A stretch of DNA of 64,000 nt from Verrucomicrobiaceae bacterium (GTDB taxonomy: Bacteria > Verrucomicrobiota > Verrucomicrobiia > Verrucomicrobiales > Verrucomicrobiaceae), in the NCBI GenBank assembly GCA_019694165.1, contig JAIBCL010000010.1, positions 124,001 to 188,000 on the forward strand. The letters run 5' to 3'. The position numbers and the translations under genes were made by a program. Below are positions 1 through 64,000 of this stretch, piece after piece. The notes beneath the pieces are model-generated. The model was not told where the DNA came from and did no database searches. It saw only the letters and a list, made by a program, of their open reading frames with translations. Position 1 is the stretch's first letter, and each line of letters begins with the position of its first letter.

Positions 1-2346
1 TTGACGAATCTGCGCGAGTATCTCGCCGGCACGAATCCCTTCGATGCCGACAGTGACGATGACAACGTGAAGGACGGCGCCGAAGTCGATGGCGGGAGCG
101 ATCCGCTCCTGACATCGAGCAAGCCGGTCTTCTACCAAGGCACGCCCGCCGGCATCAGCGGCGAGGATTTGAATGGCAATGGCCTCTCCGACGCGTGGGA
201 GTCGTGGATCGGCCGCTTTGACCTGAATCCAAATGCCGATCTCGACGGCGATGGCTTCACCAATGCCGTCGAAGCCGTCGCGGGAACGAATCCCTTCGAT
301 GCAAATTCGCGTCTGTGGTCCGAGACGCTGCGGCAGGGCAATGACTTCGTGCTTCGCTGGCCTGTCATCGCGAACAAGTTCCACCGCGCGTGGACGAGCA
401 GCAATCTGTCATCGTGGTCGCTCGCGACGGGCACGCCGAGCATCGTCAGCGGCGAGTATCGGCAGACATTTGCCGGCGCACTGAGCGGGCCGCCGAAGTT
501 TTATCAGGCTCGCGTCAGCGATCTCGACACCGACGGCGATGGAGTGAGCGATTGGGCCGAAGTGAACGTGCTGGGCTCCAGCACCACGAGCGGCAACAGC
601 CTGCGTGCCTCATTGCCCGTCGATGACAATGGAGACGGCATTCCCGATCGCACGCTCAGCGGCGACTACGCTGCGCTGATCACGCGCTTCCAAGGCGGCG
701 GCACCTCCGGCGGCTTTTCCACGAGCAATGGCATCACGGGATCCAGCACCGGCAGCAGCATCTCGCGCGAACTCGCCGCGCGCTTCCTCATGCAGTCGTC
801 CTTCAGCCCGACGCGCGAGGACATCGAGCGCGTGCAGTCGCTCGGCTACTCGGGCTGGATCACGGAGCAAGTCAGCAAGCCGGCGACGCTTCACTCGACC
901 TACATCAAGAGCATCTACGCCGACTTCTTCGGCCAGCGCTCAAAGCCCGGTTACAGCTACAATCAGGACAATCAGTTCCTCAACGGCAACAACATGATGA
1001 CCGCCTTCGCCCGCGCCGCGATTCAGGGCGAGGATCAGCTTCGGCAGCGCGTCGCCTTTGCGTTGAGCCAGATCATTGTCGCGTCGCGCCGCGATGCGAA
1101 TCTCGAGAACCGTCCGCTCGCGATGGCGGACTTCTACGACATCTTCACGCGCCGCGCGTTTGGGAACTACTACGACATCCTCATGGACGTGGCGCTGCAC
1201 CCCGTGATGGGGCGCTACCTCAGCCACGTCGGCAATGAAAAGGCCGATCCGTCGATCAATCGCTACCCTGACGAAAACTTCGCGCGTGAGCTGATGCAGC
1301 TCTTTACCATCGGCCTCTGGCAGCTCAATCCCGACGGCACGCGACAGGTGAATGGTCAGGGGCAAAACATCCCGACTTATTCCAATCAGGAGATCACCCA
1401 GCTCGCACGCGTGATGACCGGCCTGTGGTTCGGTGGTCGGGATTGGGGCAGCGGCGGCTGGACGGATGAAGATCACTCCGTGTCGATGACGATGAATGCG
1501 GATCGACACGATTTCGGTGAGAAGACGTTGCTGAACGGCTACGTGATCCCTGCCCGCGCCGAGACAACGGCCAATGGCTTGCAGGACATCGCCGATGCCG
1601 TGCGCAGTCTCTTCAATCACGCCAACTGCGCGCCATTCGTCAGCCGGCAGCTCATTCAGTTCCTCGTCACCGACAATCCATCGCCCTCTTATGTGCAACG
1701 GGTAGCTGCGGTCTTTGCCAACAACGGCTCCGGAACTCGCGGCGATCTCGCCGCTGTCGTGCGCGCCATTTTGCTCGATGACGATGCCCGCAATCCAGCC
1801 ACCTCCGCGAACTCAGCAGCATTCGGCCGGCTCAAAGAACCCGTCATCCGCACGATGGCGATGGCTCGCGCGTTCGGCCTGAAGAGCGCGGCCGATTTTC
1901 TCTGGTGGGATTGGGGCGAGTTTAACGCCGCCGCCAAGCAAGAGCCGACGAACTCGCCGAGCGTCTTCAATTTCTACCGCCCCGACTACAAGGCGCCCGG
2001 CCTCCTCACGCAGAACAGCCTCGCTGGTCCGGTCTTCCAGATCACCGACAGCTACTCGTCCATTTCCTTCCCGAACAAACTGTGGTCCGTGATCGACGAA
2101 GGCTTCAGCTACTGGCACGCCTACTCGTTCGGACTCGATCTCTCGACGGAAATTGCGCTCGCCAGCACGCCCGAGAAGCTCATCGATCATCTCAACACAC
2201 TCTTCTGCGCCGGCGGAATGAGCCTGAACACGCGCAACATCATCCTCACGAATCTCGCGCAGATCCCATCCGATCAACCCGAAGCCCGCGCGCGCGTGGC
2301 GGTGTATCTCGTGATGACCTGCGCCGAAGGCGCGGTGATGAAGTGA
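1..2346 (+). CDS. DUF1800 family secreted protein with calcium-repeat N-terminus (5' partial)
   Basis: The frame is open from the window edge, so the true start and any signal peptide probably lie upstream. The first 220 visible residues carry Asp-rich thrombospondin type-3-like calcium motifs (DSDDDNVKDGAE near 16, DLDGDGFTNAVE near 80, DTDGDGVSDWAE near 176, DDNGDGIPD near 208). From about residue 255 to the end the chain matches the DUF1800 family, with the hallmark segment DENFARELMQLFTIGLW near 423. DUF1800 proteins are exported and of unknown function, and are usually encoded directly before a DUF1501 partner. Here that partner follows after two inserted small genes. The C-terminus (stop at 2346) is intact. 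The family call is firm; the cellular role is unknown. Confidence 0.9.
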   Translation: MTNLREYLAGTNPFDADSDDDNVKDGAEVDGGSDPLLTSSKPVFYQGTPAGISGEDLNGNGLSDAWESWIGRFDLNPNADLDGDGFTNAVEAVAGTNPFDANSRLWSETLRQGNDFVLRWPVIANKFHRAWTSSNLSSWSLATGTPSIVSGEYRQTFAGALSGPPKFYQARVSDLDTDGDGVSDWAEVNVLGSSTTSGNSLRASLPVDDNGDGIPDRTLSGDYAALITRFQGGGTSGGFSTSNGITGSSTGSSISRELAARFLMQSSFSPTREDIERVQSLGYSGWITEQVSKPATLHSTYIKSIYADFFGQRSKPGYSYNQDNQFLNGNNMMTAFARAAIQGEDQLRQRVAFALSQIIVASRRDANLENRPLAMADFYDIFTRRAFGNYYDILMDVALHPVMGRYLSHVGNEKADPSINRYPDENFARELMQLFTIGLWQLNPDGTRQVNGQGQNIPTYSNQEITQLARVMTGLWFGGRDWGSGGWTDEDHSVSMTMNADRHDFGEKTLLNGYVIPARAETTANGLQDIADAVRSLFNHANCAPFVSRQLIQFLVTDNPSPSYVQRVAAVFANNGSGTRGDLAAVVRAILLDDDARNPATSANSAAFGRLKEPVIRTMAMARAFGLKSAADFLWWDWGEFNAAAKQEPTNSPSVFNFYRPDYKAPGLLTQNSLAGPVFQITDSYSSISFPNKLWSVIDEGFSYWHAYSFGLDLSTEIALASTPEKLIDHLNTLFCAGGMSLNTRNIILTNLAQIPSDQPEARARVAVYLVMTCAEGAVMK

Positions 2347-2395
2347 TGACAAAACGAATCTGGACGAAACTGCACCGCCCAAGTACATTTGGCCT

Positions 2396-2680
2396 ATGAA
2401 CGTCTCCGCACCCGCCCACATGTCCCTGCTTCTGAGTCGCGCTGCGCAACTCGGGCAGAAGACCATGCCTCAGCCGATTGCGGCATGGCTGTTCGAGGAG
2501 CTTCGTTTTAGCGAGGCCGATGAGAAAAGACGCAATGAACTTTATGAAAAGGCCATGAGCGGCACTCTATCTCCAGCAGAGAACGCTGAACTGGATGATT
2601 TCGTTGAAGTGGCGGATACGCTCGACCTTCTCAAAGCCAGGGCTGCGGCTGATCGGCTTGCGCAGCCAGCATCCACATGA
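2396..2680 (+). CDS. Small conserved partner protein of an HNH endonuclease
   Basis: A 94-residue protein whose last codons overlap the next gene by 4 nt (ATGA), so the two are almost certainly translated together. The core (FSEADEKRRNELYEKAMSG, then LSPAENAELDDFVEVAD) is acidic and helical. It resembles the small proteins that precede HNH genes of this type in many bacteria, which carry a 'TPAEREELDNYxRVG' pattern. No catalytic motif or DNA-binding fold is evident, and no function is established. It could be an antitoxin or accessory subunit of the HNH protein, but that is inference from the coupling. A second in-frame ATG at 2420 is an alternative start. Confidence 0.7.
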   Translation: MNVSAPAHMSLLLSRAAQLGQKTMPQPIAAWLFEELRFSEADEKRRNELYEKAMSGTLSPAENAELDDFVEVADTLDLLKARAAADRLAQPAST

Positions 2681-3081
2681 GCAGAGTGACGAATGCTCTG
2701 TGCCGCGAGATCCGCCTGCGTGCGAATGGTCGTTGCGAGTATTGCCGGCATCCAGAAGCGATGTCCGCCGTGCCGTTCGAAGCGGAGCATGTCATCCCAG
2801 TAAAGTTGGAAGGCCCAACGACCGCAGAGAACACAGCTTGGGCCTGCTTCCGCTGCAATCGCTTCAAAGGAGGCGCGGTCGCTGGTTATGATCATCGCGA
2901 GCAAGATGTCGTCCGGCTGTTCAACCCTCGCCGTGACTCATGGGATGATCACTTTGAGATGAACAACGGCGTGATCACTCCGCGCACTCGCATCGGTGAA
3001 ACGACCGTCGCTGTGCTTCGCTTGAACGATGAAAAGCGCGTCGAGGCTAGAAGGACGCTAATCAAACAAGGCCTTTGGTAG
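2677..3081 (+). CDS. HNH endonuclease
   Basis: A 134-residue protein with a compact HNH/zinc fold: C20-x2-C23, E37-H38 (EHVIP in place of the more usual DH), N52, and C57-x2-C60-N61 with K64. The stretch VRLFNPRRDSWDDHFEM after the core is typical of the stand-alone HNH proteins found beside the small partner encoded just upstream. The family makes metal-dependent cuts in DNA; the natural substrate of this subtype is unknown. The start ATG overlaps the stop of the partner gene. The pair sits between a DUF1800 and a DUF1501 gene, which are normally neighbours, so it may have been inserted. Confidence 0.88.
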   Translation: MSRVTNALCREIRLRANGRCEYCRHPEAMSAVPFEAEHVIPVKLEGPTTAENTAWACFRCNRFKGGAVAGYDHREQDVVRLFNPRRDSWDDHFEMNNGVITPRTRIGETTVAVLRLNDEKRVEARRTLIKQGLW

Positions 3082-3096
3082 GCCGCTCTTTGCGAT

Positions 3097-4584
3097 ATGT
3101 CCGCTTATTCGAAATCTCTCACCCGCCGCCGCTTCCTCGGAGAAGCAAACTGCGCCGCGCTCAGCAGCGTGCCGGTCATGAACATGCTGCTGAACCTGAA
3201 GCTGGCCGGCACCGTCGCCGCGCAGACGGCGCAGCCGGAGCCGACGGATCGCAAGACCATCGTCTGCCTGTTCCTGAACGGCGGCATGGACTCCTTCAAT
3301 CTCCTTGTCCCTCGCGATGGCAGGCACGGCACGTATGCGACATCGCGCGGGAATCTCGCGCTGCCGCTCACGCCGCAGTCGCAGAAGCCGAAGGATCCCG
3401 TCATCTCTCTGAACCAGGCCGCGAACGGCGACGGGCAGCTCTACGGCATTCATCCGAGCTGCACGGGGCTGGCCGAACTCTTCAACGGCCTCGGCGGCGA
3501 CACTTCGAAGCGACGCCTCGCCTTTGTGTCCAACGTCGGCACGCTCATCCAGCCGGCCACGAAGGCGCAGTATCTGGCCGAGAGCGTGCCGCTGCCGCGC
3601 GCGCTCTTCTCCCATGCGGATCAAATCGATCAATGGCAGACCTCGGTGCCGCAAGGCATGTCACAAGCGAGCGGCTGGGCCGGCCGCGCGGCGGATGTGC
3701 TGCATACGAATGCAAACTCGGGTCTGACCTCGATGTCGATCTCGATGAGCGGCATCAACCTGTTTCAGGTCGGCAACAGCACCGAGCAGTTCGTCGTCAC
3801 GCCCGGTGGTGCGCTCACGTTCACAAAGGCGGTGGACGGGCAGCCGGCATCGAATCCCCTCAACGTCAAAGACACGGCGCAGCGCAGCCTCATCCAGCAG
3901 CATTACGCGAACCTGATGCAGGAGTCCTTTGCGAAGCTGACGAAGAACAGCCTCGACCTTCAGGAGTTCTTCCAGTCCGTCTTCACCGGTCCGCACAACC
4001 CGACGATCACCACCGTCTATCCGCCGAACAATTACCTCGCCACGACGCTGAAGTCCGTCGCGCGCACGATCTTTTTGCGTGAGTGGTTTGGCCTGAGACG
4101 GCAGACCATCTTCGTCGGCTACGGCGGCTGGGATCATCATGGCGAGCTGCTCGACACGCAGGCCGGGATGCTCTCCACGCTGGATGGCGCGCTGGCGGCG
4201 TTTCAAAAGACGCTGGAGGAATTCGGCGTGCAGGACAGCGTGATCACGTTCACCGCGTCTGACTTCGGCCGCACGCTTCGCAGCAATGGCCGCGGCACCG
4301 ACCATGCGTGGGGCGGCAATGCCATCGTCATGGGCGGCGCGGTGGATGGAGGCCGCGTCGTTGGCACGTTCCCCGATCTCGCGCTCGACAGCAATAACGA
4401 TGTCGGCCACGGCGGCCGTCTGCTGCCGACAACATCGGTGGACCAATACTTTGCCGAGATGCTCCGCTGGTTCGGCGTCTCCGCCGCGAACATGAGCTAC
4501 GTGCTGCCGAACATCGCGAACTTTTACAATCCGTCTTCGCCTTCCCTGCCGATAGGCTTCTTGAAGCCGGGAACGTGGACGTAA
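3097..4584 (+). CDS. DUF1501 domain protein, Tat-exported
   Basis: A 495-residue protein beginning with a twin-arginine signal (SLTRRRFLGEANCAALSS) and followed by a DUF1501 domain. That family is related to the alkaline-phosphatase/sulfatase fold and shows the segments LFLNGGMDSFNLLVP near residue 53 and VGYGGWDHHGELLDTQ near 343, plus TASDFGRTLRSNGRGTDHAWGG near 387. DUF1501 genes usually sit beside DUF1800 genes and the products are thought to act outside the cytoplasm, but no reaction is established. Here the DUF1800 partner lies 750 bp upstream on the same strand, separated by the HNH pair. The start ATG is followed directly by the Tat motif. Confidence 0.9.
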   Translation: MSAYSKSLTRRRFLGEANCAALSSVPVMNMLLNLKLAGTVAAQTAQPEPTDRKTIVCLFLNGGMDSFNLLVPRDGRHGTYATSRGNLALPLTPQSQKPKDPVISLNQAANGDGQLYGIHPSCTGLAELFNGLGGDTSKRRLAFVSNVGTLIQPATKAQYLAESVPLPRALFSHADQIDQWQTSVPQGMSQASGWAGRAADVLHTNANSGLTSMSISMSGINLFQVGNSTEQFVVTPGGALTFTKAVDGQPASNPLNVKDTAQRSLIQQHYANLMQESFAKLTKNSLDLQEFFQSVFTGPHNPTITTVYPPNNYLATTLKSVARTIFLREWFGLRRQTIFVGYGGWDHHGELLDTQAGMLSTLDGALAAFQKTLEEFGVQDSVITFTASDFGRTLRSNGRGTDHAWGGNAIVMGGAVDGGRVVGTFPDLALDSNNDVGHGGRLLPTTSVDQYFAEMLRWFGVSAANMSYVLPNIANFYNPSSPSLPIGFLKPGTWT

Positions 4585-4603
4585 CGGATGCTTCTGAGAC
4601 GTG

Positions 4604-5209
4604 ATGAGTGAGGATGACGATCCGTATCGCCGCCTGCGTGTCGCGGCGATTTTCTTGACCAGCGTCGGCGTGCTGGTCGCGTTGCTTTGCTTCTACGTGA
4701 TCGGCAAAGTCGGCGAAGTCCCGAAGGCTTTCGTGGAAGTCACTGAGCGGGCGATGACCGAAGCCGCCCAGCGCGTGCAGCCACTGATCGGCCCCACTAT
4801 TCTCAAGCAATACGCCGACCCGGCCTCGACGCCGGAAGACGATCTCACCCTGATGTCCCGTGCGCTTGGCAATTTCTCGCTGCTCGTGAAAGGCGATGAT
4901 CCGCTGCCCCTCGGAGCGAATGAAGACATCGCCGAGGTGCTGCGCGGCAAGAACAAGGCTCACCTGCGCTTTCTGCCGGATGACTCACCCGTCTTCGACA
5001 AGCTGGGGCGCATCATTGACCGCTGGGGCACGCCTCTCTATTTCCACGCCGAGTCGCGCGATCACCTCGACATCCGCAGCGCAGGTCCCGACAAGCAGAT
5101 GTGGACTGCGGACGATCTGCACCGGCGATACGATGGCAGCCTGCTGCATGGTGACGCGTTGCTCGCGCCGAGCCTGTTTCAAGCAAGAGCAAGAGGCGGT
5201 GCGGGGTGA
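4604..5209 (+). CDS. Membrane-anchored hypothetical protein with pseudopilin-like tail
   Basis: About 201 residues. One transmembrane helix follows a short charged N-terminus (roughly residues 12-33, AIFLTSVGVLVALLCFYVIG), so most of the chain should be outside the membrane. The end reads DRWGTPLYFHAESRDHL then IRSAGPDKQMWTADD, the pattern seen at the C-terminus of GspG-type pseudopilins and related verrucomicrobial proteins, where Asp residues bind calcium. It lacks the N-terminal prepilin peptidase site, so it is not a normal pseudopilin. It lies 19 bp after the DUF1501 gene and may be co-transcribed. A GTG directly before the chosen ATG is an alternative start. Confidence 0.7.
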   Translation: MSEDDDPYRRLRVAAIFLTSVGVLVALLCFYVIGKVGEVPKAFVEVTERAMTEAAQRVQPLIGPTILKQYADPASTPEDDLTLMSRALGNFSLLVKGDDPLPLGANEDIAEVLRGKNKAHLRFLPDDSPVFDKLGRIIDRWGTPLYFHAESRDHLDIRSAGPDKQMWTADDLHRRYDGSLLHGDALLAPSLFQARARGGAG

Positions 5210-5340
5210 TGAATGTTTCACTGTAGTGCCACCAGTGGCTGCCGGCATCGGGGTGGTGAAAATACCCGATAATGACCTTGTCATTTCTCACTGCCGTCTT
5301 ACTTCGTGCCGCTCCGGCAGTGGAAATAGGGAGCAATTCA

Positions 5341-6966
5341 ATGTCTGATAGTGACAGCCAAGCCGCCAAGTGGTTTAAGTCGGGGACCTTCGTGCCTCCG
5401 ACCGTGGAGGAACTGAACAGGCTCATCCCGACCTGTGAGATTCTGGAGTTCATCGACCGCGGCGGGATGGGCGCGGTGTACAAAGCGAAGCAGCTCAGCC
5501 TGAATCGCATCGTGGCAGTAAAGGTGTTGCCGCCGGCCTTGCATCAGGACAAAAAGAGTTTCGCCGACAGGTTCAGGCGTGAAATCAACACGCTGGCCAT
5601 GCTGAACCACCCTCACATTGTCGCCATCCATGACAGCGGCGAGGCGGCGGACGGGCTGCTCTATTATGTGATGGAGTACGTGGATGGCACCACGCTCCTG
5701 CGGCGTATGGAGCGCGGCGGCATGAGCCCGCGACAGAAACTCGCGGCGGTCGTCGAGATTTGCGAGGCGCTGCAGTACGCCCATGACAAAGGAGTGATCC
5801 ACCGCGACATCAAGCCCTCGAACATCCTGGTGGATTCGAAAGACTGCGTGAAGATCGCCGACTTCGGACTGGCGAAGATGCTCACGACTGAAGGGGAGGC
5901 GTCGATGCTCACGGCCACGGGAGACGCCGTCGGCACGCCAGACTACGTGGCGCCCGAGGTGATCAATGGCGAGCATCCAGTGGACCATCGGGCGGACATT
6001 TACTCCCTCGGCGTCATGCTTTACTTCATGCTCACCGGCCATACACCGAAGGGAGTGTGGGAACCGCCATCGGTGGCCGGCGCGGACCGGCGGCTCGATG
6101 ACGTGGTGAACCGCGCGCTGAAGCACGACCCGGGCGAGCGGTTTCAAAACGCCATGGACATCACCGGCGTGCTCAATGACGTGCTGCGCCAGGAGACAAA
6201 CAAGATCCAGTCGCAACCCTCGCGCGCCCGGCGGGCAATGCCCGCCGCGGGACCGGATGCGCCCACCCTTTATGTGGGCGCTGCGCGGCGGCGCGAGGGC
6301 TGGGGCAAGAAGGCATCTCTCGCCGCTGCCATCGCGATTCTGGCCGCCGGTGCGATTTCGTTTTTTCGCCGTCCGGTCGAAGCCGACGGAAAGAGCGCAC
6401 CGTCTCCGGCAGGTGCGTCCGTTGGCACGCCTGCGGCGGTTCCGGCGGATCGAAGTGATGCGCGTGCTTTTGCGAAATGGATATTCGACCATGGCGGCTT
6501 TCTGCACGCCACTTGGAGCACGCAGAAGGAAAGGAAACCCCACAGCGATCTTGAGATCCGGACGTTGTCCGGTCTGCCGGAGGAGGACTTCGAAATCTGG
6601 CGGGTGAATTTTGTCGAGAACCCTGCCTTCAACGATGGCGATCTGGCTGAACTGATTGAACGGTGTCGCAAGGCGGGGACGGTGACGAATATCGGCCTGC
6701 AGGGCACGGCGATCACGCCTGCCGGGCTGTCCTCGTTGCCCAAAGTGGCCGACACCTTGAAAGGGCTCGACATCGAGCGTACAAACGCGCTGTCGGCCGA
6801 CAGCACGAATGCGATCCTGGCATGTCCCCAGCTCGCCATTCTACGGCTCACGATGCGCTACAAAGTTGATCTCCCTGCCGGTGCCGTTCCCGACGAAGAA
6901 CTTGTCGAGCGCATAAGGCAGGGACTGCCCGATTTGAACATCCACGCAAGCAATCCAGAACCATGA
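5341..6966 (+). CDS. Transmembrane Ser/Thr protein kinase with LRR-like C-terminus
   Basis: 541 residues. The cytoplasmic Hanks-type kinase domain spans about residues 33-290: glycine loop DRGGMGAVYKA (first loop glycine replaced by Asp), Lys61 in VAVKVL, HRDIKPSN near 154 and DFG near 174, with APEV further on, so it should be active. A single transmembrane helix follows (ASLAAAIAILAAGAISFF, about 325-343). The external part ends in a short leucine-rich-like stretch (VTNIGLQGTAITPAGLSSL, then TLKGLDIE). I chose the ATG at 5341 because AGGGAG precedes it at good spacing; an upstream in-frame ATG at 5272 would add 23 residues without similarity to the family. The preceding 130 bp hold no other gene. 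Confidence 0.9.
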   Translation: MSDSDSQAAKWFKSGTFVPPTVEELNRLIPTCEILEFIDRGGMGAVYKAKQLSLNRIVAVKVLPPALHQDKKSFADRFRREINTLAMLNHPHIVAIHDSGEAADGLLYYVMEYVDGTTLLRRMERGGMSPRQKLAAVVEICEALQYAHDKGVIHRDIKPSNILVDSKDCVKIADFGLAKMLTTEGEASMLTATGDAVGTPDYVAPEVINGEHPVDHRADIYSLGVMLYFMLTGHTPKGVWEPPSVAGADRRLDDVVNRALKHDPGERFQNAMDITGVLNDVLRQETNKIQSQPSRARRAMPAAGPDAPTLYVGAARRREGWGKKASLAAAIAILAAGAISFFRRPVEADGKSAPSPAGASVGTPAAVPADRSDARAFAKWIFDHGGFLHATWSTQKERKPHSDLEIRTLSGLPEEDFEIWRVNFVENPAFNDGDLAELIERCRKAGTVTNIGLQGTAITPAGLSSLPKVADTLKGLDIERTNALSADSTNAILACPQLAILRLTMRYKVDLPAGAVPDEELVERIRQGLPDLNIHASNPEP

Positions 6967-7003
6967 TGGGTGCTTGTCAGCGGGCCTTCATTCCTTTGCT
7001 CCC

Positions 7004-8365
7004 ATGAACAACAAAACACATACATCAGCGAGAACACAAGGCGCCGGAATTATGCCAGTGATGGCCAGCGGCGAAGAGAATACAGGTGGTGCATCCGCAT
7101 CCGTATATGCGCGCTCGGATTCGGCGCGCCGGATAGGATCCTGTGCGCCGCGTTTCGCGGCGCGGACGCGGAGATCCAAACCACGGCTGCTGTGGATCGG
7201 CGATGCCGTGGTGCCGACGGGCTTTGCCACCGTCACTCACAATATCCTGGCGCACCTGCACCGGCGTTGGGATGCAGCCGTCTCCGGAGTGAACTATGAT
7301 GGCGCGGCGCATCCGTTTCCCTACCGGATTTTTCCCGCCTGGCAGGGCGGGGACATGTGGGGCATGGACCGCTTCGCGCATGTTTGCGCCGAGTTCGCCC
7401 CCGATGCCGTGGTCATCAACAACGACTGGTGGAATGTGGCGGGGTTCCTGGAGCGCGCCCCGCGCGGCGTGCCCGTCATCGGCTACATGCCGGTGGATGG
7501 AACGAACATGAGCCGCGACATCACGCCGAAGCTCGATGGGTTGTCCGCCGCGGTCTGGTACACCGGCTTCGGCCGCGAGCAGGCGAGGCTCGCCGGCTTT
7601 CGTGGCAGGGATCACGTCGTGCCCCACGGCATCGATACCACGATCTTCCGCCCGGTCGATCGCGCGCTCGCGCGCGAGACGCTGGGTCTCCCCGCCGATT
7701 CGTTCATCGTCGGCAACGTGAACCGCAATCAGCCGCGCAAGCGGCTCGACGTGACGATCCGCTACTTCGCCGAATGGATCGCGCGCCGCCGCGTGCGTGA
7801 TGCGTTTTTGCTGCTGCATTGCGCTCGGCAGGACACGGGATGGGACCTCGCCGCGCTGGCCGCACACCACGGCGTGGCGGACCGCGTCATCTTCACCGGC
7901 GGTGAGAAAATGCGGGATGCCACGGACAAGGGTTTCATGCCGCTGGTGTACAGCGCGCTCGACGTGCAGGTGTCCACCACGCTCGGGGAGGGCTGGGGTC
8001 TCACCACGATGGAGGGCATGGCCTGCGGCGTGCCGCAGATCGTGCCGGACTGGGCCGCGCTTGGGGAGTGGTCCGTGTCTGCCATTCGCATCCCGTGCTC
8101 CACGCAACTTGCGCATCCGGAGATCAACACCATCGGCGCCCTGCCTGACATGCTGCCGTTTGTCGAGGCCTTGCACGACCTTTACCAGAATCCGAGGCGC
8201 CGTCGGCTGATGTCGCGGCAGGGATTGCGTCTTACGGCATCCGAGCGCTTTGAATGGAAAAATGTCGCGGCACGAATGGATACGGTGATCCGCGAGGTCG
8301 TCGAATCACGCAGGACCCGCGCGGCCATGAAAGCCAGACGCAGAACCGGGGTGCTTGCGCGATGA
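7004..8365 (+). CDS. Glycosyltransferase family 4
   Basis: 453 residues with a GT-B fold of the GT4 type. The N-terminal half begins at about residue 50 with LWIGDAVVPTGFATVTHNIL; the donor-binding half has NVNRNQPRKRLDVTIRYF and GEGWGLTTMEGMACGVPQI near 330, the E-x7-E region of GT4 enzymes. It should transfer a sugar from a nucleotide donor to a surface glycan; neither sugar is predictable. The first 50 residues (rich in Arg, Ser, Gly) are not typical of the family, so the true start may be further in (ATG at 7052). Its stop overlaps the next gene's start (ATGA), which indicates a glycan operon. Confidence 0.88.
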   Translation: MNNKTHTSARTQGAGIMPVMASGEENTGGASASVYARSDSARRIGSCAPRFAARTRRSKPRLLWIGDAVVPTGFATVTHNILAHLHRRWDAAVSGVNYDGAAHPFPYRIFPAWQGGDMWGMDRFAHVCAEFAPDAVVINNDWWNVAGFLERAPRGVPVIGYMPVDGTNMSRDITPKLDGLSAAVWYTGFGREQARLAGFRGRDHVVPHGIDTTIFRPVDRALARETLGLPADSFIVGNVNRNQPRKRLDVTIRYFAEWIARRRVRDAFLLLHCARQDTGWDLAALAAHHGVADRVIFTGGEKMRDATDKGFMPLVYSALDVQVSTTLGEGWGLTTMEGMACGVPQIVPDWAALGEWSVSAIRIPCSTQLAHPEINTIGALPDMLPFVEALHDLYQNPRRRRLMSRQGLRLTASERFEWKNVAARMDTVIREVVESRRTRAAMKARRRTGVLAR

Positions 8366-9282
8366 GGATCGCCTTCGTCGGCGCATCAGGTTACGGGAAT
8401 GTCGGCGATGACACTTACCCGCTGGTCTTCCGCGAGCATCTGCCGGGGCACGAGTTGTTCTTCTTCAATTCCGATCTGCCGCGGGAGATGCCCGAGGGAA
8501 TCAGGCTCCTCGTGCTCGGTGGCGGCGGGATCATCTATAACTCGCAGATGGATCCGCCCGAAGCCGAGTCGCCGCACTTCGTGGCGATGAAGCACTACCT
8601 CGAATGGGCACGGCGCAGCGGTGTGCCATGGGGCTTCCTGTCATGCGGCGTGCAGTTTGCCATCGCCGCCGGCCAGAGCCCCAAGAATACCGCCGCCCTC
8701 AAGCCGTGGGAGCCCTGGTTGCGGGATGCGGCGTTTGTCACGGTGCGCTCGCCGGTTTGCAAACGAGTGATTGATGCGCTCGGTTCCCGGGCGGACACGC
8801 GCTTCTTTCCGGATTCGGCCTATCTCTTCGGACGCCAGAAGCAGGCCGGTGTGGCGCGAGGCCGCACCCGCCAGTTCACAGTGGTGCCCGCGGGGGTCAT
8901 CAATGTGCATGACCCCTTCGTCCAGCATTTCCTTGCGCCCTTCGAGCGGGCTTCGGGGTGGACGTTGGTGTGGCTGAACATGGGGGCGATGGTTGATGCC
9001 GGCAGCGTTTTCGATGACGCCCGGCACCGGTATCCGGGGAGCGTTGTCATTGAGCGCCCGACTCCGGACGAGGCGTACGCTCAGATCGCCGCCTCGTCCT
9101 TCGTCCTCAGCGGGCGCTATCACGGCATGGTTTTCGCCCGGAGCTGCGGCGTGCCGTTTTTCGTTCCGCAGGATGCGCCGTCGAAGATCAGGCACGAGGA
9201 CTACACGACGGATCCCGCACAGGCCATCGGGCACATCGACACCATTCGCGAGCACGTCGCGCGGCTCACGGCAGGCGCGTGA
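8362..9282 (+). CDS. Polysaccharide pyruvyl transferase family protein
   Basis: 306 residues. The N-terminus MRIAFVGASGYGNVGDD is the characteristic glycine-rich start of pyruvyl transferases (CsaB/WcaK type), and the C-terminal SGRYHGMVFARSCGVPFF near residue 250 is the conserved SxRxH motif region. Members add pyruvate as a ketal to sugars of exopolysaccharide or cell-wall polymers using phosphoenolpyruvate. The start at 8362 overlaps the end of the GT4 gene and begins exactly at the family motif; an earlier in-frame start at 8254 lies inside the GT4 gene and was rejected. The 3' end overlaps the convergent GT9-like gene by 17 nt. Confidence 0.9.
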   Translation: MRIAFVGASGYGNVGDDTYPLVFREHLPGHELFFFNSDLPREMPEGIRLLVLGGGGIIYNSQMDPPEAESPHFVAMKHYLEWARRSGVPWGFLSCGVQFAIAAGQSPKNTAALKPWEPWLRDAAFVTVRSPVCKRVIDALGSRADTRFFPDSAYLFGRQKQAGVARGRTRQFTVVPAGVINVHDPFVQHFLAPFERASGWTLVWLNMGAMVDAGSVFDDARHRYPGSVVIERPTPDEAYAQIAASSFVLSGRYHGMVFARSCGVPFFVPQDAPSKIRHEDYTTDPAQAIGHIDTIREHVARLTAGA

Positions 9283-10087
9283 GCCACTGTGACAGGGCGT
9301 TCATGTCGGCCGACGGAACGTCGGAGTGAAAGCAGTCGGGCCGGTCTATGCCGAAGGCGTAGTCCGTGCGCTGCACCACGTCCACCCAGTTCCGCGGATA
9401 GAACACGGCCACCGGCTTGTTCTCGAACCACGCGGCCTGATGCATGCTCGACCAGCTTCCCACGTAGGCCGCGCTGTTGCGCACGAGATTCAGGCACGCG
9501 GGCACCGAGAGATGCTCCATCACATGGATGTTGCCGCCTTCAAACCGGCGCGCGTCCTCGATGCCGTGAATCGTGCGGCCCGTTGCGTGCGATCTGCGCG
9601 GAAAGCTGCGCGTGATCACATACACCGGCCGCGGCTGGGCACGCAGCACGTCCGCGATGCGCTCCGTGAATCCATCTGGAAACACGCGCGAGGCCACGCT
9701 GCCGGTGAACGGGCAGAACACGATGTGCCCGCGCGAATCCACGCCGTCCGGCGCATCGAACACGGGCGGCGGTCCCGAGGCGTCTCCGTGATGGACGTCC
9801 CGATGCTCCACGCCGGCAAACTCGCAGAGCGCGCGGTTAAGTTCCACTCCTCGAAGGCCCGCGTCGATGAACTCCTCGAACTTGTGGCCCAGATCGAGCA
9901 GCATGAACTGGCGTGCATTCCGGTGAAATCTGAAAATCTCCGTCGCGAACGGATTGATCGAGGCCACGATCACGCGCACCGGCTCGGTGGTCTCGCTGAT
10001 CATCCGGTAGGCGTCGCGCAGGTAGATGTTGCGGATCACATCGCCGAGACCCGCCGTGAACAAGGCCGTTTTCATGCCCGCAGTCAT
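9266..10087 (-). CDS. Glycosyltransferase family 9-like protein
   Basis: 273 residues from the ATG at 10087 (another at 10075). The start KTALFTAGLGDVIRNIYL resembles the GxGDxIxx loop of heptosyltransferases (GT9). The C-terminal half has HIVFCPFTGSVASRVFP and then SVPACLNLVRNSAAYVGSWS, matching the donor-binding region with its conserved 'S..hxA' pattern. It probably adds a heptose or related sugar to LPS or another glycan, in keeping with the GT4 and pyruvyl transferase genes facing it. A longer frame from 10135 would overlap the upstream gene by 28 nt and adds no conserved sequence. Confidence 0.75.
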   Translation of the reverse strand: MTAGMKTALFTAGLGDVIRNIYLRDAYRMISETTEPVRVIVASINPFATEIFRFHRNARQFMLLDLGHKFEEFIDAGLRGVELNRALCEFAGVEHRDVHHGDASGPPPVFDAPDGVDSRGHIVFCPFTGSVASRVFPDGFTERIADVLRAQPRPVYVITRSFPRRSHATGRTIHGIEDARRFEGGNIHVMEHLSVPACLNLVRNSAAYVGSWSSMHQAAWFENKPVAVFYPRNWVDVVQRTDYAFGIDRPDCFHSDVPSADMNALSQWLTRLP

Positions 10088-10107
10088 GGGGTGCTGGATG
10101 TGCTCGC

Positions 10108-11655
10108 TCAACGCTTTTCTGGGAGTTCGAAGCACACGGCTTCCTTGTCATTGCGCACCAGCAGCCAGCGGCCGGCGAGGGCAGGGGGATTCCAGGTCAT
10201 GGAATTCAGCGCGGGGATGCGGGCGATTTCTTCGAGGCGATCGGAATTCGGTTTCACGAGCGCGAGGAAGCCGGGCTCGCACTGAAAGAGCATCAGGCGG
10301 TTCACGAGAACGTGCTGGCCGTAGCCGTAGCGCCCATCGCGCCAGCGGCGGTCGCCATTTCTCAAATCGACACACGAGAGCGTGCCTTCGTCGAGACCGT
10401 AGGCGAAGCCATCGACGATGGAGGCGCTGCTGAACTTCGTGCGTGGCGAGGCACCGGTCCACACCGGCGTGACGCTGAGTCCGCCCGCTTTGCGCGCCTT
10501 GATCTCGAGCAGATGAGATTTCATGCCGTAGCTCGATGAGACGAGGATGCGGTCGGGCCCCGCCGAAATCGGCTGGCTCGACTTCGGCATCGTGCCCGGC
10601 CACGCGAACGACCACAGCACCGTGCCGGCAGCGGGATCGTGGGCGGTGACACTCGTGTCATTCACGCTCACGATTTGTTCCTGGCCCGCAATCGTCATCA
10701 CCACAGGCGAGGAGTAGCACGCGCCATCGTCGCCGCTCTGCCACGCCATTTTGCCACTCGCGCGGTCGAGCGCGATCACAGTCGGCGCGCTCATGCCGGC
10801 AGTGACGATGACATGCGCGCCATGCAGCAGCGGCGAGCAGCTCTTGCCCCACATCAGGTTCTTCGCGTGGTTCGCGCTGAGAATGTCGCGCGTCCACTTC
10901 AGCGACCCGGTCTCGAGATCGAGGCAGTTCAAGATGCCCGTCGCGCCCATTGTAAAGACGGCTTTGTTTTGCACGTCGATGGTGGGCGTGGCGCGCGGGC
11001 CGTCTCCGCCCATTTGTTCGGAGAAGCGGGTCTTGTCTTCGTGCGACCAGAGCAGGGAGCCATCGGCGATGTCGTAGCAAGTCACGCATTCCATCTCGCC
11101 GCGCTGCTCCTGCGTGATGGCACGACGCCCCGCGACGGCAAAGCCGGACCATCCGAGGCCGACCGGCACGCGCCACACTTCGCGCGGCGGGTGCGCTTTC
11201 CAGTCGGTGTCGAATGCGACCGCCGGCACTGTGCCATCGCCGAGCGACCCCATGAACCGCGGGAAGTCTGCGAGTCCGGATGGGAGATGTGACAAGTCAG
11301 CCGGCGTCGATTTGACGGAAGCCGGAGCGCCGACTGCGGACGACCGGCTCCACTTCCAGGCGAATCTCGGCAGCGCAGACCCGTCAGCGGAACCGTCATA
11401 ACGAAGCAAGAGCTTGAATGCCGTGACCAGCACGATCACCACAAGGGCGAGGATGCCAAGCCGTGCGAGCCGGCGTCCGTGCGCACGAAAAGCCCACCAG
11501 AGACCCGTGAGCAGCATCCACAGAAGTGCCAGTGCGATGCTTGCAAACGAGCGGACGAACTGGCCCGTGGCAAACATCCATGCGATGACGGTGGCGACGA
11601 TCATGGCGGTGACCATCGGGAAGCAAAGCGCGCGGCGGAGCGGAGAATCAGGCAT
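10108..11655 (-). CDS. Membrane-anchored PQQ-type beta-propeller protein
   Basis: 515 residues. Three hydrophobic helices fill about residues 10-85 (MVTAMIVATVIAWMFATGQF; IALALLWMLLTGLWW; LGILALVVIVLVTAFKLLL), so the chain is anchored in the inner membrane with an external propeller. The rest carries blade motifs of the PQQ/BamB type: ITCYDIADGSLLW-like, LDLETGSLKW, ALDRASGKMAWQSGDDGACY and HDPAAGTVLW. No metal or quinone ligand set is obvious, so it may be a BamB-like scaffold and not a quinoprotein dehydrogenase. Its stop lies 20 bp before the GT9-like start, so the two may form one transcript. Confidence 0.85.
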   Translation of the reverse strand: MPDSPLRRALCFPMVTAMIVATVIAWMFATGQFVRSFASIALALLWMLLTGLWWAFRAHGRRLARLGILALVVIVLVTAFKLLLRYDGSADGSALPRFAWKWSRSSAVGAPASVKSTPADLSHLPSGLADFPRFMGSLGDGTVPAVAFDTDWKAHPPREVWRVPVGLGWSGFAVAGRRAITQEQRGEMECVTCYDIADGSLLWSHEDKTRFSEQMGGDGPRATPTIDVQNKAVFTMGATGILNCLDLETGSLKWTRDILSANHAKNLMWGKSCSPLLHGAHVIVTAGMSAPTVIALDRASGKMAWQSGDDGACYSSPVVMTIAGQEQIVSVNDTSVTAHDPAAGTVLWSFAWPGTMPKSSQPISAGPDRILVSSSYGMKSHLLEIKARKAGGLSVTPVWTGASPRTKFSSASIVDGFAYGLDEGTLSCVDLRNGDRRWRDGRYGYGQHVLVNRLMLFQCEPGFLALVKPNSDRLEEIARIPALNSMTWNPPALAGRWLLVRNDKEAVCFELPEKR

Positions 11656-11733
11656 CGCCGGTATCTACGAAGGAGGGGGCCGGAGCGCACGCGCTTCTTT
11701 TGGGCGTGCCCGCTCTCATCCTCCGGCGTGCGC

Positions 11734-12603
11734 TCAAGCCAGGACTGCTGGCGAGCGCAGCGTGATGACCGTCACCTCCGGCGGGCACGCGATGCGTACG
11801 GGTGCTCCCACGCAACCGATGCCGCGATTCACATAAAGCTGCACGCTGCCCACGCGGTGATGCCCGTGGCGGTACTTTTTCCCGCCGGCAGGGAGATGCA
11901 GCGCCAGAGGCCAGGGGAGAGGCACGCAGACCTGCCCGCCATGTGTGTGGCCTGAGAGCTGCAGCGCCGGCACTCCGGTCTGTGCCACGCGGTCCACCTG
12001 ATCCGGCTCGTGGGCGAGGATCACCAGCGGCAGGTCGGTGGTCCAGTCCCGCAGGGCCGCCCGGGCATCCGCCCGGCCGCTCCATGCAGACTCCAGGCCG
12101 GCGATGAAGATTGTCCCTCGCTCCGTCTGCAAGGTCATCCCTTCGTTTCGAAGCAGATCAATCTTCCGCTCTTTGAGCAAGCGCTGCAGCACGTCGGGCT
12201 GGTGCCAGAGGTCGTGATTGCCGATGCAGCCGAGCACTCCGTATCGAGCTTCCAGCGGTGCCAGCACCTCCGCGAGGCGTCCGGCCGGCTTGCTGCTGTT
12301 CGTCAGGAAATCGCCGGTGATCACCATCAGGTCGGGCTTGAGCGCGTTTGCCAGCACGACTGCCTCGGCGATGTGCTCCGCCTTTGTCCACGGCTCGAGA
12401 TGCAGATCGCTTAGCTGCACGATGCGGAATCCGTCCATCATCGCCGGAAGAGCCGGCAGGGTGATGTCCCGCGCAACCGTCTGGATCCAGTGGCGCTCGA
12501 CCAAGTTTCCGTAGCCAAACGCGCCGCCGCCGGACACGCTGCCGCACGCGGCGAGCGAGGCGAACCGGCGGAGAAACTGGCGTCTGGAGGCGGGCGGCGG
12601 CAT
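11734..12603 (-). CDS. Tat-exported metallophosphatase (YaeI type)
   Basis: 289 residues. The N-terminus SRRQFLRRFASLAACGS is a Tat signal. The calcineurin-like phosphoesterase motifs come in order: VQLSDLHLEP (D-x-H), VITGDFL (GDF), GNHD, ILAHEPD and SGHTHGGQV, so both metal sites are complete. Relatives such as YaeI are membrane-associated phosphodiesterases acting on lipids such as UDP-diacylglucosamine or on phosphorylated polyol chains. The precise substrate cannot be told from sequence. I chose the ATG at 12603 because the frame upstream runs through the tRNA gene. Confidence 0.9.
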   Translation of the reverse strand: MPPPASRRQFLRRFASLAACGSVSGGGAFGYGNLVERHWIQTVARDITLPALPAMMDGFRIVQLSDLHLEPWTKAEHIAEAVVLANALKPDLMVITGDFLTNSSKPAGRLAEVLAPLEARYGVLGCIGNHDLWHQPDVLQRLLKERKIDLLRNEGMTLQTERGTIFIAGLESAWSGRADARAALRDWTTDLPLVILAHEPDQVDRVAQTGVPALQLSGHTHGGQVCVPLPWPLALHLPAGGKKYRHGHHRVGSVQLYVNRGIGCVGAPVRIACPPEVTVITLRSPAVLA

Positions 12604-12692
12604 TCGGCTTTGTGCGGCAAAGCTAACGGGACGCAGCCTCGTTGGAAAGCGGAATCTGGCGCCAGGCCGCCTTTCTCCGGCGGGACAATAAA

Positions 12693-12769
<77 letters not shown>

Positions 12770-12910
12770 ACCTTGATTGCGCGACCCGGCAGTCCGGGCG
12801 GCAAGGCGCGCAATCTGTGGCGGCGCGCCCGCATTGCAACACGAAAGTCCGCGACACGTCAAAGTCCGGATGCGAGCGAAAGGCGGGCTCGTCCGCCAGT
12901 GCCGGCGGCG

Positions 12911-13387
12911 TCAGCAGCTCGTCGGCAGATTTTGCGCAAGCTTCACGGTGTGGTCGATGGCGCCGCGCACGAAACCGAGGCACTCGACGGCGCCCTTCGG
13001 CTTCCCGGGCAGCGCGATGACGAGCGAGGTGCGCACGATGGCGGCGAGGCTGCGCGAGAGGATGCCGTTCGGCGTGATTTCGAATGACTTCGCGCGCATG
13101 ATTTCGCCGAAGCCGGGAATCTCCACACGCATGATGCCGCGGACGGCCTCGGGGGTCACATCGCGCTCCGCCACACCGGTGCCGCCGGTGGTCAGGATGA
13201 GACCGCAGCCTTGTGCACCGAAGGAAAGGATGGCCTCCTGAATGCGGTCGATGTCGTCGGGCACGATGGCGCTGGCGGCGACTTCCCAGCCGTAGTCGAA
13301 AGCTGCCTGCTCGAGCGCAGGGCCGCCGAGGTCTTCATAGACGCCGCTGCTGGCGCGATCCGAGATGGTGATGATGCCGACTTGCAT
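12911..13387 (-). CDS. mogA: Molybdopterin adenylyltransferase / MoaB-type protein
   Basis: 158 residues with the MoCF-biosynthesis fold. Motifs are VGIITISDRASSGVYED at the N-terminus, LILTTGGTGVAERDVTPEA in the middle (the molybdopterin-binding TTGGTG loop) and VIALPGKPKGAVECL near the end. The enzyme adenylates molybdopterin before molybdenum insertion. MogA and MoaB are close paralogues, so the symbol is tentative. GGGGA sits 6 nt before the ATG at 13387, which favours that start over one 18 nt upstream. No other molybdenum cofactor gene is adjacent. Confidence 0.88.
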   Translation of the reverse strand: MQVGIITISDRASSGVYEDLGGPALEQAAFDYGWEVAASAIVPDDIDRIQEAILSFGAQGCGLILTTGGTGVAERDVTPEAVRGIMRVEIPGFGEIMRAKSFEITPNGILSRSLAAIVRTSLVIALPGKPKGAVECLGFVRGAIDHTVKLAQNLPTSC

Positions 13388-13414
13388 GATGGTCCCCATT
13401 AGCACGAGACCGGG

Positions 13415-14674
13415 TCACTTTGCAAACCAGCCTTTCGCCAGCGGATCGGTGCTGAAAAAGTCGAGCAGTTGCTTCGCCACTTTTTCCCGGCCGCTCTCGC
13501 TCGGATGCGTGCCGTCGCGGCCGAAATCCTCCGCTGTCCACACGAGGTTGTCGGTCTTGCGCCCCTTCGTGCCCTCGGCCCAGAGATATGGCCCCCACAG
13601 CAGCACGGGTACCTTGCCAGCGGCCAGCGCGGCATCGCCGTTCATCTGCTTCTGAATCAGATGGCGGCAGGCAAACGCGCCTTCGTAGGCGTAGGGTTCC
13701 GGATTGAGGCCCGTGCTCGCGTTGCCAGCCCAGATGCGGCTGCCGAGGTAGGCGACGCGCAGGTTCGGGAATTTCTGCTGCGCGAGCTGCAGCACGGAAA
13801 CGGTGTCCGCTTCGAGCAGGTCCAGATGCTCCTTCATCGTGCCGGAGGGACCCGCATTGGCCAGCTTGATCCAAGCCGCCTGCACCTGCTGTGGTGTCAC
13901 GCCGGCACGCTCAAGACGGCTCAACGCCTCGCCCCACGGGTGCGCGTCGGGAGACGACCACGCCGCCATCGCCTGCCCGCCCTGCGCACAATCGACCACG
14001 GTCACCTTCGCGGACTTCTGCGGCGCCGCGTCGGCGATGCGCTTGAAGGCGGAGAACTCCATCGTCGCGTTCGACATGCTGATCGAGATGAAGACGATGC
14101 GCCCGTCCGCTGATGGCTTCCCTCCTGCGTCGAGCGGCTTGATTAGCGCGAGCGCATCTTCGGCCGCCTTCCGCTGCGCCACGGGCGGCTGGTTGCTTCC
14201 GCCGCCGTAGAGTCCGCCGTCCTCGCCCTCATACTTGTCGCTGGCGGCCATGTCTGTGAGCGGCACGAGGTGCTCGGGTGCCTTCCGTTGCGCGCCACCG
14301 CCTGCACGCCCCCCGGATCCGCCTCCCGGGCGCTGCCCGCGCGCCGCCTTTGCGCGGTCGAGGTATCGCTGTTCCTCGTCGGCGAGCTTCTCGCCTCGCT
14401 GCTCGCGCTGGTGGAGAACCTTCGCCTTTTCCCAGTCGATGCCCGAGGCCGCACCGCCATCGCCCGGTTTGCCGGCTCCCCGCCGTGCGTGCTCTGCCTT
14501 CGCGCGCTCGACGTAGGCTTTCTCGTCGGCGGAGACCGTCTCGCCCTTGTTCATGCGCTCGAAAATCTGGCGCGCCTTGTCGAAATCGACCGGCTGGGCC
14601 GAGGATTCCGCGCGCGAGATTTCGGCGCACGTACAGGAGGAGATGATGAGCAGGAGGAAGCAGATTGTTTTCAT
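13415..14674 (-). CDS. Secreted SGNH/GDSL-like protein with helical repeat region
   Basis: 419 residues. The N-terminus MKTICFLLLIISSCTCA is a signal peptide with a possible lipobox (ISSC). Residues about 30-110 contain two copies of a 36-residue helical unit (DFDKARQIFERMNKGE and DWEKAKVLHQREQRGE, each followed by an acidic helix ending in RAK), then a Gly/Arg linker. The C-terminal 260 residues look like an SGNH hydrolase-like domain: IVFISISMSNATM where the serine block would lie, VVDCAQGGQAMAAW, and the final DGTHPSESGREKVAKQL, which fits the D-x-x-H catalytic block V. Substrate is unknown, possibly acylated glycan. An earlier in-frame start at 14722 lacks support. Confidence 0.7.
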   Translation of the reverse strand: MKTICFLLLIISSCTCAEISRAESSAQPVDFDKARQIFERMNKGETVSADEKAYVERAKAEHARRGAGKPGDGGAASGIDWEKAKVLHQREQRGEKLADEEQRYLDRAKAARGQRPGGGSGGRAGGGAQRKAPEHLVPLTDMAASDKYEGEDGGLYGGGSNQPPVAQRKAAEDALALIKPLDAGGKPSADGRIVFISISMSNATMEFSAFKRIADAAPQKSAKVTVVDCAQGGQAMAAWSSPDAHPWGEALSRLERAGVTPQQVQAAWIKLANAGPSGTMKEHLDLLEADTVSVLQLAQQKFPNLRVAYLGSRIWAGNASTGLNPEPYAYEGAFACRHLIQKQMNGDAALAAGKVPVLLWGPYLWAEGTKGRKTDNLVWTAEDFGRDGTHPSESGREKVAKQLLDFFSTDPLAKGWFAK

Positions 14675-14968
14675 TATCGGGAGCGGATGAACCCGCATCT
14701 GGCGCGAAAGTAGCAAGAACACGCTTGTCCTCTTGTCAGCCCGGTCCGGCCCTGTGACGAGCGACAGCGCTCCATCGCGCGGAACGTCCGCGGGCTTGCA
14801 CGACTGCCTTGCCTATGGGATTTGGTTCAACAAGACATGAGCAACACTTGGAGCCGGCAAATCATCGGGCTGGTCAAGGAGGGACTCATGGCAGCGGGCC
14901 TCTTTAGTTCCCGGAAATCTGGCACTGTGTCCCACCGTCCTACTGTTTCACCGTCCATAGTCGCACCC
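14675..14968. other. Divergent intergenic region
   Basis: 294 bp between two genes that read away from each other, so it should hold both promoters. I see no convincing -35/-10 pair and no RNA gene. An open frame runs through its right half into the next gene, but its sequence has no protein-like features. Confidence 0.4.
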
Positions 14969-15985
14969 ATGAGCCGCCACATCCTCATCCTCGTCCTTTC
15001 CGCACTCGCTCTCTCCGTCACCTCGCTCACCGCCCAGCAGCCGCAGGCTGAACTGGTGTCCGTTGAAAAAATCTGGGACAAGGCGAAGCACAACGGCTTC
15101 ACCGACATCACGCGCTTCAAGAACCTGTTCATCTGCGCTTTCCGTGAGGGCGACGATCACATCGGCGGCGACGGCCAGATCCGCGTGCTCATCTCGTCCA
15201 GCGGCAAGACGTGGGTGGAGCAGGCGCTGGTGAGCGAAAAAGGTGTCGATCTGCGCGATCCGAAGCTCACCATCGCCCCCCCCGAGGTGCTGATGCTCAC
15301 CACCGGCGGTTCGATCTACAATGGCACGCGCACGCTCCAGGGACGGCAGCCGCGGGTGGCCACCTCCACGGATTTTAAGTACTGGTCGCCCAATGTGAAG
15401 GCGCTCGCCGCCGGCGACTGGCTCTGGCGCCCTGCCTTCAATGAAACGGACAAGAAGTTCTACGGCGTGGCCTACAACCAGTACCCGAACACCGGCGGCC
15501 CCAAGCCGGAGGCCGAGTGGTCTGTGAAGCTCTACTCCAGTCTCGACGGCAAGGTGTGGGCGCTGACCTCCGTGCTCAACGTGACCAGCCTGCCCAGCGA
15601 GGCCACCATCCGGTTCAAAAAGGATGGCACCGGCGTCATCCTCATGCGCCGGGATGGCGGCGACAAACGCGGCGCGCTCGGTGTGGCGGCTCCGCCTTAT
15701 CGTGACTGGAAGTGGACGCCGTTGCCCTACGCTCTCGCCGGTCCGAACTTCATCGTGCTGCCGGACGACTCCATGGTGGCCTGCACCGTCGCCGGCACAC
15801 GGCTCGGCCTCTTCAAAATGACGGAGACCGCGCTCGAGCCGCTCCTCCCGCTGCAAAGTGGTGGCGACTGCGGCTATGCCGGCATGGTGTGGGAGGACGG
15901 ACAGCTCCATCTCACCTACCACTCGTCACACGAGGGAAAAACGAGCATCTACTACGCCAGAGTGAAGCTGCCGTGGGTGAAGTGA
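14969..15985 (+). CDS. Secreted sialidase-fold (BNR-like) protein
   Basis: 338 residues with a clear Sec signal (MSRHILILVLSALALSVTSL, cleavage near TAQ-QP). The mature chain looks like a six-bladed sialidase-type propeller: FKNLFICAFREGDDHIG, LISSSGKTWVEQ (an Asp-box-like S-x-S-G-K-T-W), TSTDFKYWSP, SSLDGKVWALTS and AYHSSHEGKTSIYYARVKLP at the end. This fold serves both exo-sialidases and non-enzymatic binding proteins, so activity cannot be claimed. The start was placed at the ATG giving the signal peptide; a frame beginning 147 nt upstream is not protein-like. Confidence 0.75.
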   Translation: MSRHILILVLSALALSVTSLTAQQPQAELVSVEKIWDKAKHNGFTDITRFKNLFICAFREGDDHIGGDGQIRVLISSSGKTWVEQALVSEKGVDLRDPKLTIAPPEVLMLTTGGSIYNGTRTLQGRQPRVATSTDFKYWSPNVKALAAGDWLWRPAFNETDKKFYGVAYNQYPNTGGPKPEAEWSVKLYSSLDGKVWALTSVLNVTSLPSEATIRFKKDGTGVILMRRDGGDKRGALGVAAPPYRDWKWTPLPYALAGPNFIVLPDDSMVACTVAGTRLGLFKMTETALEPLLPLQSGGDCGYAGMVWEDGQLHLTYHSSHEGKTSIYYARVKLPWVK

Positions 15986-16016
15986 ATGAGGTGCGACCTG
16001 CCAGATCGCAGCACAT

Positions 16017-16586
16017 TCACACCAGTTCCTTCCGCGTAAACGCCGCCACGACGGGGTAGCCCTTGCCCTCGATGTTCTCGCGCCCGCCTTCCTGGCGGTC
16101 CACGAGGATGAGCGCGAATGCCACCTTGCCGCCTTCAGCCTCGATGGCCTCGATGGCCTTCAAGGTGGAGTCGCCGGTGGTGATCACGTCATCGACGACG
16201 ACGACCGTGTCGCCCGCCGCGAAGTTGCCCTCGATGCGTTTGCCGCGGCCGTGGCCTTTCGGCTCCTTGCGCACGACAAAAGCCTGCACCGGCTTTTCGT
16301 CGCCCGCGAGACTCGACGCGATGGCGACGGCGAGCGAGATGGGATCCGCGCCCATCGTCAGGCCGCCGAGCGCTGAGAGCTTCAAGCCGCGGCTCGCAAT
16401 CTCGGCGTTCAGCAGGTCGAGAAGTACGCGCCCCACGAGCACCGCGCCGCGTGCATCGAGCGTGGTGACGCGGCAGTCCACGTAGAGGTCGCTCTTCTTG
16501 CCCGAAGCGAGCGTGAAGTCGCCGGTGCGGACGGATTTCGATTTGAGGAGTGCGCGGAGTTCTTCGCGTTCTGCGGGTGTGGCCAT
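16017..16586 (-). CDS. pyrE: Orotate phosphoribosyltransferase
   Basis: 189 residues. The type I phosphoribosyltransferase PRPP loop is VVVVDDVITTGDSTLKAIEA, and the N-terminal substrate loop FTLASGKKSDLYVDCR plus LGGLTMGADPISLAVA are typical of PyrE. The enzyme joins orotate to PRPP to make OMP in pyrimidine synthesis in the cytoplasm. It stands alone, not next to other pyr genes. The ATG at 16586 precedes the conserved domain; a TTG upstream at 16631 falls in a terminator hairpin and is unlikely. Confidence 0.95.
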   Translation of the reverse strand: MATPAEREELRALLKSKSVRTGDFTLASGKKSDLYVDCRVTTLDARGAVLVGRVLLDLLNAEIASRGLKLSALGGLTMGADPISLAVAIASSLAGDEKPVQAFVVRKEPKGHGRGKRIEGNFAAGDTVVVVDDVITTGDSTLKAIEAIEAEGGKVAFALILVDRQEGGRENIEGKGYPVVAAFTRKELV

Positions 16587-16629
16587 GCTCGTCTCTAGCG
16601 CGGATTCGGGAGGCGACAAGGGTCGATGC

Positions 16630-16658
16630 AAAAGAGCCTCCGCTTGCTTCGGAGGCTC
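16630..16658 (-). terminator. Rho-independent terminator
   Basis: A perfect 9-bp stem (GAGCCTCCG / CGGAGGCTC) with a 7-nt loop is followed on the minus strand by TTTTGC. It lies 33 bp past the stop of the metal-binding-domain gene and just before pyrE, so it should end the upstream transcript. Confidence 0.85.
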
Positions 16659-16690
16659 CGGGCCGAAATGTCGGCATCACAGACGGCTGC

Positions 16691-17209
16691 CTACTTCACC
16701 GTCACGGCAAAGCCGGCTTTGTTCATCGCTGCGATCACGTCCGCTTTGCTGAACTCGCCGGTGACCTTGAAGCTTCCGGCCTTGGCGGTCACGTCGGTGT
16801 CGGTCACACCGGGCACGGTCTTCACGGCGTCCTTGATGGCGGCGCGGCATTTGTCGCAGCAGTTGTGCGCTCCGCTCACGGTCGCGGTCTTCACCTTTTT
16901 GTCGGCACCCGCGCCGGGCGATGAGCTTTTGATGGCGACTTCACCATCTTCGATGCTTCCGAAGTAGCCGGCGTCGTTGAGTGCCTCGACGGCCTTCTTT
17001 GCCTCGCTCTTGCTCTTGGTGGTCACCGTGACGGTGCCGCCTTTCGAGGTGACGCTGGCATCGCGCACTTTGCCGATGGCCTTTTCGATTCCCTTCGCGC
17101 AGGTGTCACAGCAGTTGTGAACACCGCCGAGGACGACCTTGGTTTCCGCGGCCGGGACGGTGACGGCCAGCGCGATGAGGGTGACGGATGTGATGAGGAT
17201 GTGTTTCAT
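16691..17209 (-). CDS. Exported protein with two HNCC-type heavy-metal-associated domains
   Basis: 172 residues. A signal peptide (ITSVTLIALAVTVPAAE) is followed by two HMA-like ferredoxin folds, residues about 25-95 and 107-172. Where typical HMA domains have M-x-C-x2-C, both copies here read HNCCD-x-C (H31-N-C-C-D-T-C37 and H115-N-C-C-D-K-C121), each after a Gly-x-His turn. This suggests metal or redox chemistry outside the cytoplasm with an extra Cys and a His. Known HMA proteins bind copper, zinc or mercury; the metal here is not predictable. No P-type ATPase or metal regulator is adjacent. A terminator follows. The ATG at 17209 gives the signal peptide. Confidence 0.8.
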   Translation of the reverse strand: MKHILITSVTLIALAVTVPAAETKVVLGGVHNCCDTCAKGIEKAIGKVRDASVTSKGGTVTVTTKSKSEAKKAVEALNDAGYFGSIEDGEVAIKSSSPGAGADKKVKTATVSGAHNCCDKCRAAIKDAVKTVPGVTDTDVTAKAGSFKVTGEFSKADVIAAMNKAGFAVTVK

Positions 17210-17332
17210 GGGTAGTGCCGGGACGTTTGGCACAGGCATTTCCCGGCGGCAAGCACCTCCACGCCTTGCCGTCGGCATCGAGGACAGGCGGTCGCCGATA
17301 CAGGGAACAGGCAGGTTTGCCTGCGCTGCGCT

Positions 17333-18361
17333 TCAGCGCCGTGTCGCTGTCATGAATCCGCGCGCGGCGACCGTGTCGGTGTACGGTCCCGGCTCAAACC
17401 CGGCGTCGGCGAGCAGCGCGGCGTATTCGGCGGTGGAGTAGCACTTCCCCTGCGTGGAGTGCATCAGCAGCGCGGAATACTCGGCCACGTGCATCGGGCC
17501 GGTCTTGCCGGCGTTGATGAAGGCGTCGTGGATGATGAGCATCCCGCCCGGCGGCAGCGCGGCGTGGGAGACGGCCAGCAGCTCCTGCACTTCCGGGATG
17601 CCCCAGTCGTGCAGCACGTTCGAATACAAGTGCACGTCGAATCCACCAGGCAGGCCGTCGAACATGTTGCCCGCGATCACCTCGACGCGCTTCGCGAATC
17701 CGCGCTCCTCGACGAGCTTCCGCGCGATGCGGTCCACCGGCGCCTGATCGAGCACCGCTGCTCGCATCTGCGCGTGATGCGCCGCCACGGAGCACGCGTA
17801 GATGCCCGAGCCGCCGCCGATGTCGAGAAAGCGCGAGCGACCGCGCAGATCGAGCTTCTTTGCCAGCGCCTGTGAGAAATACAGGCCGCGGCAGTCCATC
17901 GCGGCCGTGAACCGGCGCGCGAAAGTCTCGTCCTCCATCGCCTTGTGCCAGTCGGCGGACGCCTTGTCGCCCGACCAGCCCGCGGGCTTGTCGGTGCGGA
18001 GCACTTCGAGGAAATCCTTCGCGATGGGCCGGCTGTGCAGCGAGTCGTAGTACGGCCCGAGATTCCACGGCGACTCCTTGGAGAGATGTTCGCGCGCGAG
18101 CGTGGTGGCGTGAAATGTGCCGTCGCGATTTTCGATGAAGCCGTTCGCGGCAAAGAGCGTGAGCATCACGTCGGTCGGCCGCTCCGTGGTGCCGAAGTGC
18201 GCGCAGATCGCATCCTTGTCCGACGGAGTCCGCGCGAGCCACGAGAAGAAATCCAGATGCACAAGCGCGGCGGCGATGAGGTCGGCGGCGTACAGGCAGT
18301 CGCGATACTGGTAGATGCGGAGCGGATCGGTCGCGGGCGCGGCGGTGAGGTCTGTGGGCAT
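17333..18361 (-). CDS. SAM-dependent O-methyltransferase (methyltransf_2 type)
   Basis: 342 residues. An N-terminal winged-helix dimerisation part (AADLIAAALVHLDFFSWLA, ICAHFGTTERPTDVMLTLF) precedes a class I methyltransferase domain with FLDIGGGSGIYACSVA (SAM-binding loop), VLDQAPVD, NVLHDWGIPEVQELL and GGMLIIHDAFINAGKTGP. This architecture matches small-molecule O-methyltransferases such as acetylserotonin or polyketide O-methyltransferases. The substrate is unknown. The ATG at 18361 precedes the domain; a longer in-frame extension upstream has no similarity. Confidence 0.85.
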   Translation of the reverse strand: MPTDLTAAPATDPLRIYQYRDCLYAADLIAAALVHLDFFSWLARTPSDKDAICAHFGTTERPTDVMLTLFAANGFIENRDGTFHATTLAREHLSKESPWNLGPYYDSLHSRPIAKDFLEVLRTDKPAGWSGDKASADWHKAMEDETFARRFTAAMDCRGLYFSQALAKKLDLRGRSRFLDIGGGSGIYACSVAAHHAQMRAAVLDQAPVDRIARKLVEERGFAKRVEVIAGNMFDGLPGGFDVHLYSNVLHDWGIPEVQELLAVSHAALPPGGMLIIHDAFINAGKTGPMHVAEYSALLMHSTQGKCYSTAEYAALLADAGFEPGPYTDTVAARGFMTATRR

Positions 18362-18608
18362 GGATGATCTCTCGCGAACAACCTGGATGGAAGCAAGCGT
18401 CGAGCACAGTGAGGGCCGGCGGCCAGTGTTCGTGATCCCCGCGTCCCTCAGCCACGCGTTCCCTTGGATGCAGGTGTGACCGGAGGCTGGCATCCGCCCT
18501 TTGCTTTGCCAGTCGGGTGGCGCATGGTCTGGCAAGCTCGGTGAAGCAGCCGTTGCGAACCGCTGCTCACTCATCACTGAAAATTCATCACCAACCACCC
18601 GCCACCCT

Positions 18609-20975
18609 TTGCTCGCCCCCCTCGACAGAAAACTCCTCCGTGACATGAGCCACATGAAGGGTCAGACCTTCGCCGTGGGGCTGGTGATGGCGTGCGGCTT
18701 GATGATGATGATCACCACGCGCAGCCTGATCCGCACGCTGGAGGGCACGCGCGATGCGTACTATCAGCGGCATCGGATGGCGGACGTGTTTGGCTCGCTG
18801 AAGCGCGCGCCGCTGTCGATGGCGGACCGGCTGGCGGAGATTCCCGGCGTGGCGGTGATCGAGCCGCGCGTGGTGATGGACGCGAAGCTCGACCTGCCCG
18901 GCATGGCGGAGCCGGCCACGGCGCACATCGTGTCGCTGCCGGAAGAGAAGCCGCAGGTGTTGAACGAGCTTTTCCTGCGCACCGGGCGGATGCCGCGCCA
19001 GGATGAACGCCGCGAGACCGTCGTGAGCGAGGCCTTTGCGGAGGCAAACCGGCTGCATCCTGGAGATACGCTGACTGCAATCATCAACGGCCATCGCGAC
19101 ACGCTGGTGATCACCGGCATCGGCCTCTCGCCGGAATTCGTCTTCGAAGCGCGCGCGGGTGAGACGCTGCCGGACAACAAACGCTTCGGCGTCTTCTGGA
19201 TGAACTACCACGCGGTCGCCGTCGCCTGGAATCTCGACGGCGCGTTCAATGACTTCTGCGTCGATCTCGCGCCCGGCATCGCGGCGGGGCCGGTGATCTC
19301 GGAGATGGATCGCCTGCTCGCACCCTACGGCGCGGCGGGGGCTTACACGCGGCGCGATCACCCCTCGGCGTCGCGACTCGAAGACGAGCTTCGCGTGCTG
19401 CACGCGCTGGCGATCGCGTATCCGGTCGTGTTTCTCAGCGTGGCGGCCTTCATGGTGAATGCGGTGCTCGCACGGCTGGTGCGTTTGCAGCGCGAGCAGA
19501 TCGCGCAGTTGAAGGCGCTCGGCTACTCGTCCTGGCAGGTGGGCATGCACTTCATGAAGTTCACCTTTGTCGTCGTCGTCATCGGCACCGTGATCGGCGG
19601 CATCGCGGGCCGCTACATGGGCGTCAGCTTTGTGAATCTCTACAAGCTCTTCTTCCGCTTCCCCCACCTCGATTTTCAAATGGACTATGAGTCGCTCGGC
19701 ACCGCGCTGGTGATCAGCGCGGGCGCGTGCATCGTGGGCACCATCAGCTCGGTGCGCATGGCGGTGAAGCTGCCGCCTGCGGAGGCGATGCGCCCCGAGC
19801 CGCCGGCGGATTTCAAGCCTTCGTGGCTCGAGCGCGCGGGCCTCACTCGCGGACTCGGCACGGTGATGCGCATGGGTTTGAGAAACATCGAGCGCAAGCC
19901 GGTGCAGGCGCTGTTCACCACCTTCGGCCTCTCGCTTGCGACGGGATTGATGGTGCTGCCCGGCAGCATGGCCGACAGCATCGATTATCTGCTCACCTAT
20001 CAATGGAATGACGTGCAGCGGCAGGACGTGGTCGTCTTCCTCTCGGAGCCTGGCTCTGGCGAGGCGCTGCATGATCTCACGCATCTGCCCGGTGTGATCC
20101 GTGCCGAGCCCGTGCGCGCGGTGCAGGCGCGCGTGCGCTACGGCCATCACATGCGCAAGCTCGCCGTCACCGGCATGCCGCGCGACTCCGATCTCAACCG
20201 CCTGCTCGATGACAAAGGCCGCGTCATTCCGCTGCCCGAGGATGGCATCGTCATGTCGTCAAAGCTCGCCGAGGTTCTCGGCGCGCGAGTCGGCGATGGG
20301 CTGCAGTTGCAGGTGCTCGAAGGCCAGCGCACCACGCGCTCCGTGATGATCAGCGGACTCGTGGAGGACTTCGCCGGCGTCGCCGCCTACATGGACATCG
20401 ATGCGCTGCGCCGTCTCATGCGCGAGGGCGATACGATCAACGGCGCCTACCTCGCCGTGGATCACGCACGCTGGGAGGACTTCATGCGCGAGACGAAGGA
20501 CACGCCGCGTGCCGCCATCGTGCTTGTGAAAAAGGACCAGCTCGAGTCCTTCCGCAAAACGACCGGCCAGAGCATCGACATCATCCGCTCCTTCTACCTT
20601 GTGCTCGCGATCATTGTCGCATTCGGCGTCGTGTACAACAGCTCGCGCATCGCCCTTTCGGAGCGGAATCGCGATCTGGCCACGCTGCGCGTCGTTGGCT
20701 TCACGCAGCGAGAAGTCGCCGGCGTGCTGCTCACCGAGCTGGCGATCCTCGTCATCGCCGCGCTGCCCGCCGGGCTTCTCTTTGGCCGCAGCCTTGCACT
20801 GTTGATCATGCATGCCATGAGCACGGAGACGATTCGCATGCCGCTGCGCATCTCGTCGTTCACCTACGCCTCGTCGGTTCTCGTCGTGTTCCTCGCGGCG
20901 CTGTTTTCCTTTGGCGTGGTGAGCCGCATGTTGCGCAAACTTGATCTTGTCGGCGTGCTCAAGGCGAGGGATTGA
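18609..20975 (+). CDS. ABC transporter permease with two FtsX domains
   Basis: About 788 residues. A short N-terminal helix (FAVGLVMACGLMMMITTRSL) is followed by a large external region, the first FtsX domain (VVFLSVAAFMVNAVLARLV; FTFVVVVIGTVIGGIAG), a second external region and the second FtsX domain at the C-terminus (FYLVLAIIVAFGVVYNSSRI; LLTELAILVIAALPAGLLFG). This is the MacB/LolE-like architecture that couples cytoplasmic ATP hydrolysis to work in the periplasm. The TTG at 18609 is preferred because it yields LAPLDRKLLRD, typical of the family, before the first helix; ATGs at 18645 and 18654 are alternatives. It forms a pair with the HlyD gene 15 bp downstream; no ATPase gene is adjacent. 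Confidence 0.88.
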   Translation: MLAPLDRKLLRDMSHMKGQTFAVGLVMACGLMMMITTRSLIRTLEGTRDAYYQRHRMADVFGSLKRAPLSMADRLAEIPGVAVIEPRVVMDAKLDLPGMAEPATAHIVSLPEEKPQVLNELFLRTGRMPRQDERRETVVSEAFAEANRLHPGDTLTAIINGHRDTLVITGIGLSPEFVFEARAGETLPDNKRFGVFWMNYHAVAVAWNLDGAFNDFCVDLAPGIAAGPVISEMDRLLAPYGAAGAYTRRDHPSASRLEDELRVLHALAIAYPVVFLSVAAFMVNAVLARLVRLQREQIAQLKALGYSSWQVGMHFMKFTFVVVVIGTVIGGIAGRYMGVSFVNLYKLFFRFPHLDFQMDYESLGTALVISAGACIVGTISSVRMAVKLPPAEAMRPEPPADFKPSWLERAGLTRGLGTVMRMGLRNIERKPVQALFTTFGLSLATGLMVLPGSMADSIDYLLTYQWNDVQRQDVVVFLSEPGSGEALHDLTHLPGVIRAEPVRAVQARVRYGHHMRKLAVTGMPRDSDLNRLLDDKGRVIPLPEDGIVMSSKLAEVLGARVGDGLQLQVLEGQRTTRSVMISGLVEDFAGVAAYMDIDALRRLMREGDTINGAYLAVDHARWEDFMRETKDTPRAAIVLVKKDQLESFRKTTGQSIDIIRSFYLVLAIIVAFGVVYNSSRIALSERNRDLATLRVVGFTQREVAGVLLTELAILVIAALPAGLLFGRSLALLIMHAMSTETIRMPLRISSFTYASSVLVVFLAALFSFGVVSRMLRKLDLVGVLKARD

Positions 20976-20990
20976 TGGAGGGAAAACCGG

Positions 20991-22256
20991 ATGGCCGACG
21001 ACAAGACGAAAACGAAGAACAGCAAACCGCCGTGGGAGGAAAAGGCCAACGGGCCTCGCAAAGGCCGCCTGCGGCGATTCATCCTGTGGGTGCTCGCGCT
21101 CGGCGCAGTCGGAGCGGTTGGCTACGGATTGCGGCCAAAGCCGATCGAGGTCGAGCTGGGTGTCGTCTCGCGCGGCCCGCTCACGGTGAACGTGACTGAG
21201 GAAGGCAAGACGCGGATCCGCAATCGCTACATCGTCTCCTGCCCCGTCGCAGGACAAATGCGGCGCGTCACTTTGAAGGCAGGCGACGAGGTGAAGGCAA
21301 ACGAGACCGTGATCACCGTCATCGAGCCGACGCTCGCGCCGCTGCTCGACGCGCGCAGCAAGGCGCAGGCCGAGGCGCGGGTGTCCGCGGCTGATGCTGG
21401 CCGCCTCAAGGCGAAGGAGGCGCTCGACATGGCGAAGACCGCGCTGCAATTCGCCACCACGAACTGGAACCGCGTGAAGAACCTGCGCGAGAAAGGCACC
21501 GTCTCCGACACCGACCGCGACAACGCCGAGCGCGACGCCGAGATGAAGACGCGCGAGATGCAGGCCGCCGAGTTCTCGCTCAAGGTCGCCGAATACGAAC
21601 TTACGCAGGCGAAGGCCGCGCTGCTGCAGATCGAATCGCCGGCCGGCAGCGGCACCGCCATCGACATTCGTGCGCCGGTCAGCGGACGCGTGCTCAAGGT
21701 GCTCCAGGAAAGCGCGATGGTTGTCACGCCAGGCACCGCGATCCTCGAAATCGGCGACCCGTCCGACATTGAGATCGAAGCCGAGATCTTGTCGCGCGAC
21801 GCCGTCGGCATCAAACCCGGCACTCCCGTCGTCATCGAGCAATGGGGCGGCGATGCACCGTTGGCTGCCGTCGTCCGCCGCATCGAGCCGGCTGCATTTA
21901 CCAAGGTGTCTGCACTCGGTGTCGAGGAGCAGCGCGTCATCGTCCTCTGCGATCTCACTCACCCGCCCGAAGCCGCAAAAGCCCTCGGCGACCGCTACCG
22001 CGTCGAAGTCCGCATCGCCGTGTGGCACAGTGACGACGTCCTGCTCGTTCCCGCCGGCGCCCTCTTTCGAGAAGGCAGCGAATGGAAAACCTTCCGCTTC
22101 GACCAAGACGCCGCCCGCACCGTCACCATCCAGTCCGGCAAGACCGACGGCCGTATGACCCAAGTGCTCGGCGGTATCGAAGCCGGCGCGCAGGTCCTGC
22201 TGCATCCCCCCGATACCGTGAAGGATGGGGTGGCGGTGAAGAAGCGGGAGGGGTAA
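20991..22256 (+). CDS. HlyD-family periplasmic adaptor
   Basis: 421 residues. One N-terminal membrane helix (FILWVLALGAVGAVGYGL, about 26-43) is followed by a split biotinyl-lipoyl domain, a coiled-coil hairpin of about 100 residues (from near 115, with EARVSAADAGRLKAKEALDM) and barrel domains (IDIRAPVSGRVLKVLQESAM; VRIAVWHSDDVLLVPAGALF). Such adaptors link an inner-membrane pump to an outer-membrane channel. A good ribosome site (GGAGGG) precedes the ATG at 20991. It lies directly after the FtsX permease and is surely its partner. A degenerate copy of its last 15 codons is present about 0.95 kb downstream. Confidence 0.9.
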   Translation: MADDKTKTKNSKPPWEEKANGPRKGRLRRFILWVLALGAVGAVGYGLRPKPIEVELGVVSRGPLTVNVTEEGKTRIRNRYIVSCPVAGQMRRVTLKAGDEVKANETVITVIEPTLAPLLDARSKAQAEARVSAADAGRLKAKEALDMAKTALQFATTNWNRVKNLREKGTVSDTDRDNAERDAEMKTREMQAAEFSLKVAEYELTQAKAALLQIESPAGSGTAIDIRAPVSGRVLKVLQESAMVVTPGTAILEIGDPSDIEIEAEILSRDAVGIKPGTPVVIEQWGGDAPLAAVVRRIEPAAFTKVSALGVEEQRVIVLCDLTHPPEAAKALGDRYRVEVRIAVWHSDDVLLVPAGALFREGSEWKTFRFDQDAARTVTIQSGKTDGRMTQVLGGIEAGAQVLLHPPDTVKDGVAVKKREG

Positions 22257-22267
22257 CGGCTCCAAGG

Positions 22268-22377
22268 TAGGGCGCTTGCTCCTGCAAGCGCCGTCGCAGG
22301 CCCCGTGGCACTGATGTCCCGCATCCTGTCCGATCATTCGCGGGCCGAACGCGGCGCTTGCACCAGCAAGCGCCCTA
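22268..22377. repeat. Paired inverted hairpins (REP/BIME-like)
   Basis: Two 26-nt arms, 22268-22293 and 22352-22377, are reverse complements of each other with two mismatches. Each arm is itself a hairpin with a perfect 9-bp stem (GGCGCTTGC / GCAAGCGCC) and a 4-nt loop (TCCT in one, ACCA in the other). The 58-nt spacer has no evident feature. There is no U-run, so an intrinsic terminator is unlikely. The layout, two head-to-head palindromes between genes that converge, is that of a REP pair. Confidence 0.75.
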
Positions 22378-22400
22378 TCCTTGCCACCGGCACCCGCGAG

Positions 22401-23075
22401 CTATTCGACAATGTCGAGCAACTCCATGTGGTGGGCGGCACGGGTGAAGATGTCTTTGCCGTCCGCGGCGCGGGCAGGGAGCACGCTCGAGCCTTTCGCT
22501 GATTCGAGCCGGATGATTTCCGCAGTTCCGTCTTTGAACCCGACGATGATTTTGCCTCCGCGCCACGCGCGTCCTTTCTCGCGCTTGCCGGCGGCATCGC
22601 AATTCCATTTCGGCGGCCACGAGGCCATGACGGGATTCTCGAAGACGAGCGGTGTCTTTGGGTTGCTCTTGATCGTGACTCCCTTGGTCATGGCCCAGTG
22701 GTTCTCTCCGGCTTCCAGTGCTTCTGCGAAGTCAGGAGCCCCACCTATGTTGCTGTCCGGCGTGTACTTCGACACCTTCGCTCCGAACACCCGTTCGTCC
22801 TCAAGGACGCCTTCGCGGATTAGGACTCGGAAGGCGTCGTTCGAAGTCTTCGCTTCCAAGCCCGAATCCGGAAAAGCACCGCCGTGATCGTCTGCGTAGA
22901 GCATCAGCGCCACGGCTATCTGCCGGCAGTTTCCCGCTGTCGCCAATTGGAGCGCGCGGTCTCCGACGGGATGGTGCACCGGCATCGCGCCAGAGATCAG
23001 CAGAGCCAGCAGGCCGAAGGCAACAATCACCTGCAACCCAGTGCAGCCACTCTTGCCTTGTTGTTCCTCACTCAC
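22401..23075 (-). CDS. Pseudopilin-like hypothetical protein
   Basis: 224 residues. A hydrophobic helix near the N-terminus (GLQVIVAFGLLALLISGAM) is followed by NCRQIAVALMLYADDHGGAFPD, a segment typical of prepilin-like (GspG/DUF1559-type) proteins of Planctomycetes and Verrucomicrobia. The usual G/F-T-L-I-E cleavage site is replaced by GCTGLQV, so processing by prepilin peptidase is doubtful. No function is known. It converges on the HlyD gene, with the paired hairpins between them, and is followed upstream by a scarred non-coding zone. Confidence 0.65.
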   Translation of the reverse strand: MSEEQQGKSGCTGLQVIVAFGLLALLISGAMPVHHPVGDRALQLATAGNCRQIAVALMLYADDHGGAFPDSGLEAKTSNDAFRVLIREGVLEDERVFGAKVSKYTPDSNIGGAPDFAEALEAGENHWAMTKGVTIKSNPKTPLVFENPVMASWPPKWNCDAAGKREKGRAWRGGKIIVGFKDGTAEIIRLESAKGSSVLPARAADGKDIFTRAAHHMELLDIVE

Positions 23076-23146
23076 GACACCATGAAACCAGATCGACGGG
23101 CATCAGAGACGCCTTTTCTGCGCAGGCATGAACCCCTCCGGCATAC

Positions 23147-23195
23147 GCCAGACATCATCAAGCATGGCGTGGCGGTGAAGAAGCCGGAGGGCTGA
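23147..23195 (+). pseudogene. Degenerate copy of an HlyD C-terminus
   Basis: The last codons of an open frame here read HGVAVKKPEG followed by a stop, nearly the same as the end of the intact adaptor gene at 22256 (DGVAVKKREG, stop). Aligned codon by codon, roughly 35 of the last 45 nucleotides agree by eye. Nothing upstream in this frame resembles an adaptor, so it seems to be a fragment left by a duplication or a deletion. Confidence 0.45.
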
Positions 23196-23204
23196 ACCAG
23201 GCGA

Positions 23205-23365
23205 TCTTGAGCGCCGCCGTTTGCGCACACGGTAGGACCACTCGGTGAAGCCGGCTTCCTAGGTGAAGGCATCGGCCTGGGATTTGATCTGCCGGTCGAT
23301 CAGCTCCTCCAGGCGGGTACGCGCCGCCCGGAGTCGAGGAGGATGAATTCGGCGGCATGGGTGAT
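23205..23365 (-). pseudogene. Remnant of a four-helix-bundle suffix-domain protein
   Basis: On the minus strand, pieces in two frames give ITHAAEFILLD, then RLEELIDRQIKSQADAFT, a TAG stop, and EAGFTEWSYRVRKRRR. Together these match the C-terminal signature of verrucomicrobial four-helix-bundle suffix proteins (DRQ...Q..AF..EGGFTE..YR.R). At least one frameshift and one stop are needed, so the gene is dead. The N-terminal bundle itself is not recognisable. The 180 bp between this remnant and the araD stop hold nothing else I can identify. Confidence 0.5.
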
Positions 23366-23544
23366 CATACCTCCAACTGCTCATAGGGCTGGCGGGTGCG
23401 GAGGCATTTGGCTCGCGGGGACACGCAAGAACTGCGGGCCGCCTGAAGCAGGGAGCAAAACTAGCTGCCGGCGCGACGGTTGCGAATGCGCACGGTGGAG
23501 CGACTTGCCACGGGGTCAGCGCATCGGCGCCATGCTGCGGAACG

Positions 23545-24246
23545 TCACTTCTGGCCGTAGTAGGCGTCGGGGCCGTGTTTGCGGAGGTGGTGTTTGTCGA
23601 GCAGGTGCTTCGGGATCGACTCGCAGTGCAGGTCGGGATTGAGCGTGAGGGTGCCGAGGGCCATCTGCGCGCACATTTCGAGGGCGATGCTGTTCTTCAG
23701 CGAGTCCATCGCGCTTTTGCCGAAGGTGAAGGGCGCGTGATGCAATTGCAGCACGGCGGGCATCTCGAGCGGCTTGAGCTTCAGCTCGCGCAGCCGTTCG
23801 ACGATGGCCACTCCGGTGAAGTGCTCGTAGTCTTTCGCGACCTCCTCGGGCGTGAGCGCGCGCACGATGGGCACGGTGCCGTAAAAGTGGTCCGCGTGCG
23901 TGGTGCCGAAGCAGGGGATGTCGTGGCCGGCCTGCGCGAACATCGTGGCATACGGGCTGTGCGTGTGCGTAATGCCTCCGATCTCGGGGAACTCGCGATA
24001 AAGCACGAGATGCGTCTTCGTGTCGGATGATGGATTGAGTCTGCCTTCGACGACCTTGCCGCTGAGATCGAGCATGACCATGTCGTCCGGCGTGAGCGCG
24101 CCGTAATCGACTCCGCTCGGCTTTATGCACCAGAGGCCGCTGGAGCGGTCGATGCCGCTGACATTGCCCCATGTGAGCTTTACGAGGCCAGAAGGTTCGA
24201 GCGCGCGATTGGCTTCGCAGACCTGGGTTTTGAGTTCTTCGAGCAT
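23545..24246 (-). CDS. araD: L-ribulose-5-phosphate 4-epimerase
   Basis: 233 residues of the class II aldolase/AraD family. Motifs are LVKLTWGNVSGID near the N-terminus, IKPSGVDY, SSDTKTHLVLYREFPEIGG and THTHSPYATMFAQAG with the zinc-binding His pair, then CFGTTHADHFYGTVP. The length and the Thr/His pattern match AraD more than fuculose aldolase. The enzyme converts L-ribulose-5-phosphate to D-xylulose-5-phosphate, the last step of arabinose entry into the pentose phosphate pathway. Its ATG overlaps the stop of the Uma2 gene (TGATG), and araB lies one gene upstream, so the three form an operon. No araA is present in the window. Confidence 0.92.
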   Translation of the reverse strand: MLEELKTQVCEANRALEPSGLVKLTWGNVSGIDRSSGLWCIKPSGVDYGALTPDDMVMLDLSGKVVEGRLNPSSDTKTHLVLYREFPEIGGITHTHSPYATMFAQAGHDIPCFGTTHADHFYGTVPIVRALTPEEVAKDYEHFTGVAIVERLRELKLKPLEMPAVLQLHHAPFTFGKSAMDSLKNSIALEMCAQMALGTLTLNPDLHCESIPKHLLDKHHLRKHGPDAYYGQK

Positions 24247-24731
24247 CAGCGGCGCGGCGGCAGGAGCTTCGGGAACTCCGGGCATAGGATCGAGGACTCC
24301 AGCTCCTTCACGCCGTCAAAGAAGCGCATGTTGCCCTCTTTGTCGCACAGCCAGTATTCCTTCGCTCCGGCGCCGATGTAGAGCTGGCGCTTGTACATCA
24401 TTTCTTCCAGGCTGTTCGACTTGGAAATGACCTCGACGCAAATCTCGGGTGCAGGCGAGCAGGTGGGCTGGTCTTTGACCTTGTCCCACAGGGCGTCGGA
24501 CAGCCATGCGGTGTCGGCCTCCTTCACGCCGTCGGCAGTATCGACGGCGCACTCGACGATGACTTCGCCGGACGACAGAAAACTTTCCAGCAGGCGGGCG
24601 ATGCGGTTGACATTGCTGCCGTGATACATCCAGGCGGGACTCATGATGATCTGGCCTCGGGCGTTGGTTTCGATTTTGTACGGCAGGTCCTTAAACCGCT
24701 TGTCCTCGCAGAGCTGTTCCCAAGTGTGCAT
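24246..24731 (-). CDS. Uma2 family putative restriction endonuclease-like protein
   Basis: 161 residues of the Uma2 (DUF820) family, which has a PD-(D/E)xK nuclease-like fold. Seen here are RGQIIMSPAWMYHGSNVNRI, the acidic segment EADTAWLSD, PEICVEVISKSNSLEEM (the E-x-V-E-V core) and YIGAGAKEYWLCDKEG. Uma2 genes occur in many copies in cyanobacteria and PVC bacteria and have no proven role. The gene lies 31 bp after araB and overlaps araD by one base, so it is embedded in the arabinose operon and probably translated with it. Confidence 0.88.
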   Translation of the reverse strand: MHTWEQLCEDKRFKDLPYKIETNARGQIIMSPAWMYHGSNVNRIARLLESFLSSGEVIVECAVDTADGVKEADTAWLSDALWDKVKDQPTCSPAPEICVEVISKSNSLEEMMYKRQLYIGAGAKEYWLCDKEGNMRFFDGVKELESSILCPEFPKLLPPRR

Positions 24732-24762
24732 GGCCGGAGAGTAACTGAACGGACGAGGACGA

Positions 24763-26445
24763 TCAAGCCTCGCGACGGTCCCGAATGGCGAGCAATTCCT
24801 TCATCACATGACTGAGTTTTCCGCTCCAGTTGCGTGTGCCGAAGGCATCGTGCAGCGTGCGGTAGAGTGCATACAGCTCGGTGTAGATGCGATGGTTTTC
24901 GGCGATGGGCTTGAAGACCTTGTTGCGGATCGCGGTCACGCGTGACTGAATGTCCGCCACCGTGCCCACGCCCGCTGCCGCAGCGCCGAAGATCGCGGCA
25001 CCGAGCGCGCAGGTTTGCTCGCTGCGGCTCACCTTCATTGGACGCCCGATCACGTCGGCGTAAATCTGCATGAGCGCCTCGTTTTTGATTGAGAGACCGC
25101 CGGTGTTGATGATCTCGTGCACGGCCACGCCGTATTCTTCGACGCGCTTGATGATCGTGAGCGCACCGAAGGCGGTGGCCTCGATGTAGGCGCGGTAGAT
25201 TTCATGTGCCTCGGTGTGCAGCGTTTGACCAATGAGCAGACCGGTGAGTCGCGCATCGACGAGTATGGTGCGGTTGCCGTTGTTCCAGTCGAGCGCCATC
25301 AGGCCGCTCTGTCCCGGACGCATCGCAGACAGCGACTTCTCCATGTTCACGAATTTTTCGCCGACCGTAGTGCCGTAGCTGTCGGGCACGAGGTGGTTCA
25401 CCAGCCAGAGGAAGAGATCGCCCACGGCGCTCTGGCCGGCTTCGATGCCGAAACAGCCGGGCAAGACGGAGCCGTTCACGATCCCACACACACCAGGAAT
25501 ATCGGCCAGCGGTTTGTCAGCCGGCGCAATCATGAGATCGCAGGTGCTCGTGCCTAGAATCTTCACCAACGAGCCCTCTTTTATTCCGGCGCCGACCGCG
25601 CCCATGTGCGCATCAAAGGCGCCGACGGCCACGGCCGTGCCTTCTTTGAGGCCGAGCCGCCTTGACCATTCCGCGCAGAGACCACCGGCTTTTGTGTCGG
25701 CAGTGTGGGCTTCGCTGTAGAGACGATCACGCAAGTCAGCGAGCGCGGGATCGAGCTGGCTGAGGAACTCCTTGTCCGGCAGTCCGCCCCATTCGGCGCT
25801 GAACATCGCCTTGTGACCGGCTGAGCACACACCGCGCCTGAGCGTGAGCGGATCAGTGTTGCCGGTGAGCACGGCGGGAATCCAGTCGCAATGCTCGACG
25901 AAGCTGAAGGCGGCCTCGAACACGCGCGGGTCGGCGCGCCTGAGCCGCAGGATTTTGCTCCACCACCATTCGCTGGAGTAGATGCCCCCGCACTTCGCCA
26001 TGATGTTCGGCCGGATGCGATTGCCCAGCTCGGTGATTTGCGCGGCTTCTTCGTGCGCGGTGTGATCCTTCCACAGCCACACCATCGCATTGAGGTTGTC
26101 TTTGAACTCCGGCAGCAGACCGAGCGGCGTGCCTTCGCGGTTCACGGGGATCGGCGTACTGCCCGTGGTGTCGATGCCGATGCCGACGATCTGATCCGCG
26201 CCGAAGCCCGGCACCTTCTCGCGTGCCTGCTGCAATGCGCCGTGCGCCACCTTTTCGAGGCCGTCGAGATAATCCTGCGGATTCTGCCGCGCGACATTTG
26301 GATTCCGCGGGTCGAGCAGGATGCCCATCTCGCCGCCGGGATAATTGAAAACCGTGGAGCCGATCTCCGAGCCGTCGTCGAGATCGATGAGCAGCGAGCG
26401 GCAGGAGTTGGTGCCGTAGTCAATGCCGAGAGCGTAGCGTTTCAT
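24763..26445 (-). CDS. araB: Ribulokinase
   Basis: 560 residues, close to the usual ribulokinase length. FGGY kinase features: ALGIDYGTNSCRSLLIDLDD at the N-terminus, GIGIDTTGSTPIPVN, VAVGAFDAHMGAVGAGI, LGTSTCDLMIAP and INTGGLSIKNEALMQIYAD. It phosphorylates L-ribulose with ATP. I chose the ATG at 26445 directly before the family start; the frame upstream is not conserved. It heads an operon with Uma2 and araD. No arabinose regulator or transporter is visible nearby. Confidence 0.94.
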   Translation of the reverse strand: MKRYALGIDYGTNSCRSLLIDLDDGSEIGSTVFNYPGGEMGILLDPRNPNVARQNPQDYLDGLEKVAHGALQQAREKVPGFGADQIVGIGIDTTGSTPIPVNREGTPLGLLPEFKDNLNAMVWLWKDHTAHEEAAQITELGNRIRPNIMAKCGGIYSSEWWWSKILRLRRADPRVFEAAFSFVEHCDWIPAVLTGNTDPLTLRRGVCSAGHKAMFSAEWGGLPDKEFLSQLDPALADLRDRLYSEAHTADTKAGGLCAEWSRRLGLKEGTAVAVGAFDAHMGAVGAGIKEGSLVKILGTSTCDLMIAPADKPLADIPGVCGIVNGSVLPGCFGIEAGQSAVGDLFLWLVNHLVPDSYGTTVGEKFVNMEKSLSAMRPGQSGLMALDWNNGNRTILVDARLTGLLIGQTLHTEAHEIYRAYIEATAFGALTIIKRVEEYGVAVHEIINTGGLSIKNEALMQIYADVIGRPMKVSRSEQTCALGAAIFGAAAAGVGTVADIQSRVTAIRNKVFKPIAENHRIYTELYALYRTLHDAFGTRNWSGKLSHVMKELLAIRDRREA

Positions 26446-26657
26446 GGGTGGCGCACTTGACGCAGAGTACGCCCCGGGGTCAAGAGCCACGCTGGTGTCG
26501 GCGTGACGACAACCGTGTCGCAGTCGATGCCGCACCGGCAGACCCGGACTTGATCAGGCGGAAGTGACATGGGGCGGGTTGAGCCGTCATCCTGGGGCTG
26601 CAAAACACTTCCGGGTGCTCCGTACTCTCTCGCCTGCGAAATCCACCCGCTCCCTTC

Positions 26658-28955
26658 ATGCGCTCCGCCATCAGTCCACTGTTCCTGTCATCCATCTTCG
26701 CCTCATGGGCGCTTCTCCGCGCCGCTGACGGCGGGCCGCAAAGTCTTGCGGGCTTTGCCACCGAGAGCACGAAAGCGCAGCTCGCGGTGGAGCAGAGGTT
26801 CGATGCGCAGCTTCGTGCGGATGATCAGAAAGAGTGGATGGAGCAGATGGCGTCGGCACCGAATCATGTCGGCTCGCCGCACGACAAGGTGAATGCGGAA
26901 TTTCTCCTCGCGAAATACAAGGAATGGGGCTGGGACGCGCGGGTCGAGGAGTTTGAGGTGCTTTATCCGACGCCGAAGAAGACGGTGGTGGAACTCGTCG
27001 CGCCGCAAAAGTTTGCTGCGAAACTGCAGGAGCCCGCGGTGGCGGGTGATCGCACCTCGACGCAGGTGGCGGATGAATTGCCGCCGTATCACGCCTTCGC
27101 GGCCGATGGCGATGTGACGGCGGAGCTGGTGTATGTGAACCAGGGGATGCCGGACGATTACAAGGAGCTCGCTCAGAATGGCATCGACGTGAAGGGCCGC
27201 ATCGTCATCGTGCGCTACGGCGGTGGATGGCGCGGGCTGAAGCCGAAGTTTGCGTATGAGCACGGTGCGGTCGGTTGCATCATCTACTCCGATCCTCGCG
27301 ATGACGGCTACGGCGCTGGCGATGCGTATCCGAAGGGCGCCTTCCGTCCTGCCGATGGCGTGCAGCGTGGCTCGGTGCTCGACATGCCAGTATATCCAGG
27401 CGATCCGCTCACACCCGATGTCGGCGCGACGAAGGAGGCGAAGCGGCTCGCGATCAAAGACGCGCGCACCATTTTGAAAATCCCCGTGCTGCCGATCTCG
27501 CACGCCGATGCGCTGCCGCTGCTTGCCGCGCTCGATGGCGAAGTGGTGCCCGAGAAGTGGCGCGGCGCGCTGCCGATCACGTATCACTTTGGCCCCGGCC
27601 CGGCGAAGGTGCATCTCAGCGTGCAGTCAGAGTGGACGCTGAAGACGGCGCGCGATGTGATCGCGGTGATGAAGGGCAGCGAGCATCCCGATGAATGGGT
27701 GCTGCGTGGCAATCACTTCGACGGCTGGGTCTTCGGTGCGAGTGATCCGCTCTCCGGTCAGGTGGCGCTGATGGCCGAGGCGAAGGCCATCGGTGCGCTC
27801 GCCCGTGATGGCTGGCGGCCGAAGCGCACGCTGGTGTATTGCAGTTGGGATGCGGAGGAGCCGGGTCTGCTGGGCTCGACGGAATGGGCTGAGGCGCACG
27901 CGGCGGAGCTTCAACAAAAGGCGGTGCTGTATCTGAACTCCGATGGCAATGAGCGCGGCTTTCTCCACGCGAGCGGGAGCCACGCGCTGCAAACGCTGGT
28001 CAATCAGGCGGCGGACTCGGTGATCGATCCGCAAACGAAGGCGACGGTGCTCAAGCGACAACGCGCGAAGCTGATCGTCGGCGCCACTGCATCGGACACG
28101 TCGGAGGAAATGAAACGCATCGGCAAGCTCGTCGCCGCTGGCGGCACCCCTCCGCTTGGCGCGCTCGGCGCAGGCTCCGACTACACGGCATTCATCGATC
28201 ATCTCGGCATCGCGTCGCTGAACATCGGCTTCGGCGGTGAGGGGGACACCGGTGGAGTGTATCACTCGGCGTATGATTCATTCGATCACTTCACGCGATT
28301 CGGCGATCCCGGATTCGCTTATGGCGTGGCGCTCTCGCAAACCGCCGGCCGCGTGATGCTGCGGATGGCGAATGCCGACGTGCTGCCGCACATGACCGAC
28401 AGTTTTCATGAAACCGTCGCGCAATACGCCACCGAGCTTCACAAGCTGGCCGACACCATGCGCGAGAACACGGAGCAGATGCATCGCGTGCTCGACGAAA
28501 AACTCCACGCGCTCGCCGCCGATCCGACCAAAACCTCCCGCCCACCCGAACGCGAAGCCGCCGTGCCCGTGCTGAACTTTGCGCCGCTCGACAATGCGCT
28601 GCTGCGCCTGAAAAAATCCACGAGGACCTTCGATGATGCGATGACCACCGCGCAAAAAACCGGACTGAAGTTCGACGCCGCAAAGCGCACCGGGATCAAC
28701 GCCACGCTCCGCGCACTCGAACAAACCTTGCTCGATCCCGCCGGCCTGCCGGGCCGCGATTGGTTCCGCCACATGATCTATGCGCCCGGCCTCAAGACCG
28801 GCTACGGCGCGAAGACACTCCCCGGCATCCGCGAAGCCATCGAAGACCGTCGCTGGCAGGATGCGGAGAAATTTTCCGTCGCCGTGGCGAACGCGCTCGG
28901 TCGCTACTGCGATGCGCTGGACAATGCCGGCGCAGCGCTCAAATCGAGAAATTGA
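26658..28955 (+). CDS. Secreted M28 family metallopeptidase (PSMA/transferrin receptor-like)
   Basis: 765 residues with a signal peptide (SPLFLSSIFASWALLRAADG). Domains in order: a peptidase part, a protease-associated domain (VKGRIVIVRYGGGWRGLKPK), the M28 zinc core and a C-terminal dimerisation helical domain of the transferrin-receptor type. Zinc and catalytic residues are seen in GNHFDGWVFGASDPLSGQ near 351, WDAEEPGLLGSTEWAE near 396 and VYHSAYDSFDHF near 534. The layout matches glutamate carboxypeptidase II homologues, which trim C-terminal residues from peptides in the periplasm. The gene stands alone, 200 bp before secA. Confidence 0.92.
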   Translation: MRSAISPLFLSSIFASWALLRAADGGPQSLAGFATESTKAQLAVEQRFDAQLRADDQKEWMEQMASAPNHVGSPHDKVNAEFLLAKYKEWGWDARVEEFEVLYPTPKKTVVELVAPQKFAAKLQEPAVAGDRTSTQVADELPPYHAFAADGDVTAELVYVNQGMPDDYKELAQNGIDVKGRIVIVRYGGGWRGLKPKFAYEHGAVGCIIYSDPRDDGYGAGDAYPKGAFRPADGVQRGSVLDMPVYPGDPLTPDVGATKEAKRLAIKDARTILKIPVLPISHADALPLLAALDGEVVPEKWRGALPITYHFGPGPAKVHLSVQSEWTLKTARDVIAVMKGSEHPDEWVLRGNHFDGWVFGASDPLSGQVALMAEAKAIGALARDGWRPKRTLVYCSWDAEEPGLLGSTEWAEAHAAELQQKAVLYLNSDGNERGFLHASGSHALQTLVNQAADSVIDPQTKATVLKRQRAKLIVGATASDTSEEMKRIGKLVAAGGTPPLGALGAGSDYTAFIDHLGIASLNIGFGGEGDTGGVYHSAYDSFDHFTRFGDPGFAYGVALSQTAGRVMLRMANADVLPHMTDSFHETVAQYATELHKLADTMRENTEQMHRVLDEKLHALAADPTKTSRPPEREAAVPVLNFAPLDNALLRLKKSTRTFDDAMTTAQKTGLKFDAAKRTGINATLRALEQTLLDPAGLPGRDWFRHMIYAPGLKTGYGAKTLPGIREAIEDRRWQDAEKFSVAVANALGRYCDALDNAGAALKSRN

Positions 28956-29160
28956 CGGATCGGAGCTGCGGCCGGTGGGCGGCGGCTTGGCCTGACACCG
29001 ACCGGTTGTTCCGATGGGGACTTGTGTGAGTGGAGGTTTCCGCCGTTACACGGTCGGAAGCTTGGTTGCACACTCCCTGAATTAAGCCAGAATACGCCTC
29101 CCCCGGCCGCCGGGCCTTGGTTCCGGCCGTTCTGTTTTTGTCCCTGTCACTCTCCGCATC

Positions 29161-32100
29161 ATGTTCAACTGGATCATCAAGAAAATCATCGGCACCAAGA
29201 ATCAGCGCACCGTGAAGCGCCTGTGGCCGGTGGTGGCTGAAATCAATGCCATCGAGCAGAGGCTCCAGTCGGAACCGGAGGAGGCTCTGCGCGGGCGCAC
29301 GGCGAAGTGGCAGGAGCAGTTCCGCGCGTTTCACACGCCGAAGTTCCTAGGAGGCGTGGGCCTCCGCGTGGCGGGCGAGGAGGAGGTGAACGCATGCCTC
29401 ACGCACATCGGCGAGGCTTTTGCACGGCTCACGTCGCACTTTTCCCAGATCGAGGGCGCGCCCTATCGCCAGGCGGTGGATTCAAGCAAATCGCTCGACG
29501 ACAAGAAGGCGCTCATCGACGAGGCGCGCGAGGCTTGGAACGAGATCCAGCCGAAGTTTGCGGAGATCGAGGCGAAGATGCTCGCCGACATACTGCCCGA
29601 GGCCTATGCGGTCGCGAAAAACGGTGCGCGCCGCATGTGCGGGCGTGACATCGTCGTCTCCGACCAGCCGATGAAGTGGGAGATGGTGCACTTCGACGTT
29701 CAGCTCATCGGCGGCACCGCACTGCACCGCGGCATGATCGCGGAAATGGCGACCGGTGAAGGCAAGACCCTCGTCGGCACGCTGCCCGTGTATCTGAACG
29801 CGCTCACCGGACGTGGCGTGCATGTGATCACGGTGAACGACTACCTCGCCCGACGCGACGCGGAGTGGATGGGCGCGCTCTACAAGTTCCTCGGCCTCAC
29901 CGTCGGCTGCATCCAGAACGACCAGCCCTCGCACATCCGCCGCGAGCAATACGAGTGCGACATCACCTACGGCACGAACAGCGAGTTCGGCTTTGACTAC
30001 CTGCGCGACAACGGCATGGCCTCCAGCAAGGAGCAGCAGGTGCAGCGCGGCCATTACTTCGCCATCATCGACGAAGTGGACTCCGTGCTCATCGATGAAG
30101 CGCGCACGCCGCTCATCATCAGCGGCCCGGTCACCGTCTCCACGCATCAATACGACCGCTACAAGCCGCTGGTGGAGCAGCTCGTGCGCCGGCAGAACGC
30201 CCTGTGCGCACGCCTCGTCTCCGAGGCGCGCGAGCACGCCGAGAAGGGAGAGCTTGACCTGGCGGGCCGCAAACTTTTCCAGTGCCACCTCGGCCAGCCG
30301 AAGAACCGTGCGCTGCTGCGCTGCATGGAGGAGCCGGAGATGCGCAAGGCGATGGAGAAGAGCGAACTGAGCTTTCACCAGGACACGCAGAAGATCGATC
30401 TCTTCAAGCTCAAGGAGGAGCTGTACTACTCCGTCGAGGAAAAGAGCCATGAGGCCGACCTCAGCGAAATGGGCCGCACGTTCATCAATCCGGACGATCC
30501 CGATGCCTTCGTGCTGCCGGATCTCGCGACGCTTTACTCCGAGATCGACGGCGATGCGACGCTTGGCGACCAGCAGAAGCAGCAGAAGAAAAGCGAACTC
30601 GCCGACCGTCTCGACCACCAGGGGCAGCGCATCCACCAGATCAGCCAGCTCCTGCGCGCCTACTGCCTCTACGAGAAGGATGTTGAGTACGTCGTCGAGG
30701 ACAACAAGGTCGTCATCGTCGATGAAGGCACCGGCCGCAAAATGCCGGGCCGCCGCTGGAGCGACGGATTGCACCAGGCCGTGGAGGCCAAGGAGGGCGT
30801 TCACATTGACGCCGAGACCCAGACGCTGGCCACCATCACGATCCAGAACTACTTCCGCCTGTATCAAAAGCTGGGCGGGATGACCGGCACCGCAGAGACG
30901 GACGCGGCCGAATTTCACGACATCTACGGTCTCGACGTGCTGACCATCCCGACGAACCGCCCGATCAAACGCCAGGATCAGAACGACAGCATCTACAAGA
31001 CGCGCCGCGAGAAATACAACGCGTGCATCGAGATGCTCAAGGAACTGCACGCGAAGGGCCAGCCGGTGCTCGTGGGCACCGCGAGCGTGGAGGCGTCCGA
31101 GACCGTGTCGCGCATGTTGAAACGTGAAAAGATCCCGCACGCGGTGCTGAACGCGAAGTACCACCGCCAGGAGGCTGAGATCATCGCGCGTGCCGGCTAT
31201 CGCGGCGCGGTCACAATCTCCACGAACATGGCCGGCCGCGGCACCGACATCAAGCTGGGCGAGGGAGTGCCGGACCTCGGCGGTTTGTTCGTCCTCGCCA
31301 CTGAACGTCACGAGAGCCGCCGCATCGACCGCCAGCTCCGCGGACGCTGCGCGCGCCAGGGTGATCCAGGCGAGAGCAAATTCTTCCTCAGCTTTGAAGA
31401 CGATCTCATGCGCAACTTCGGTGCGGCCGACCGCATGACGAAGATCATGGAGCGCTTCGGCATGAAGGAGGGCGAGGAACTCCAGCATCCGTGGCTGAAC
31501 CGCAGCGTGGAGACCGCGCAAAAGCGCGTGGAGCAGCGGAACTACGTCTGGCGCAAGCGCGTGCTCGAATACGATGACGTGATGAACCAGCAGCGCGAGG
31601 TGATCTACGAATGGCGCAATGACGTGCTCAACAGCCTCGACCCGCGCCTGCTCATCAACGACGCCGTCGAGAAAGGCATCCGTGAGAAGCTGGCGGAGTT
31701 CATCCCCGCCGAGCGATCCGATGATCCGGCCGATTACAAGGGCCTGCTCAACTGGGTGAACATCACCTTTCCCATCGGCCTGCACGAGAAGGACGCGCAG
31801 TTCGAGACGCGCGACCTCGACGGAAACGCAAAGTTCCTCATCGAGCGCATTCTCCATGCCTACGATCTCAAGACGCAGGGCGCATCGCCCACCGCGCTGC
31901 AGGAGATCGAGAAGATGATCCTTCTCAACGCCATCGACCGCCTCTGGCAGGAACACCTCTACAATCTCGACGCTCTCAAGGAAGGTGTGAGCCTCCGCTC
32001 CTACGGCCAGAAGGATCCTCTCATCGAGTTCAAGAGCGAGGCATTTTCGATTTTCTCCGCCCTCATGCACAACATCAACGGCGAGGTGCTCGGCAATCTC

Positions 32101-32385
32101 TTCCGCAGCACGCAGCAGCTCGCCGCCTTTGAGCAGTTCCTCGCGCAGATATCCACCATGCGCCCGCAGCAGCGCAGCGAATCTCAGTCGTCATCCACGA
32201 CGGCCACCACTACCGGCGGTGGCGGTGAGGAACCCGCTTCAAACGAGCCGCCCCCGCCTGGCGCTCCTCCGCGACTGATCATTCCGCCGTCGGCCAAACC
32301 CAAGGTCGCCAAAGTCGGCCCGAACGAGCCCTGCCCCTGCAATTCAGGCAAGAAGTACAAGAAGTGCTGCGGCCGTCTGGCCTAG
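29161..32385 (+). CDS. secA: Preprotein translocase ATPase SecA
   Basis: 1074 residues; longer than the 901 of E. coli. Seen: HRGMIAEMATGEGKTLVG (Walker A, about 191-206), HVITVNDYLARRDAEWMG, FAIIDEVDSVLIDEARTPLI (Walker B near 302), GGMTGTAETDAAEFHDIYGL, TNMAGRGTDIKLGEGV, RQLRGRCARQGDPGESKFF, and the terminal zinc motif CPCNSGKKYKKCCGR. An insertion of roughly 150 residues, rich in charged helices, lies at about 345-505, between the DEAD core and the motor's second half. Similar insertions occur in SecA of other PVC and Bacteroidetes bacteria. SecA drives protein export through SecYEG. Confidence 0.97.
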   Translation: MFNWIIKKIIGTKNQRTVKRLWPVVAEINAIEQRLQSEPEEALRGRTAKWQEQFRAFHTPKFLGGVGLRVAGEEEVNACLTHIGEAFARLTSHFSQIEGAPYRQAVDSSKSLDDKKALIDEAREAWNEIQPKFAEIEAKMLADILPEAYAVAKNGARRMCGRDIVVSDQPMKWEMVHFDVQLIGGTALHRGMIAEMATGEGKTLVGTLPVYLNALTGRGVHVITVNDYLARRDAEWMGALYKFLGLTVGCIQNDQPSHIRREQYECDITYGTNSEFGFDYLRDNGMASSKEQQVQRGHYFAIIDEVDSVLIDEARTPLIISGPVTVSTHQYDRYKPLVEQLVRRQNALCARLVSEAREHAEKGELDLAGRKLFQCHLGQPKNRALLRCMEEPEMRKAMEKSELSFHQDTQKIDLFKLKEELYYSVEEKSHEADLSEMGRTFINPDDPDAFVLPDLATLYSEIDGDATLGDQQKQQKKSELADRLDHQGQRIHQISQLLRAYCLYEKDVEYVVEDNKVVIVDEGTGRKMPGRRWSDGLHQAVEAKEGVHIDAETQTLATITIQNYFRLYQKLGGMTGTAETDAAEFHDIYGLDVLTIPTNRPIKRQDQNDSIYKTRREKYNACIEMLKELHAKGQPVLVGTASVEASETVSRMLKREKIPHAVLNAKYHRQEAEIIARAGYRGAVTISTNMAGRGTDIKLGEGVPDLGGLFVLATERHESRRIDRQLRGRCARQGDPGESKFFLSFEDDLMRNFGAADRMTKIMERFGMKEGEELQHPWLNRSVETAQKRVEQRNYVWRKRVLEYDDVMNQQREVIYEWRNDVLNSLDPRLLINDAVEKGIREKLAEFIPAERSDDPADYKGLLNWVNITFPIGLHEKDAQFETRDLDGNAKFLIERILHAYDLKTQGASPTALQEIEKMILLNAIDRLWQEHLYNLDALKEGVSLRSYGQKDPLIEFKSEAFSIFSALMHNINGEVLGNLFRSTQQLAAFEQFLAQISTMRPQQRSESQSSSTTATTTGGGGEEPASNEPPPPGAPPRLIIPPSAKPKVAKVGPNEPCPCNSGKKYKKCCGRLA

Positions 32386-32404
32386 CCGGCCGGCGCACAT
32401 CGGT

Positions 32405-32974
32405 TCAGTTTCCGGTTCCGCCTTTGATCAGCTTCACCAGGACGGAGAAGTAAAAGAACCACAGACCGGTCCAGAGGGCGACGGCGAAGACGAAGCACAG
32501 CGCCACAAAGACGAAAAGGGCCAGCGTTCCGCGCTTCACGGACATGTGCTGGCCCGCCTGCCAGCGGTGAAGCAAGTGGAGATTGCGCGAGTTTGATTTG
32601 AAGAAGGCGGAGACGACGGGGCCGATGCCGGGGATGGCATCGAGGCCGGTGTTGATCAGCATGTTCACGCCCATGCGTGCGAGCACGGGGATGGAGACTC
32701 CGTGCCGCGCGGCCTCGATCAAGATGACAACACCCGCGCTCGAAGCGAGGAAGTCGCCGATGACAGGCACAAAGGCGACGATGGGGTCCAGCCCGATGCG
32801 AATCTTCGTGCCCGGGATGCGAATGAACTCGTCGAGCCAGTAGGCGATGATGCGCGAGGTCTCCGCGCGCACATGCGGGTCTTCAGCCTGTGTCGGACCA
32901 GCAGATGCATGCCTGCCTTTTGCGGGTGGCAGGACTTCTTCCACCTTGATGTGATCTCCAGGCGGGCGGCGCAT
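32405..32974 (-). CDS. DUF4112 domain protein
   Basis: 189 residues. The N-terminal 35 residues are polar. The DUF4112 core follows (YWLDEFIRIPGTKIRIGLDP; PVIGDFLASSAGVVILIEAA; GLDAIPGIGPVVSAFF), with a C-terminal hydrophobic hairpin (LALFVFVALCFVFAVALWTG), so it is an integral membrane protein. Function is not established for the family. It lies 10 bp from the rho stop on the same strand, so it may be the second gene of a rho transcript. Confidence 0.85.
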   Translation of the reverse strand: MRRPPGDHIKVEEVLPPAKGRHASAGPTQAEDPHVRAETSRIIAYWLDEFIRIPGTKIRIGLDPIVAFVPVIGDFLASSAGVVILIEAARHGVSIPVLARMGVNMLINTGLDAIPGIGPVVSAFFKSNSRNLHLLHRWQAGQHMSVKRGTLALFVFVALCFVFAVALWTGLWFFYFSVLVKLIKGGTGN

Positions 32975-32984
32975 GAGTGCGTGG

Positions 32985-34748
32985 CTACTTGCTCGGCAGC
33001 TCGACGAGCATCTGGTTGTTGTTCGGGTAGCGCTCCAGCAGGCTGACCACGCGCATGATGGCTTCGATGGGCTTGTGGCCGGCGAGTCCGCGGCGGAGCA
33101 TGTGGATTTTTTCGAGCTGGAAGGCCGGGATGAGCAGCTCCTCGCGGCGCGTGCCGGACTTCAGCACGTTTACGGCGGGGAAGACGTATTGCTCGGCGAT
33201 CTTGCGGTCGAGCACCAGTTCCATGTTTCCGGTGCCTTTGAACTCCTGGAAGATCAGGTCGTCCATGCGGCTGCCGGTCTCAATGAGCGCGGTGGCGAGG
33301 ATGGTGATCGATCCCGCGGCACGCGTGTTGCGCGCGGCGGCGAAAAGGCGGCGCGGAATCTCCAGCGCGCCGACGCCGACGCCGCCGCTCATCGTGGCGC
33401 CGCCCTGCTTGGCATTGTTGAAGGCGCGGGCCATGCGCGTGATCGAGTCCATGAGGATGAAGACATGCTCGCCGCATTCGCAGAGGCGTTTCGCGCGCTC
33501 GATGGCGAACTGCGCGATGCGTGTGTGGCTTTTCACATCCATGTCGTTCGAGCTGGCGAAGATTTCCGCGCGCGGAAGGATGCGCTTGAACTCGGTGACT
33601 TCCTCGGGCCGCTCATCGACAAGCAGGATCATCAGATGAAGCTGCGGATGCAATTGCGTCACGGCCTCGGCGATGTGCTGGAGCAGCGTGGTCTTGCCCG
33701 CGCGCGGCGGGGCGACGATGAGGCCGCGCTGGCCGCGGCCGACGGGGGTGACGAGATCGATCACCCGCGTGGTCAGACGCGTGGGCACGGTCTCAAAGAG
33801 AATGCGCTTGTTCGCATTGATGGCCTTCAGCTCTTCGAACAATGGCAGATCGCGCATGGCATCGGGTGCGCGCCGGTTCACCTCGGCGATCTCGGTCACC
33901 TGCGGGCCGCGGTGGCCGCGACGTGACTCGCCCTTGATCTCCATGCCTTCGCGCAGGCCGTATTTGCGGATGAACTCGGGGGAGACAAACGCATCGTTCG
34001 GAGTCTGCGCGTAGCCGCGGTCTCGCTGGCGGAGGAAGCCGTAGCCCTTCGGGGACAGTTCGAGAATGCCTTCGACGGTCTCGGGAGGCCCAAGCAGTCG
34101 CTCCGGAGGGCTCTCGGGACCCTGTTGATCGCCCGTCTGCCCTTCGGCGGGCTGCCCTTGCGCCTGTCCCTGCTGCGCTGCCTGCTGCTGACGAAGCAAC
34201 TGACGTTCGCGCCGGCGTTCGCGCCAAGACATGCGCCCGCGGCGCTCGCGATGGCGTCCGCCGGGTTCGCCGGTCGGAACCTGCTGGCCGCCCGGTGCGC
34301 CGGGCTGGGCGGACGGTGGCGTTCCTTCAGAAGCCCCGTCGTCAGGCCCAGGCCGCCCGTTCGTGCTCGTCACCGATCCATTCGAACTCGCACCTTCATT
34401 TGCAGGCACGCCTTGCGGCGGTGCGACGGGCTCAGGCGTGCTGGGCGCGGATGGTGAATCGAGAGGAACCCGAGTCTCGACCGAGGCCGGTTCGGATACG
34501 ACGATCTGCTCCACGACAGCCTCCACGTTCGCGGTGCCTGACTGCGGCTCGGAGCCGCCAGTCTCGGCAACTGCACCGTGTCCGGCAGCCGGAGGAGCGG
34601 AATCAGCTGTCTTCGCCGCACGGGCGACGCGGGGTTTGCGCGCGGCGGCTTTTTTTGCGGCGGGTGCCGCGGCGCGGGATCGCTTTGCGGCCTTCGGCTT
34701 CGCTTCGACTTCGATCAGAGCTGTGTCGGATGCGTTTTCGTCACTCAT
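32985..34748 (-). CDS. rho: Transcription termination factor Rho with long low-complexity N-terminus
   Basis: 587 residues; the conserved Rho part is preceded by about 190 residues rich in Ala, Pro, Gly, Gln and Arg. The RNA-binding fold begins with GILELSPKGYGFLRQRDRGY. ATPase motifs are RGLIVAPPRAGKTTLLQHIA (Walker A near 345), MILLVDERPEEVTEFKR (Walker B) and FILMDSITRMARAFN; the C-terminus has LDRKIAEQYVFPAVNVLKSG. Rho is a hexameric RNA helicase that ends transcription. Low-complexity inserts in Rho are known in other phyla and can alter RNA binding or drive condensates, so this one may matter. The start ATG at 34748 is preferred to one 27 nt upstream. Confidence 0.96.
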   Translation of the reverse strand: MSDENASDTALIEVEAKPKAAKRSRAAAPAAKKAAARKPRVARAAKTADSAPPAAGHGAVAETGGSEPQSGTANVEAVVEQIVVSEPASVETRVPLDSPSAPSTPEPVAPPQGVPANEGASSNGSVTSTNGRPGPDDGASEGTPPSAQPGAPGGQQVPTGEPGGRHRERRGRMSWRERRRERQLLRQQQAAQQGQAQGQPAEGQTGDQQGPESPPERLLGPPETVEGILELSPKGYGFLRQRDRGYAQTPNDAFVSPEFIRKYGLREGMEIKGESRRGHRGPQVTEIAEVNRRAPDAMRDLPLFEELKAINANKRILFETVPTRLTTRVIDLVTPVGRGQRGLIVAPPRAGKTTLLQHIAEAVTQLHPQLHLMILLVDERPEEVTEFKRILPRAEIFASSNDMDVKSHTRIAQFAIERAKRLCECGEHVFILMDSITRMARAFNNAKQGGATMSGGVGVGALEIPRRLFAAARNTRAAGSITILATALIETGSRMDDLIFQEFKGTGNMELVLDRKIAEQYVFPAVNVLKSGTRREELLIPAFQLEKIHMLRRGLAGHKPIEAIMRVVSLLERYPNNNQMLVELPSK

Positions 34749-34832
34749 GGGAAAGTGTTTGGGTTTGCAGTGCACCGCATCGTAGCGCGGCTTGTTGGAG
34801 GGCTTCGTGTGTGTGCGCGGGCGCTGCGCGCC

Positions 34833-35582
34833 TCAGGAGGCGGCGGTCAGGGCTTCGTCAGGGATTTCAAAATTGGCGTGGACGTTTTGCGTGTCGTCGT
34901 ATTCGTCGAGCATGTCGTAGAGCTTCAGCAGCTTCTCGGTCGTGGCGGAGTCGGTGACTTCGATGGTGGTGCCGGGGCGATAGACTAGCTGCTCGGACTT
35001 CGGCGTGAGCTTCTTCTCCCGCAGCGCGCTGGCGACGGCGAAGAGCCTGTCCTGCGCGGTGGTGATGACCCATTCGTCGCCGTCGTCCTGCACATCGTCG
35101 GCACCGGCGTCGAGGGCCAGTTCCATCACAGCGTCCTCGTCGAGCGATCCCTTGTCGAGCCGGATCTCGCCGAGGCGGGTGAAGAGATACGCCACGCTGC
35201 CGGCATCGGCGAAGGTGCCGCCGTTCTTGGAGAAAAGCGTGCGCAGGTCGTTGGCGGCACGGTTGCGGTTGTCGGTGACGACCTCGACGAGGAAGGCCAC
35301 GCCGCCGGGGCCGTAGCCCTCGTACATGACCTCCTCGATGACGGCCCCGCCAAGCTCGCCGGTGCCTTTTTTGATCGCACGGTCGAGCGTGTCGCCCGGC
35401 ATGTTCGCGGCCTTTGCCGCGGTGATGGCGGAGCGCAGCCGTGCATTGAGATCGGGATTTCCGCCGCCGTGCTTCGCGGCGAGGGTCAGCTCCTTGGAGA
35501 GCTTGCTGAAGATGCGGCCACGCTTTGCGTCAACGACGCCTTTGATGTGCTTCACCTTCGACCATTTGTTGTGGCCTGCCAT
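34833..35582 (-). CDS. yebC: YebC/PmpR family protein
   Basis: 249 residues with the usual YebC three-domain layout. The N-terminus MAGHNKWSKVKHIKGVVDAK is the family signature, followed by GRIFSKLSKELTLAAKHGGG and YEGYGPGGVAFLVEVVTDNR. The family acts as a transcriptional regulator in some species and, in recent work, as a factor that relieves ribosome stalling. Length is normal. It lies upstream of rho on the same strand with an 84-bp gap, so a shared transcript is possible. Confidence 0.95.
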   Translation of the reverse strand: MAGHNKWSKVKHIKGVVDAKRGRIFSKLSKELTLAAKHGGGNPDLNARLRSAITAAKAANMPGDTLDRAIKKGTGELGGAVIEEVMYEGYGPGGVAFLVEVVTDNRNRAANDLRTLFSKNGGTFADAGSVAYLFTRLGEIRLDKGSLDEDAVMELALDAGADDVQDDGDEWVITTAQDRLFAVASALREKKLTPKSEQLVYRPGTTIEVTDSATTEKLLKLYDMLDEYDDTQNVHANFEIPDEALTAAS

Positions 35583-35929
35583 GATTGCTGAAATGCCGTG
35601 GGTGTTCGTGATGCAGCCTGAGCGGCAGCAGCGCGCCTCCGCTGATCGCGTGTTGAGAATTGGTATTTGGGGTGGAAAAGGCAGCCTCGCTGCCGGTGCT
35701 GCGTGGGCGGGTCAGACCATTTCCGTGACACGGGAAGAAGAGCCTTCTTCGGGGGCAGGACTTTGGCTGGCGGGCCAGACGAAGCACCAAAAGTTCACCG
35801 GGCTAAGAGAGCCAGGAACCGTGGGCAAAGTGTGCTGGAGAGGCAGCAGCGATGCAACACTTTTTTCACGTCGCCCGAAGTTTTCCGTGCGCGGTCACGA
35901 GGGCCGAGATCCGGAAGCGTGGCACCCTG
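35583..35929. other. Non-coding interval with no recognised feature
   Basis: About 350 bp between the yebC start and the helicase remnant. It contains a 7-bp hairpin (GAAGAAG / CTTCTTC, 3-nt loop) near 35729-35745, with no U-run, and no frame that looks like protein. It may be eroded sequence from the same event that broke the helicase. Confidence 0.35.
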
Positions 35930-36256
35930 ACAGTGAGGTGCCCGCATCACGGCTACGGCGGTCGCTTTGCGAAGCGGCGGATGTCGGGGAGAAAGGCCGT
36001 GTATGCGCAGGTTGGCGCGATCCCCAGCGCGTGCTGCCGCGCTCATGGCCGTCGCGAATGCTGCCCGCCAGCCTCGTCAGCATCGGCAGCATGAAGGCCG
36101 CCGTCTTGCCGGTGCCGTCTGCGCGATGCCGATCAAGTCATGAGCCGCGATCACCTGCGGAATGGCCGCCGACTGAATCGGCGTGGGTTCCGTGTAACCG
36201 GCCTCTTTGACCGCCTGAAGGATTTTGGGATGCAGCCCGAGCTGCGTGAATGGCAT
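35930..36256 (-). pseudogene. Truncated, frameshifted DEAD-box RNA helicase
   Basis: From the ATG at 36256 the minus strand reads FTQLGLHPKILQAVKEAGYT, then EPTPIQSAAIP (the Q motif) and LIGIAQT, exactly the opening of RhlE-type helicases. At about 36118 one G is missing from the Walker A codons. The frame breaks there and meets a stop soon after; the next frame resumes with TGKTAAFMLPMLTRLAGS. After about 100 codons the similarity fades and the remaining 300 or so residues of a helicase are absent. It is a dead 5' fragment. Confidence 0.75.
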
Positions 36257-36338
36257 CTGTCACCGTCCATGCCGCAGGAAAGCGGGGGATGCACGGGATA
36301 TGTGACCACACCGCCCCTCGTGCCTGCCGAAGCGAAGT

Positions 36339-36647
36339 TCAACGCGAGACGATCAGGCGTCGATTCAAAACCTCCCTGTCTCGCTTTTCGTGCCACACGG
36401 CGAAAATGACCACAGCGTTGCCGACCTCTGCATAATGAATCTGGTATGGGAATCCCCGAACCTTGGCCCACCGAAAACCGGGGATGGAAAAGGGAAAGCG
36501 GTGTGGGTTGTCGAGAATCTGTTCGACGACCGAATCAACGACGCGGATGAAACGTTCGGTCACGCGAGCCGACTGTTCGCCATACCACGCAATGCCATCG
36601 TGAAGATCATCGCGAGCCACAGCGCGCCAGACCGGCTCACGGTTCAT
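36339..36647 (-). CDS. RelE/ParE-family toxin
   Basis: 102 residues from the ATG at 36647, which overlaps the antitoxin stop (ATGA). Family features are DDLHDGIAWYGEQSARVTER, ILDNPHRFPFSIPGFRWAKV and YAEVGNAVVIFAVWHEKRD, the beta-sheet with conserved Arg and the terminal 'V.HxxR' common in ParE/RelE toxins. Members inhibit gyrase or cleave mRNA on the ribosome; which applies here is not clear. A longer frame from 36695 would overlap the antitoxin gene. Confidence 0.87.
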   Translation of the reverse strand: MNREPVWRAVARDDLHDGIAWYGEQSARVTERFIRVVDSVVEQILDNPHRFPFSIPGFRWAKVRGFPYQIHYAEVGNAVVIFAVWHEKRDREVLNRRLIVSR

Positions 36648-36886
36648 ATATCGAAGCCAAAGCGCTCTTTGATCCCTTGTTTCACTTCGCTCCACGGAAT
36701 TGCTGAATCAGGATCAGCCAGATGCTCCGCCAGCCGCCTTTCAAGTTCTGTGATCTGTGCGGGCGACAGGTTCGGACCTGCATTCGTTTCCTCTTCGACA
36801 GGCAGTCCCTCCAGAATCTCATCGACGAGTTCAACCTGCTCCCTCACCGGAAGGCTGCGGACTTGTTCGAGCAATTGCGCGTGCAT
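36644..36886 (-). CDS. Addiction-module antitoxin (Unstab_antitox family)
   Basis: 80 residues. The C-terminal half, LSPAQITELERRLAEHLADP followed by IPWSEVKQGI, is the signature of the 'putative addiction module component' family found before RelE/ParE toxins. It should bind and neutralise the toxin encoded next and repress the shared promoter. I chose the ATG at 36886 because the earlier in-frame sequence to 36976 has no family match. Confidence 0.85.
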   Translation of the reverse strand: MHAQLLEQVRSLPVREQVELVDEILEGLPVEEETNAGPNLSPAQITELERRLAEHLADPDSAIPWSEVKQGIKERFGFDI

Positions 36887-36948
36887 GGCGGGACTATGAG
36901 TTTCGAGCCGGAGGGATGCAAGAGGGCAGTTCGTGGGATAACTGGCCT

Positions 36949-38553
36949 TCATGGCTTCACCAGGGAGTACCGCCATACCCAGTCGCCTTTGTAGTCGAGT
37001 CGGCGCTGATAGCTGCGGAGCTTGCCAGAGGAATCGTCGGGTGTCGATTCTCCCCCATCGTCAACTCCGTCGAAACCAACGGCCCAAATGATGCAGCGCC
37101 CATCTTCCGTCTGGCGGTAGTAGAGAGGGGAGCCGTCGAGCCCATCTTGCGGAGGAGCGGGCAAGAACTCGGGCGTGAGTTCACTCAGCGTGGTGGGGTA
37201 TTTTTGATGCCGCGCGAAATAACGTTCCAGTGCGACAGATGCCAGGGCGAGATCATTGATCGATTGAGTCGCAGCGCTTTTCTCAATGACGGTTTTCCAG
37301 ACTGGCAACACGAGATGCGCAAAGGGATGGCTCAGTTGTGGGGACAGCAATTTGGTCCGGCCAAACATTGTCTGAAGTTTTTCAGCTTCGACAGCCGCCG
37401 ATCTCAACGTGCCTTCTCGCAAGGGTTTGAGGACATGCTCCCACTCGAGCGAGACGAGTTTGGAGGCGTTCTGGTCAAACCAGCCAGACGGGAGGAAGCT
37501 TCCAACATGCGGGATTGCTGAGACGCTCGAAGATGCCCTGATTGGAATCGCTTGATTGCGATTCGCCTTCAATTGTTCGACCGCATTCAGTCCCGCCAAC
37601 ATCTCCGTCCGCGACGCATAAAGCAGCAACTCGCGGCCATGATAACGAAGCAGGCATTCGGTTAGCTCCTGTAATTCATCGGCGGAGAAGACGCGCAGCT
37701 TCAGCCCTTCCCAAAGCGCGGTGTGCATGATGGAGGTCAGGGTGATCGACACTAGATGTCCGATCAAGAATGGCTCGTGGCCCGCTGCCTCTGCCAGTCT
37801 CGACATGGCGATCAGGCTTTCGGTCGCTGCCTTCCCGTCATTCGCATGAGCGGCGGCCACGGCACGGAGACGCAGCAGATTGACTGCGTTCTGCACGTCG
37901 CTGAAAAACGGAGTCGGATGAGCCACGAGAAGACCAGACCAATTCCTCTCCGCCGGCACCGGCGTGAACTGCGAGGAAGGACGACCGGTGCTCGCGGCAA
38001 GCTCTTTGATGACAGGCACGCTGCTGTCGATGGCGGCGAGCACATTAGCGGCTGGGTTTCCTGAATCCGGTGGCATCGTGAGAATGCCTGTCGCGCGAAA
38101 CCACTTCTCCCAGGCAGCCATGTCATTTGTTACACCGGTCAGCGGCCCGGATGACCAAACCGGCTTCTCTAGTGCTGGCGTTCTCGATGCCGCGTCGTAA
38201 GAGATGCTGACGAAGGCACGCCGCTTCTTAGCAGGCTCGCCTCGCTCGGGATCTCCATCGATGACCAGCGCGATGTTCTTGAGCGCGTCGATGTCGCCAA
38301 AATTTTCTTGGGATGTCGGTGCGGGCGGGAGGATGAGCTGCAAATCAAACGTCTCGCCCTTGGCTTCGAGGTCCGACTTGAGCCGCTGCCACTCGCGGGC
38401 GGCGGACCAGTTCCAGTAAGAAAGGCCGATCGCGATGAGGCTGATGAAGCCGCCGCCGAAGACGAGCAGCTTCTTCGCCATGCGTCGCTCTCGCTTCGCA
38501 TAGCCTTCGAGATCGTGGGGTTCTGGGTCGGGACTTCCTCGCATCACGTTCAT
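36949..38553 (-). CDS. Membrane-anchored hypothetical protein
   Basis: 534 residues. One membrane helix follows a basic N-terminus (KLLVFGGGFISLIAIGLSYW, about 28-47). The rest is mostly helical and should be outside the membrane; it includes LRLRAVAAAHANDGKAATES and a C-terminal YPTTLSELTPEFLPAPPQD segment that recurs in large verrucomicrobial and planctomycetal hypothetical proteins. The end (LYYRQTEDGRCIIWAVGFDG then DDGGE) is similar to pseudopilin-type tails. No enzyme motif is seen. It lies between the addiction module and a DUF1287 gene on the same strand. Confidence 0.7.
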   Translation of the reverse strand: MNVMRGSPDPEPHDLEGYAKRERRMAKKLLVFGGGFISLIAIGLSYWNWSAAREWQRLKSDLEAKGETFDLQLILPPAPTSQENFGDIDALKNIALVIDGDPERGEPAKKRRAFVSISYDAASRTPALEKPVWSSGPLTGVTNDMAAWEKWFRATGILTMPPDSGNPAANVLAAIDSSVPVIKELAASTGRPSSQFTPVPAERNWSGLLVAHPTPFFSDVQNAVNLLRLRAVAAAHANDGKAATESLIAMSRLAEAAGHEPFLIGHLVSITLTSIMHTALWEGLKLRVFSADELQELTECLLRYHGRELLLYASRTEMLAGLNAVEQLKANRNQAIPIRASSSVSAIPHVGSFLPSGWFDQNASKLVSLEWEHVLKPLREGTLRSAAVEAEKLQTMFGRTKLLSPQLSHPFAHLVLPVWKTVIEKSAATQSINDLALASVALERYFARHQKYPTTLSELTPEFLPAPPQDGLDGSPLYYRQTEDGRCIIWAVGFDGVDDGGESTPDDSSGKLRSYQRRLDYKGDWVWRYSLVKP

Positions 38554-38620
38554 GGCGAGTGTGCGGCAGGCTCCCGTTGCTTGTAAATGTCAAAATCTCG
38601 ACGGCAACAAAATGGTCCGC

Positions 38621-39304
38621 TCATCTGGCTTTCGGGCACCAGCGATAGTGTCCCGTGTGTTTCCAGACGAAGAGCTTGTCTTCCATCTTCGGACCAAAGC
38701 CGCAGTTGTGCATGATCCAGGGGCGCGCGCCCGTCTGCGGCGCCGGCACGACGATGGCGATGTGCGGGCGGTTGCCACGAACCATGCAGGTGATCAAGTC
38801 GCCGGGTTTGTAGTCGTCCGCGTTTTCGGTGATGGGCAGCGCTGCGCCTTGTCGTGTGAAGTACGTCTGCAAATTCGGAACGCGGCGATGATCGATGTTC
38901 GAGTCTGGTGCGGCGAGTCCCCACAGCTTCGGATAGGCTTCGAAATGAGCCTGCATGTCTTCGTGAACGAGTTGCTGTAGATCGATTTTGAGCAGGCGAT
39001 AGCTCCGAATTACCTCGTCAGTGCAGACGCCAATCGTCGGTGAGACATCGCCACCCGGATAACCGACAGGCGTGTAGGTGCCGTCATACGTCACTTTCAA
39101 GCGGGTGCGGTCCAGCGCCGCATCGACGAAGGCTGCCATGCGTGCGTCGCTACGGTCGAAGTTTCGTCGAGCAGCTTCGACTTGGTGGGGCGAGGCCGCG
39201 CGCCATGGGAGAACAGTCGCGGCGATCCAAATCGCGCTTAGCGAACATGCAAAAGCAAAAATGAGCAGGGATCTTCTGAGTTTGCGGCGCAATGCGTCGT
39301 CCAC
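38621..39304 (-). CDS. DUF1287 domain protein
   Basis: 227 residues. A membrane helix or uncleaved signal (LLIFAFACSLSAIWIAATVL) is followed by the DUF1287 core: YPGGDVSPTIGVCTDEVIRS, LQQLVHEDMQAHFEAYPKLW, DYKPGDLITCMVRGNRPHIA and WIMHNCGFGPKMEDKLF. The Cys in GVCTD and a following His in PHIA fit an NlpC/P60-like cysteine peptidase fold, so a cell-wall amidase role outside the membrane is possible but unproven. Confidence 0.85.
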   Translation of the reverse strand: MDDALRRKLRRSLLIFAFACSLSAIWIAATVLPWRAASPHQVEAARRNFDRSDARMAAFVDAALDRTRLKVTYDGTYTPVGYPGGDVSPTIGVCTDEVIRSYRLLKIDLQQLVHEDMQAHFEAYPKLWGLAAPDSNIDHRRVPNLQTYFTRQGAALPITENADDYKPGDLITCMVRGNRPHIAIVVPAPQTGARPWIMHNCGFGPKMEDKLFVWKHTGHYRWCPKAR

Positions 39305-39319
39305 GGTTGAGGATCATTT

Positions 39320-39742
39320 TCAATCGAGCCAGTTCTCCATCCGTAGTCCCGGAACCTTGCCGAAATCATCGCGATTGCGCGTGAGCAGCGTTGCATCATG
39401 AGCAAGGGCGATGCTGGCGATTTTCATGTCGGCGGTGCTCATTTTGAGCCGCCTTTTCCGAAGATTCTCAAAGCATGCCAGGGCATCCGCATCCCATTCC
39501 AATATGTCCCAGTGGCCAAACATCTCGGCGCTGCGCTTCATGCGGCTATAAACTGCAATCTCATCCTCGTGCCTTTTCTTTGAACCAAGCAACGCCAGCC
39601 AGCCGCGCATCACTTCCTCCACCGTGATTACGGTGATGAACAGGTCGCCGCGATATTCGGCAGCGCGCTTGTCGAAAGTCTGTGCCGCTGCGGAACTGCG
39701 ATCGACAGCCGAGAAATGATCCGTGTCGAGAATCGCAAACAT
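39320..39742 (-). CDS. PIN-domain (VapC-type) ribonuclease toxin
   Basis: 140 residues. Acidic PIN residues appear in AILDTDHFSAVDR at the N-terminus (D6, D8), the central VITVEEVMRGW, and TADMKIASIALAHDATLLTR followed by NRDDF at the end. Such proteins cut RNA with metal ions and are usually paired with an antitoxin just upstream. That fits the short coiled-coil gene 8 bp away. The start at 39742 avoids overlap with that gene; a longer frame from 39769 would overlap it by about 19 nt. Confidence 0.87.
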   Translation of the reverse strand: MFAILDTDHFSAVDRSSAAAQTFDKRAAEYRGDLFITVITVEEVMRGWLALLGSKKRHEDEIAVYSRMKRSAEMFGHWDILEWDADALACFENLRKRRLKMSTADMKIASIALAHDATLLTRNRDDFGKVPGLRMENWLD

Positions 39743-39750
39743 AGGCAGGG

Positions 39751-39930
39751 CTAGCTCGTCTTCCGCCACTCTGAGCCGAGCTTCATGGCTTTGTCATAAA
39801 GCGGATCGTCCTTCGCCCAACCGGCCAGCTTGAGCCAACCACGACGTCCCTTGCCCGGCTGAGTACGCTTTTCCAATGCACTCACTCGTTTTTCGAGCGC
39901 CTTGATGCGGGTATCGAGTTTCGCTGCCAT
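39751..39930 (-). CDS. Short coiled-coil protein, probable PIN antitoxin
   Basis: 59 residues. The start AKLDTRIKALEKRVSALEKR forms heptads of a coiled coil; the rest (GWLKLAGWAKDDPLYDKAM) ends in a DPLYDxAxxLGxEWR pattern seen in small proteins encoded before PIN toxins. No DNA-binding domain is evident. Role as antitoxin is inferred from size, order and spacing. Confidence 0.7.
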   Translation of the reverse strand: MAAKLDTRIKALEKRVSALEKRTQPGKGRRGWLKLAGWAKDDPLYDKAMKLGSEWRKTS

Positions 39931-39976
39931 GACGCATCTTCCTTCAAGTGGCCGATCTCTCAACTGACAGTTTGTT

Positions 39977-40106
39977 TATACCTCGCGGCATCATGATTTG
40001 TGAAAAGGGGTTCTGCCGCAGATTCAGGGACGCCACAGAAATGAGTTCCATTCTGAGGCGTCCCTGAATCTGCGGGAAATCACAAACTGTGATGACGCGA
40101 GGTATA
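39977..40106. repeat. 130-nt imperfect palindrome (MITE- or REP-like element)
   Basis: Outer arms of 27 nt (39977-40003 and 40080-40106, opening TATACCTCGCG and closing CGCGAGGTATA) are inverted with about four mismatches. Inner arms of 19 nt (40016-40034 and 40057-40075) are perfect inverted repeats that start CCGCAGATTC. The two halves differ by an 8-nt length change between inner and outer arms. The loop is 22 nt. The element directly abuts the radical SAM stop codon, so its RNA could also act as a terminator or a 3' stabiliser. It holds no gene. Confidence 0.85.
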
Positions 40107-41333
40107 TCACGCCCTCGGCGAATGCGCCCCGGCCTCCAGTTGCTTGTAAACGCCAAAGTCGTGGTAGAAAAAGCGCTTCGCGATCTTGTACATCCAGTGC
40201 TTCTCGGGGATTTCCTCTTCTTCGCGCCACTGGCTGGTTCGCGACTTCATGCCGGCGACTTCGGAGAGGGCGGTCTGGCGGATGGTGGTGTCGGGGGCGT
40301 GATGTTTTTCGACGAGTGACTTCACGAGATCGGGCCGCTCGAGGACGATGCAGCCGCGGGTGTGCTGGGCGGCGGTCTCGCGGAAGTCTTTGAGGAAAGC
40401 GCTGCCGGTGAAGACGTCGAAGAGGTCGCGGTCGGTGCGGACGTTTTCGTTGGCGAACTGGATGATGGGGCAGGGCTCGAGGCCGCCGGTGGGGCCGATG
40501 TGATGGCTGATGCCGGTGGCCATGGGGCAGAGCGCGCGGCCATTGTGATCGTAGTAGGCATCGACGATGGCGATGGGCGTCTTTGCGCGTTGCTCGACGA
40601 CGAATTTGCGGACGCGCGTGATTTGATCCGGCGAGAGGGCGAGTTCCTCGCTGATCTTGGGGCCCACGGGGCGGTAGGTGTGATACCACGTGTAGTGAAC
40701 GCCCATGTCGATGAGCCGGTGCAGCCACGACTCGGTGAGGAGGTCGTCGATGTTCGTCTTGCAAAGGCTCGTGGCCACCCCGGTGAGCAGTCTGGCATCG
40801 AGGCAGTTTTGCAGGCCGCGCAGGGTGCGGTTCAGCACGTCTTTGCCACCGCGGCGCTCATTGCTGACGGTGGCGGTGCCTTCGACGCTGACGAGCGGCG
40901 TGGCATTGCCGAGCTTGCGCAGCGTTTGCGCGGCTTTCTCGGTGATCATCTGGCCGTTCGTGAAGACCTGGAAATAGCAATCGGGATGCGTGCCGAGGAA
41001 GTCGAACAGCTCGGGATGCATGAACGGCTCGCCGCCGAGGATGCCGAAGAAGGCGTTCCCGTGCCGCTTCGCGTCGTTCACGATCTTGTTCAGCTCGTCG
41101 AGCTTGAGCGACTCGCGCGGCTTATCGACATCCACCCAGCAGCCCTGGCAGCGGAGATTGCACGAGTTCAGGATCGAGATGTAGAGGAACGGCGGGAAGA
41201 ACTCGCCGCGCTTCATGCGCTTCTCGAACAGCATCACCGACCGCGCGCCCTTGTAGCCGAAGTTCCACGCGATCTTGCCGAGGCAGACGGGATCGACGGT
41301 GCGGAGGATGCGGCTGGTGAGGGCGAAGATCAT
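40107..41333 (-). CDS. Radical SAM protein with C-terminal SPASM-like cysteines
   Basis: 408 residues. ISILNSCNLRCQGCW carries the [4Fe-4S] C-x3-C-x2-C motif and ILGGEPFMHPELFDFL follows the GGEP SAM-binding motif. The C-terminal third has further cysteines (ALCPMATG, LEPCPIIQFANENV, RGCIVLERPD) typical of SPASM-type auxiliary cluster binding. The substrate is unknown; it could modify a peptide or a small molecule. It does not look like an anaerobic sulfatase-maturating enzyme. The ATG at 41333 precedes conserved sequence; the frame upstream runs through tandem heptamers and is not protein-like. No precursor peptide gene is obvious nearby. Confidence 0.88.
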   Translation of the reverse strand: MIFALTSRILRTVDPVCLGKIAWNFGYKGARSVMLFEKRMKRGEFFPPFLYISILNSCNLRCQGCWVDVDKPRESLKLDELNKIVNDAKRHGNAFFGILGGEPFMHPELFDFLGTHPDCYFQVFTNGQMITEKAAQTLRKLGNATPLVSVEGTATVSNERRGGKDVLNRTLRGLQNCLDARLLTGVATSLCKTNIDDLLTESWLHRLIDMGVHYTWYHTYRPVGPKISEELALSPDQITRVRKFVVEQRAKTPIAIVDAYYDHNGRALCPMATGISHHIGPTGGLEPCPIIQFANENVRTDRDLFDVFTGSAFLKDFRETAAQHTRGCIVLERPDLVKSLVEKHHAPDTTIRQTALSEVAGMKSRTSQWREEEEIPEKHWMYKIAKRFFYHDFGVYKQLEAGAHSPRA

Positions 41334-41366
41334 GGAGGCGAAGGGTGGATGGCAATGCGTGGACAG

Positions 41367-41394
41367 CGAATGACGAATGACGAATGACGAATGA
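41367..41394. repeat. Tandem 7-nt repeat (TGACGAA)
   Basis: Three full units of TGACGAA plus partial units at both ends lie between the radical SAM start and the speA leader. The run sits just upstream of the radical SAM start on its coding strand. No function is evident. Confidence 0.7.
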
Positions 41395-41628
41395 ATGTCC
41401 AACGGTGAAATCGTGGGCCGAGGAGGCGGGTTGTGGCGGCGGGACACCGGACGGTCTTGGGGCCGCTGTCACTCTCGACGGCCGTTTCGGGGGCAGGGAA
41501 GGGGACGTTCCAGCGCCTCGCCACGCTTTTTGCATGGGGATACTGCTCAGCAAACGGCGCTTTCATTTTGCGGCGGCATGGTGATAATCGCGGCCAGCAA
41601 TTCACCAACAACCAGGAGCACACGAAGA

Positions 41629-43563
41629 ATGGGAAAGGAAGACAAATGGAGCGTCGAAGAAAGCGCGGACATGTACGGCATCCATGACTGGGGCCACGGC
41701 TACTTCGACATCTCGCCGAAGGGCGAAGTGACGGTGAACCTCAAGGACGGCAAGAAGCAGAAGCCGGTGAGCCTGGCGCAGATCGTGCGTGGCCTGCGTG
41801 ATCGCGGCACTCAGCTTCCCGTGCTCGTCCGTTTCGGCGACCTGCTGCGCTGGCGCATCGACGAGCTGAACGAAGGCTTTGCCACCGCCATCCGCGAGGC
41901 GAACTACCAGGGCGTCTATCGCGGCGTGTATCCGATCAAGGTGAACCAGCAGCAGGAGGTGATCGAGGAGATCACGCGCTATGGCCGCAAGTATCACTAC
42001 GGCCTCGAAGCGGGCAGCAAGCCGGAGCTGATCGCCGCGCTCGCGTTCATGCACGACCCGCAGGCATACATCGTGTGCAATGGCTACAAGGACGAGGAGT
42101 TCATCGACCTCGCACTCTACGCGCAGAAGATGGGCTTGCAGGTGATTCTCGTGCTCGAGATGCCCTCGGAGCTGGACTTGATCCTGAAGCGCTCAAGAAG
42201 AATGGGCGTGCGTCCGATGCTTGGCGTGCGCTTCCGGCTCTCCGCCGAGAGCGCCGGTCACTGGTCTTCGTCCGGCGGCGATGCGAGCGTCTTTGGTCTG
42301 AATATCTCGCAGGTCATGCGCACGGTGGACAGCCTGAGGAAGGAAGGGATGCTCGACTGCCTGCGGATGCTGCACTACCACCAGGGATCACAGATTCCAA
42401 ACATCCGTGCGATCCGTCAGGCGGTGACCGAGGCGGTGCGCGTGTACGTGGGTCTCGTGGCCGAAGGCGCGCGCATGGGCATCCTCGACCTGGGCGGCGG
42501 TCTGGCCATCAGCTACGACGGACTCAAAGGTGCGACAGCCGCGAGCAGCAACTATGAGATGAAGGAGTACTGTGCCGACGTGATCGAGGCCATCGCCGAG
42601 GTCACCGCCGAGGCGGGCGTGCCGCATCCCGACCTCATCACCGAGTCCGGGCGCGCCGTGGTGGCCTACTACTCGGTGCTCGTCATCAACATCCTCGACG
42701 TGAACCGCTTCGAGTCGCCCACGCCCGCCGCCATCAAGAAAGACGCACCCGCCCTGCTCAAGAACCTCTCCGACCTGCGCGAAGAGACGAAGAACGGCCT
42801 GAATCACAAGCTCACCCGCGAGCGCCTGCAGGAGGTGTACAACGACACCGTTTATTACCGCGACAAGCTGCGCTCCGAGTTCAGCTACGGCAAGGTGAGC
42901 CTCCGTCAGCGCGCGCAGGGCGAGGAGTTGTACTGGGAGATCATGAACTGGATCTCAACGAAGCTCGACGATGCGGGGCACGATGGCTCCCAGATGGAGC
43001 GCCTCGCCACCGTGCAGACGGATTTCTACTACGGAAACTTCAGCGTCTTCCAGAGCCTGCCCGACCTCTGGGCCATCAAGCAGGTCTTTCCCGTCATGCC
43101 CATCCACCGCCTCAGGGAGAAGCCGGAGCGCAACGTGGTGCTCTCCGACATCACCTGCGACAGCGACGGAAAGATCTGCCACTTCGCGCATTCGAACGCG
43201 ATCAAGCCCAGCCTGCCGCTGCATGACATCGATCTGCACGGCGGCGAGGACTACATGCTCGGCGTCTTTCTGGTCGGCGCGTATCAGGAGACGCTGGGCG
43301 ACCTGCACAACCTGCTCGGCGACACGAACGTGATCAGCGTCAGGCTCGAGAACGGCAAGGTGAAATACAGCAACGAACTTGAAGGCGACACCGTCTCCGA
43401 GGTGCTGAGCTACGTGGAATACGAGCCACGCGAACTCATCACGCAATTCCGCAATCTGGCCGAAAGCGCCGTCGTCTCGAAGCGCATCACGCCCACGGAG
43501 CGGAAGGAGATCATGGAGGCGTACGAAGAGGGGCTGCGGGGCTACACTTATTTTGAGACATAG
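41629..43563 (+). CDS. speA: Biosynthetic arginine decarboxylase
   Basis: 644 residues, the normal SpeA length. The PLP-binding region is RGVYPIKVNQQQEVIEEI with Lys104; HYHQGSQIPNIRAI and GILDLGGGLAISYDG are conserved in fold III decarboxylases. The enzyme converts arginine to agmatine, the first step to putrescine. The ATG at 41629 follows AGGAG at good spacing; an in-frame frame reaching upstream to 41395 is not conserved and was left out. It is the first polyamine gene here, followed 3.2 kb on by a carboxynorspermidine dehydrogenase. Confidence 0.96.
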   Translation: MGKEDKWSVEESADMYGIHDWGHGYFDISPKGEVTVNLKDGKKQKPVSLAQIVRGLRDRGTQLPVLVRFGDLLRWRIDELNEGFATAIREANYQGVYRGVYPIKVNQQQEVIEEITRYGRKYHYGLEAGSKPELIAALAFMHDPQAYIVCNGYKDEEFIDLALYAQKMGLQVILVLEMPSELDLILKRSRRMGVRPMLGVRFRLSAESAGHWSSSGGDASVFGLNISQVMRTVDSLRKEGMLDCLRMLHYHQGSQIPNIRAIRQAVTEAVRVYVGLVAEGARMGILDLGGGLAISYDGLKGATAASSNYEMKEYCADVIEAIAEVTAEAGVPHPDLITESGRAVVAYYSVLVINILDVNRFESPTPAAIKKDAPALLKNLSDLREETKNGLNHKLTRERLQEVYNDTVYYRDKLRSEFSYGKVSLRQRAQGEELYWEIMNWISTKLDDAGHDGSQMERLATVQTDFYYGNFSVFQSLPDLWAIKQVFPVMPIHRLREKPERNVVLSDITCDSDGKICHFAHSNAIKPSLPLHDIDLHGGEDYMLGVFLVGAYQETLGDLHNLLGDTNVISVRLENGKVKYSNELEGDTVSEVLSYVEYEPRELITQFRNLAESAVVSKRITPTERKEIMEAYEEGLRGYTYFET

Positions 43564-43670
43564 TAAGGCCGGTTACGGCTTGCAAAACTGCCGTCCGTTA
43601 GTGTCCGCAGGTGCTTGGTCCTCACCCGAATGTAACTGCGAACGTGCGTGCGGCCGACACGACGGGCGGC

Positions 43671-44933
43671 TTACTTCAGCCGGAAGGAACCGCCGAACAT
43701 GTCCTTTCCGTCATTGCGCCAGATGACGAGCTGTACTTCGCCGGCCTGAAACGCGGCCTTGATCTCCGCTTCTGTCATCTTGTCCACGCCCTTGCCATTG
43801 ATGCCGCCGATCTCGTCACCCTGCCGCAGACCGGATTTCGCCAATGCGGTTCCCGCAGCCAGCGTCCCGATGAAAATGCGCCCGTCTTTTCTCGTCAAAT
43901 CGACGCCCGCTCCCTGCAAACGAATGCTGCGGGTGATCGGGTCCGGGGTTCCGCGGCCTGCACCCATCGTTGATGTCGTGCCGGAAGTTGACGGCATCGT
44001 TGATGAGTTCGGTGTCCGCGCCTGTGTTTGAGTTTCTACTTTCGGCGCAGCCTTGGTGTCCGGAGTCAGCACCGCCGCATGGAAGCGGAGGGTTCCGGTC
44101 AGACGCACGGCATTGCCGCCGGATGCCTGTGGATCGAGATCGGGCAGTCGCTGGTCGATTGAGACCGTGCCTTCCGAGTCGATGAATTCCCCCGCCGTCA
44201 CATCGAAGCGGGTCGTAATGCTCGCCTTCTGCGGAGCGGAGCCGTCGTCCGCGTTCCCCTCGGCCGTGGTGACGATGGTGGCGACGGTGCGGCCTCCTTC
44301 CGGTTCCAAGCTGCGCAATTCGCAGTCGGCGTTCAGCGAGAGAGCCGGCAGCGTGAACGTCGATCCGCCTTGATCGAATGCAGGCAGCACCACCCGTGCG
44401 CTGCTCTTCCACCGTTCTCCAGTTGTCGCGCGCCGTCCGGGCAGAAGGCGGCTCAAGTTTGTGACCGTCGCAAGCAGTTGACCGGCGGTGTCATTCGCGC
44501 CGCCAGTTTCGGCCGTCGTCTGACCGTTGCGGCGGATCCGGAGTCGTGCGGTCGCGGGCGGAGCGCCGTGCTGCTCCTGCTCCACGTCGTTCACCAGCGT
44601 GGTGACGCTTTCGCGGTCCTGCTGGGAAAAGATCCGCTGCCCCGGCATGGTGATGCGCGCGGTGGTGGCATCGGGCCTGATCTCCGCCACTGCATCGCCT
44701 TCCGGCTGCACTTCGAGAATCTCCCATGTCTGCATCGCAGCCACGTCAATCTCCAGCGGCGCGCTCCGCGTACCTGCGATCACCTGTAGATCACCCTGCA
44801 CGCGGATCAGCTCGACGCTCGTTCTGCCGGTCTCAAATCGAAGGGCGATCTCGCCATCCTGCGGCGTCTGCGCCATCACGGCGGAGGCCGCCGCGGACGA
44901 GATCACGACGGCGATGAAGGTGTGCGTGTTCAT
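43671..44933 (-). CDS. Secreted protein with C-terminal PDZ domain
   Basis: 420 residues. A signal peptide (FIAVVISSAAASAVMAQ) is followed by a region of beta-strand character, a Thr/Ser-rich linker (TPNSSTMPSTSGTTSTMG, about 305-325) and a PDZ domain at the end (RIFIGTLAAGTALAKSGLRQ then GDEIGGINGKGVDKM). No protease motif is present, so it is probably a binding or scaffold protein. The start ATG overlaps the stop of the 530-residue protein gene upstream by 4 nt, so the pair forms an operon. Confidence 0.78.
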   Translation of the reverse strand: MNTHTFIAVVISSAAASAVMAQTPQDGEIALRFETGRTSVELIRVQGDLQVIAGTRSAPLEIDVAAMQTWEILEVQPEGDAVAEIRPDATTARITMPGQRIFSQQDRESVTTLVNDVEQEQHGAPPATARLRIRRNGQTTAETGGANDTAGQLLATVTNLSRLLPGRRATTGERWKSSARVVLPAFDQGGSTFTLPALSLNADCELRSLEPEGGRTVATIVTTAEGNADDGSAPQKASITTRFDVTAGEFIDSEGTVSIDQRLPDLDPQASGGNAVRLTGTLRFHAAVLTPDTKAAPKVETQTQARTPNSSTMPSTSGTTSTMGAGRGTPDPITRSIRLQGAGVDLTRKDGRIFIGTLAAGTALAKSGLRQGDEIGGINGKGVDKMTEAEIKAAFQAGEVQLVIWRNDGKDMFGGSFRLK

Positions 44934-46522
44934 GCTCCCGGCCTCCCTTGTTTGGCATCGTCCTCGCGCATCTGGCGGAAGGCCTCGGCGCGCGTCGTGA
45001 ATTCAACGTCGGCATCCTTGTAAACCTGCCGGCGCTGCGCGGGCGTGAGCTTGCTCAAGTCATCCATGAAAATGCCGAGTTCGTTCAACTCCGCGTCGGT
45101 GAATCCGTGCTTCCATTCCTGCTGATAGCGCTGCAGCCGCTCCCGCGCCTCCGTGACGATGGCGACTTCGGGCGGCGGCTGCGCCTTGCCACCGTGGTAG
45201 GCGCCGACACCGCAGGCAAAGAGGCCGGCGCCGATCGCCGTCCAGCCGACGCCGGGTACGAACAAGCTGACGGCCATCACCGCCGTGCCGCTGGAGGTCA
45301 GGCACCAGCCTGCCCAGCGGTTCGGGTTGTCTGCGGCGTAGTCCTCCACGCCTTCCCACCAGTTCTGGAGCCGCTCGCCCACGCCCGGTCTCGGCGGCGG
45401 TTTTGCCGCGAGCACCGGACCTTTGCCGAAGATGACCCGAGCCGTCGGTTTCGGTTTATCTTTGGCAGGTTCCGTCGGCTTCGGCGGAGTGGTGGCGGCC
45501 ACGGCTGGCGCGGCAGTCGTGCGGTCCACGTCATCGACGATCTTGGCGAGCATCTTCAGCCAGTTCTCCGCTTCAGCATCCAGTCCCGTCGAGAGCGCAA
45601 TGCATCGGGCGGCATAGTGGCCTTCCATGTAGCGGGTGCGCTGCTGCCAATGCGTGAGACCACCGCTTGCGGCGTCGAACTTGGAGAAGGTCTTGATTGG
45701 CGGCAGGGTCTTGTAGAAGGCCGACTGCTCCAGAGAGTCCCAGCGGGTGATCTTGGCATGCAATACCACGTCACCTCGCCTCGCAAACGCGGCGGCCCAG
45801 CCGGAGAGGTAGTCATCGTGGCCGCGTCCCGGCCCAGGATAGATTTCCTGTTCGACGTAGCCGAGTCCGTCATTCGCCGTCCGGACCGACACCTCGCCAG
45901 CCCAAGGGGATGAGAGAGCTGCCTTCCGAATCTGCGGCGTCGGCGTCGGCTTGGCGGCCGTGCCTTTGGGGAAACCCAGTTTGGCCAGCGTCTTGACCTG
46001 GGCCTCTTCACCGATGTGGATAAAAAGCTCAGTGAATGTCCTGCCGGGTTTTGGCTCGCCTGTCGTGGCCGAGATGCGGTAGCCGCCGATGGCCTTCGGC
46101 AGCAGATAAGTCTTGGGATGGAGGCCCATCTTTTCCATTGCAGCGACGATCTTCATCCCGCGCTCCGGCAGTTGCGCCGGTTGCGCCTGATGCGTGTCCT
46201 TCGTGATTCGGAGCGGCTTCGTGGGATCGATCACCTCGATCTCCTGGCCGTTCGGCAGCGCGATCTTCCGCTTCTCAAACGCGCCGCTGTATCCACCGGG
46301 AAGCCCGGCCACGCCCTGCGGCGCGCGGACGTAGCGCTGGCCGTTGACCTCGACAATGCCGGACGGGCCTGCATCGCGGATGAGCTGTTGGTAGGCGGAG
46401 TCACCCTGAAATGTCTGCGCAGAGGCGATGCACGCCGTGAGCACCATCACCATCAAGACAAACATTTCCACGCTTTGCCGGGCAAGGCTTCGTCTGGGCG
46501 ACGTGTTCGATGACTGCTTCAT
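44930..46522 (-). CDS. Exported hypothetical protein with late hydrophobic region
   Basis: 530 residues. The basic N-terminus and LARQSVEMFVLMVMVLTACI form a signal or anchor. Two-thirds of the way along comes a Pro/Lys-rich linker (TTPPKPTEPAKDKPKPTARV), then a hydrophobic pair (GTAVMAVSLFVPGVGWTAIG and GAGLFACGVGAYHGGKA), and an acidic helical end (FTDAELNELGIFMDDLSKLT). No domain is recognised. GGAAAGG upstream of the ATG at 46522 supports that start; the longer frame to 46876 reads into the next promoter region. It overlaps the PDZ gene by 4 nt. Confidence 0.7.
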   Translation of the reverse strand: MKQSSNTSPRRSLARQSVEMFVLMVMVLTACIASAQTFQGDSAYQQLIRDAGPSGIVEVNGQRYVRAPQGVAGLPGGYSGAFEKRKIALPNGQEIEVIDPTKPLRITKDTHQAQPAQLPERGMKIVAAMEKMGLHPKTYLLPKAIGGYRISATTGEPKPGRTFTELFIHIGEEAQVKTLAKLGFPKGTAAKPTPTPQIRKAALSSPWAGEVSVRTANDGLGYVEQEIYPGPGRGHDDYLSGWAAAFARRGDVVLHAKITRWDSLEQSAFYKTLPPIKTFSKFDAASGGLTHWQQRTRYMEGHYAARCIALSTGLDAEAENWLKMLAKIVDDVDRTTAAPAVAATTPPKPTEPAKDKPKPTARVIFGKGPVLAAKPPPRPGVGERLQNWWEGVEDYAADNPNRWAGWCLTSSGTAVMAVSLFVPGVGWTAIGAGLFACGVGAYHGGKAQPPPEVAIVTEARERLQRYQQEWKHGFTDAELNELGIFMDDLSKLTPAQRRQVYKDADVEFTTRAEAFRQMREDDAKQGRPGA

Positions 46523-46745
46523 GGAGTGGATCCTTTCCTTCTGAATTGATCTTGAGACATCGGAGGCCGGACCGGCCGGACTGCATTTCAGCCTATCTGC
46601 ATCGGGCTGGATTGCTCCACGGATACTGTCGCCCGGCGGGCCGTTCTTGCCCCGATGCAACACACTCACTCGGCTGCACACCGCACCCGTTGCGGAATGC
46701 ACCGTCGCTTGACGAGGGGTGCATCCGGCGAAATGTGCCGGCCCT

Positions 46746-47954
46746 ATGTCCCACAGAGTTCTCATCATCGGAGCAGGCGGCGTCGGCCGCGTGGTCACCC
46801 ACAAATGCGCGCAGCTCGCCGACGTGTTCGGCGAGATCATGCTCGCCTCGCGCACGAAGTCGAAGTGCGACGGCATCGCCGCCGAGTTGAAGCGCCCGAT
46901 TCAGACCGCCGCCGTCGATGCCGACAATGTGCCGGAGCTGGTGAAGCTGCTGAAGAGCTACAAGCCGGAAGTCGTGATCAACGTGGCGCTGCCCTATCAG
47001 GACCTCACGATCATGGACGCCTGCCTCGAAGCCGGCGTGCATTACATCGACACCGCGAACTACGAGCCGCGCGATGTGGCGAAGTTTGAGTATCACTGGC
47101 AGTGGGCCTATCAGGACCGCTTCAAGAACGCCGGCCTCACTGCGCTGCTCGGCTGCGGGTTCGATCCCGGTGTGACGAATGTTTACACCGCCTACGCGAT
47201 GAAGCATCATTTCAGCAAGATCGACACGCTCGACATCATCGACTGCAACGCGGGCGACCACGGCAAGGCATTCGCCACCAATTTCAATCCCGAGATCAAT
47301 CTGCGCGAAGTCACCGCGAACGGCCGCTACTGGGAGAACGGCAGGTGGGTCGAAACGAAACCGCTCGAAATCAAACGCAGCTTTTCGTTCCCTGATGGCA
47401 TCGGACCGAAGAACATCTACTGCCTCTACCACGAGGAACTCGAATCGCTGACCAAGCACTTCGACATCCGCCGCGCGCGTTTCTGGATGACCTTCGGCGA
47501 TCAATACATCAAGCACATGGAAGTGCTGGTGAACGTCGGCATGACCGGCATCCATCCCGTGAAGCACAAAGGCGTGGACATCATCCCCATCGAGTTCTTG
47601 AAAACACTGCTGCCCGAGCCAGGCACGCTCGGACAGGATACGAAGGGCAAGACCTGCATCGGCAACTGGATCGAAGGCACCGGCAAGGACGGCAAGCCGA
47701 TGCGCTACTATGTGTACAACATCTGCGACCACCAGGAGTGCTACCGCGAGACGAACTCCCAGGGCGTCAGCTACACCACCGGCGTGCCGGCGATGATCGC
47801 CGCGCGCCAGCTTCTCACCAATCCCGCCGAATACCGCCAGCCCGGCGTGTGGAACGTCGAGCAGCTCAATCCCGATCCCTTCATGGCCGACCTCAACAAG
47901 TACGGTCTCCCGTGGGTGGAGACATGGCCGACGACGAAACTGCCGGGCGAGTGA
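46746..47954 (+). CDS. Carboxynorspermidine dehydrogenase (saccharopine dehydrogenase family)
   Basis: 402 residues. The Rossmann start is RVLIIGAGGVGRVVTHKCAQ, with VVINVALPYQDLTIMDACLE, YIDTANYEP, ALLGCGFDPGVTNVYTAYAM and CNAGDHGKAFATNFNPEINL, all typical of carboxynorspermidine (carboxyspermidine) dehydrogenases. These enzymes join aspartate semialdehyde to a diamine and reduce the product with NADPH; a decarboxylase then gives spermidine. Together with speA upstream this indicates the alternative spermidine route. The decarboxylase gene (nspC) is not in the window. The ATG at 46746 is the first before the Rossmann motif. Confidence 0.92.
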   Translation: MSHRVLIIGAGGVGRVVTHKCAQLADVFGEIMLASRTKSKCDGIAAELKRPIQTAAVDADNVPELVKLLKSYKPEVVINVALPYQDLTIMDACLEAGVHYIDTANYEPRDVAKFEYHWQWAYQDRFKNAGLTALLGCGFDPGVTNVYTAYAMKHHFSKIDTLDIIDCNAGDHGKAFATNFNPEINLREVTANGRYWENGRWVETKPLEIKRSFSFPDGIGPKNIYCLYHEELESLTKHFDIRRARFWMTFGDQYIKHMEVLVNVGMTGIHPVKHKGVDIIPIEFLKTLLPEPGTLGQDTKGKTCIGNWIEGTGKDGKPMRYYVYNICDHQECYRETNSQGVSYTTGVPAMIAARQLLTNPAEYRQPGVWNVEQLNPDPFMADLNKYGLPWVETWPTTKLPGE

Positions 47955-47972
47955 CGGCTCCTCCGGACTGGC

Positions 47973-48983
47973 TCACGACTGCGCCAGCACGGCGCCGATG
48001 GCCTGCTGCCCGTGGCCGATGGCGCTGATGACGGCGCTGTCGGCCGCGCCGCGATGCAGCAGTTCACAGGCCAGCACCGTCTGCCAGCCGGCGCTCACGC
48101 CGAAGCCTTCACCCAGCCAGCGCGCGGGCGAATGCACGGACGAGGCAGGCCACAGGTGTTCTTCATCCGCATCGAGAATGGAGCTTCCACAGCGGCTGTC
48201 GCATACGACAGCCGCCGGGGGCGTGTCGATCTGCGCGCGCATTTTCGCGGCGGCTGCCGCGCGCGAAGTGCGGTGCCCCATGAGGATGGAGCCCGTGATC
48301 TGGTCGATGCGGATGCCATCCGATGCTCCGCAGGAAAGCCAGACGGCGGCCGCGCCTTCGGCGGCGACGCGGTCACCGGGAAACAGATGCAGCGCCTCGG
48401 TGCTCAGCCAGTCGAGTTCCTCGGCGGCGACGACGAGGCATTGGCTCACTCGCCCCTCCGCGAGCCAGTGCACGGCCACGTCCAGTCCACGGAGAAACTG
48501 CGCCGAATCGCCGATGAGCGTGTAGTTCGCCGCCGGAGTGCCGAGCACGGCTCCGAGGTGGCTGGCCGGGGCGTTGAAGACGGTCTCGGGAAAAAGGATG
48601 GGGCTGGCGAGGGCGGGGTTCTCACACACCTCGGCGAAGAAACGGCGGCTGAAGGTGACGCTGCCGTTCATCGTGGTGAAGATGACGCCCGTCGGTTCAC
48701 TCCCGGCATCCACCATGCCGCCGAGTGCTTCAAGAGCGGCGCTCACGGCGAAGCGTGTGGCGGGACTCACCCGCCTGAGTCGCGCGTGCCGCAGCCACGC
48801 AGGCTGGGCGCTCATCGGCGGCACGGCGCGAAACCTGCGGAGCGGCGCCGCATCGACGCGCCGCTCCTCCGTGACGGGCAGTGCGTTCTTTTCCAACACC
48901 ACGTCCGCCAGCGTGCCCGCACTCCAGCCTGCGGGCGAGACTGCGCCCCATCCTTTGATGAAGACATCCACTTCCACGCTCAT
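47973..48983 (-). CDS. Inactive-looking ketosynthase (chain-length-factor-like)
   Basis: 336 residues with thiolase-fold character (VFIKGWGAVSPAGWSAGTLA at the start; FNAPASHLGAVLGTPAANYT and VVAAEELDWLSTEALHLFPG). By eye, the position of the ketosynthase nucleophile reads IGDSAQF, so the Cys is a Ser (S160), and the two catalytic His motifs are absent. It thus resembles the chain-length factors that pair with active ketosynthases in type II polyketide systems. Its start overlaps the stop of the active ketosynthase gene by 4 nt (ATGA), as such pairs do. Family identity is inferred from fold features; the loss of residues is by inspection. Confidence 0.75.
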   Translation of the reverse strand: MSVEVDVFIKGWGAVSPAGWSAGTLADVVLEKNALPVTEERRVDAAPLRRFRAVPPMSAQPAWLRHARLRRVSPATRFAVSAALEALGGMVDAGSEPTGVIFTTMNGSVTFSRRFFAEVCENPALASPILFPETVFNAPASHLGAVLGTPAANYTLIGDSAQFLRGLDVAVHWLAEGRVSQCLVVAAEELDWLSTEALHLFPGDRVAAEGAAAVWLSCGASDGIRIDQITGSILMGHRTSRAAAAAKMRAQIDTPPAAVVCDSRCGSSILDADEEHLWPASSVHSPARWLGEGFGVSAGWQTVLACELLHRGAADSAVISAIGHGQQAIGAVLAQS

Positions 48984-50230
48984 GCCTTGTACCTCCGAAA
49001 AACGAGCGTGGCATTCGCTCCGCCGAAGCCGAACGAGTTCGTGAGCGTGCAATCCAGCTGCGCATCACGGGGCGACTGCACGAGATCAAAAGTGCAGACG
49101 GGATCAGGCTGCGCGACAGGCACGTTCGGCGGCAGCCAGCCGCCGCGCATCGCCATGAGACAGATCACGGCTTCCACTGCTCCTGCGCCGCCGAGCAGAT
49201 GGCCGATGGAGCCTTTGGTGGAACTCACGCGCACGCGCGCCACGGCATCGCCGGCCCACCGCTGGATGGCGAGACCCTCGGCGGCATCATTGAGCGGCGT
49301 GCCCGTGCCGTGGGAGTTGAGGTAGCCGATCTCACCAGGCTGCACGCCGGCCTCCGCGCACGCCTCCGTCATGCTGCGCAGCGCAGCGTCGCCCTGGGGA
49401 TGCGGCTGGGTGAGGTGATGCAGATCGGTGCTCGCACCGTAGCCGGCCGCCTCGCCAAGAATGGTGGCGCCACGCGCGAGTGCGTCGTCAAGACGTTCGA
49501 GCGTGAGCATCGCGGCGCCTTCGCCAAGCGCGAGACCATCCCGCGTGGCATCAAACGGGCGTGGCGTCGTGGTGCTCAGCGCCTGGAGTGAATCGAAGCC
49601 GGCAAACACCAGCTCCGCGATGGCATCGTAACCGCCACAGAACGCGCGCCGTGCACGGCCCCATTTCACGAGGTGAAATGCATGGCCGATGGCGTTCGCG
49701 CCCGAGGCGCACGCATTGGCGATGATGGAGACCGGGCCGCTGATGCCCGTGGCATCAGCCAGCAACTGCGCCTGCGTGTGGGGCAGGTAGCCGGTGACGA
49801 GACCTGCCAGCGCCTTCTTTTGCGCAGGGTGACAGCTCTTCGATCTGAAATACTTCTCTCCCAGTGCCATCGCGCCTGCGCTCGTACCCAGCGAGATGGG
49901 GATGCTCTCGCCTTCGGTGTCATGCCATGCCGCCTGCCGCGCCGCCTCCATGCCGGCGTGCAGCAGCAGCGTGGTGGCGCGGTCGAGACGGCCGAGCTGC
50001 CGCCCGGTGAGCCGCGTCTCAGGAAGCGGAGCATCCATGACCACCTCTCCGCCTGAGTGCACGCGCTGGCGCGAGGTGTCGAACACTGTCACGGGCCGCA
50101 AGGCCACGCGCCCCGAGCGGAAGCCTCCGGCATTCACTTCCCAGCCGTGCCCCATCGACGTGACGATGCCCGCGCCCGTGATCACGACACGGTGCGGACC
50201 GTTGAACTTGTCGCCGCGTCGCCAGGCCAT
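48980..50230 (-). CDS. Beta-ketoacyl synthase (FabF-type, catalytic)
   Basis: 416 residues. The catalytic triad is complete: C174 in NACASGANAIGHAF, H307 in YLNSHGTGTPLNDA and H344 in TKGSIGHLLGGAGAVEA; the end has TNSFGFGGANATLVF. It should condense acyl and malonyl units on an acyl carrier protein. AGAGGG precedes the ATG at 50230 at good spacing; an upstream frame to 50482 was rejected as it crosses the divergent promoter. It is coupled to the chain-length-factor-like gene. No ACP, ketoreductase or dehydratase is adjacent, so the locus is minimal or depends on housekeeping enzymes. Confidence 0.92.
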   Translation of the reverse strand: MAWRRGDKFNGPHRVVITGAGIVTSMGHGWEVNAGGFRSGRVALRPVTVFDTSRQRVHSGGEVVMDAPLPETRLTGRQLGRLDRATTLLLHAGMEAARQAAWHDTEGESIPISLGTSAGAMALGEKYFRSKSCHPAQKKALAGLVTGYLPHTQAQLLADATGISGPVSIIANACASGANAIGHAFHLVKWGRARRAFCGGYDAIAELVFAGFDSLQALSTTTPRPFDATRDGLALGEGAAMLTLERLDDALARGATILGEAAGYGASTDLHHLTQPHPQGDAALRSMTEACAEAGVQPGEIGYLNSHGTGTPLNDAAEGLAIQRWAGDAVARVRVSSTKGSIGHLLGGAGAVEAVICLMAMRGGWLPPNVPVAQPDPVCTFDLVQSPRDAQLDCTLTNSFGFGGANATLVFRRYKA

Positions 50231-50304
50231 GTGTCCCTCTAGCGGAGAACGCCGGACCGTGCAATTTCCCGTTTTCATCCCGCTCCGATGCGGCAATCTG
50301 GCCG
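50231..50304. promoter_or_regulatory. Divergent promoter region of the ketosynthase locus
   Basis: Only 74 bp separate the oppositely reading ketosynthase and ligase genes, so both promoters, and any shared operator, must lie here or extend into the coding starts. I cannot point to a clear -10/-35 pair. Confidence 0.5.
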
Positions 50305-51588
50305 ATGCTCTTTGACCTGTGGCAATCGACCGTCCGGCGCCTGCGCGATCGCGATGCGCTGGTGGACGTGCATGCAGGCACCCGGCTCTCGTTTGGAGAG
50401 ATGGATTCGCTCGTGGCCGCTGAGCCTCGGCTCGTGCGGGGAGAGATCGTGCCGGCGTGCACGGCGCACGGCCTGCCGTCATTCATCGTGCGGACGCTGT
50501 GCGCATGGCGGGACGGAGGTGTGCTTTGCCCTTTTGAATCACGGGCGCCTGATCTCACGCTCCTGCGCGGCCTGCCCGCAGGCATTGCGCATGTGAAATC
50601 GACATCGGGGAGCACGGGCGGTGCGCGCTTCGTGCTGTTTCGCGAGGAGCAGTTGCTGGCCGATGTGCGGAACATCAGCACGACGATGGGCTTCGATGCG
50701 CGCTTGCCGAACCTTGGCGTCATCTCCGCCGCTCACTCCTACGGTTTCTCTCATCTCGTGCTGCCGTTGCTCATCGATGGCATGCCGCTCTGGCATGTGC
50801 CTGACCCGCTGCCGGAGTCGATGCGCGTTGCCTTCACATCGGGCGGGGATTTTTTTCTTCCCGCAGTGCCCGCCATGTGGCGCGCGTGGCATCTCGCAGG
50901 CGTGCTGAAGGGCGCGCCGGTGCGGCTGGCCATGTCGGCGGGTGCGCCGCTGCCGCTGGAGCTGGAGCAGCAGGTCTTCGCGGAGAGCGGGATCAAGATT
51001 CACAACTTCTACGGTGCCAGCGAGTGCGGAGGCATCGCCTACGACGACAGCGCCGTCCCGCGCACCGACGCGGCGCTCGTCGGCCGGCCGCTCAATGGCG
51101 TGCGTGTGGCTGCTGATGAGGAAGGCTGCATGGTGATCACCAGCGACGCCGTCGGCCTCGGCTATTGGCCGCCCCGGCCGGACTCGCCCATCCGCGACGG
51201 CACCGTGACCGCGCCTGATCTGGCGGAGATCACTGAAGCGGGCGTGCGTCTCGTCGGGAGAAAGAGCGACACCATCAACGTCGCCGGCCGCAAGATCCCG
51301 CCGTCGGACATCGAGCACGCGCTGCTGGAGATGCCGCGCATCACGCATTGCGTGGTCTTCGGCGTGCCGGGCGCCGACGCCGCGCGAGTGGAGGACATCG
51401 TCGCGTGTGTGAATTGTGACGCGAAGCTCGGCCAGGACGAGATCACCGCCTTTCTCGCCACGCGGTTGCCGGCGTGGCAAATGCCGCGCCGGTGGTGGAT
51501 CACGGGCACGCTAGTGCCGGACGAGCGGGGAAAAATATCGCGCGCCCTCTGGCGCGAGCGGTTTCTCTCGGAGAGCACCGCAAGATAA
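50305..51588 (+). CDS. AMP-dependent synthetase/ligase (short ANL family)
   Basis: 427 residues; somewhat shorter than standard acyl-CoA ligases, with little before the P-loop. ANL motifs are in order: HVKSTSGSTGGARFVLFRE (A3), HNFYGASECGGIAYDD (A5), RLVGRKSDTINVAGRKIPPS (A8) and PDERGKISRALW with the A10 Lys. It should activate a carboxylic acid as the adenylate and pass it to a thiol carrier; the acid is unknown. It diverges from the ketosynthase pair and could load the starter unit for it. Confidence 0.88.
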   Translation: MLFDLWQSTVRRLRDRDALVDVHAGTRLSFGEMDSLVAAEPRLVRGEIVPACTAHGLPSFIVRTLCAWRDGGVLCPFESRAPDLTLLRGLPAGIAHVKSTSGSTGGARFVLFREEQLLADVRNISTTMGFDARLPNLGVISAAHSYGFSHLVLPLLIDGMPLWHVPDPLPESMRVAFTSGGDFFLPAVPAMWRAWHLAGVLKGAPVRLAMSAGAPLPLELEQQVFAESGIKIHNFYGASECGGIAYDDSAVPRTDAALVGRPLNGVRVAADEEGCMVITSDAVGLGYWPPRPDSPIRDGTVTAPDLAEITEAGVRLVGRKSDTINVAGRKIPPSDIEHALLEMPRITHCVVFGVPGADAARVEDIVACVNCDAKLGQDEITAFLATRLPAWQMPRRWWITGTLVPDERGKISRALWRERFLSESTAR

Positions 51589-51660
51589 GGGCAATCCCTG
51601 TGTCCAACTGCTTGCCATCGGGCCGCGCCGGATGTCATCATCACCTGTAGATTTCCCCGC

Positions 51661-53070
51661 TTGAGCCGACTGTCATCCAGCCCTGCCAGCACCGCGCGAC
51701 GAGTGTGGCTGCCGCCGCTGCGTTACTCGCTGCCAGTCATCATGCTCGTCTCGGGCCTTGTGTTGATATGCGTCGAGACCGCGTTGTTTCTGGCCTTTCA
51801 GGAGCGTCACGCCATCGACTCGGTAATGGAGCGCGCCACGCGAGACGGCGCCAGGATCGCACGCACGGCCGGGCACCTGCTTGCGGCGGGAGACGGCGCG
51901 GCGCTGGAGCGTGAGCTGGCTGCCACACGACGCGATCCCGGCCTCGTGGCAGTGGAACTCCGCTCCGCAGACGGAAACGCACCGCCGCAGTCTGAGATCG
52001 TGCGCTCGGCGTCGGGATCAGAAATCGTCGCCGGTTACCCCGTTCCGGGAGCGTTGCCTCCGCGGATGCTGCGCATGACTTTTGATCTTGCGGCTCCGCT
52101 GGCCGGAGCGCGCCGCATCGCATGGACGCAGGCGCTCGTCACCGCGTCGGTGCTCGGTCTCGGTGCGCTGCTGCTGTGGATCGCGCTGGACTCCGCCGTG
52201 GCGGCGCGCGCAGCGCGCATCGTGGCCGGAGCACGCGCCATGTCCACTGGTGCCGCGCCGGGTCCGCCCATCGAGGGTGACGACGAGCTGGCCGAGATCG
52301 ACCACGCCCTGCGCGATGCCCACGCGCTCATCCACCAGCAGGCTGCGGACCTGAGCGAGCGTGCCCGGGAACGCAGCCGCCTGGAGCAGGAAATCATCCG
52401 CATCAGCGAGCGCGAGCAGCGGCGGATCGGACAGGACTTGCACGATGATGTGTGCCAGCGTCTCGCGGCGGTGAAAATGAAGATTCAAGATCATGAGGAG
52501 AAGCTCGCATCGGTCGCGCCCGCCCTGATGGCGGATGCAAAGGCCATCGCCGGCGACCTCGCCGGTGCCATTCATGTCACGCGCTCCCTTGTCCGCGGGC
52601 TCTCTCCGGTGGAGATCGAGAGCGGCGGGCTGGCCCTCGCGCTGAAGGCCCTGGTGAGAAGTTCGCGCGACGTGTTCGGCATCGACTGCCTCCTGGAGGT
52701 CGACGAGGTTGCCGCGCCGGCGCTGCCGCACCAGACGGCCATCCAGCTCTACCGCATCGCTCAGGAGTGCATCGCCAATGCCGCGCGTCATGCGCGGTCC
52801 ACGCGCATCGTGGTGACTCTCGTGTGCACGCCGGAGGTGCTGACCCTGTGCGTCGCCAACGATGGCGCGCCGATGCCCGCGTCCGATGCAGCGGGCAATG
52901 GCATGGGCATCTCCATCATGCGGCACCGCGCGGAGAGCATCGGCGCCACCCTCGGCTTCGATTCCGCACCGGCCGGCGCCACCACCGCCGTGAGCTGCAC
53001 GCTGCCGACCTCGCTTTCCGCCACGCCGCCGCTTTCAAACACCAATAGGTCGCCGACTTCAATCCTATGA
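51661..53070 (+). CDS. NarL-family sensor histidine kinase
   Basis: 469 residues from a TTG start, the first in-frame start before the membrane part. Two membrane helices (LPVIMLVSGLVLICVETALF and AWTQALVTASVLGLGALLLW) flank a short external sensor region of about 100 residues. A HAMP-like linker leads to the HisKA_3 motif with the phospho-acceptor His in QDLHDDVCQRLAAVKMK, then the ATPase region with AQECIANAARHARSTR (N-box) and GNGMGISIMRHRAES (G-box). The signal is unknown. It overlaps the regulator gene by 4 nt. Confidence 0.9.
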   Translation: MSRLSSSPASTARRVWLPPLRYSLPVIMLVSGLVLICVETALFLAFQERHAIDSVMERATRDGARIARTAGHLLAAGDGAALERELAATRRDPGLVAVELRSADGNAPPQSEIVRSASGSEIVAGYPVPGALPPRMLRMTFDLAAPLAGARRIAWTQALVTASVLGLGALLLWIALDSAVAARAARIVAGARAMSTGAAPGPPIEGDDELAEIDHALRDAHALIHQQAADLSERARERSRLEQEIIRISEREQRRIGQDLHDDVCQRLAAVKMKIQDHEEKLASVAPALMADAKAIAGDLAGAIHVTRSLVRGLSPVEIESGGLALALKALVRSSRDVFGIDCLLEVDEVAAPALPHQTAIQLYRIAQECIANAARHARSTRIVVTLVCTPEVLTLCVANDGAPMPASDAAGNGMGISIMRHRAESIGATLGFDSAPAGATTAVSCTLPTSLSATPPLSNTNRSPTSIL

Positions 53071-53777
53071 GCGCCACCGCATCCGCCGCCGAAACCAGCA
53101 TGCCCGCCGGCCGTGCGGCCGCGCGCGTCGTCATCGTCGAGGATCACACGCTGATGCGCGAAGGGATCGCGCGGCTCGTGTCCAGCCAGCCTGATCTCAT
53201 CGTGTGCGCGGAAGCGGCGGACGCAGCGGCCGGGCTCCGGGTCATCCTCGACCACAAGCCCGACCTGGCGCTCATCGACATCACGCTGCCTGGCCGCAAC
53301 GGACTCGAACTCATCAAGGATGTGATCGCCCAGCAGCCCGGCCTCGCCATCGTGGTGCTCTCCATGCACGACGAGGCGCTCTACGCCGAGCGTACCCTGA
53401 AGGCCGGTGCGCGCGGCTACGTGATGAAGGACGCCGACCGTGACACCATCCTCGACGCCATCCGCCGCGTGCTTGGCGGCGGATTCTACGTGAGCGAGAG
53501 AATGTCCGCCGACATTTTTGCACAGTTTGCCGGCCGCGCCGCATCGATGAAAGGCAGCGTCAACTGCCTGAGCGATCGCGAGTTCGAGGTGTTCGAGCTG
53601 CTCGGCCAGGGACTCGGCACGCAGGAGATCGCGCACCGGCTCGGCATCAGCCCGAAGACAATCGAAGTGCACCGCGCGCACATTCGTGAGAAACTGGAGC
53701 AGCCCAGCGGTGCCGCCGTCGTCCGCTACGCCGTGCGGTGGATCGAGAGCCGGAATCTCGGTGAGAAAATGCTCTGA
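53067..53777 (+). CDS. NarL/LuxR-type response regulator
   Basis: 236 residues. Receiver domain: VVIVEDHTLMREGIARLV, phospho-acceptor Asp in LALIDITLPGRNGLEL and Lys in GYVMKDADRDT. LuxR-type helix-turn-helix: LSDREFEVFELLGQGLGTQE then IAHRLGISPKTIEVHR. Translation is coupled to the kinase gene (ATGA). Targets are unknown; the nearby ligase/ketosynthase divergent promoter is the first candidate by position. Confidence 0.93.
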   Translation: MSATASAAETSMPAGRAAARVVIVEDHTLMREGIARLVSSQPDLIVCAEAADAAAGLRVILDHKPDLALIDITLPGRNGLELIKDVIAQQPGLAIVVLSMHDEALYAERTLKAGARGYVMKDADRDTILDAIRRVLGGGFYVSERMSADIFAQFAGRAASMKGSVNCLSDREFEVFELLGQGLGTQEIAHRLGISPKTIEVHRAHIREKLEQPSGAAVVRYAVRWIESRNLGEKML

Positions 53778-53913
53778 TGCCAAAGCTGCACCAGTCACCT
53801 GCCCGTGGAGGTGCGTTTTGCAGACTCCTCATGAACTCATTGAAGGTCTTTTCGAAGGCCCGCCGCCATTTGTCGGTAATGGCGTATCCGCAACACAAGT
53901 CTGACCACGGCAC

Positions 53914-55416
53914 CTATCGATAATCCGCGCCCGACAAGCTCTTGAGCACCGACTGCTGCCAGTCGCGCATTTCACCCTGGAGCTTCTTCGCGAGGTCGGG
54001 CTCTTTGGCGAAGAGATCCGTCTTCTCCGCTGGATCAGCAGCGAGGTCGAAGAGTTCGAGCTTCGCTTTGCCGTCCTTCGATTCGTGAATCACGAGCTTG
54101 CTGTTACCATCAATGATCGCACGAGCGCCGAGGTAGTCGTCGTCAGTGATCGGCGGCTGGCGGAAGTTGTTGAAGTCGCGCGTGGCCTTGCCGCCTGCCA
54201 TCTTCGCGAGCGGTGTGGTGCCTTCCTGGAGCTTGGGATCGATGTAGGGTTCGGGGGCGGGTTTTGAGCGTCGCAGGATGTTGTAGCTGTATTCCCAGAA
54301 GTAGAGCGGCTTCGCGCGAGTCGTCATCTTGCCATCAAGGAGCGGCATCAGATCAACGCCATCAATGGGGCGTTGTGGCAGTGCTTGGCCAACGAGAGCC
54401 GCGAGTGTCGGCAGCAAATCGCTCGTCGTCGCGCGCACGTCGGTGGTGCGTGGCTTGGGAATGCGCGCAGGCCATTCGATGAGGCCGGGCACGAGAATGC
54501 CGCCGTCATACATCTCGCCTTTGACGCCGCGATGAGGCCGCACGAGCGAGCCATCGGATGAGGTGCCGTTGTCGCCACAGTAGAAGATGAGCGTATCATC
54601 GCGCAGGCCGCTTTGCTTCAGATGCGTGCGCAGCTTGCCGATCGCGCGATCCATCGCGGTGATCTCAGCATAGCGCTCGCGCAGCACCTCGCCCTGCGGA
54701 CGCGTGACCGGCGCGCCGGTTTCGTTCGAGGTGAGCTTCACCTTCTTCGTTGCATACTTCGCGGGCAGGTCGTCATAGAGTGCAAGGTCCTGCGGCAGGC
54801 CGCTATACGGCTCATGCGGCGAGCCGAACCACACGACGGTGAAGAACGGTTTGCCCTGCTGCTTCGTCTTGTCGATGAAGCGAATCGTCTCGTCGATCAA
54901 CACCTCGGAGCTTTCGCCTTTGAAGACCTCGGGCGGTCTGCCGTTGCGCGAGAGCGAGGGGTTCAGCTCGAAGAAGTTGTCGTGCGACAGCCACTCGTGG
55001 AAGCCCATCTTGCCAGGGCACACGGGTGACTCTGCTTTCACGGCACCGACATGCCATTTGCCAAAGTGCGCGCACTGATAGCCCGCCTTGCTCATGAGAT
55101 GCGCGATGGTGAATTCCTCCGGACGAAACGACCAGCCCGGCGCGAAGGTGCCCATGCGATTCGGATGCCGACCCGTGAGGAAGCTCGCACGCGTGGGCGA
55201 GCAACTCGGATGCCCGGCATAGAAGTTCTCCATGCGCAGCCCGGTCGCCGCCATCTCGTCGAGCACTGGCGTCTTCACATGCGGATGCCCGTGATAACCC
55301 GTCTCCTCCCAGCCATGATCATCGCCCATCATGAGGATGACATTCGGCTGCGATGCGGCGTGCAGCGCGACGCTGATCAATGTGCAACCGAGAGCGAGAA
55401 AAAGACGAGTGTGCAT
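53914..55416 (-). CDS. Sulfatase, exported
   Basis: 500 residues with a signal peptide (LFLALGCTLISVALHAAS). The alkaline phosphatase-fold metal site starts with ILMMGDDHGW (D32, D33). The sulfatase motif is PSCSPTRASFLTGR with C72, the residue to be converted to formylglycine, followed by AHFGKWHVGAV. The enzyme should hydrolyse sulfate esters, most likely on polysaccharide, outside the cytoplasm. It is the last gene of a one-strand cluster with three more sulfatases. No maturation enzyme is seen close by. Confidence 0.94.
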   Translation of the reverse strand: MHTRLFLALGCTLISVALHAASQPNVILMMGDDHGWEETGYHGHPHVKTPVLDEMAATGLRMENFYAGHPSCSPTRASFLTGRHPNRMGTFAPGWSFRPEEFTIAHLMSKAGYQCAHFGKWHVGAVKAESPVCPGKMGFHEWLSHDNFFELNPSLSRNGRPPEVFKGESSEVLIDETIRFIDKTKQQGKPFFTVVWFGSPHEPYSGLPQDLALYDDLPAKYATKKVKLTSNETGAPVTRPQGEVLRERYAEITAMDRAIGKLRTHLKQSGLRDDTLIFYCGDNGTSSDGSLVRPHRGVKGEMYDGGILVPGLIEWPARIPKPRTTDVRATTSDLLPTLAALVGQALPQRPIDGVDLMPLLDGKMTTRAKPLYFWEYSYNILRRSKPAPEPYIDPKLQEGTTPLAKMAGGKATRDFNNFRQPPITDDDYLGARAIIDGNSKLVIHESKDGKAKLELFDLAADPAEKTDLFAKEPDLAKKLQGEMRDWQQSVLKSLSGADYR

Positions 55417-55435
55417 GGCGGTGGCGGATGTGAAC

Positions 55436-56209
55436 TCACTTCACCTTGTAAATCTTCACGTCATCAATCCACACGGTGCTCGGCACGAGAAAGCTGAACC
55501 AGCGCTTCATCGGATGCGCGAAACCCTCCGAGTGATGCGAGGCGATGAGTTTGCCATCAATGCTCAGCCGCATCTCATCGCCCTCCGTCATCAGGGCCAA
55601 GTCGTGCCACTCCGTGTCCGCCTTCCACGGCACGATGACTTGTTTCTTCTTCAGCAGTGCATCCATCTCTGGCGGCAGCGGCTTTTTCGCATCGAGATAC
55701 TTCTGCCGCTCATCGCGGATCGCCAGATTCATGACGCCCGTCTTGTGATCAATCAGCGTCACACTGCTTTGCGAAAGAATGCCGTAGCACAGGTGCCCTG
55801 CGTGAACGCCCTTCACCTCACGGTCCACATAGCCGAGCTGCAGCGACTCGCCCTTGTTCAGTCCTGGAAACCGAAAGCGAATGATAGCGCCGCCATCGGT
55901 GAAGCCCGCGTCATGATGAATGTGCGCCGCGTGTTTCGCCTCCACCGTCGCACTCGCGATCTTCATGATGCCGCCGTCGAGATCAGCCTGCTTGATCTTC
56001 GGCACGCGATCTGCCGTCGCGCTCTCCCAGCCGTTGCCGATGGCCTTCAATCCAGTGCCGTCCTCCTCGCGATCGAAGCTGTCGTGAAAGATAAGCTGCC
56101 CCTTCGTGCGCAGCCAGTCGGCTGGATCAGCGGCATGGAGAACAGATGAAGTGAAGATCAGAGCAACAAGAGGCAGCGAGCGAAGAAGCGATGTCATCGG
56201 TGACTTCAA
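55436..56209 (-). CDS. Secreted jelly-roll-like protein of unknown function
   Basis: 257 residues. A signal peptide (LLRSLPLVALIFTSSVLHAA) precedes a beta-rich domain: LIFHDSFDREEDGTGLKAIG, GAIIRFRFPGLNKGESLQLG, WHDLALMTEGDEMRLSIDG and the end WIDDVKIYKVK. The pattern is that of a concanavalin-like jelly roll related to DUF1080 and LamG domains, which bind or act on sugars. It lies between sulfatase genes, so a role with sulfated glycans is likely but not shown. Confidence 0.7.
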   Translation of the reverse strand: MKSPMTSLLRSLPLVALIFTSSVLHAADPADWLRTKGQLIFHDSFDREEDGTGLKAIGNGWESATADRVPKIKQADLDGGIMKIASATVEAKHAAHIHHDAGFTDGGAIIRFRFPGLNKGESLQLGYVDREVKGVHAGHLCYGILSQSSVTLIDHKTGVMNLAIRDERQKYLDAKKPLPPEMDALLKKKQVIVPWKADTEWHDLALMTEGDEMRLSIDGKLIASHHSEGFAHPMKRWFSFLVPSTVWIDDVKIYKVK

Positions 56210-56241
56210 CGCATGAACTGGCGGCGACTATCGAGCGGTGA

Positions 56242-57675
56242 TCACATCGTCTTCGGCTTCAGCCGCTCGCCGGTCTGCTTCAACCAGGTGTCGATTTGCT
56301 CGCCGAGCGACTTCACGACCTCGGGTTTGTCTTTGGCGATGTTCTTCAGGTTCTCTGGATCAGCGAGGTCATCGAACAAGAACGCGCCTTCATCCTTCAC
56401 GCTGCGAATCAGGCGATAGTGGCCATCGCTGACGACGATCCAGTCCTCGATCTCGGCGAAGGTGTGCGTGCGGGTGATGGGCTCGCCTTTGAACAAGGGT
56501 GTGAGTGAGACGCCCGCCGGTGCCTTGCTGGATTTCATGCCGCCGATTTCGAGGAAGGTCGGCAGCAGGTCCATCAGCTCGACAGGTTGCGACAAGCGCT
56601 TGCCGGCAGGGATGCCGTTCGGCGGGCGAATGATGAGCGAGGGCTGCGTCACGGGACGGAAGAGCGTGCTTTTGTGAATGAGGCCGTGCGCACCGGACAT
56701 GACGCCTTGGTCGGAGAAGAAGACGATCCAGGAGTTGTCGAGCATGTCCTTTTCCTTCAGCGCGGTGAGGATGCGGTCCACGCTGTGGTCCATGAAGGCG
56801 ATGTTCGCGTGGAAGCCACGCTGGTCTTCAATGGCCTTCTTCTCGTTGCCGTAGCTGCGCGTGCGTTTGATGAGGCTTTCGGGGTGCTCGTAGTTCTCCA
56901 CCTTGGTGATGCCCGGCATCTTCGCGTTCTCGAAGGGCTGATGATACGGATCGGCCACATCATACGGACCATGCGGCACGCTGAAGTTTACCCAGAGGAA
57001 GAGCGGCTTCGCTTTGTCGTAGCTCGCAATGTAATCGACGGTGTTCTTCGCGAACCAGCCATCCAGATATGCGTCCTCGGGGATGGTGCTGTTGCGTCCG
57101 GCTTTGGCATCGGCCTTGTATTGGTCGAGGTAGCCGGACTTTTCCAGGAACTGCATGTAGGGGTTCGGGCCGCTGTCCTTGCCGCCTTCCTCGCGGTCGT
57201 CATCACCGACAAGCGCGCGACCGAGTGTGTGCAGCGAGTGATCGAAGCCGAAGAACTCATTAAAGGTGTCCTCGGCAGTCTTCGCCTTCTTGTTGGCGAA
57301 GAAAGGCTTCAGGTGACTCTTACCGATCCATGCGGTGGTGTAGCCGTTCTTCTTGAGTTCGTGCGGCAGCGTCCAGGTTTTCTCCGGCAGCTTTTTCATG
57401 TCGCCGTTCTGATAGAAGCCGAGCTGGTGCGGATACTTGCCGCTCATCAGCGAGTTGCGCGATGGCCCGCACATCATGCCCTGGCACATCGCTTGATCGA
57501 AGACGAAGCCTGCTTTGGCCAGACGATCCATCGTTGGCGTTGGCGACGTCTTCGATCCCCACACGCTGGTGTAGGTGTAGAGCAAATCATCGACTTCGAT
57601 GAAGATGATGTTCGGCTGCGCCGCAAACGTGGAGAGCGATGAGCAAAGGGCGATGAGGATGAAAAGGGTGCGCAT
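56242..57675 (-). CDS. Sulfatase, iduronate-2-sulfatase-like
   Basis: 477 residues from the ATG at 57675, with a signal peptide (LFILIALCSSLSTFAAQ). The metal site is IIFIEVDDLL; the sulfatase motif MMCGPSRNSLMSGKYPHQLG carries C69 for formylglycine. TTAWIGKSHLKPF follows. Motif details (Asp-Asp followed by Leu, and 'CGPSRNSLMSG') fit the iduronate-sulfatase/choline-sulfatase-like branch. It is part of the one-strand sulfatase cluster. Substrate unknown. Confidence 0.93.
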   Translation of the reverse strand: MRTLFILIALCSSLSTFAAQPNIIFIEVDDLLYTYTSVWGSKTSPTPTMDRLAKAGFVFDQAMCQGMMCGPSRNSLMSGKYPHQLGFYQNGDMKKLPEKTWTLPHELKKNGYTTAWIGKSHLKPFFANKKAKTAEDTFNEFFGFDHSLHTLGRALVGDDDREEGGKDSGPNPYMQFLEKSGYLDQYKADAKAGRNSTIPEDAYLDGWFAKNTVDYIASYDKAKPLFLWVNFSVPHGPYDVADPYHQPFENAKMPGITKVENYEHPESLIKRTRSYGNEKKAIEDQRGFHANIAFMDHSVDRILTALKEKDMLDNSWIVFFSDQGVMSGAHGLIHKSTLFRPVTQPSLIIRPPNGIPAGKRLSQPVELMDLLPTFLEIGGMKSSKAPAGVSLTPLFKGEPITRTHTFAEIEDWIVVSDGHYRLIRSVKDEGAFLFDDLADPENLKNIAKDKPEVVKSLGEQIDTWLKQTGERLKPKTM

Positions 57676-57726
57676 GGTGTTGATGATACTGCCAGCCAAC
57701 GGTGCGATTGCCGAAGAAATCTCGCA

Positions 57727-59211
57727 TCAGCGAGCGTCGCCTGCCGGACGTTGCAAACGCAGCGGATACGCCGTCGGTTTGCCGTCGTGATACGGGAAGC
57801 GATAGCGCTCATCGGGCGCGGTGCCGCGTGGTGCGCCGATCACGTAACGGCTCTCGCCTTGTGTGCGCAGCGGCGGGCGCAGCTTGGATTTGCCCTGCTC
57901 CGGCAGCGCGTTGTAGCGAGCCATCAGGGCGGCTTCCATCGTCTTGAATCGCTCGGGCTCCGTGCGTTGCAGATCGAAGAACTCGTTCGGGTCTTCCTTC
58001 AGATTGAAGAGCGCCAGCTTTTTGCCGAAGCGATGAATCTTCCAGCCGTCGCGTTGCAAAGCGATGCCATCGCCCCAGTCCCAGAATAGATCCTTCGGGC
58101 GTTGGAGTTCCGATGCTTTGCCAGTGAGCAAAGGCAGGATGTCCACGCCATCGAACTCAGGAGGAATCTCGCCGCCGACGAGCTTCAGCGTCGTCGCGGT
58201 GAAGTCGAGCGTGCTGATCGCCGTGGTGATGATCTGGCCCGCCGGGATGTGATTCTTCCAATGCGCAAACATGGGCACCTTCATGCCGCCTTCCCACAGC
58301 GTTCCTTTCTCGCCACGCAGCGGGACGTTCTCCGAGCCGTCCCACTTTTTGAGCGTGTCCGCGCCTTTCACTTCCTCGACGTATTTGGGCTGCGCGCCGT
58401 TGTCGCTCGCAAAGAGGATGAGCGTGTTCTCTTCGAGTCCGTGCTCGCGCAGCTTCTTCATCACCTCGCCGATCGCGTCATCCACGGCTTTGATCAGCGC
58501 CAGCCCTTGTCGCCGGATGTCGTCGAGTTCCGGTGTCGAGTTCGGATAGCTCACCTTTGGGAATTGAAGGTAATACGGATCGTCTTTGCCGATACGCGGC
58601 AGATGCGGGCCATACAGGCCGAGGTAGAGGAAGAACGGCTGCGCATGATTCTTCTCGATGAACGCCGCCGCCGCCTGGCCCTGATGCTGCACGCGATTGC
58701 CAGTGATCGTGTAGGATCGCGGCGGCGTCGCCTTGCCATCGAGATCGAAGTTCGCGTCGTAGCGATACAGCACGCCGTCCACGTAATCATCGAAGCCGCG
58801 ATTCGCGGGCGCATGTTCTCCGCGACCCAGATGCCATTTCCCAACGAAACCCGTGCGGTAACCGCCGAGCTTCTTCAATCGCTCCGCCAGAGTCGGCACC
58901 TCATGCGGGAGCGGCTCGTCGGAGTCGCCATTGCCGCGCAGGCCGAAGGTGTTTTGCACACGTCCCGACATCAGCCCCGCGCGCGATGGCACGCACTGCG
59001 GAGCCGTGGAGTAGCCGTTCTTCATCAGCGCGCCCTCTGCCGCGAGCTGGTCCATCACCGGTGTCTGCACATTCGGATCAATGCGCTGAATGCCGAAGTC
59101 CGTGTAGCCCTGATCGTCGGAGAAAATGATGATGACGTTGGGCTTCGTCGCTGCCGCCGTGTCAAACGGTAACACAGCGAGCGCAAGCAGAAGGAGAGCG
59201 GAGGATTTCAT
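57727..59211 (-). CDS. Sulfatase, arylsulfatase A-like
   Basis: 494 residues with a signal peptide (ALLLLALAVLPFDTAAAT). VIIIFSDDQGYTDFG gives the metal Asp pair, QCVPSRAGLMSGR the formylglycine Cys C73, and GFVGKWHLGRGEH the downstream Lys/His. LFASDNGAQPKYVEEV carries the second metal site. It should cleave sulfate esters outside the cytoplasm. Only 3 bp separate its start from the stop of the upstream sulfatase, which points to a shared transcript. Confidence 0.94.
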   Translation of the reverse strand: MKSSALLLLALAVLPFDTAAATKPNVIIIFSDDQGYTDFGIQRIDPNVQTPVMDQLAAEGALMKNGYSTAPQCVPSRAGLMSGRVQNTFGLRGNGDSDEPLPHEVPTLAERLKKLGGYRTGFVGKWHLGRGEHAPANRGFDDYVDGVLYRYDANFDLDGKATPPRSYTITGNRVQHQGQAAAAFIEKNHAQPFFLYLGLYGPHLPRIGKDDPYYLQFPKVSYPNSTPELDDIRRQGLALIKAVDDAIGEVMKKLREHGLEENTLILFASDNGAQPKYVEEVKGADTLKKWDGSENVPLRGEKGTLWEGGMKVPMFAHWKNHIPAGQIITTAISTLDFTATTLKLVGGEIPPEFDGVDILPLLTGKASELQRPKDLFWDWGDGIALQRDGWKIHRFGKKLALFNLKEDPNEFFDLQRTEPERFKTMEAALMARYNALPEQGKSKLRPPLRTQGESRYVIGAPRGTAPDERYRFPYHDGKPTAYPLRLQRPAGDAR

Positions 59212-59214
59212 GGC

Positions 59215-60633
59215 TCACTTGTGATCCAAATCATTCCGCCTCACCTCCGCGAGCTTCGCGGCCATTTTGGCCTTCCACTCTTCCACACGCGAGACGTGAT
59301 TGAGTGACGACGCGAGGTTCGTGATCTGCTTGGGATCGCTTTGCATGTCGAAGAGTTCGATGCCGCCCTTTGCGTTCTCGCCGTATTGGATGAAGACCCA
59401 GCGTTCGTCGCGCAGCATGAGCCCTCCGCTACTGCCGGCGACGCTGAAGACGGTGTCATGCACCTTTGCCTTCGGATCATCGAGGATGGAGCTGATGTCC
59501 TTGCCTTGCAGTCGCGCGGGGACTTCGAGACCGCAGAGCTTCGCGGTGGTTGGATAGAGGTCGAGCAGCTCGACGAGCGAATCGCTCACGCCGGGCTTCT
59601 TGCCGGGCACGCTGACGATCAGCGGCACGCGCGCGGATTCGTCGTGCAGGCTCACCTTGGCCCAGAAGTCATGCTCGCCGAGATGATAGCCGTGGTCGCT
59701 GGTGAAGATGACGATGGTGTTGTCTGCCTGGCCCGATTTTTCCAGCGCGTCGAGCACCTTGCCGACCTGCGCATCCATGAAGCTCACGGCGGCATAGTAG
59801 CCTGCGACGGCCTTCTTTTGCCGCGTGATGTCCATCTTCATGTTCACGCTGGTCTTGTAGTTGATGCCCGGCTTCGGGATGTCGTCCCAATCGCCCTTCA
59901 CCTTCTCCGGCAGCGTGATCTGCTCCCACGGATACATGTCGAAGTATGGCTTCGGCGCGACGAACGGCACATGCGGTCGCACGAATCCGATGGCGAGGAA
60001 GAACGGCTCCTTCGCATGCTGCTCGATCAGCTCACGCGCTTTGGCAGCGGTCTTGCCATCGGAGTGAACCATGTCGTCGCCATCCGCCGAGACGATGACG
60101 AACGTATTCCCGCCCATCACTGGCTTCTTGCCATCGGGATTGCCTTCGAGCGTCTCGCCCTTGCCCGGTGCCTTCCATTCAGGCCCCTGGCTGTTGAATC
60201 GCTCCGTCCACGAGATCGCATCGTCCGCCTCGTCGCCGCCTGTTTCAATGCCGCCGGGCACACCCATGTGGTAGATCTTGCTGACGCGCGCAGCGTAGTA
60301 GCCCGCGTTCTTGAAATGCTGCGACCACGTCGCGCGGTCACCGATCGCCGCGCGCGGACTGATGTAGCCCTGCACACCCGTCGCGTGAGGATAGTAGCCG
60401 GACATGAACGACGCCCGCGACGGCCCGCAGTAGGTCCCCTGGCAATGCGCTCGCGTGAACCGCATTGCACGCGCCGCGAGACGATCAATGTTCGGCGTCC
60501 TGCACACCGTATTGCCATAGCAACCAAGGGCGGTGCTTGTGAGATCATCCGAGATGACGAAGAGCACGTTCGGCTTTGCGGCGAATGCAGTGAGCAGCGG
60601 GCAAAGGACAGCAAAGAGGATGATGTTTTTCAT
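59215..60633 (-). CDS. Sulfatase, iduronate-2-sulfatase-like
   Basis: 472 residues from the ATG at 60633, giving the signal peptide IILFAVLCPLLTAFAAK. VLFVISDDLTSTALGCYG carries metal ligands and YCGPSRASFMSGYYPH the formylglycine Cys C69. IVIFTSDHGYHLGEHDFWAK is the second metal site, typical for iduronate-2-sulfatase-like enzymes. An in-frame upstream extension to 60732 would start within the gap to the DUF885 gene and lacks similarity. It is the first sulfatase of the cluster. Confidence 0.93.
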   Translation of the reverse strand: MKNIILFAVLCPLLTAFAAKPNVLFVISDDLTSTALGCYGNTVCRTPNIDRLAARAMRFTRAHCQGTYCGPSRASFMSGYYPHATGVQGYISPRAAIGDRATWSQHFKNAGYYAARVSKIYHMGVPGGIETGGDEADDAISWTERFNSQGPEWKAPGKGETLEGNPDGKKPVMGGNTFVIVSADGDDMVHSDGKTAAKARELIEQHAKEPFFLAIGFVRPHVPFVAPKPYFDMYPWEQITLPEKVKGDWDDIPKPGINYKTSVNMKMDITRQKKAVAGYYAAVSFMDAQVGKVLDALEKSGQADNTIVIFTSDHGYHLGEHDFWAKVSLHDESARVPLIVSVPGKKPGVSDSLVELLDLYPTTAKLCGLEVPARLQGKDISSILDDPKAKVHDTVFSVAGSSGGLMLRDERWVFIQYGENAKGGIELFDMQSDPKQITNLASSLNHVSRVEEWKAKMAAKLAEVRRNDLDHK

Positions 60634-60709
60634 GCGATGAGTTGAGCGACGGCCAATCCATAACGCTGAGCCGGCCCCCATCTCAGCGACCAATCTAACT
60701 GGCAGAGCC

Positions 60710-62470
60710 TTACTTCGCTGTCCGCTCATCAAACTTCCAGCTCGTCTTGAACTCGCGTGTCAGCGGCTGGTTGGTGAGGCTGGCGCGGACGAGTTCGATG
60801 GGGATGGGGCCGAGGTGGAGGATGCTGTCGTGGAATTGCTTCTCGTTCATTTTGCCGCCGACGACGAGTTCGCGATGCAGCGCCATGAGTTGCAGGCCGC
60901 CGAGCATGTAGCCGCATTGGTAGAGCGGGGAGTAGTCGCCTTTGATGAAGCGGCGGACCTCGCTGGTGGCGCCGAACTTCTCGTGGCCGACGCGGTCGGT
61001 GAGAAACTTGACCATGTCGTCCGGCTTCATCTGGCCGAGATGAAACTTGAGCGTCACGATGATGCGCGCGCAGCGGTGCATGCGCCAGAACAACGCGCCG
61101 ATGCGGTCTTCGGGCGTGGTTTGATAACCGAGATCCCACAGCCGCATCTCCCAGTAGAGCGACCAGCCTTCGACATAAAACGGCGTGCTGAATCCGCCGC
61201 GATACGGCAAATGGCGATCAGCCATGAAACGCTGGAGATGATGGCCGGGGATGAGTTCGTGCGGCACCACGTTGCGCATGAAGGGGCGGTTGTTTCCACG
61301 CATGGACATCATTTTGTCCTCGTGTTTCATCGCTTCGTTCGCATACGCCACGAGGATGTCGTGACCACCATACGCGGCATACGGGATCTGCTTCTGCGCC
61401 TGTGGGCTGAGCATCGTGGTGCCCCACCATTCGGCGCAATCCGCGGGCACGGTGACGAGGTCGTGCTTCGTCACGAAGTCGGTCGCGCGCTTGGCTTCCG
61501 CACGCACGAAGGCTTCCTGCTCGCCGGGGCGCACATACTGGAGCTTCACGCGCAGCAATGCCTTCTTCCAATCGTCGCCCAGCTTCATCTCCTGCGCGGC
61601 CTTCTTCATCTCCGATTCACACCACGCGAACTCGCGCTCGGCGAGTCCGATGAGTTCCTCGGGCGTGTAGGGAATGAATTCGTGATCGAGCTGCTGCTGA
61701 AGTTTCTTCGCACCGAGCGACTTGCCCAGCAGCGGCGCATCGTCCTTGTCTTTGATGCCAGCGATCTCCTCGCGCAGATACTTCGCATAGCCTTCGAGCG
61801 CCTTCTGCGCCTCGTCATGCGGCTGCTTCATCCACCAGGTGAAGTCAGGCAAAAAGCCGTCGTAGTTGCCATACCAAGTCTTCAGGGACTCGCGCAAACC
61901 ATCGAGGGCAGCGGCTGCGCGCTGTGCCTGATGCGGCGTGGGCAATGCGATGGTGCTTTCCTTTTTCGCGGGGGCGGCAGGCTTGGACGCAGGAGCCTTG
62001 GCATCGGGCTTCTTGTCCTTGGCGGCCTTGAGCTTCGCTTGCAGATCCGTGACGCGCTTCGCCAGCGGCGCGAGCGCACTCGCTGCCTTCTCAGGATTCA
62101 ATGGCGATCCATGCACGCGTTCCTCGGTGAGTCCGTCGATGATCGAACGAAACGGCAGCCACACCGAAAGCTCCTTCAGATCATCGCGCCGGTCACCGAC
62201 CTGCATGAGCGAGGCTTCGAGATCATTGCGCACCAAAACGTAATCGATCTGATCTGTGCGAGAGAGCTTGGAGAAGTCGAGCGCACCGAGCTTGGTGAGC
62301 CATCCCTGAAGCATCTGCTGCTCGCGATCGAGGAACTTGGTGGTGTCGCCCGTGATGGACCAATGGCGACGCAGCAGGTTCGTATCGGCACCGTATTGCT
62401 CGATGAGCACGCGTGGTGATTGAGCGAAGAGGCTTGAGGAGAGAAGGAGGGGCAGCAGATGTCGAGTCAC
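60710..62470 (-). CDS. DUF885 family metallopeptidase-like protein, exported
   Basis: 586 residues with a short signal peptide (LLPLLLSSSLFAQS). The chain is mainly helical and includes a Lys/Ala/Pro linker (about 165-190). The zinc motif VVPHELIPGHHLQRFMADR near 403 (HE-x3-HH) and FYVEGWSLYWEMRLWDLG, which supplies the third ligand Glu, are the DUF885 signature. Relatives are thought to be zinc carboxypeptidase-like enzymes. It lies 76 bp before the first sulfatase on the same strand and may head the transcript. Confidence 0.9.
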   Translation of the reverse strand: MTRHLLPLLLSSSLFAQSPRVLIEQYGADTNLLRRHWSITGDTTKFLDREQQMLQGWLTKLGALDFSKLSRTDQIDYVLVRNDLEASLMQVGDRRDDLKELSVWLPFRSIIDGLTEERVHGSPLNPEKAASALAPLAKRVTDLQAKLKAAKDKKPDAKAPASKPAAPAKKESTIALPTPHQAQRAAAALDGLRESLKTWYGNYDGFLPDFTWWMKQPHDEAQKALEGYAKYLREEIAGIKDKDDAPLLGKSLGAKKLQQQLDHEFIPYTPEELIGLAEREFAWCESEMKKAAQEMKLGDDWKKALLRVKLQYVRPGEQEAFVRAEAKRATDFVTKHDLVTVPADCAEWWGTTMLSPQAQKQIPYAAYGGHDILVAYANEAMKHEDKMMSMRGNNRPFMRNVVPHELIPGHHLQRFMADRHLPYRGGFSTPFYVEGWSLYWEMRLWDLGYQTTPEDRIGALFWRMHRCARIIVTLKFHLGQMKPDDMVKFLTDRVGHEKFGATSEVRRFIKGDYSPLYQCGYMLGGLQLMALHRELVVGGKMNEKQFHDSILHLGPIPIELVRASLTNQPLTREFKTSWKFDERTAK

Positions 62471-62806
62471 GGCGTGAGTGGAGGATGTGAGAGCGGGGAA
62501 AGCAAGCGGGGTGTTGAGCGCTCGGGGCGGGGGGATTCGCGGGCTTTAGCCTGTTTGGATTTGGGGTGGGCGGAGGGCTGTGAGGGCAGGAGCGCCGCGG
62601 CCTGCGTGAGGGTTGGCGGCCTGAAGGCCGGGACCACTTCTCTGAGGCGGAGCTAGGGCTTCGTTATCCGCGCACGCATGAAGCGACTGCCTTTTGTGCC
62701 GAACAGCGACGTGGTCGCGAGCGACGAGCTGGCTGCTCACGTTTCCGTTGGCACCGATCAAAGTTGCGCCACGCGTGCCGCGTGAGGAACGGATTTCTAG
62801 TGCCGT
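62471..62806. other. Intergenic region
   Basis: About 335 bp between the DUF885 start and a possible small gene. It contains a small hairpin (CGGCC-TGAA-GGCCG, 62617-62630) of the kind repeated in many PVC genomes. The DUF885 promoter should lie at its left end. No protein-like frame or RNA gene is evident. Confidence 0.4.
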
Positions 62807-63106
62807 ATGGGTGAAGTGACTCTTCTACGCTTTCTCATTTTGTTTATTGCTTCCACGATGTTCGCTGTTCGGGCATCGGACATCGTGAGCGATACGAAGT
62901 GTGTGATTCATCACTGTGCAGATGCCACGGAGACATTGAAGTGGGCGTCAATGGAAGTTCAAAGCCTCGTTTTGTCCGCCACGGACGAGAGGCTGGCTCT
63001 TTGCGAGTGCCCCCTTGTCAACGACAGGGCTCGGGTTTTGTCGTGTGCATTGCAGGCAGTCCCAGGTGGGAACGGGTCTGAACAAATCGGATGGCGTGCC
63101 TCGTAG
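62807..63106 (+). CDS. Possible small secreted protein
   Basis: 99 residues. The N-terminus LLRFLILFIASTMFAVRASD looks like a signal peptide, and the mature part contains four cysteines (KCVIHHCADAT; ALCECPLVND). No homologue is recognised. The base composition is lower in GC than the sulfatase genes. It may be a real small protein or a chance frame. Confidence 0.35.
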   Translation: MGEVTLLRFLILFIASTMFAVRASDIVSDTKCVIHHCADATETLKWASMEVQSLVLSATDERLALCECPLVNDRARVLSCALQAVPGGNGSEQIGWRAS

Positions 63107-63131
63107 CCCTGACTGCTTTCTTGAATTCTGC

Positions 63132-63641
63132 ATGCGTGTTACTCTGATCTTTCTTCTTCTGACTTTCGTCTCGTCGCTTCATGCCGAGACGGCTGCGCCT
63201 GCTGCTTTGTCGCCTGAGGATAGCGCCACGTTGTGCAGGATCGCTGCAACAAGAGAGCGGCTGGGGCGCGTGAGTCGCGAGGTGCATGCGTGGCTTCGAG
63301 TCGGGGATCAAAACAAGCCTGCGGGCTTGATTGCTGAGCTGCTGAACCCGGCTGAGCAAAACGGGTTCCATTTGCTGCCGCCGGGAAGGTTTGGCTGGAG
63401 TGCGCTTGTTCGTGGATGGCAGGGGTATGTGAAGGACACTCCCTCCGTCCGGCTCTCCGGCAACCCGCTGCCCGGTAAACTGGCTATCGGAGGCATCGTC
63501 GAAGGTGGTCTAGGCTGTCATGGGCTGGTGGACAACGTGCGTCTGTCATGTGGCTCAAGGGACATCTGCACCGCACCCATCACGCGGCTGATGCGTGATG
63601 ACACCCCATTAGGCGTCTGGGATTTCGACGAACTGCGATGA
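63132..63641 (+). CDS. Secreted protein with partial LamG-like end
   Basis: 169 residues. The signal peptide is VTLIFLLLTFVSSLHAE. The C-terminal part, IGGIVEGGLGCHGLVDNVRL and LGVWDFDEL, matches the last strands of LamG-like jelly-roll domains in verrucomicrobial proteins; the first strands are missing or too divergent to see. It overlaps the next gene by 4 nt (ATGA), so the two are coupled. It may be a shortened LamG protein. Confidence 0.6.
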   Translation: MRVTLIFLLLTFVSSLHAETAAPAALSPEDSATLCRIAATRERLGRVSREVHAWLRVGDQNKPAGLIAELLNPAEQNGFHLLPPGRFGWSALVRGWQGYVKDTPSVRLSGNPLPGKLAIGGIVEGGLGCHGLVDNVRLSCGSRDICTAPITRLMRDDTPLGVWDFDELR

Positions 63642-64000
63642 CCAAGCGTAAAACAACCATCCAGAAGCTCAGCCTCATCATCGCCCTGATTATTTGCGGA
63701 GTGCTCCATGCCGCCGAGCCACGCGACACGATGCCCGACACCTGGGCAGCCACGGATGCGCTGGGTCGCACGTTGCCGATGAGTGCGGAGGTAGGCTTGC
63801 CGAAAGCGAACCGCACGGTCGGCATCTTTTGCTTCAACTGGCATGCCTCATTCGGGAACAAGGAGGTCTATGACATCGCGAAGATACTGAAAGCGAATCC
63901 AACGACACCGTCATGGGGCCCGGTGCAAGCACCGCATTACTGGAGCGAGCCGCGCTTGGGCTACTACCGGCCCGATGATCCGTGGGTGATCCGCAAGCAT
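63638..64000 (+). CDS. Secreted glycoside-hydrolase-like protein (3' partial)
   Basis: The frame is open to the window edge (121 codons seen). A signal peptide (KLSLIIALIICGVLHAAEP) is followed by VGIFCFNWHASFGNKEVYDI and PSWGPVQAPHYWSEPRLGYY. This opening ('GIFYFxWH...VYDI.KIL...WGP...HxWxEPxxGYY') is shared by a group of uncharacterised secreted proteins in Bacteroidetes and Verrucomicrobia that look like glycoside hydrolases. I cannot assign a CAZy family. It is translationally coupled to the LamG-like gene before it. Confidence 0.65.
   Translation, partial: MTKRKTTIQKLSLIIALIICGVLHAAEPRDTMPDTWAATDALGRTLPMSAEVGLPKANRTVGIFCFNWHASFGNKEVYDIAKILKANPTTPSWGPVQAPHYWSEPRLGYYRPDDPWVIRKH

Follow-up and report, generated by a model that had tools for sequence, protein, structure and literature searches.

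A ketosynthase, chain-length-factor and ligase locus of a Verrucomicrobiaceae bacterium as the probable condensing core of a genomically dispersed polyketide synthase of the aryl-polyene type

Described Systems and Their Likeness to the Locus

In a related system, of the aryl-polyene (APE) type, the ligase ApeH adenylates 4-hydroxybenzoate (4-HBA) and loads the acyl carrier protein (ACP) (PMC8253772), and the ApeO-ApeC pair produces the polyene (PMC8358021). The gene list of the E. coli cluster covers the same functional classes as those found in the present analysis (PMC8253772). With ApeA-R of E. coli CFT073, the system described here shares a pair formed by a ketosynthase (KS) and a chain-length factor (CLF), an ANL ligase, an ACP, a FabA-type dehydratase and a methyltransferase, as well as acyltransferase, GT2, LolA and MMPL/RND exporter functions. 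Arylpolyene clusters have already been reported in Verrucomicrobiota by antiSMASH (PMC8692599), and yellow Oceaniferula flavus is among the members of the phylum with such reported clusters (PMC9865893).

The likeness is incomplete. Unlike those of the E. coli cluster, the genes of the genome studied here are scattered, the ligase is divergent, no FabB-like second KS adjoins the locus, and there is no UbiC. The CLF spans a whole ketosynthase fold, whereas ApeC is half-size and does not align with it, and a Trp-halogenase-like flavoprotein and a polysaccharide deacetylase belong to the system studied. Since the system lacks a number of the traits that define the E. coli cluster, the claim made below is that the system works like an APE cluster, not that it is a full member of that class.

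Other systems resemble the locus in part. The plasmid cluster of Aureispira anguillae (NZ_AP026868), called flexirubin-type here from a reading of its gene content and not from the annotation of the record, also combines a KS with a full-size CLF (334 aa there), an ACP, a FabG-type ketoreductase (KR), LolA and a polysaccharide deacetylase. It differs in that an aromatic amino-acid ammonia-lyase and more than one KS are encoded together in a single block; the genome studied here is devoid of ammonia-lyase, and thus of the tyrosine/phenylalanine ammonia-lyase that provides flexirubins with a coumarate-type starter. In the case of xanthomonadin of Xanthomonas, compared by its description (PMC8253772), the Trp-halogenase-like flavoprotein would be in line with a halogenated aryl head. 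The Iga11-Iga12 KS-CLF pair of ishigamide, a highly reducing type II polyketide synthase (PKS), matches the CLF in fold with an identity of only 20%. For type II aromatic PKSs of the actinorhodin kind, a sister relation of the KS to KS-alpha is rejected (see below), and neither a cyclase nor an aromatase was seen beside the KS and CLF in the window. The system differs from the known ones in its scattering, its full-size CLF, its divergent ligase and in lacking starter genes of a known kind; in relatives, KS and CLF are also repeatedly fused.

The Ketosynthase

The locus lies within a window of 64,000 nucleotides (positions 124,001 to 188,000 of contig JAIBCL010000010.1, assembly GCA_019694165.1). 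Its KS gene, of the ApeO/FabF superfamily (PF00109 and PF02801), occupies positions 48980..50231 of the minus strand, with an ATG start at 50231, a TGA stop at 48980 and an intact frame. Numbered from this ATG, C174, H307, K339 and H344 correspond to C216, H349, K381 and H386 of the sequence P0001. All four residues are identical in the 19 verrucomicrobial KSs of an alignment of 60 KS and CLF sequences. The catalytic triad C174-H307-H344 of the preliminary description is confirmed, and its numbering is correct if counted from the ATG at 50231.

The best NCBIfam model for the protein is fabF, with a score under the cut-off (338 vs. 494 bits), and hhalign finds it homologous to E. coli ApeO (100%). 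In the KS tree, in which several reference sequences sit on long branches, the KSs of Verrucomicrobiota form a clade with support of 100/99. This clade groups with E. coli ApeO, two flexirubin-type KSs of Aureispira and one Streptomyces KS, from a cluster that contains KR and dehydratase genes (97/88); the corresponding group without the Streptomyces sequence is weak (76/34). Forcing the verrucomicrobial clade together with the FabFs costs 25.6 log units and is rejected (p-AU 0.013), and so is a sister relation to a type II aromatic KS-alpha from Streptomyces (20.9 log units, p-AU 0.022). Both a housekeeping FabF paralogue and an actinorhodin-type KS-alpha are rejected by these tests as identities of the protein. 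The KS thus falls outside the housekeeping FabF clade, a placement that leaves the preliminary reading of the gene intact, and from its phylogeny it is predicted to be of the ApeO type.

The Chain-Length-Factor-Like Partner

The second gene (47973..48983, minus strand) is coupled to the first: its start overlaps the KS stop within ATGA, and a GGAGG precedes that start. The product scores 26.1 bits with PF13723, against a cut-off of 25. In the position of the nucleophile it has a Ser, within GDSAQF, and among 19 CLFs this column is occupied by S, P, A, G, T, Q or N and by Cys in none. His is likewise absent from the first catalytic His column (0/19), and the second holds E or D in 17 of the 19. 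The loss of catalytic residues is therefore family-wide and not a sequencing error. The Ser nucleophile and missing His motifs described earlier are borne out by these columns; the partner has not kept the catalytic residues, though it has kept the ketosynthase fold.

The AlphaFold2 model of the CLF predicts a complete ketosynthase fold (mean pLDDT 88.5). A Foldseek search with this model has ishigamide CLF chains as its top three matches (E 2.9e-17 to 8.9e-17). VIA-align superimposes 321-333 of 336 residues (Z 34-35), with FabB, FabF and CLF chains tied, so that the fold of the model is confirmed and can be considered settled, while a CLF function is not separable by fold. The role of the partner as a CLF is suggested by the combination of its fold, its lost catalytic residues and the coupling of the two genes, which supports the earlier interpretation of the pair as KS and CLF. 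By hhalign, the protein is related to its counterpart in the Aureispira cluster (95%), and no match was obtained with the half-size ApeC of E. coli. The KS and the CLF both have sequence matches among the chains of PDB entry 9s5h; a literature search for this entry gave no relevant paper.

The Divergent Ligase and the Kinase/Regulator Pair

A short acyl/aryl ligase of the ANL superfamily (PF00501 and PF13193) is encoded on the plus strand at 50305..51588. Its start at 50305 lies 73-74 bp from that of the KS, in the opposite orientation, which agrees with the preliminary description of a ligase diverging some 74 bp away. It retains the TSGSTG motif, a YGxSE-type motif and the C-terminal GK lysine, and is thus probably active. 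Its hhalign match to E. coli ApeH reaches 98% probability over 305 columns (E 8e-15, 24% identity), and an ApeH-like role in loading the starter is proposed for it. The 73-bp intergenic region between the two starts (50232..50304) presumably carries both promoters, a role suggested by the gene layout; a search for sigma-70-like promoters in this region found none. The arrangement is constant in relatives: all 65 locus records with a detected ligase show it in divergent orientation to the KS (54 unique KS sequences, some genomes being included twice).

Downstream of the ligase, a sensor histidine kinase with HisKA_3 and HATPase_c domains (51661..53070, plus strand; start codon uncertain) is followed by a NarL/LuxR-type response regulator of Response_reg-GerE architecture (53067..53777, plus strand), whose ORF shares its first 4 bp with the 3' end of the kinase ORF. 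Among the relatives inspected, the pair adjoins the ligase only in a genome of the same genus (L043, 80% identity for the regulator), and it is absent beside nearly all other loci. The kinase and regulator noted earlier are thus real neighbors of the ligase and not a general part of the KS/CLF system. The flanks in the window are unrelated: sulfatases lie to one side, and to the other an arginine decarboxylase together with a gene resembling carboxynorspermidine synthase. No ACP, KR or dehydratase gene is adjacent to the locus within the window.

Loci of Relatives

Nearly half of the good genomes of the order (75/152) contain the CLF; in a wider sample of the phylum, 33 of 312 good genomes have a match, and the CLF matches 331 stretches of public genome contigs. 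Among the best 80 of these 331 loci, those named to phylum belong to Verrucomicrobiota, except for one metagenome-assembled genome labeled Acidobacteria; a plasmid search with the CLF returned three weak Streptomyces matches only. The KS adjoins the CLF in nearly all loci, and the pair is kept across the order. In 8 of 97 unique loci the two are fused in one ORF, with 15-32 residues between the matched parts, and the fusion state has changed at least four times on the KS tree.

The neighborhoods of relatives, based on gene calls from a simple in-house ORF caller, are richer than that of the window. In many of them a KR, an ACP and halogenase-like flavoproteins are found 3' of the CLF; an ACP adjoins KS/CLF in about half of the loci, and a KR in many. 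The flavoprotein, which recurs beside KS/CLF, is a Trp-halogenase-like FAD protein, and its family and a WxWxIP-like motif suggest that it might act as a halogenase. Fuller loci add a FabA-type dehydratase, a lipid-A-type (LpxL) acyltransferase, a methyltransferase, a polysaccharide deacetylase, GT2, LolA and MMPL proteins; in G155, this whole set is assembled with KS/CLF inside approximately 15 kb. A HydE/PylB-like radical SAM protein occurs in 18 loci of relatives. Two candidate assignments were discarded: the supposed MMPL exporter beside GT2 at L195:6257-9568 shows PSD1/PSCyt planctomycete-type domains in Pfam, and L192:10598-11533, taken for a deacetylase, is a RlaP protein, the deacetylase being the next ORF (L192:9514-10413). 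The trio of KS, CLF and ligase singled out in the preliminary description thus recurs in Verrucomicrobiota as a unit, and pathway genes adjoin it in many relatives.

Pathway Genes Dispersed in the Genome

Homologues of the ACP, flavoprotein, dehydratase, acyltransferase, methyltransferase and deacetylase occur at five other places of the genome, on four contigs. This survey was performed query by query, and several queries were concatenated proteins, which makes their E-values approximate. The ACP and flavoprotein genes lie on contig C13, beside rpoA and rplQ-type genes; the FabA-type dehydratase gene is on C25, beside a tRNA-thiouridylase-like gene; the methyltransferase gene is on C2; and C57 carries both the lipid-A-type acyltransferase gene, with a small membrane protein, and the polysaccharide deacetylase gene, 233 kb away from it. 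The pathway genes are thus spread over C2, C13, C25, C38 and C57 and form no single contiguous cluster. The same dispersal is seen in the single-contig genomes G049 and G056, and it is therefore not an assembly artefact. The ACP on C13 and the dehydratase on C25 are predicted to be dedicated to the pathway, as their homologues cluster with KS/CLF in relatives.

The distribution of these genes follows that of the CLF. Every one of the 20 genomes with the CLF has strong matches to acyltransferase, methyltransferase, dehydratase and deacetylase, as against one of the 16 genomes without it. These are raw counts over 36 genomes, uncorrected for phylogeny, though at least five families contain genomes of both groups. 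The sole CLF-negative genome with all four genes, G041, is a 320-contig assembly, and the other 15 have only weak deacetylase-type matches among the matches listed. The flavoprotein is strong in most, not all, CLF-positive genomes. An MMPL gene on C31 was rejected as specific evidence for the pathway, since it has counterparts in CLF-negative genomes as well.

These observations modify the preliminary description in two respects. That no ACP, KR or hotdog protein accompanies the trio holds for the genes adjoining it in the window, but a pathway-type ACP and dehydratase are encoded elsewhere in the genome. The inference from that absence against an aryl-polyene type does not stand, as genes that are scattered here are clustered in relatives into a set of aryl-polyene type.

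Two functions were not found among these genes. Aromatic amino-acid ammonia-lyase (PF00221) is absent from this genome and from 18 of 19 other CLF-positive genomes tested, and a UbiC-type chorismate lyase (PF04345) is absent from this genome; the lack of both known sources of an aryl starter counts against the reading given below. No orthologue of the cluster-type KR was found in the genome (assembly 96% complete), where FabG is present; its best SDR has 50% identity to E. coli FabG vs. 31-43% to cluster KRs, and the SDR on C25, considered as a dedicated KR, is a FabG.

Proposed Pathway and Alternative Explanations

The phylogeny of the KS, the residue loss of the CLF, the coupling of the two genes, the neighbors in relatives and the co-occurrence pattern lead us to regard the locus as probably encoding the condensing enzymes of a highly reducing type II PKS of the aryl-polyene type, the other genes of which are dispersed in the genome. 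The ligase would adenylate an acid starter, probably aromatic, and load it onto the dedicated ACP encoded on C13. A KS-CLF heterodimer would then add malonyl units, with the CLF shaping the cavity and limiting chain length, and in each round a ketoreductase, perhaps FabG, would act together with the FabA-type dehydratase (C25) to yield a conjugated polyene. The aryl head might be tailored by the flavoprotein encoded beside the ACP and by the methyltransferase (C2). The lipid-A-type acyltransferase and the deacetylase (C57), together with LolA/MMPL-type proteins, may serve to attach the chain to a lipid by an ester bond and to carry it to the outer membrane, where the end product would be a yellow membrane pigment. 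The kinase/regulator pair, a lineage-specific neighbor, may control the locus.

A related explanation, which we consider unlikely but by no means negligible, is that the ligase of a highly reducing type II PKS loads an aliphatic acid, the product being an ishigamide-like polyenoic acyl chain attached to a lipid. It would account for a genome devoid of both ammonia-lyase and UbiC, and it is in keeping with the grouping of the verrucomicrobial clade with a Streptomyces KS from a KR/dehydratase cluster and with the proximity of the CLF fold to that of ishigamide CLF in Foldseek. The acyltransferase, methyltransferase, GT2, LolA and MMPL genes of relatives, however, taken together resemble Gram-negative aryl-polyene clusters (PMC8253772), halogenase-like flavoproteins recur beside KS/CLF, and the cluster counterpart of the ligase is ApeH, all of which speaks against this alternative.

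The small, self-contained KS/CLF/ligase system for an unusual acyl product under kinase/regulator control, as envisaged in the preliminary description, appears very improbable. Its appeal lies in the window itself, where no other biosynthetic gene adjoins the locus, and in the conservation of the kinase/regulator pair beside the ligase in the genome of the same genus; yet nearly all other KS/CLF loci lack that adjoining pair, and a stand-alone minimal system is rejected on account of the ACP and KR genes of relatives' loci and by the six homologues that are present in the genome and co-occur with the CLF. It is hardly credible that the two genes represent FabF paralogues from fatty acid synthesis that have decayed or been repurposed and lack a specialized role. 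That fabF is the best, if sub-threshold, NCBIfam model of the KS would suit this idea, but the catalytic residues of the KS are invariant in 19 relatives, the AU test rejects its placement among the FabFs, the genome possesses further FabF-type KSs, and KS and CLF persist as a pair throughout the order.

It is conceivable, albeit doubtful, that the system represents a highly reducing type II PKS lineage specific to Verrucomicrobiota that makes an undescribed class of polyene lipids. Such a lineage would be marked by KS and CLF clades of its own, by the repeated natural fusions, by the scattering of the pathway, and by a starter derived from neither chorismate lyase nor ammonia-lyase. In some relatives, the starter would perhaps involve the HydE/PylB-like radical SAM enzyme that adjoins the KS.

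Implications

The proposed pathway turns an orphan trio of KS, CLF and ligase into a testable system, as it assigns to the trio specific genes from other parts of the genome, namely those for ACP, dehydratase, acyltransferase, methyltransferase and flavoprotein. The natural KS-CLF fusions of relatives are single-chain forms of an enzyme normally encoded by two genes, and they could aid structural and engineering work. For Verrucomicrobiota, a widespread polyene-type PKS can be dispersed over the genome, and where this is the case most of it would escape mining based on gene clusters.

Fusion of the ketosynthase (KS) to its chain-length-factor-like partner (CLF) in a single ORF is found in eight of the relatives' loci, namely L045:10983-13424 (genome G163), L053:8176-10515, L065:9505-12153, L069:3479-5860, L070:9499-12015, L075:8256-10571, L156, and L161. 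The KS-matched and CLF-matched parts of these ORFs are 15-32 residues apart, and at least four changes between the fused and separate states are required on the tree. In genome G041, every tested pathway gene has a strong homologue except CLF, for which none is detectable, probably owing to an assembly gap.

A HydE/PylB-like radical SAM protein repeatedly adjoins KS, in 18 relatives' loci (including L133:4309-5481, L163:5402-6445, and L159:7653-8747), and a related gene is present in the window's own genome, G000, on contig C50 (152140-153033). Immediately upstream of KS at one locus lies a pair of adjoining B12-binding radical SAM genes (L145:5827-8747), and a few further loci have similar ones. 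It is unusual for polyketide genes to be placed as the ACP and flavoprotein genes of G000 (C13:21736-23570, corresponding to L085:9786-11671) are, immediately behind rpoA and a ribosomal L17-type gene.

As for the surroundings of the window locus, a minus-strand run of four sulfatase genes (PF00884; 53914-60732) ends next to the NarL/LuxR-type response regulator gene. The 1074-aa SecA homologue encoded elsewhere in the window (29161-32385) is unrelated to the KS/CLF finding. CLF is convergent with a carboxynorspermidine-synthase-like gene (46719-47954), whose end is 18 bp from the CLF stop. Because an arginine decarboxylase gene (41395-43563) is found there as well, the two suggest a polyamine gene group beside the KS/CLF locus.
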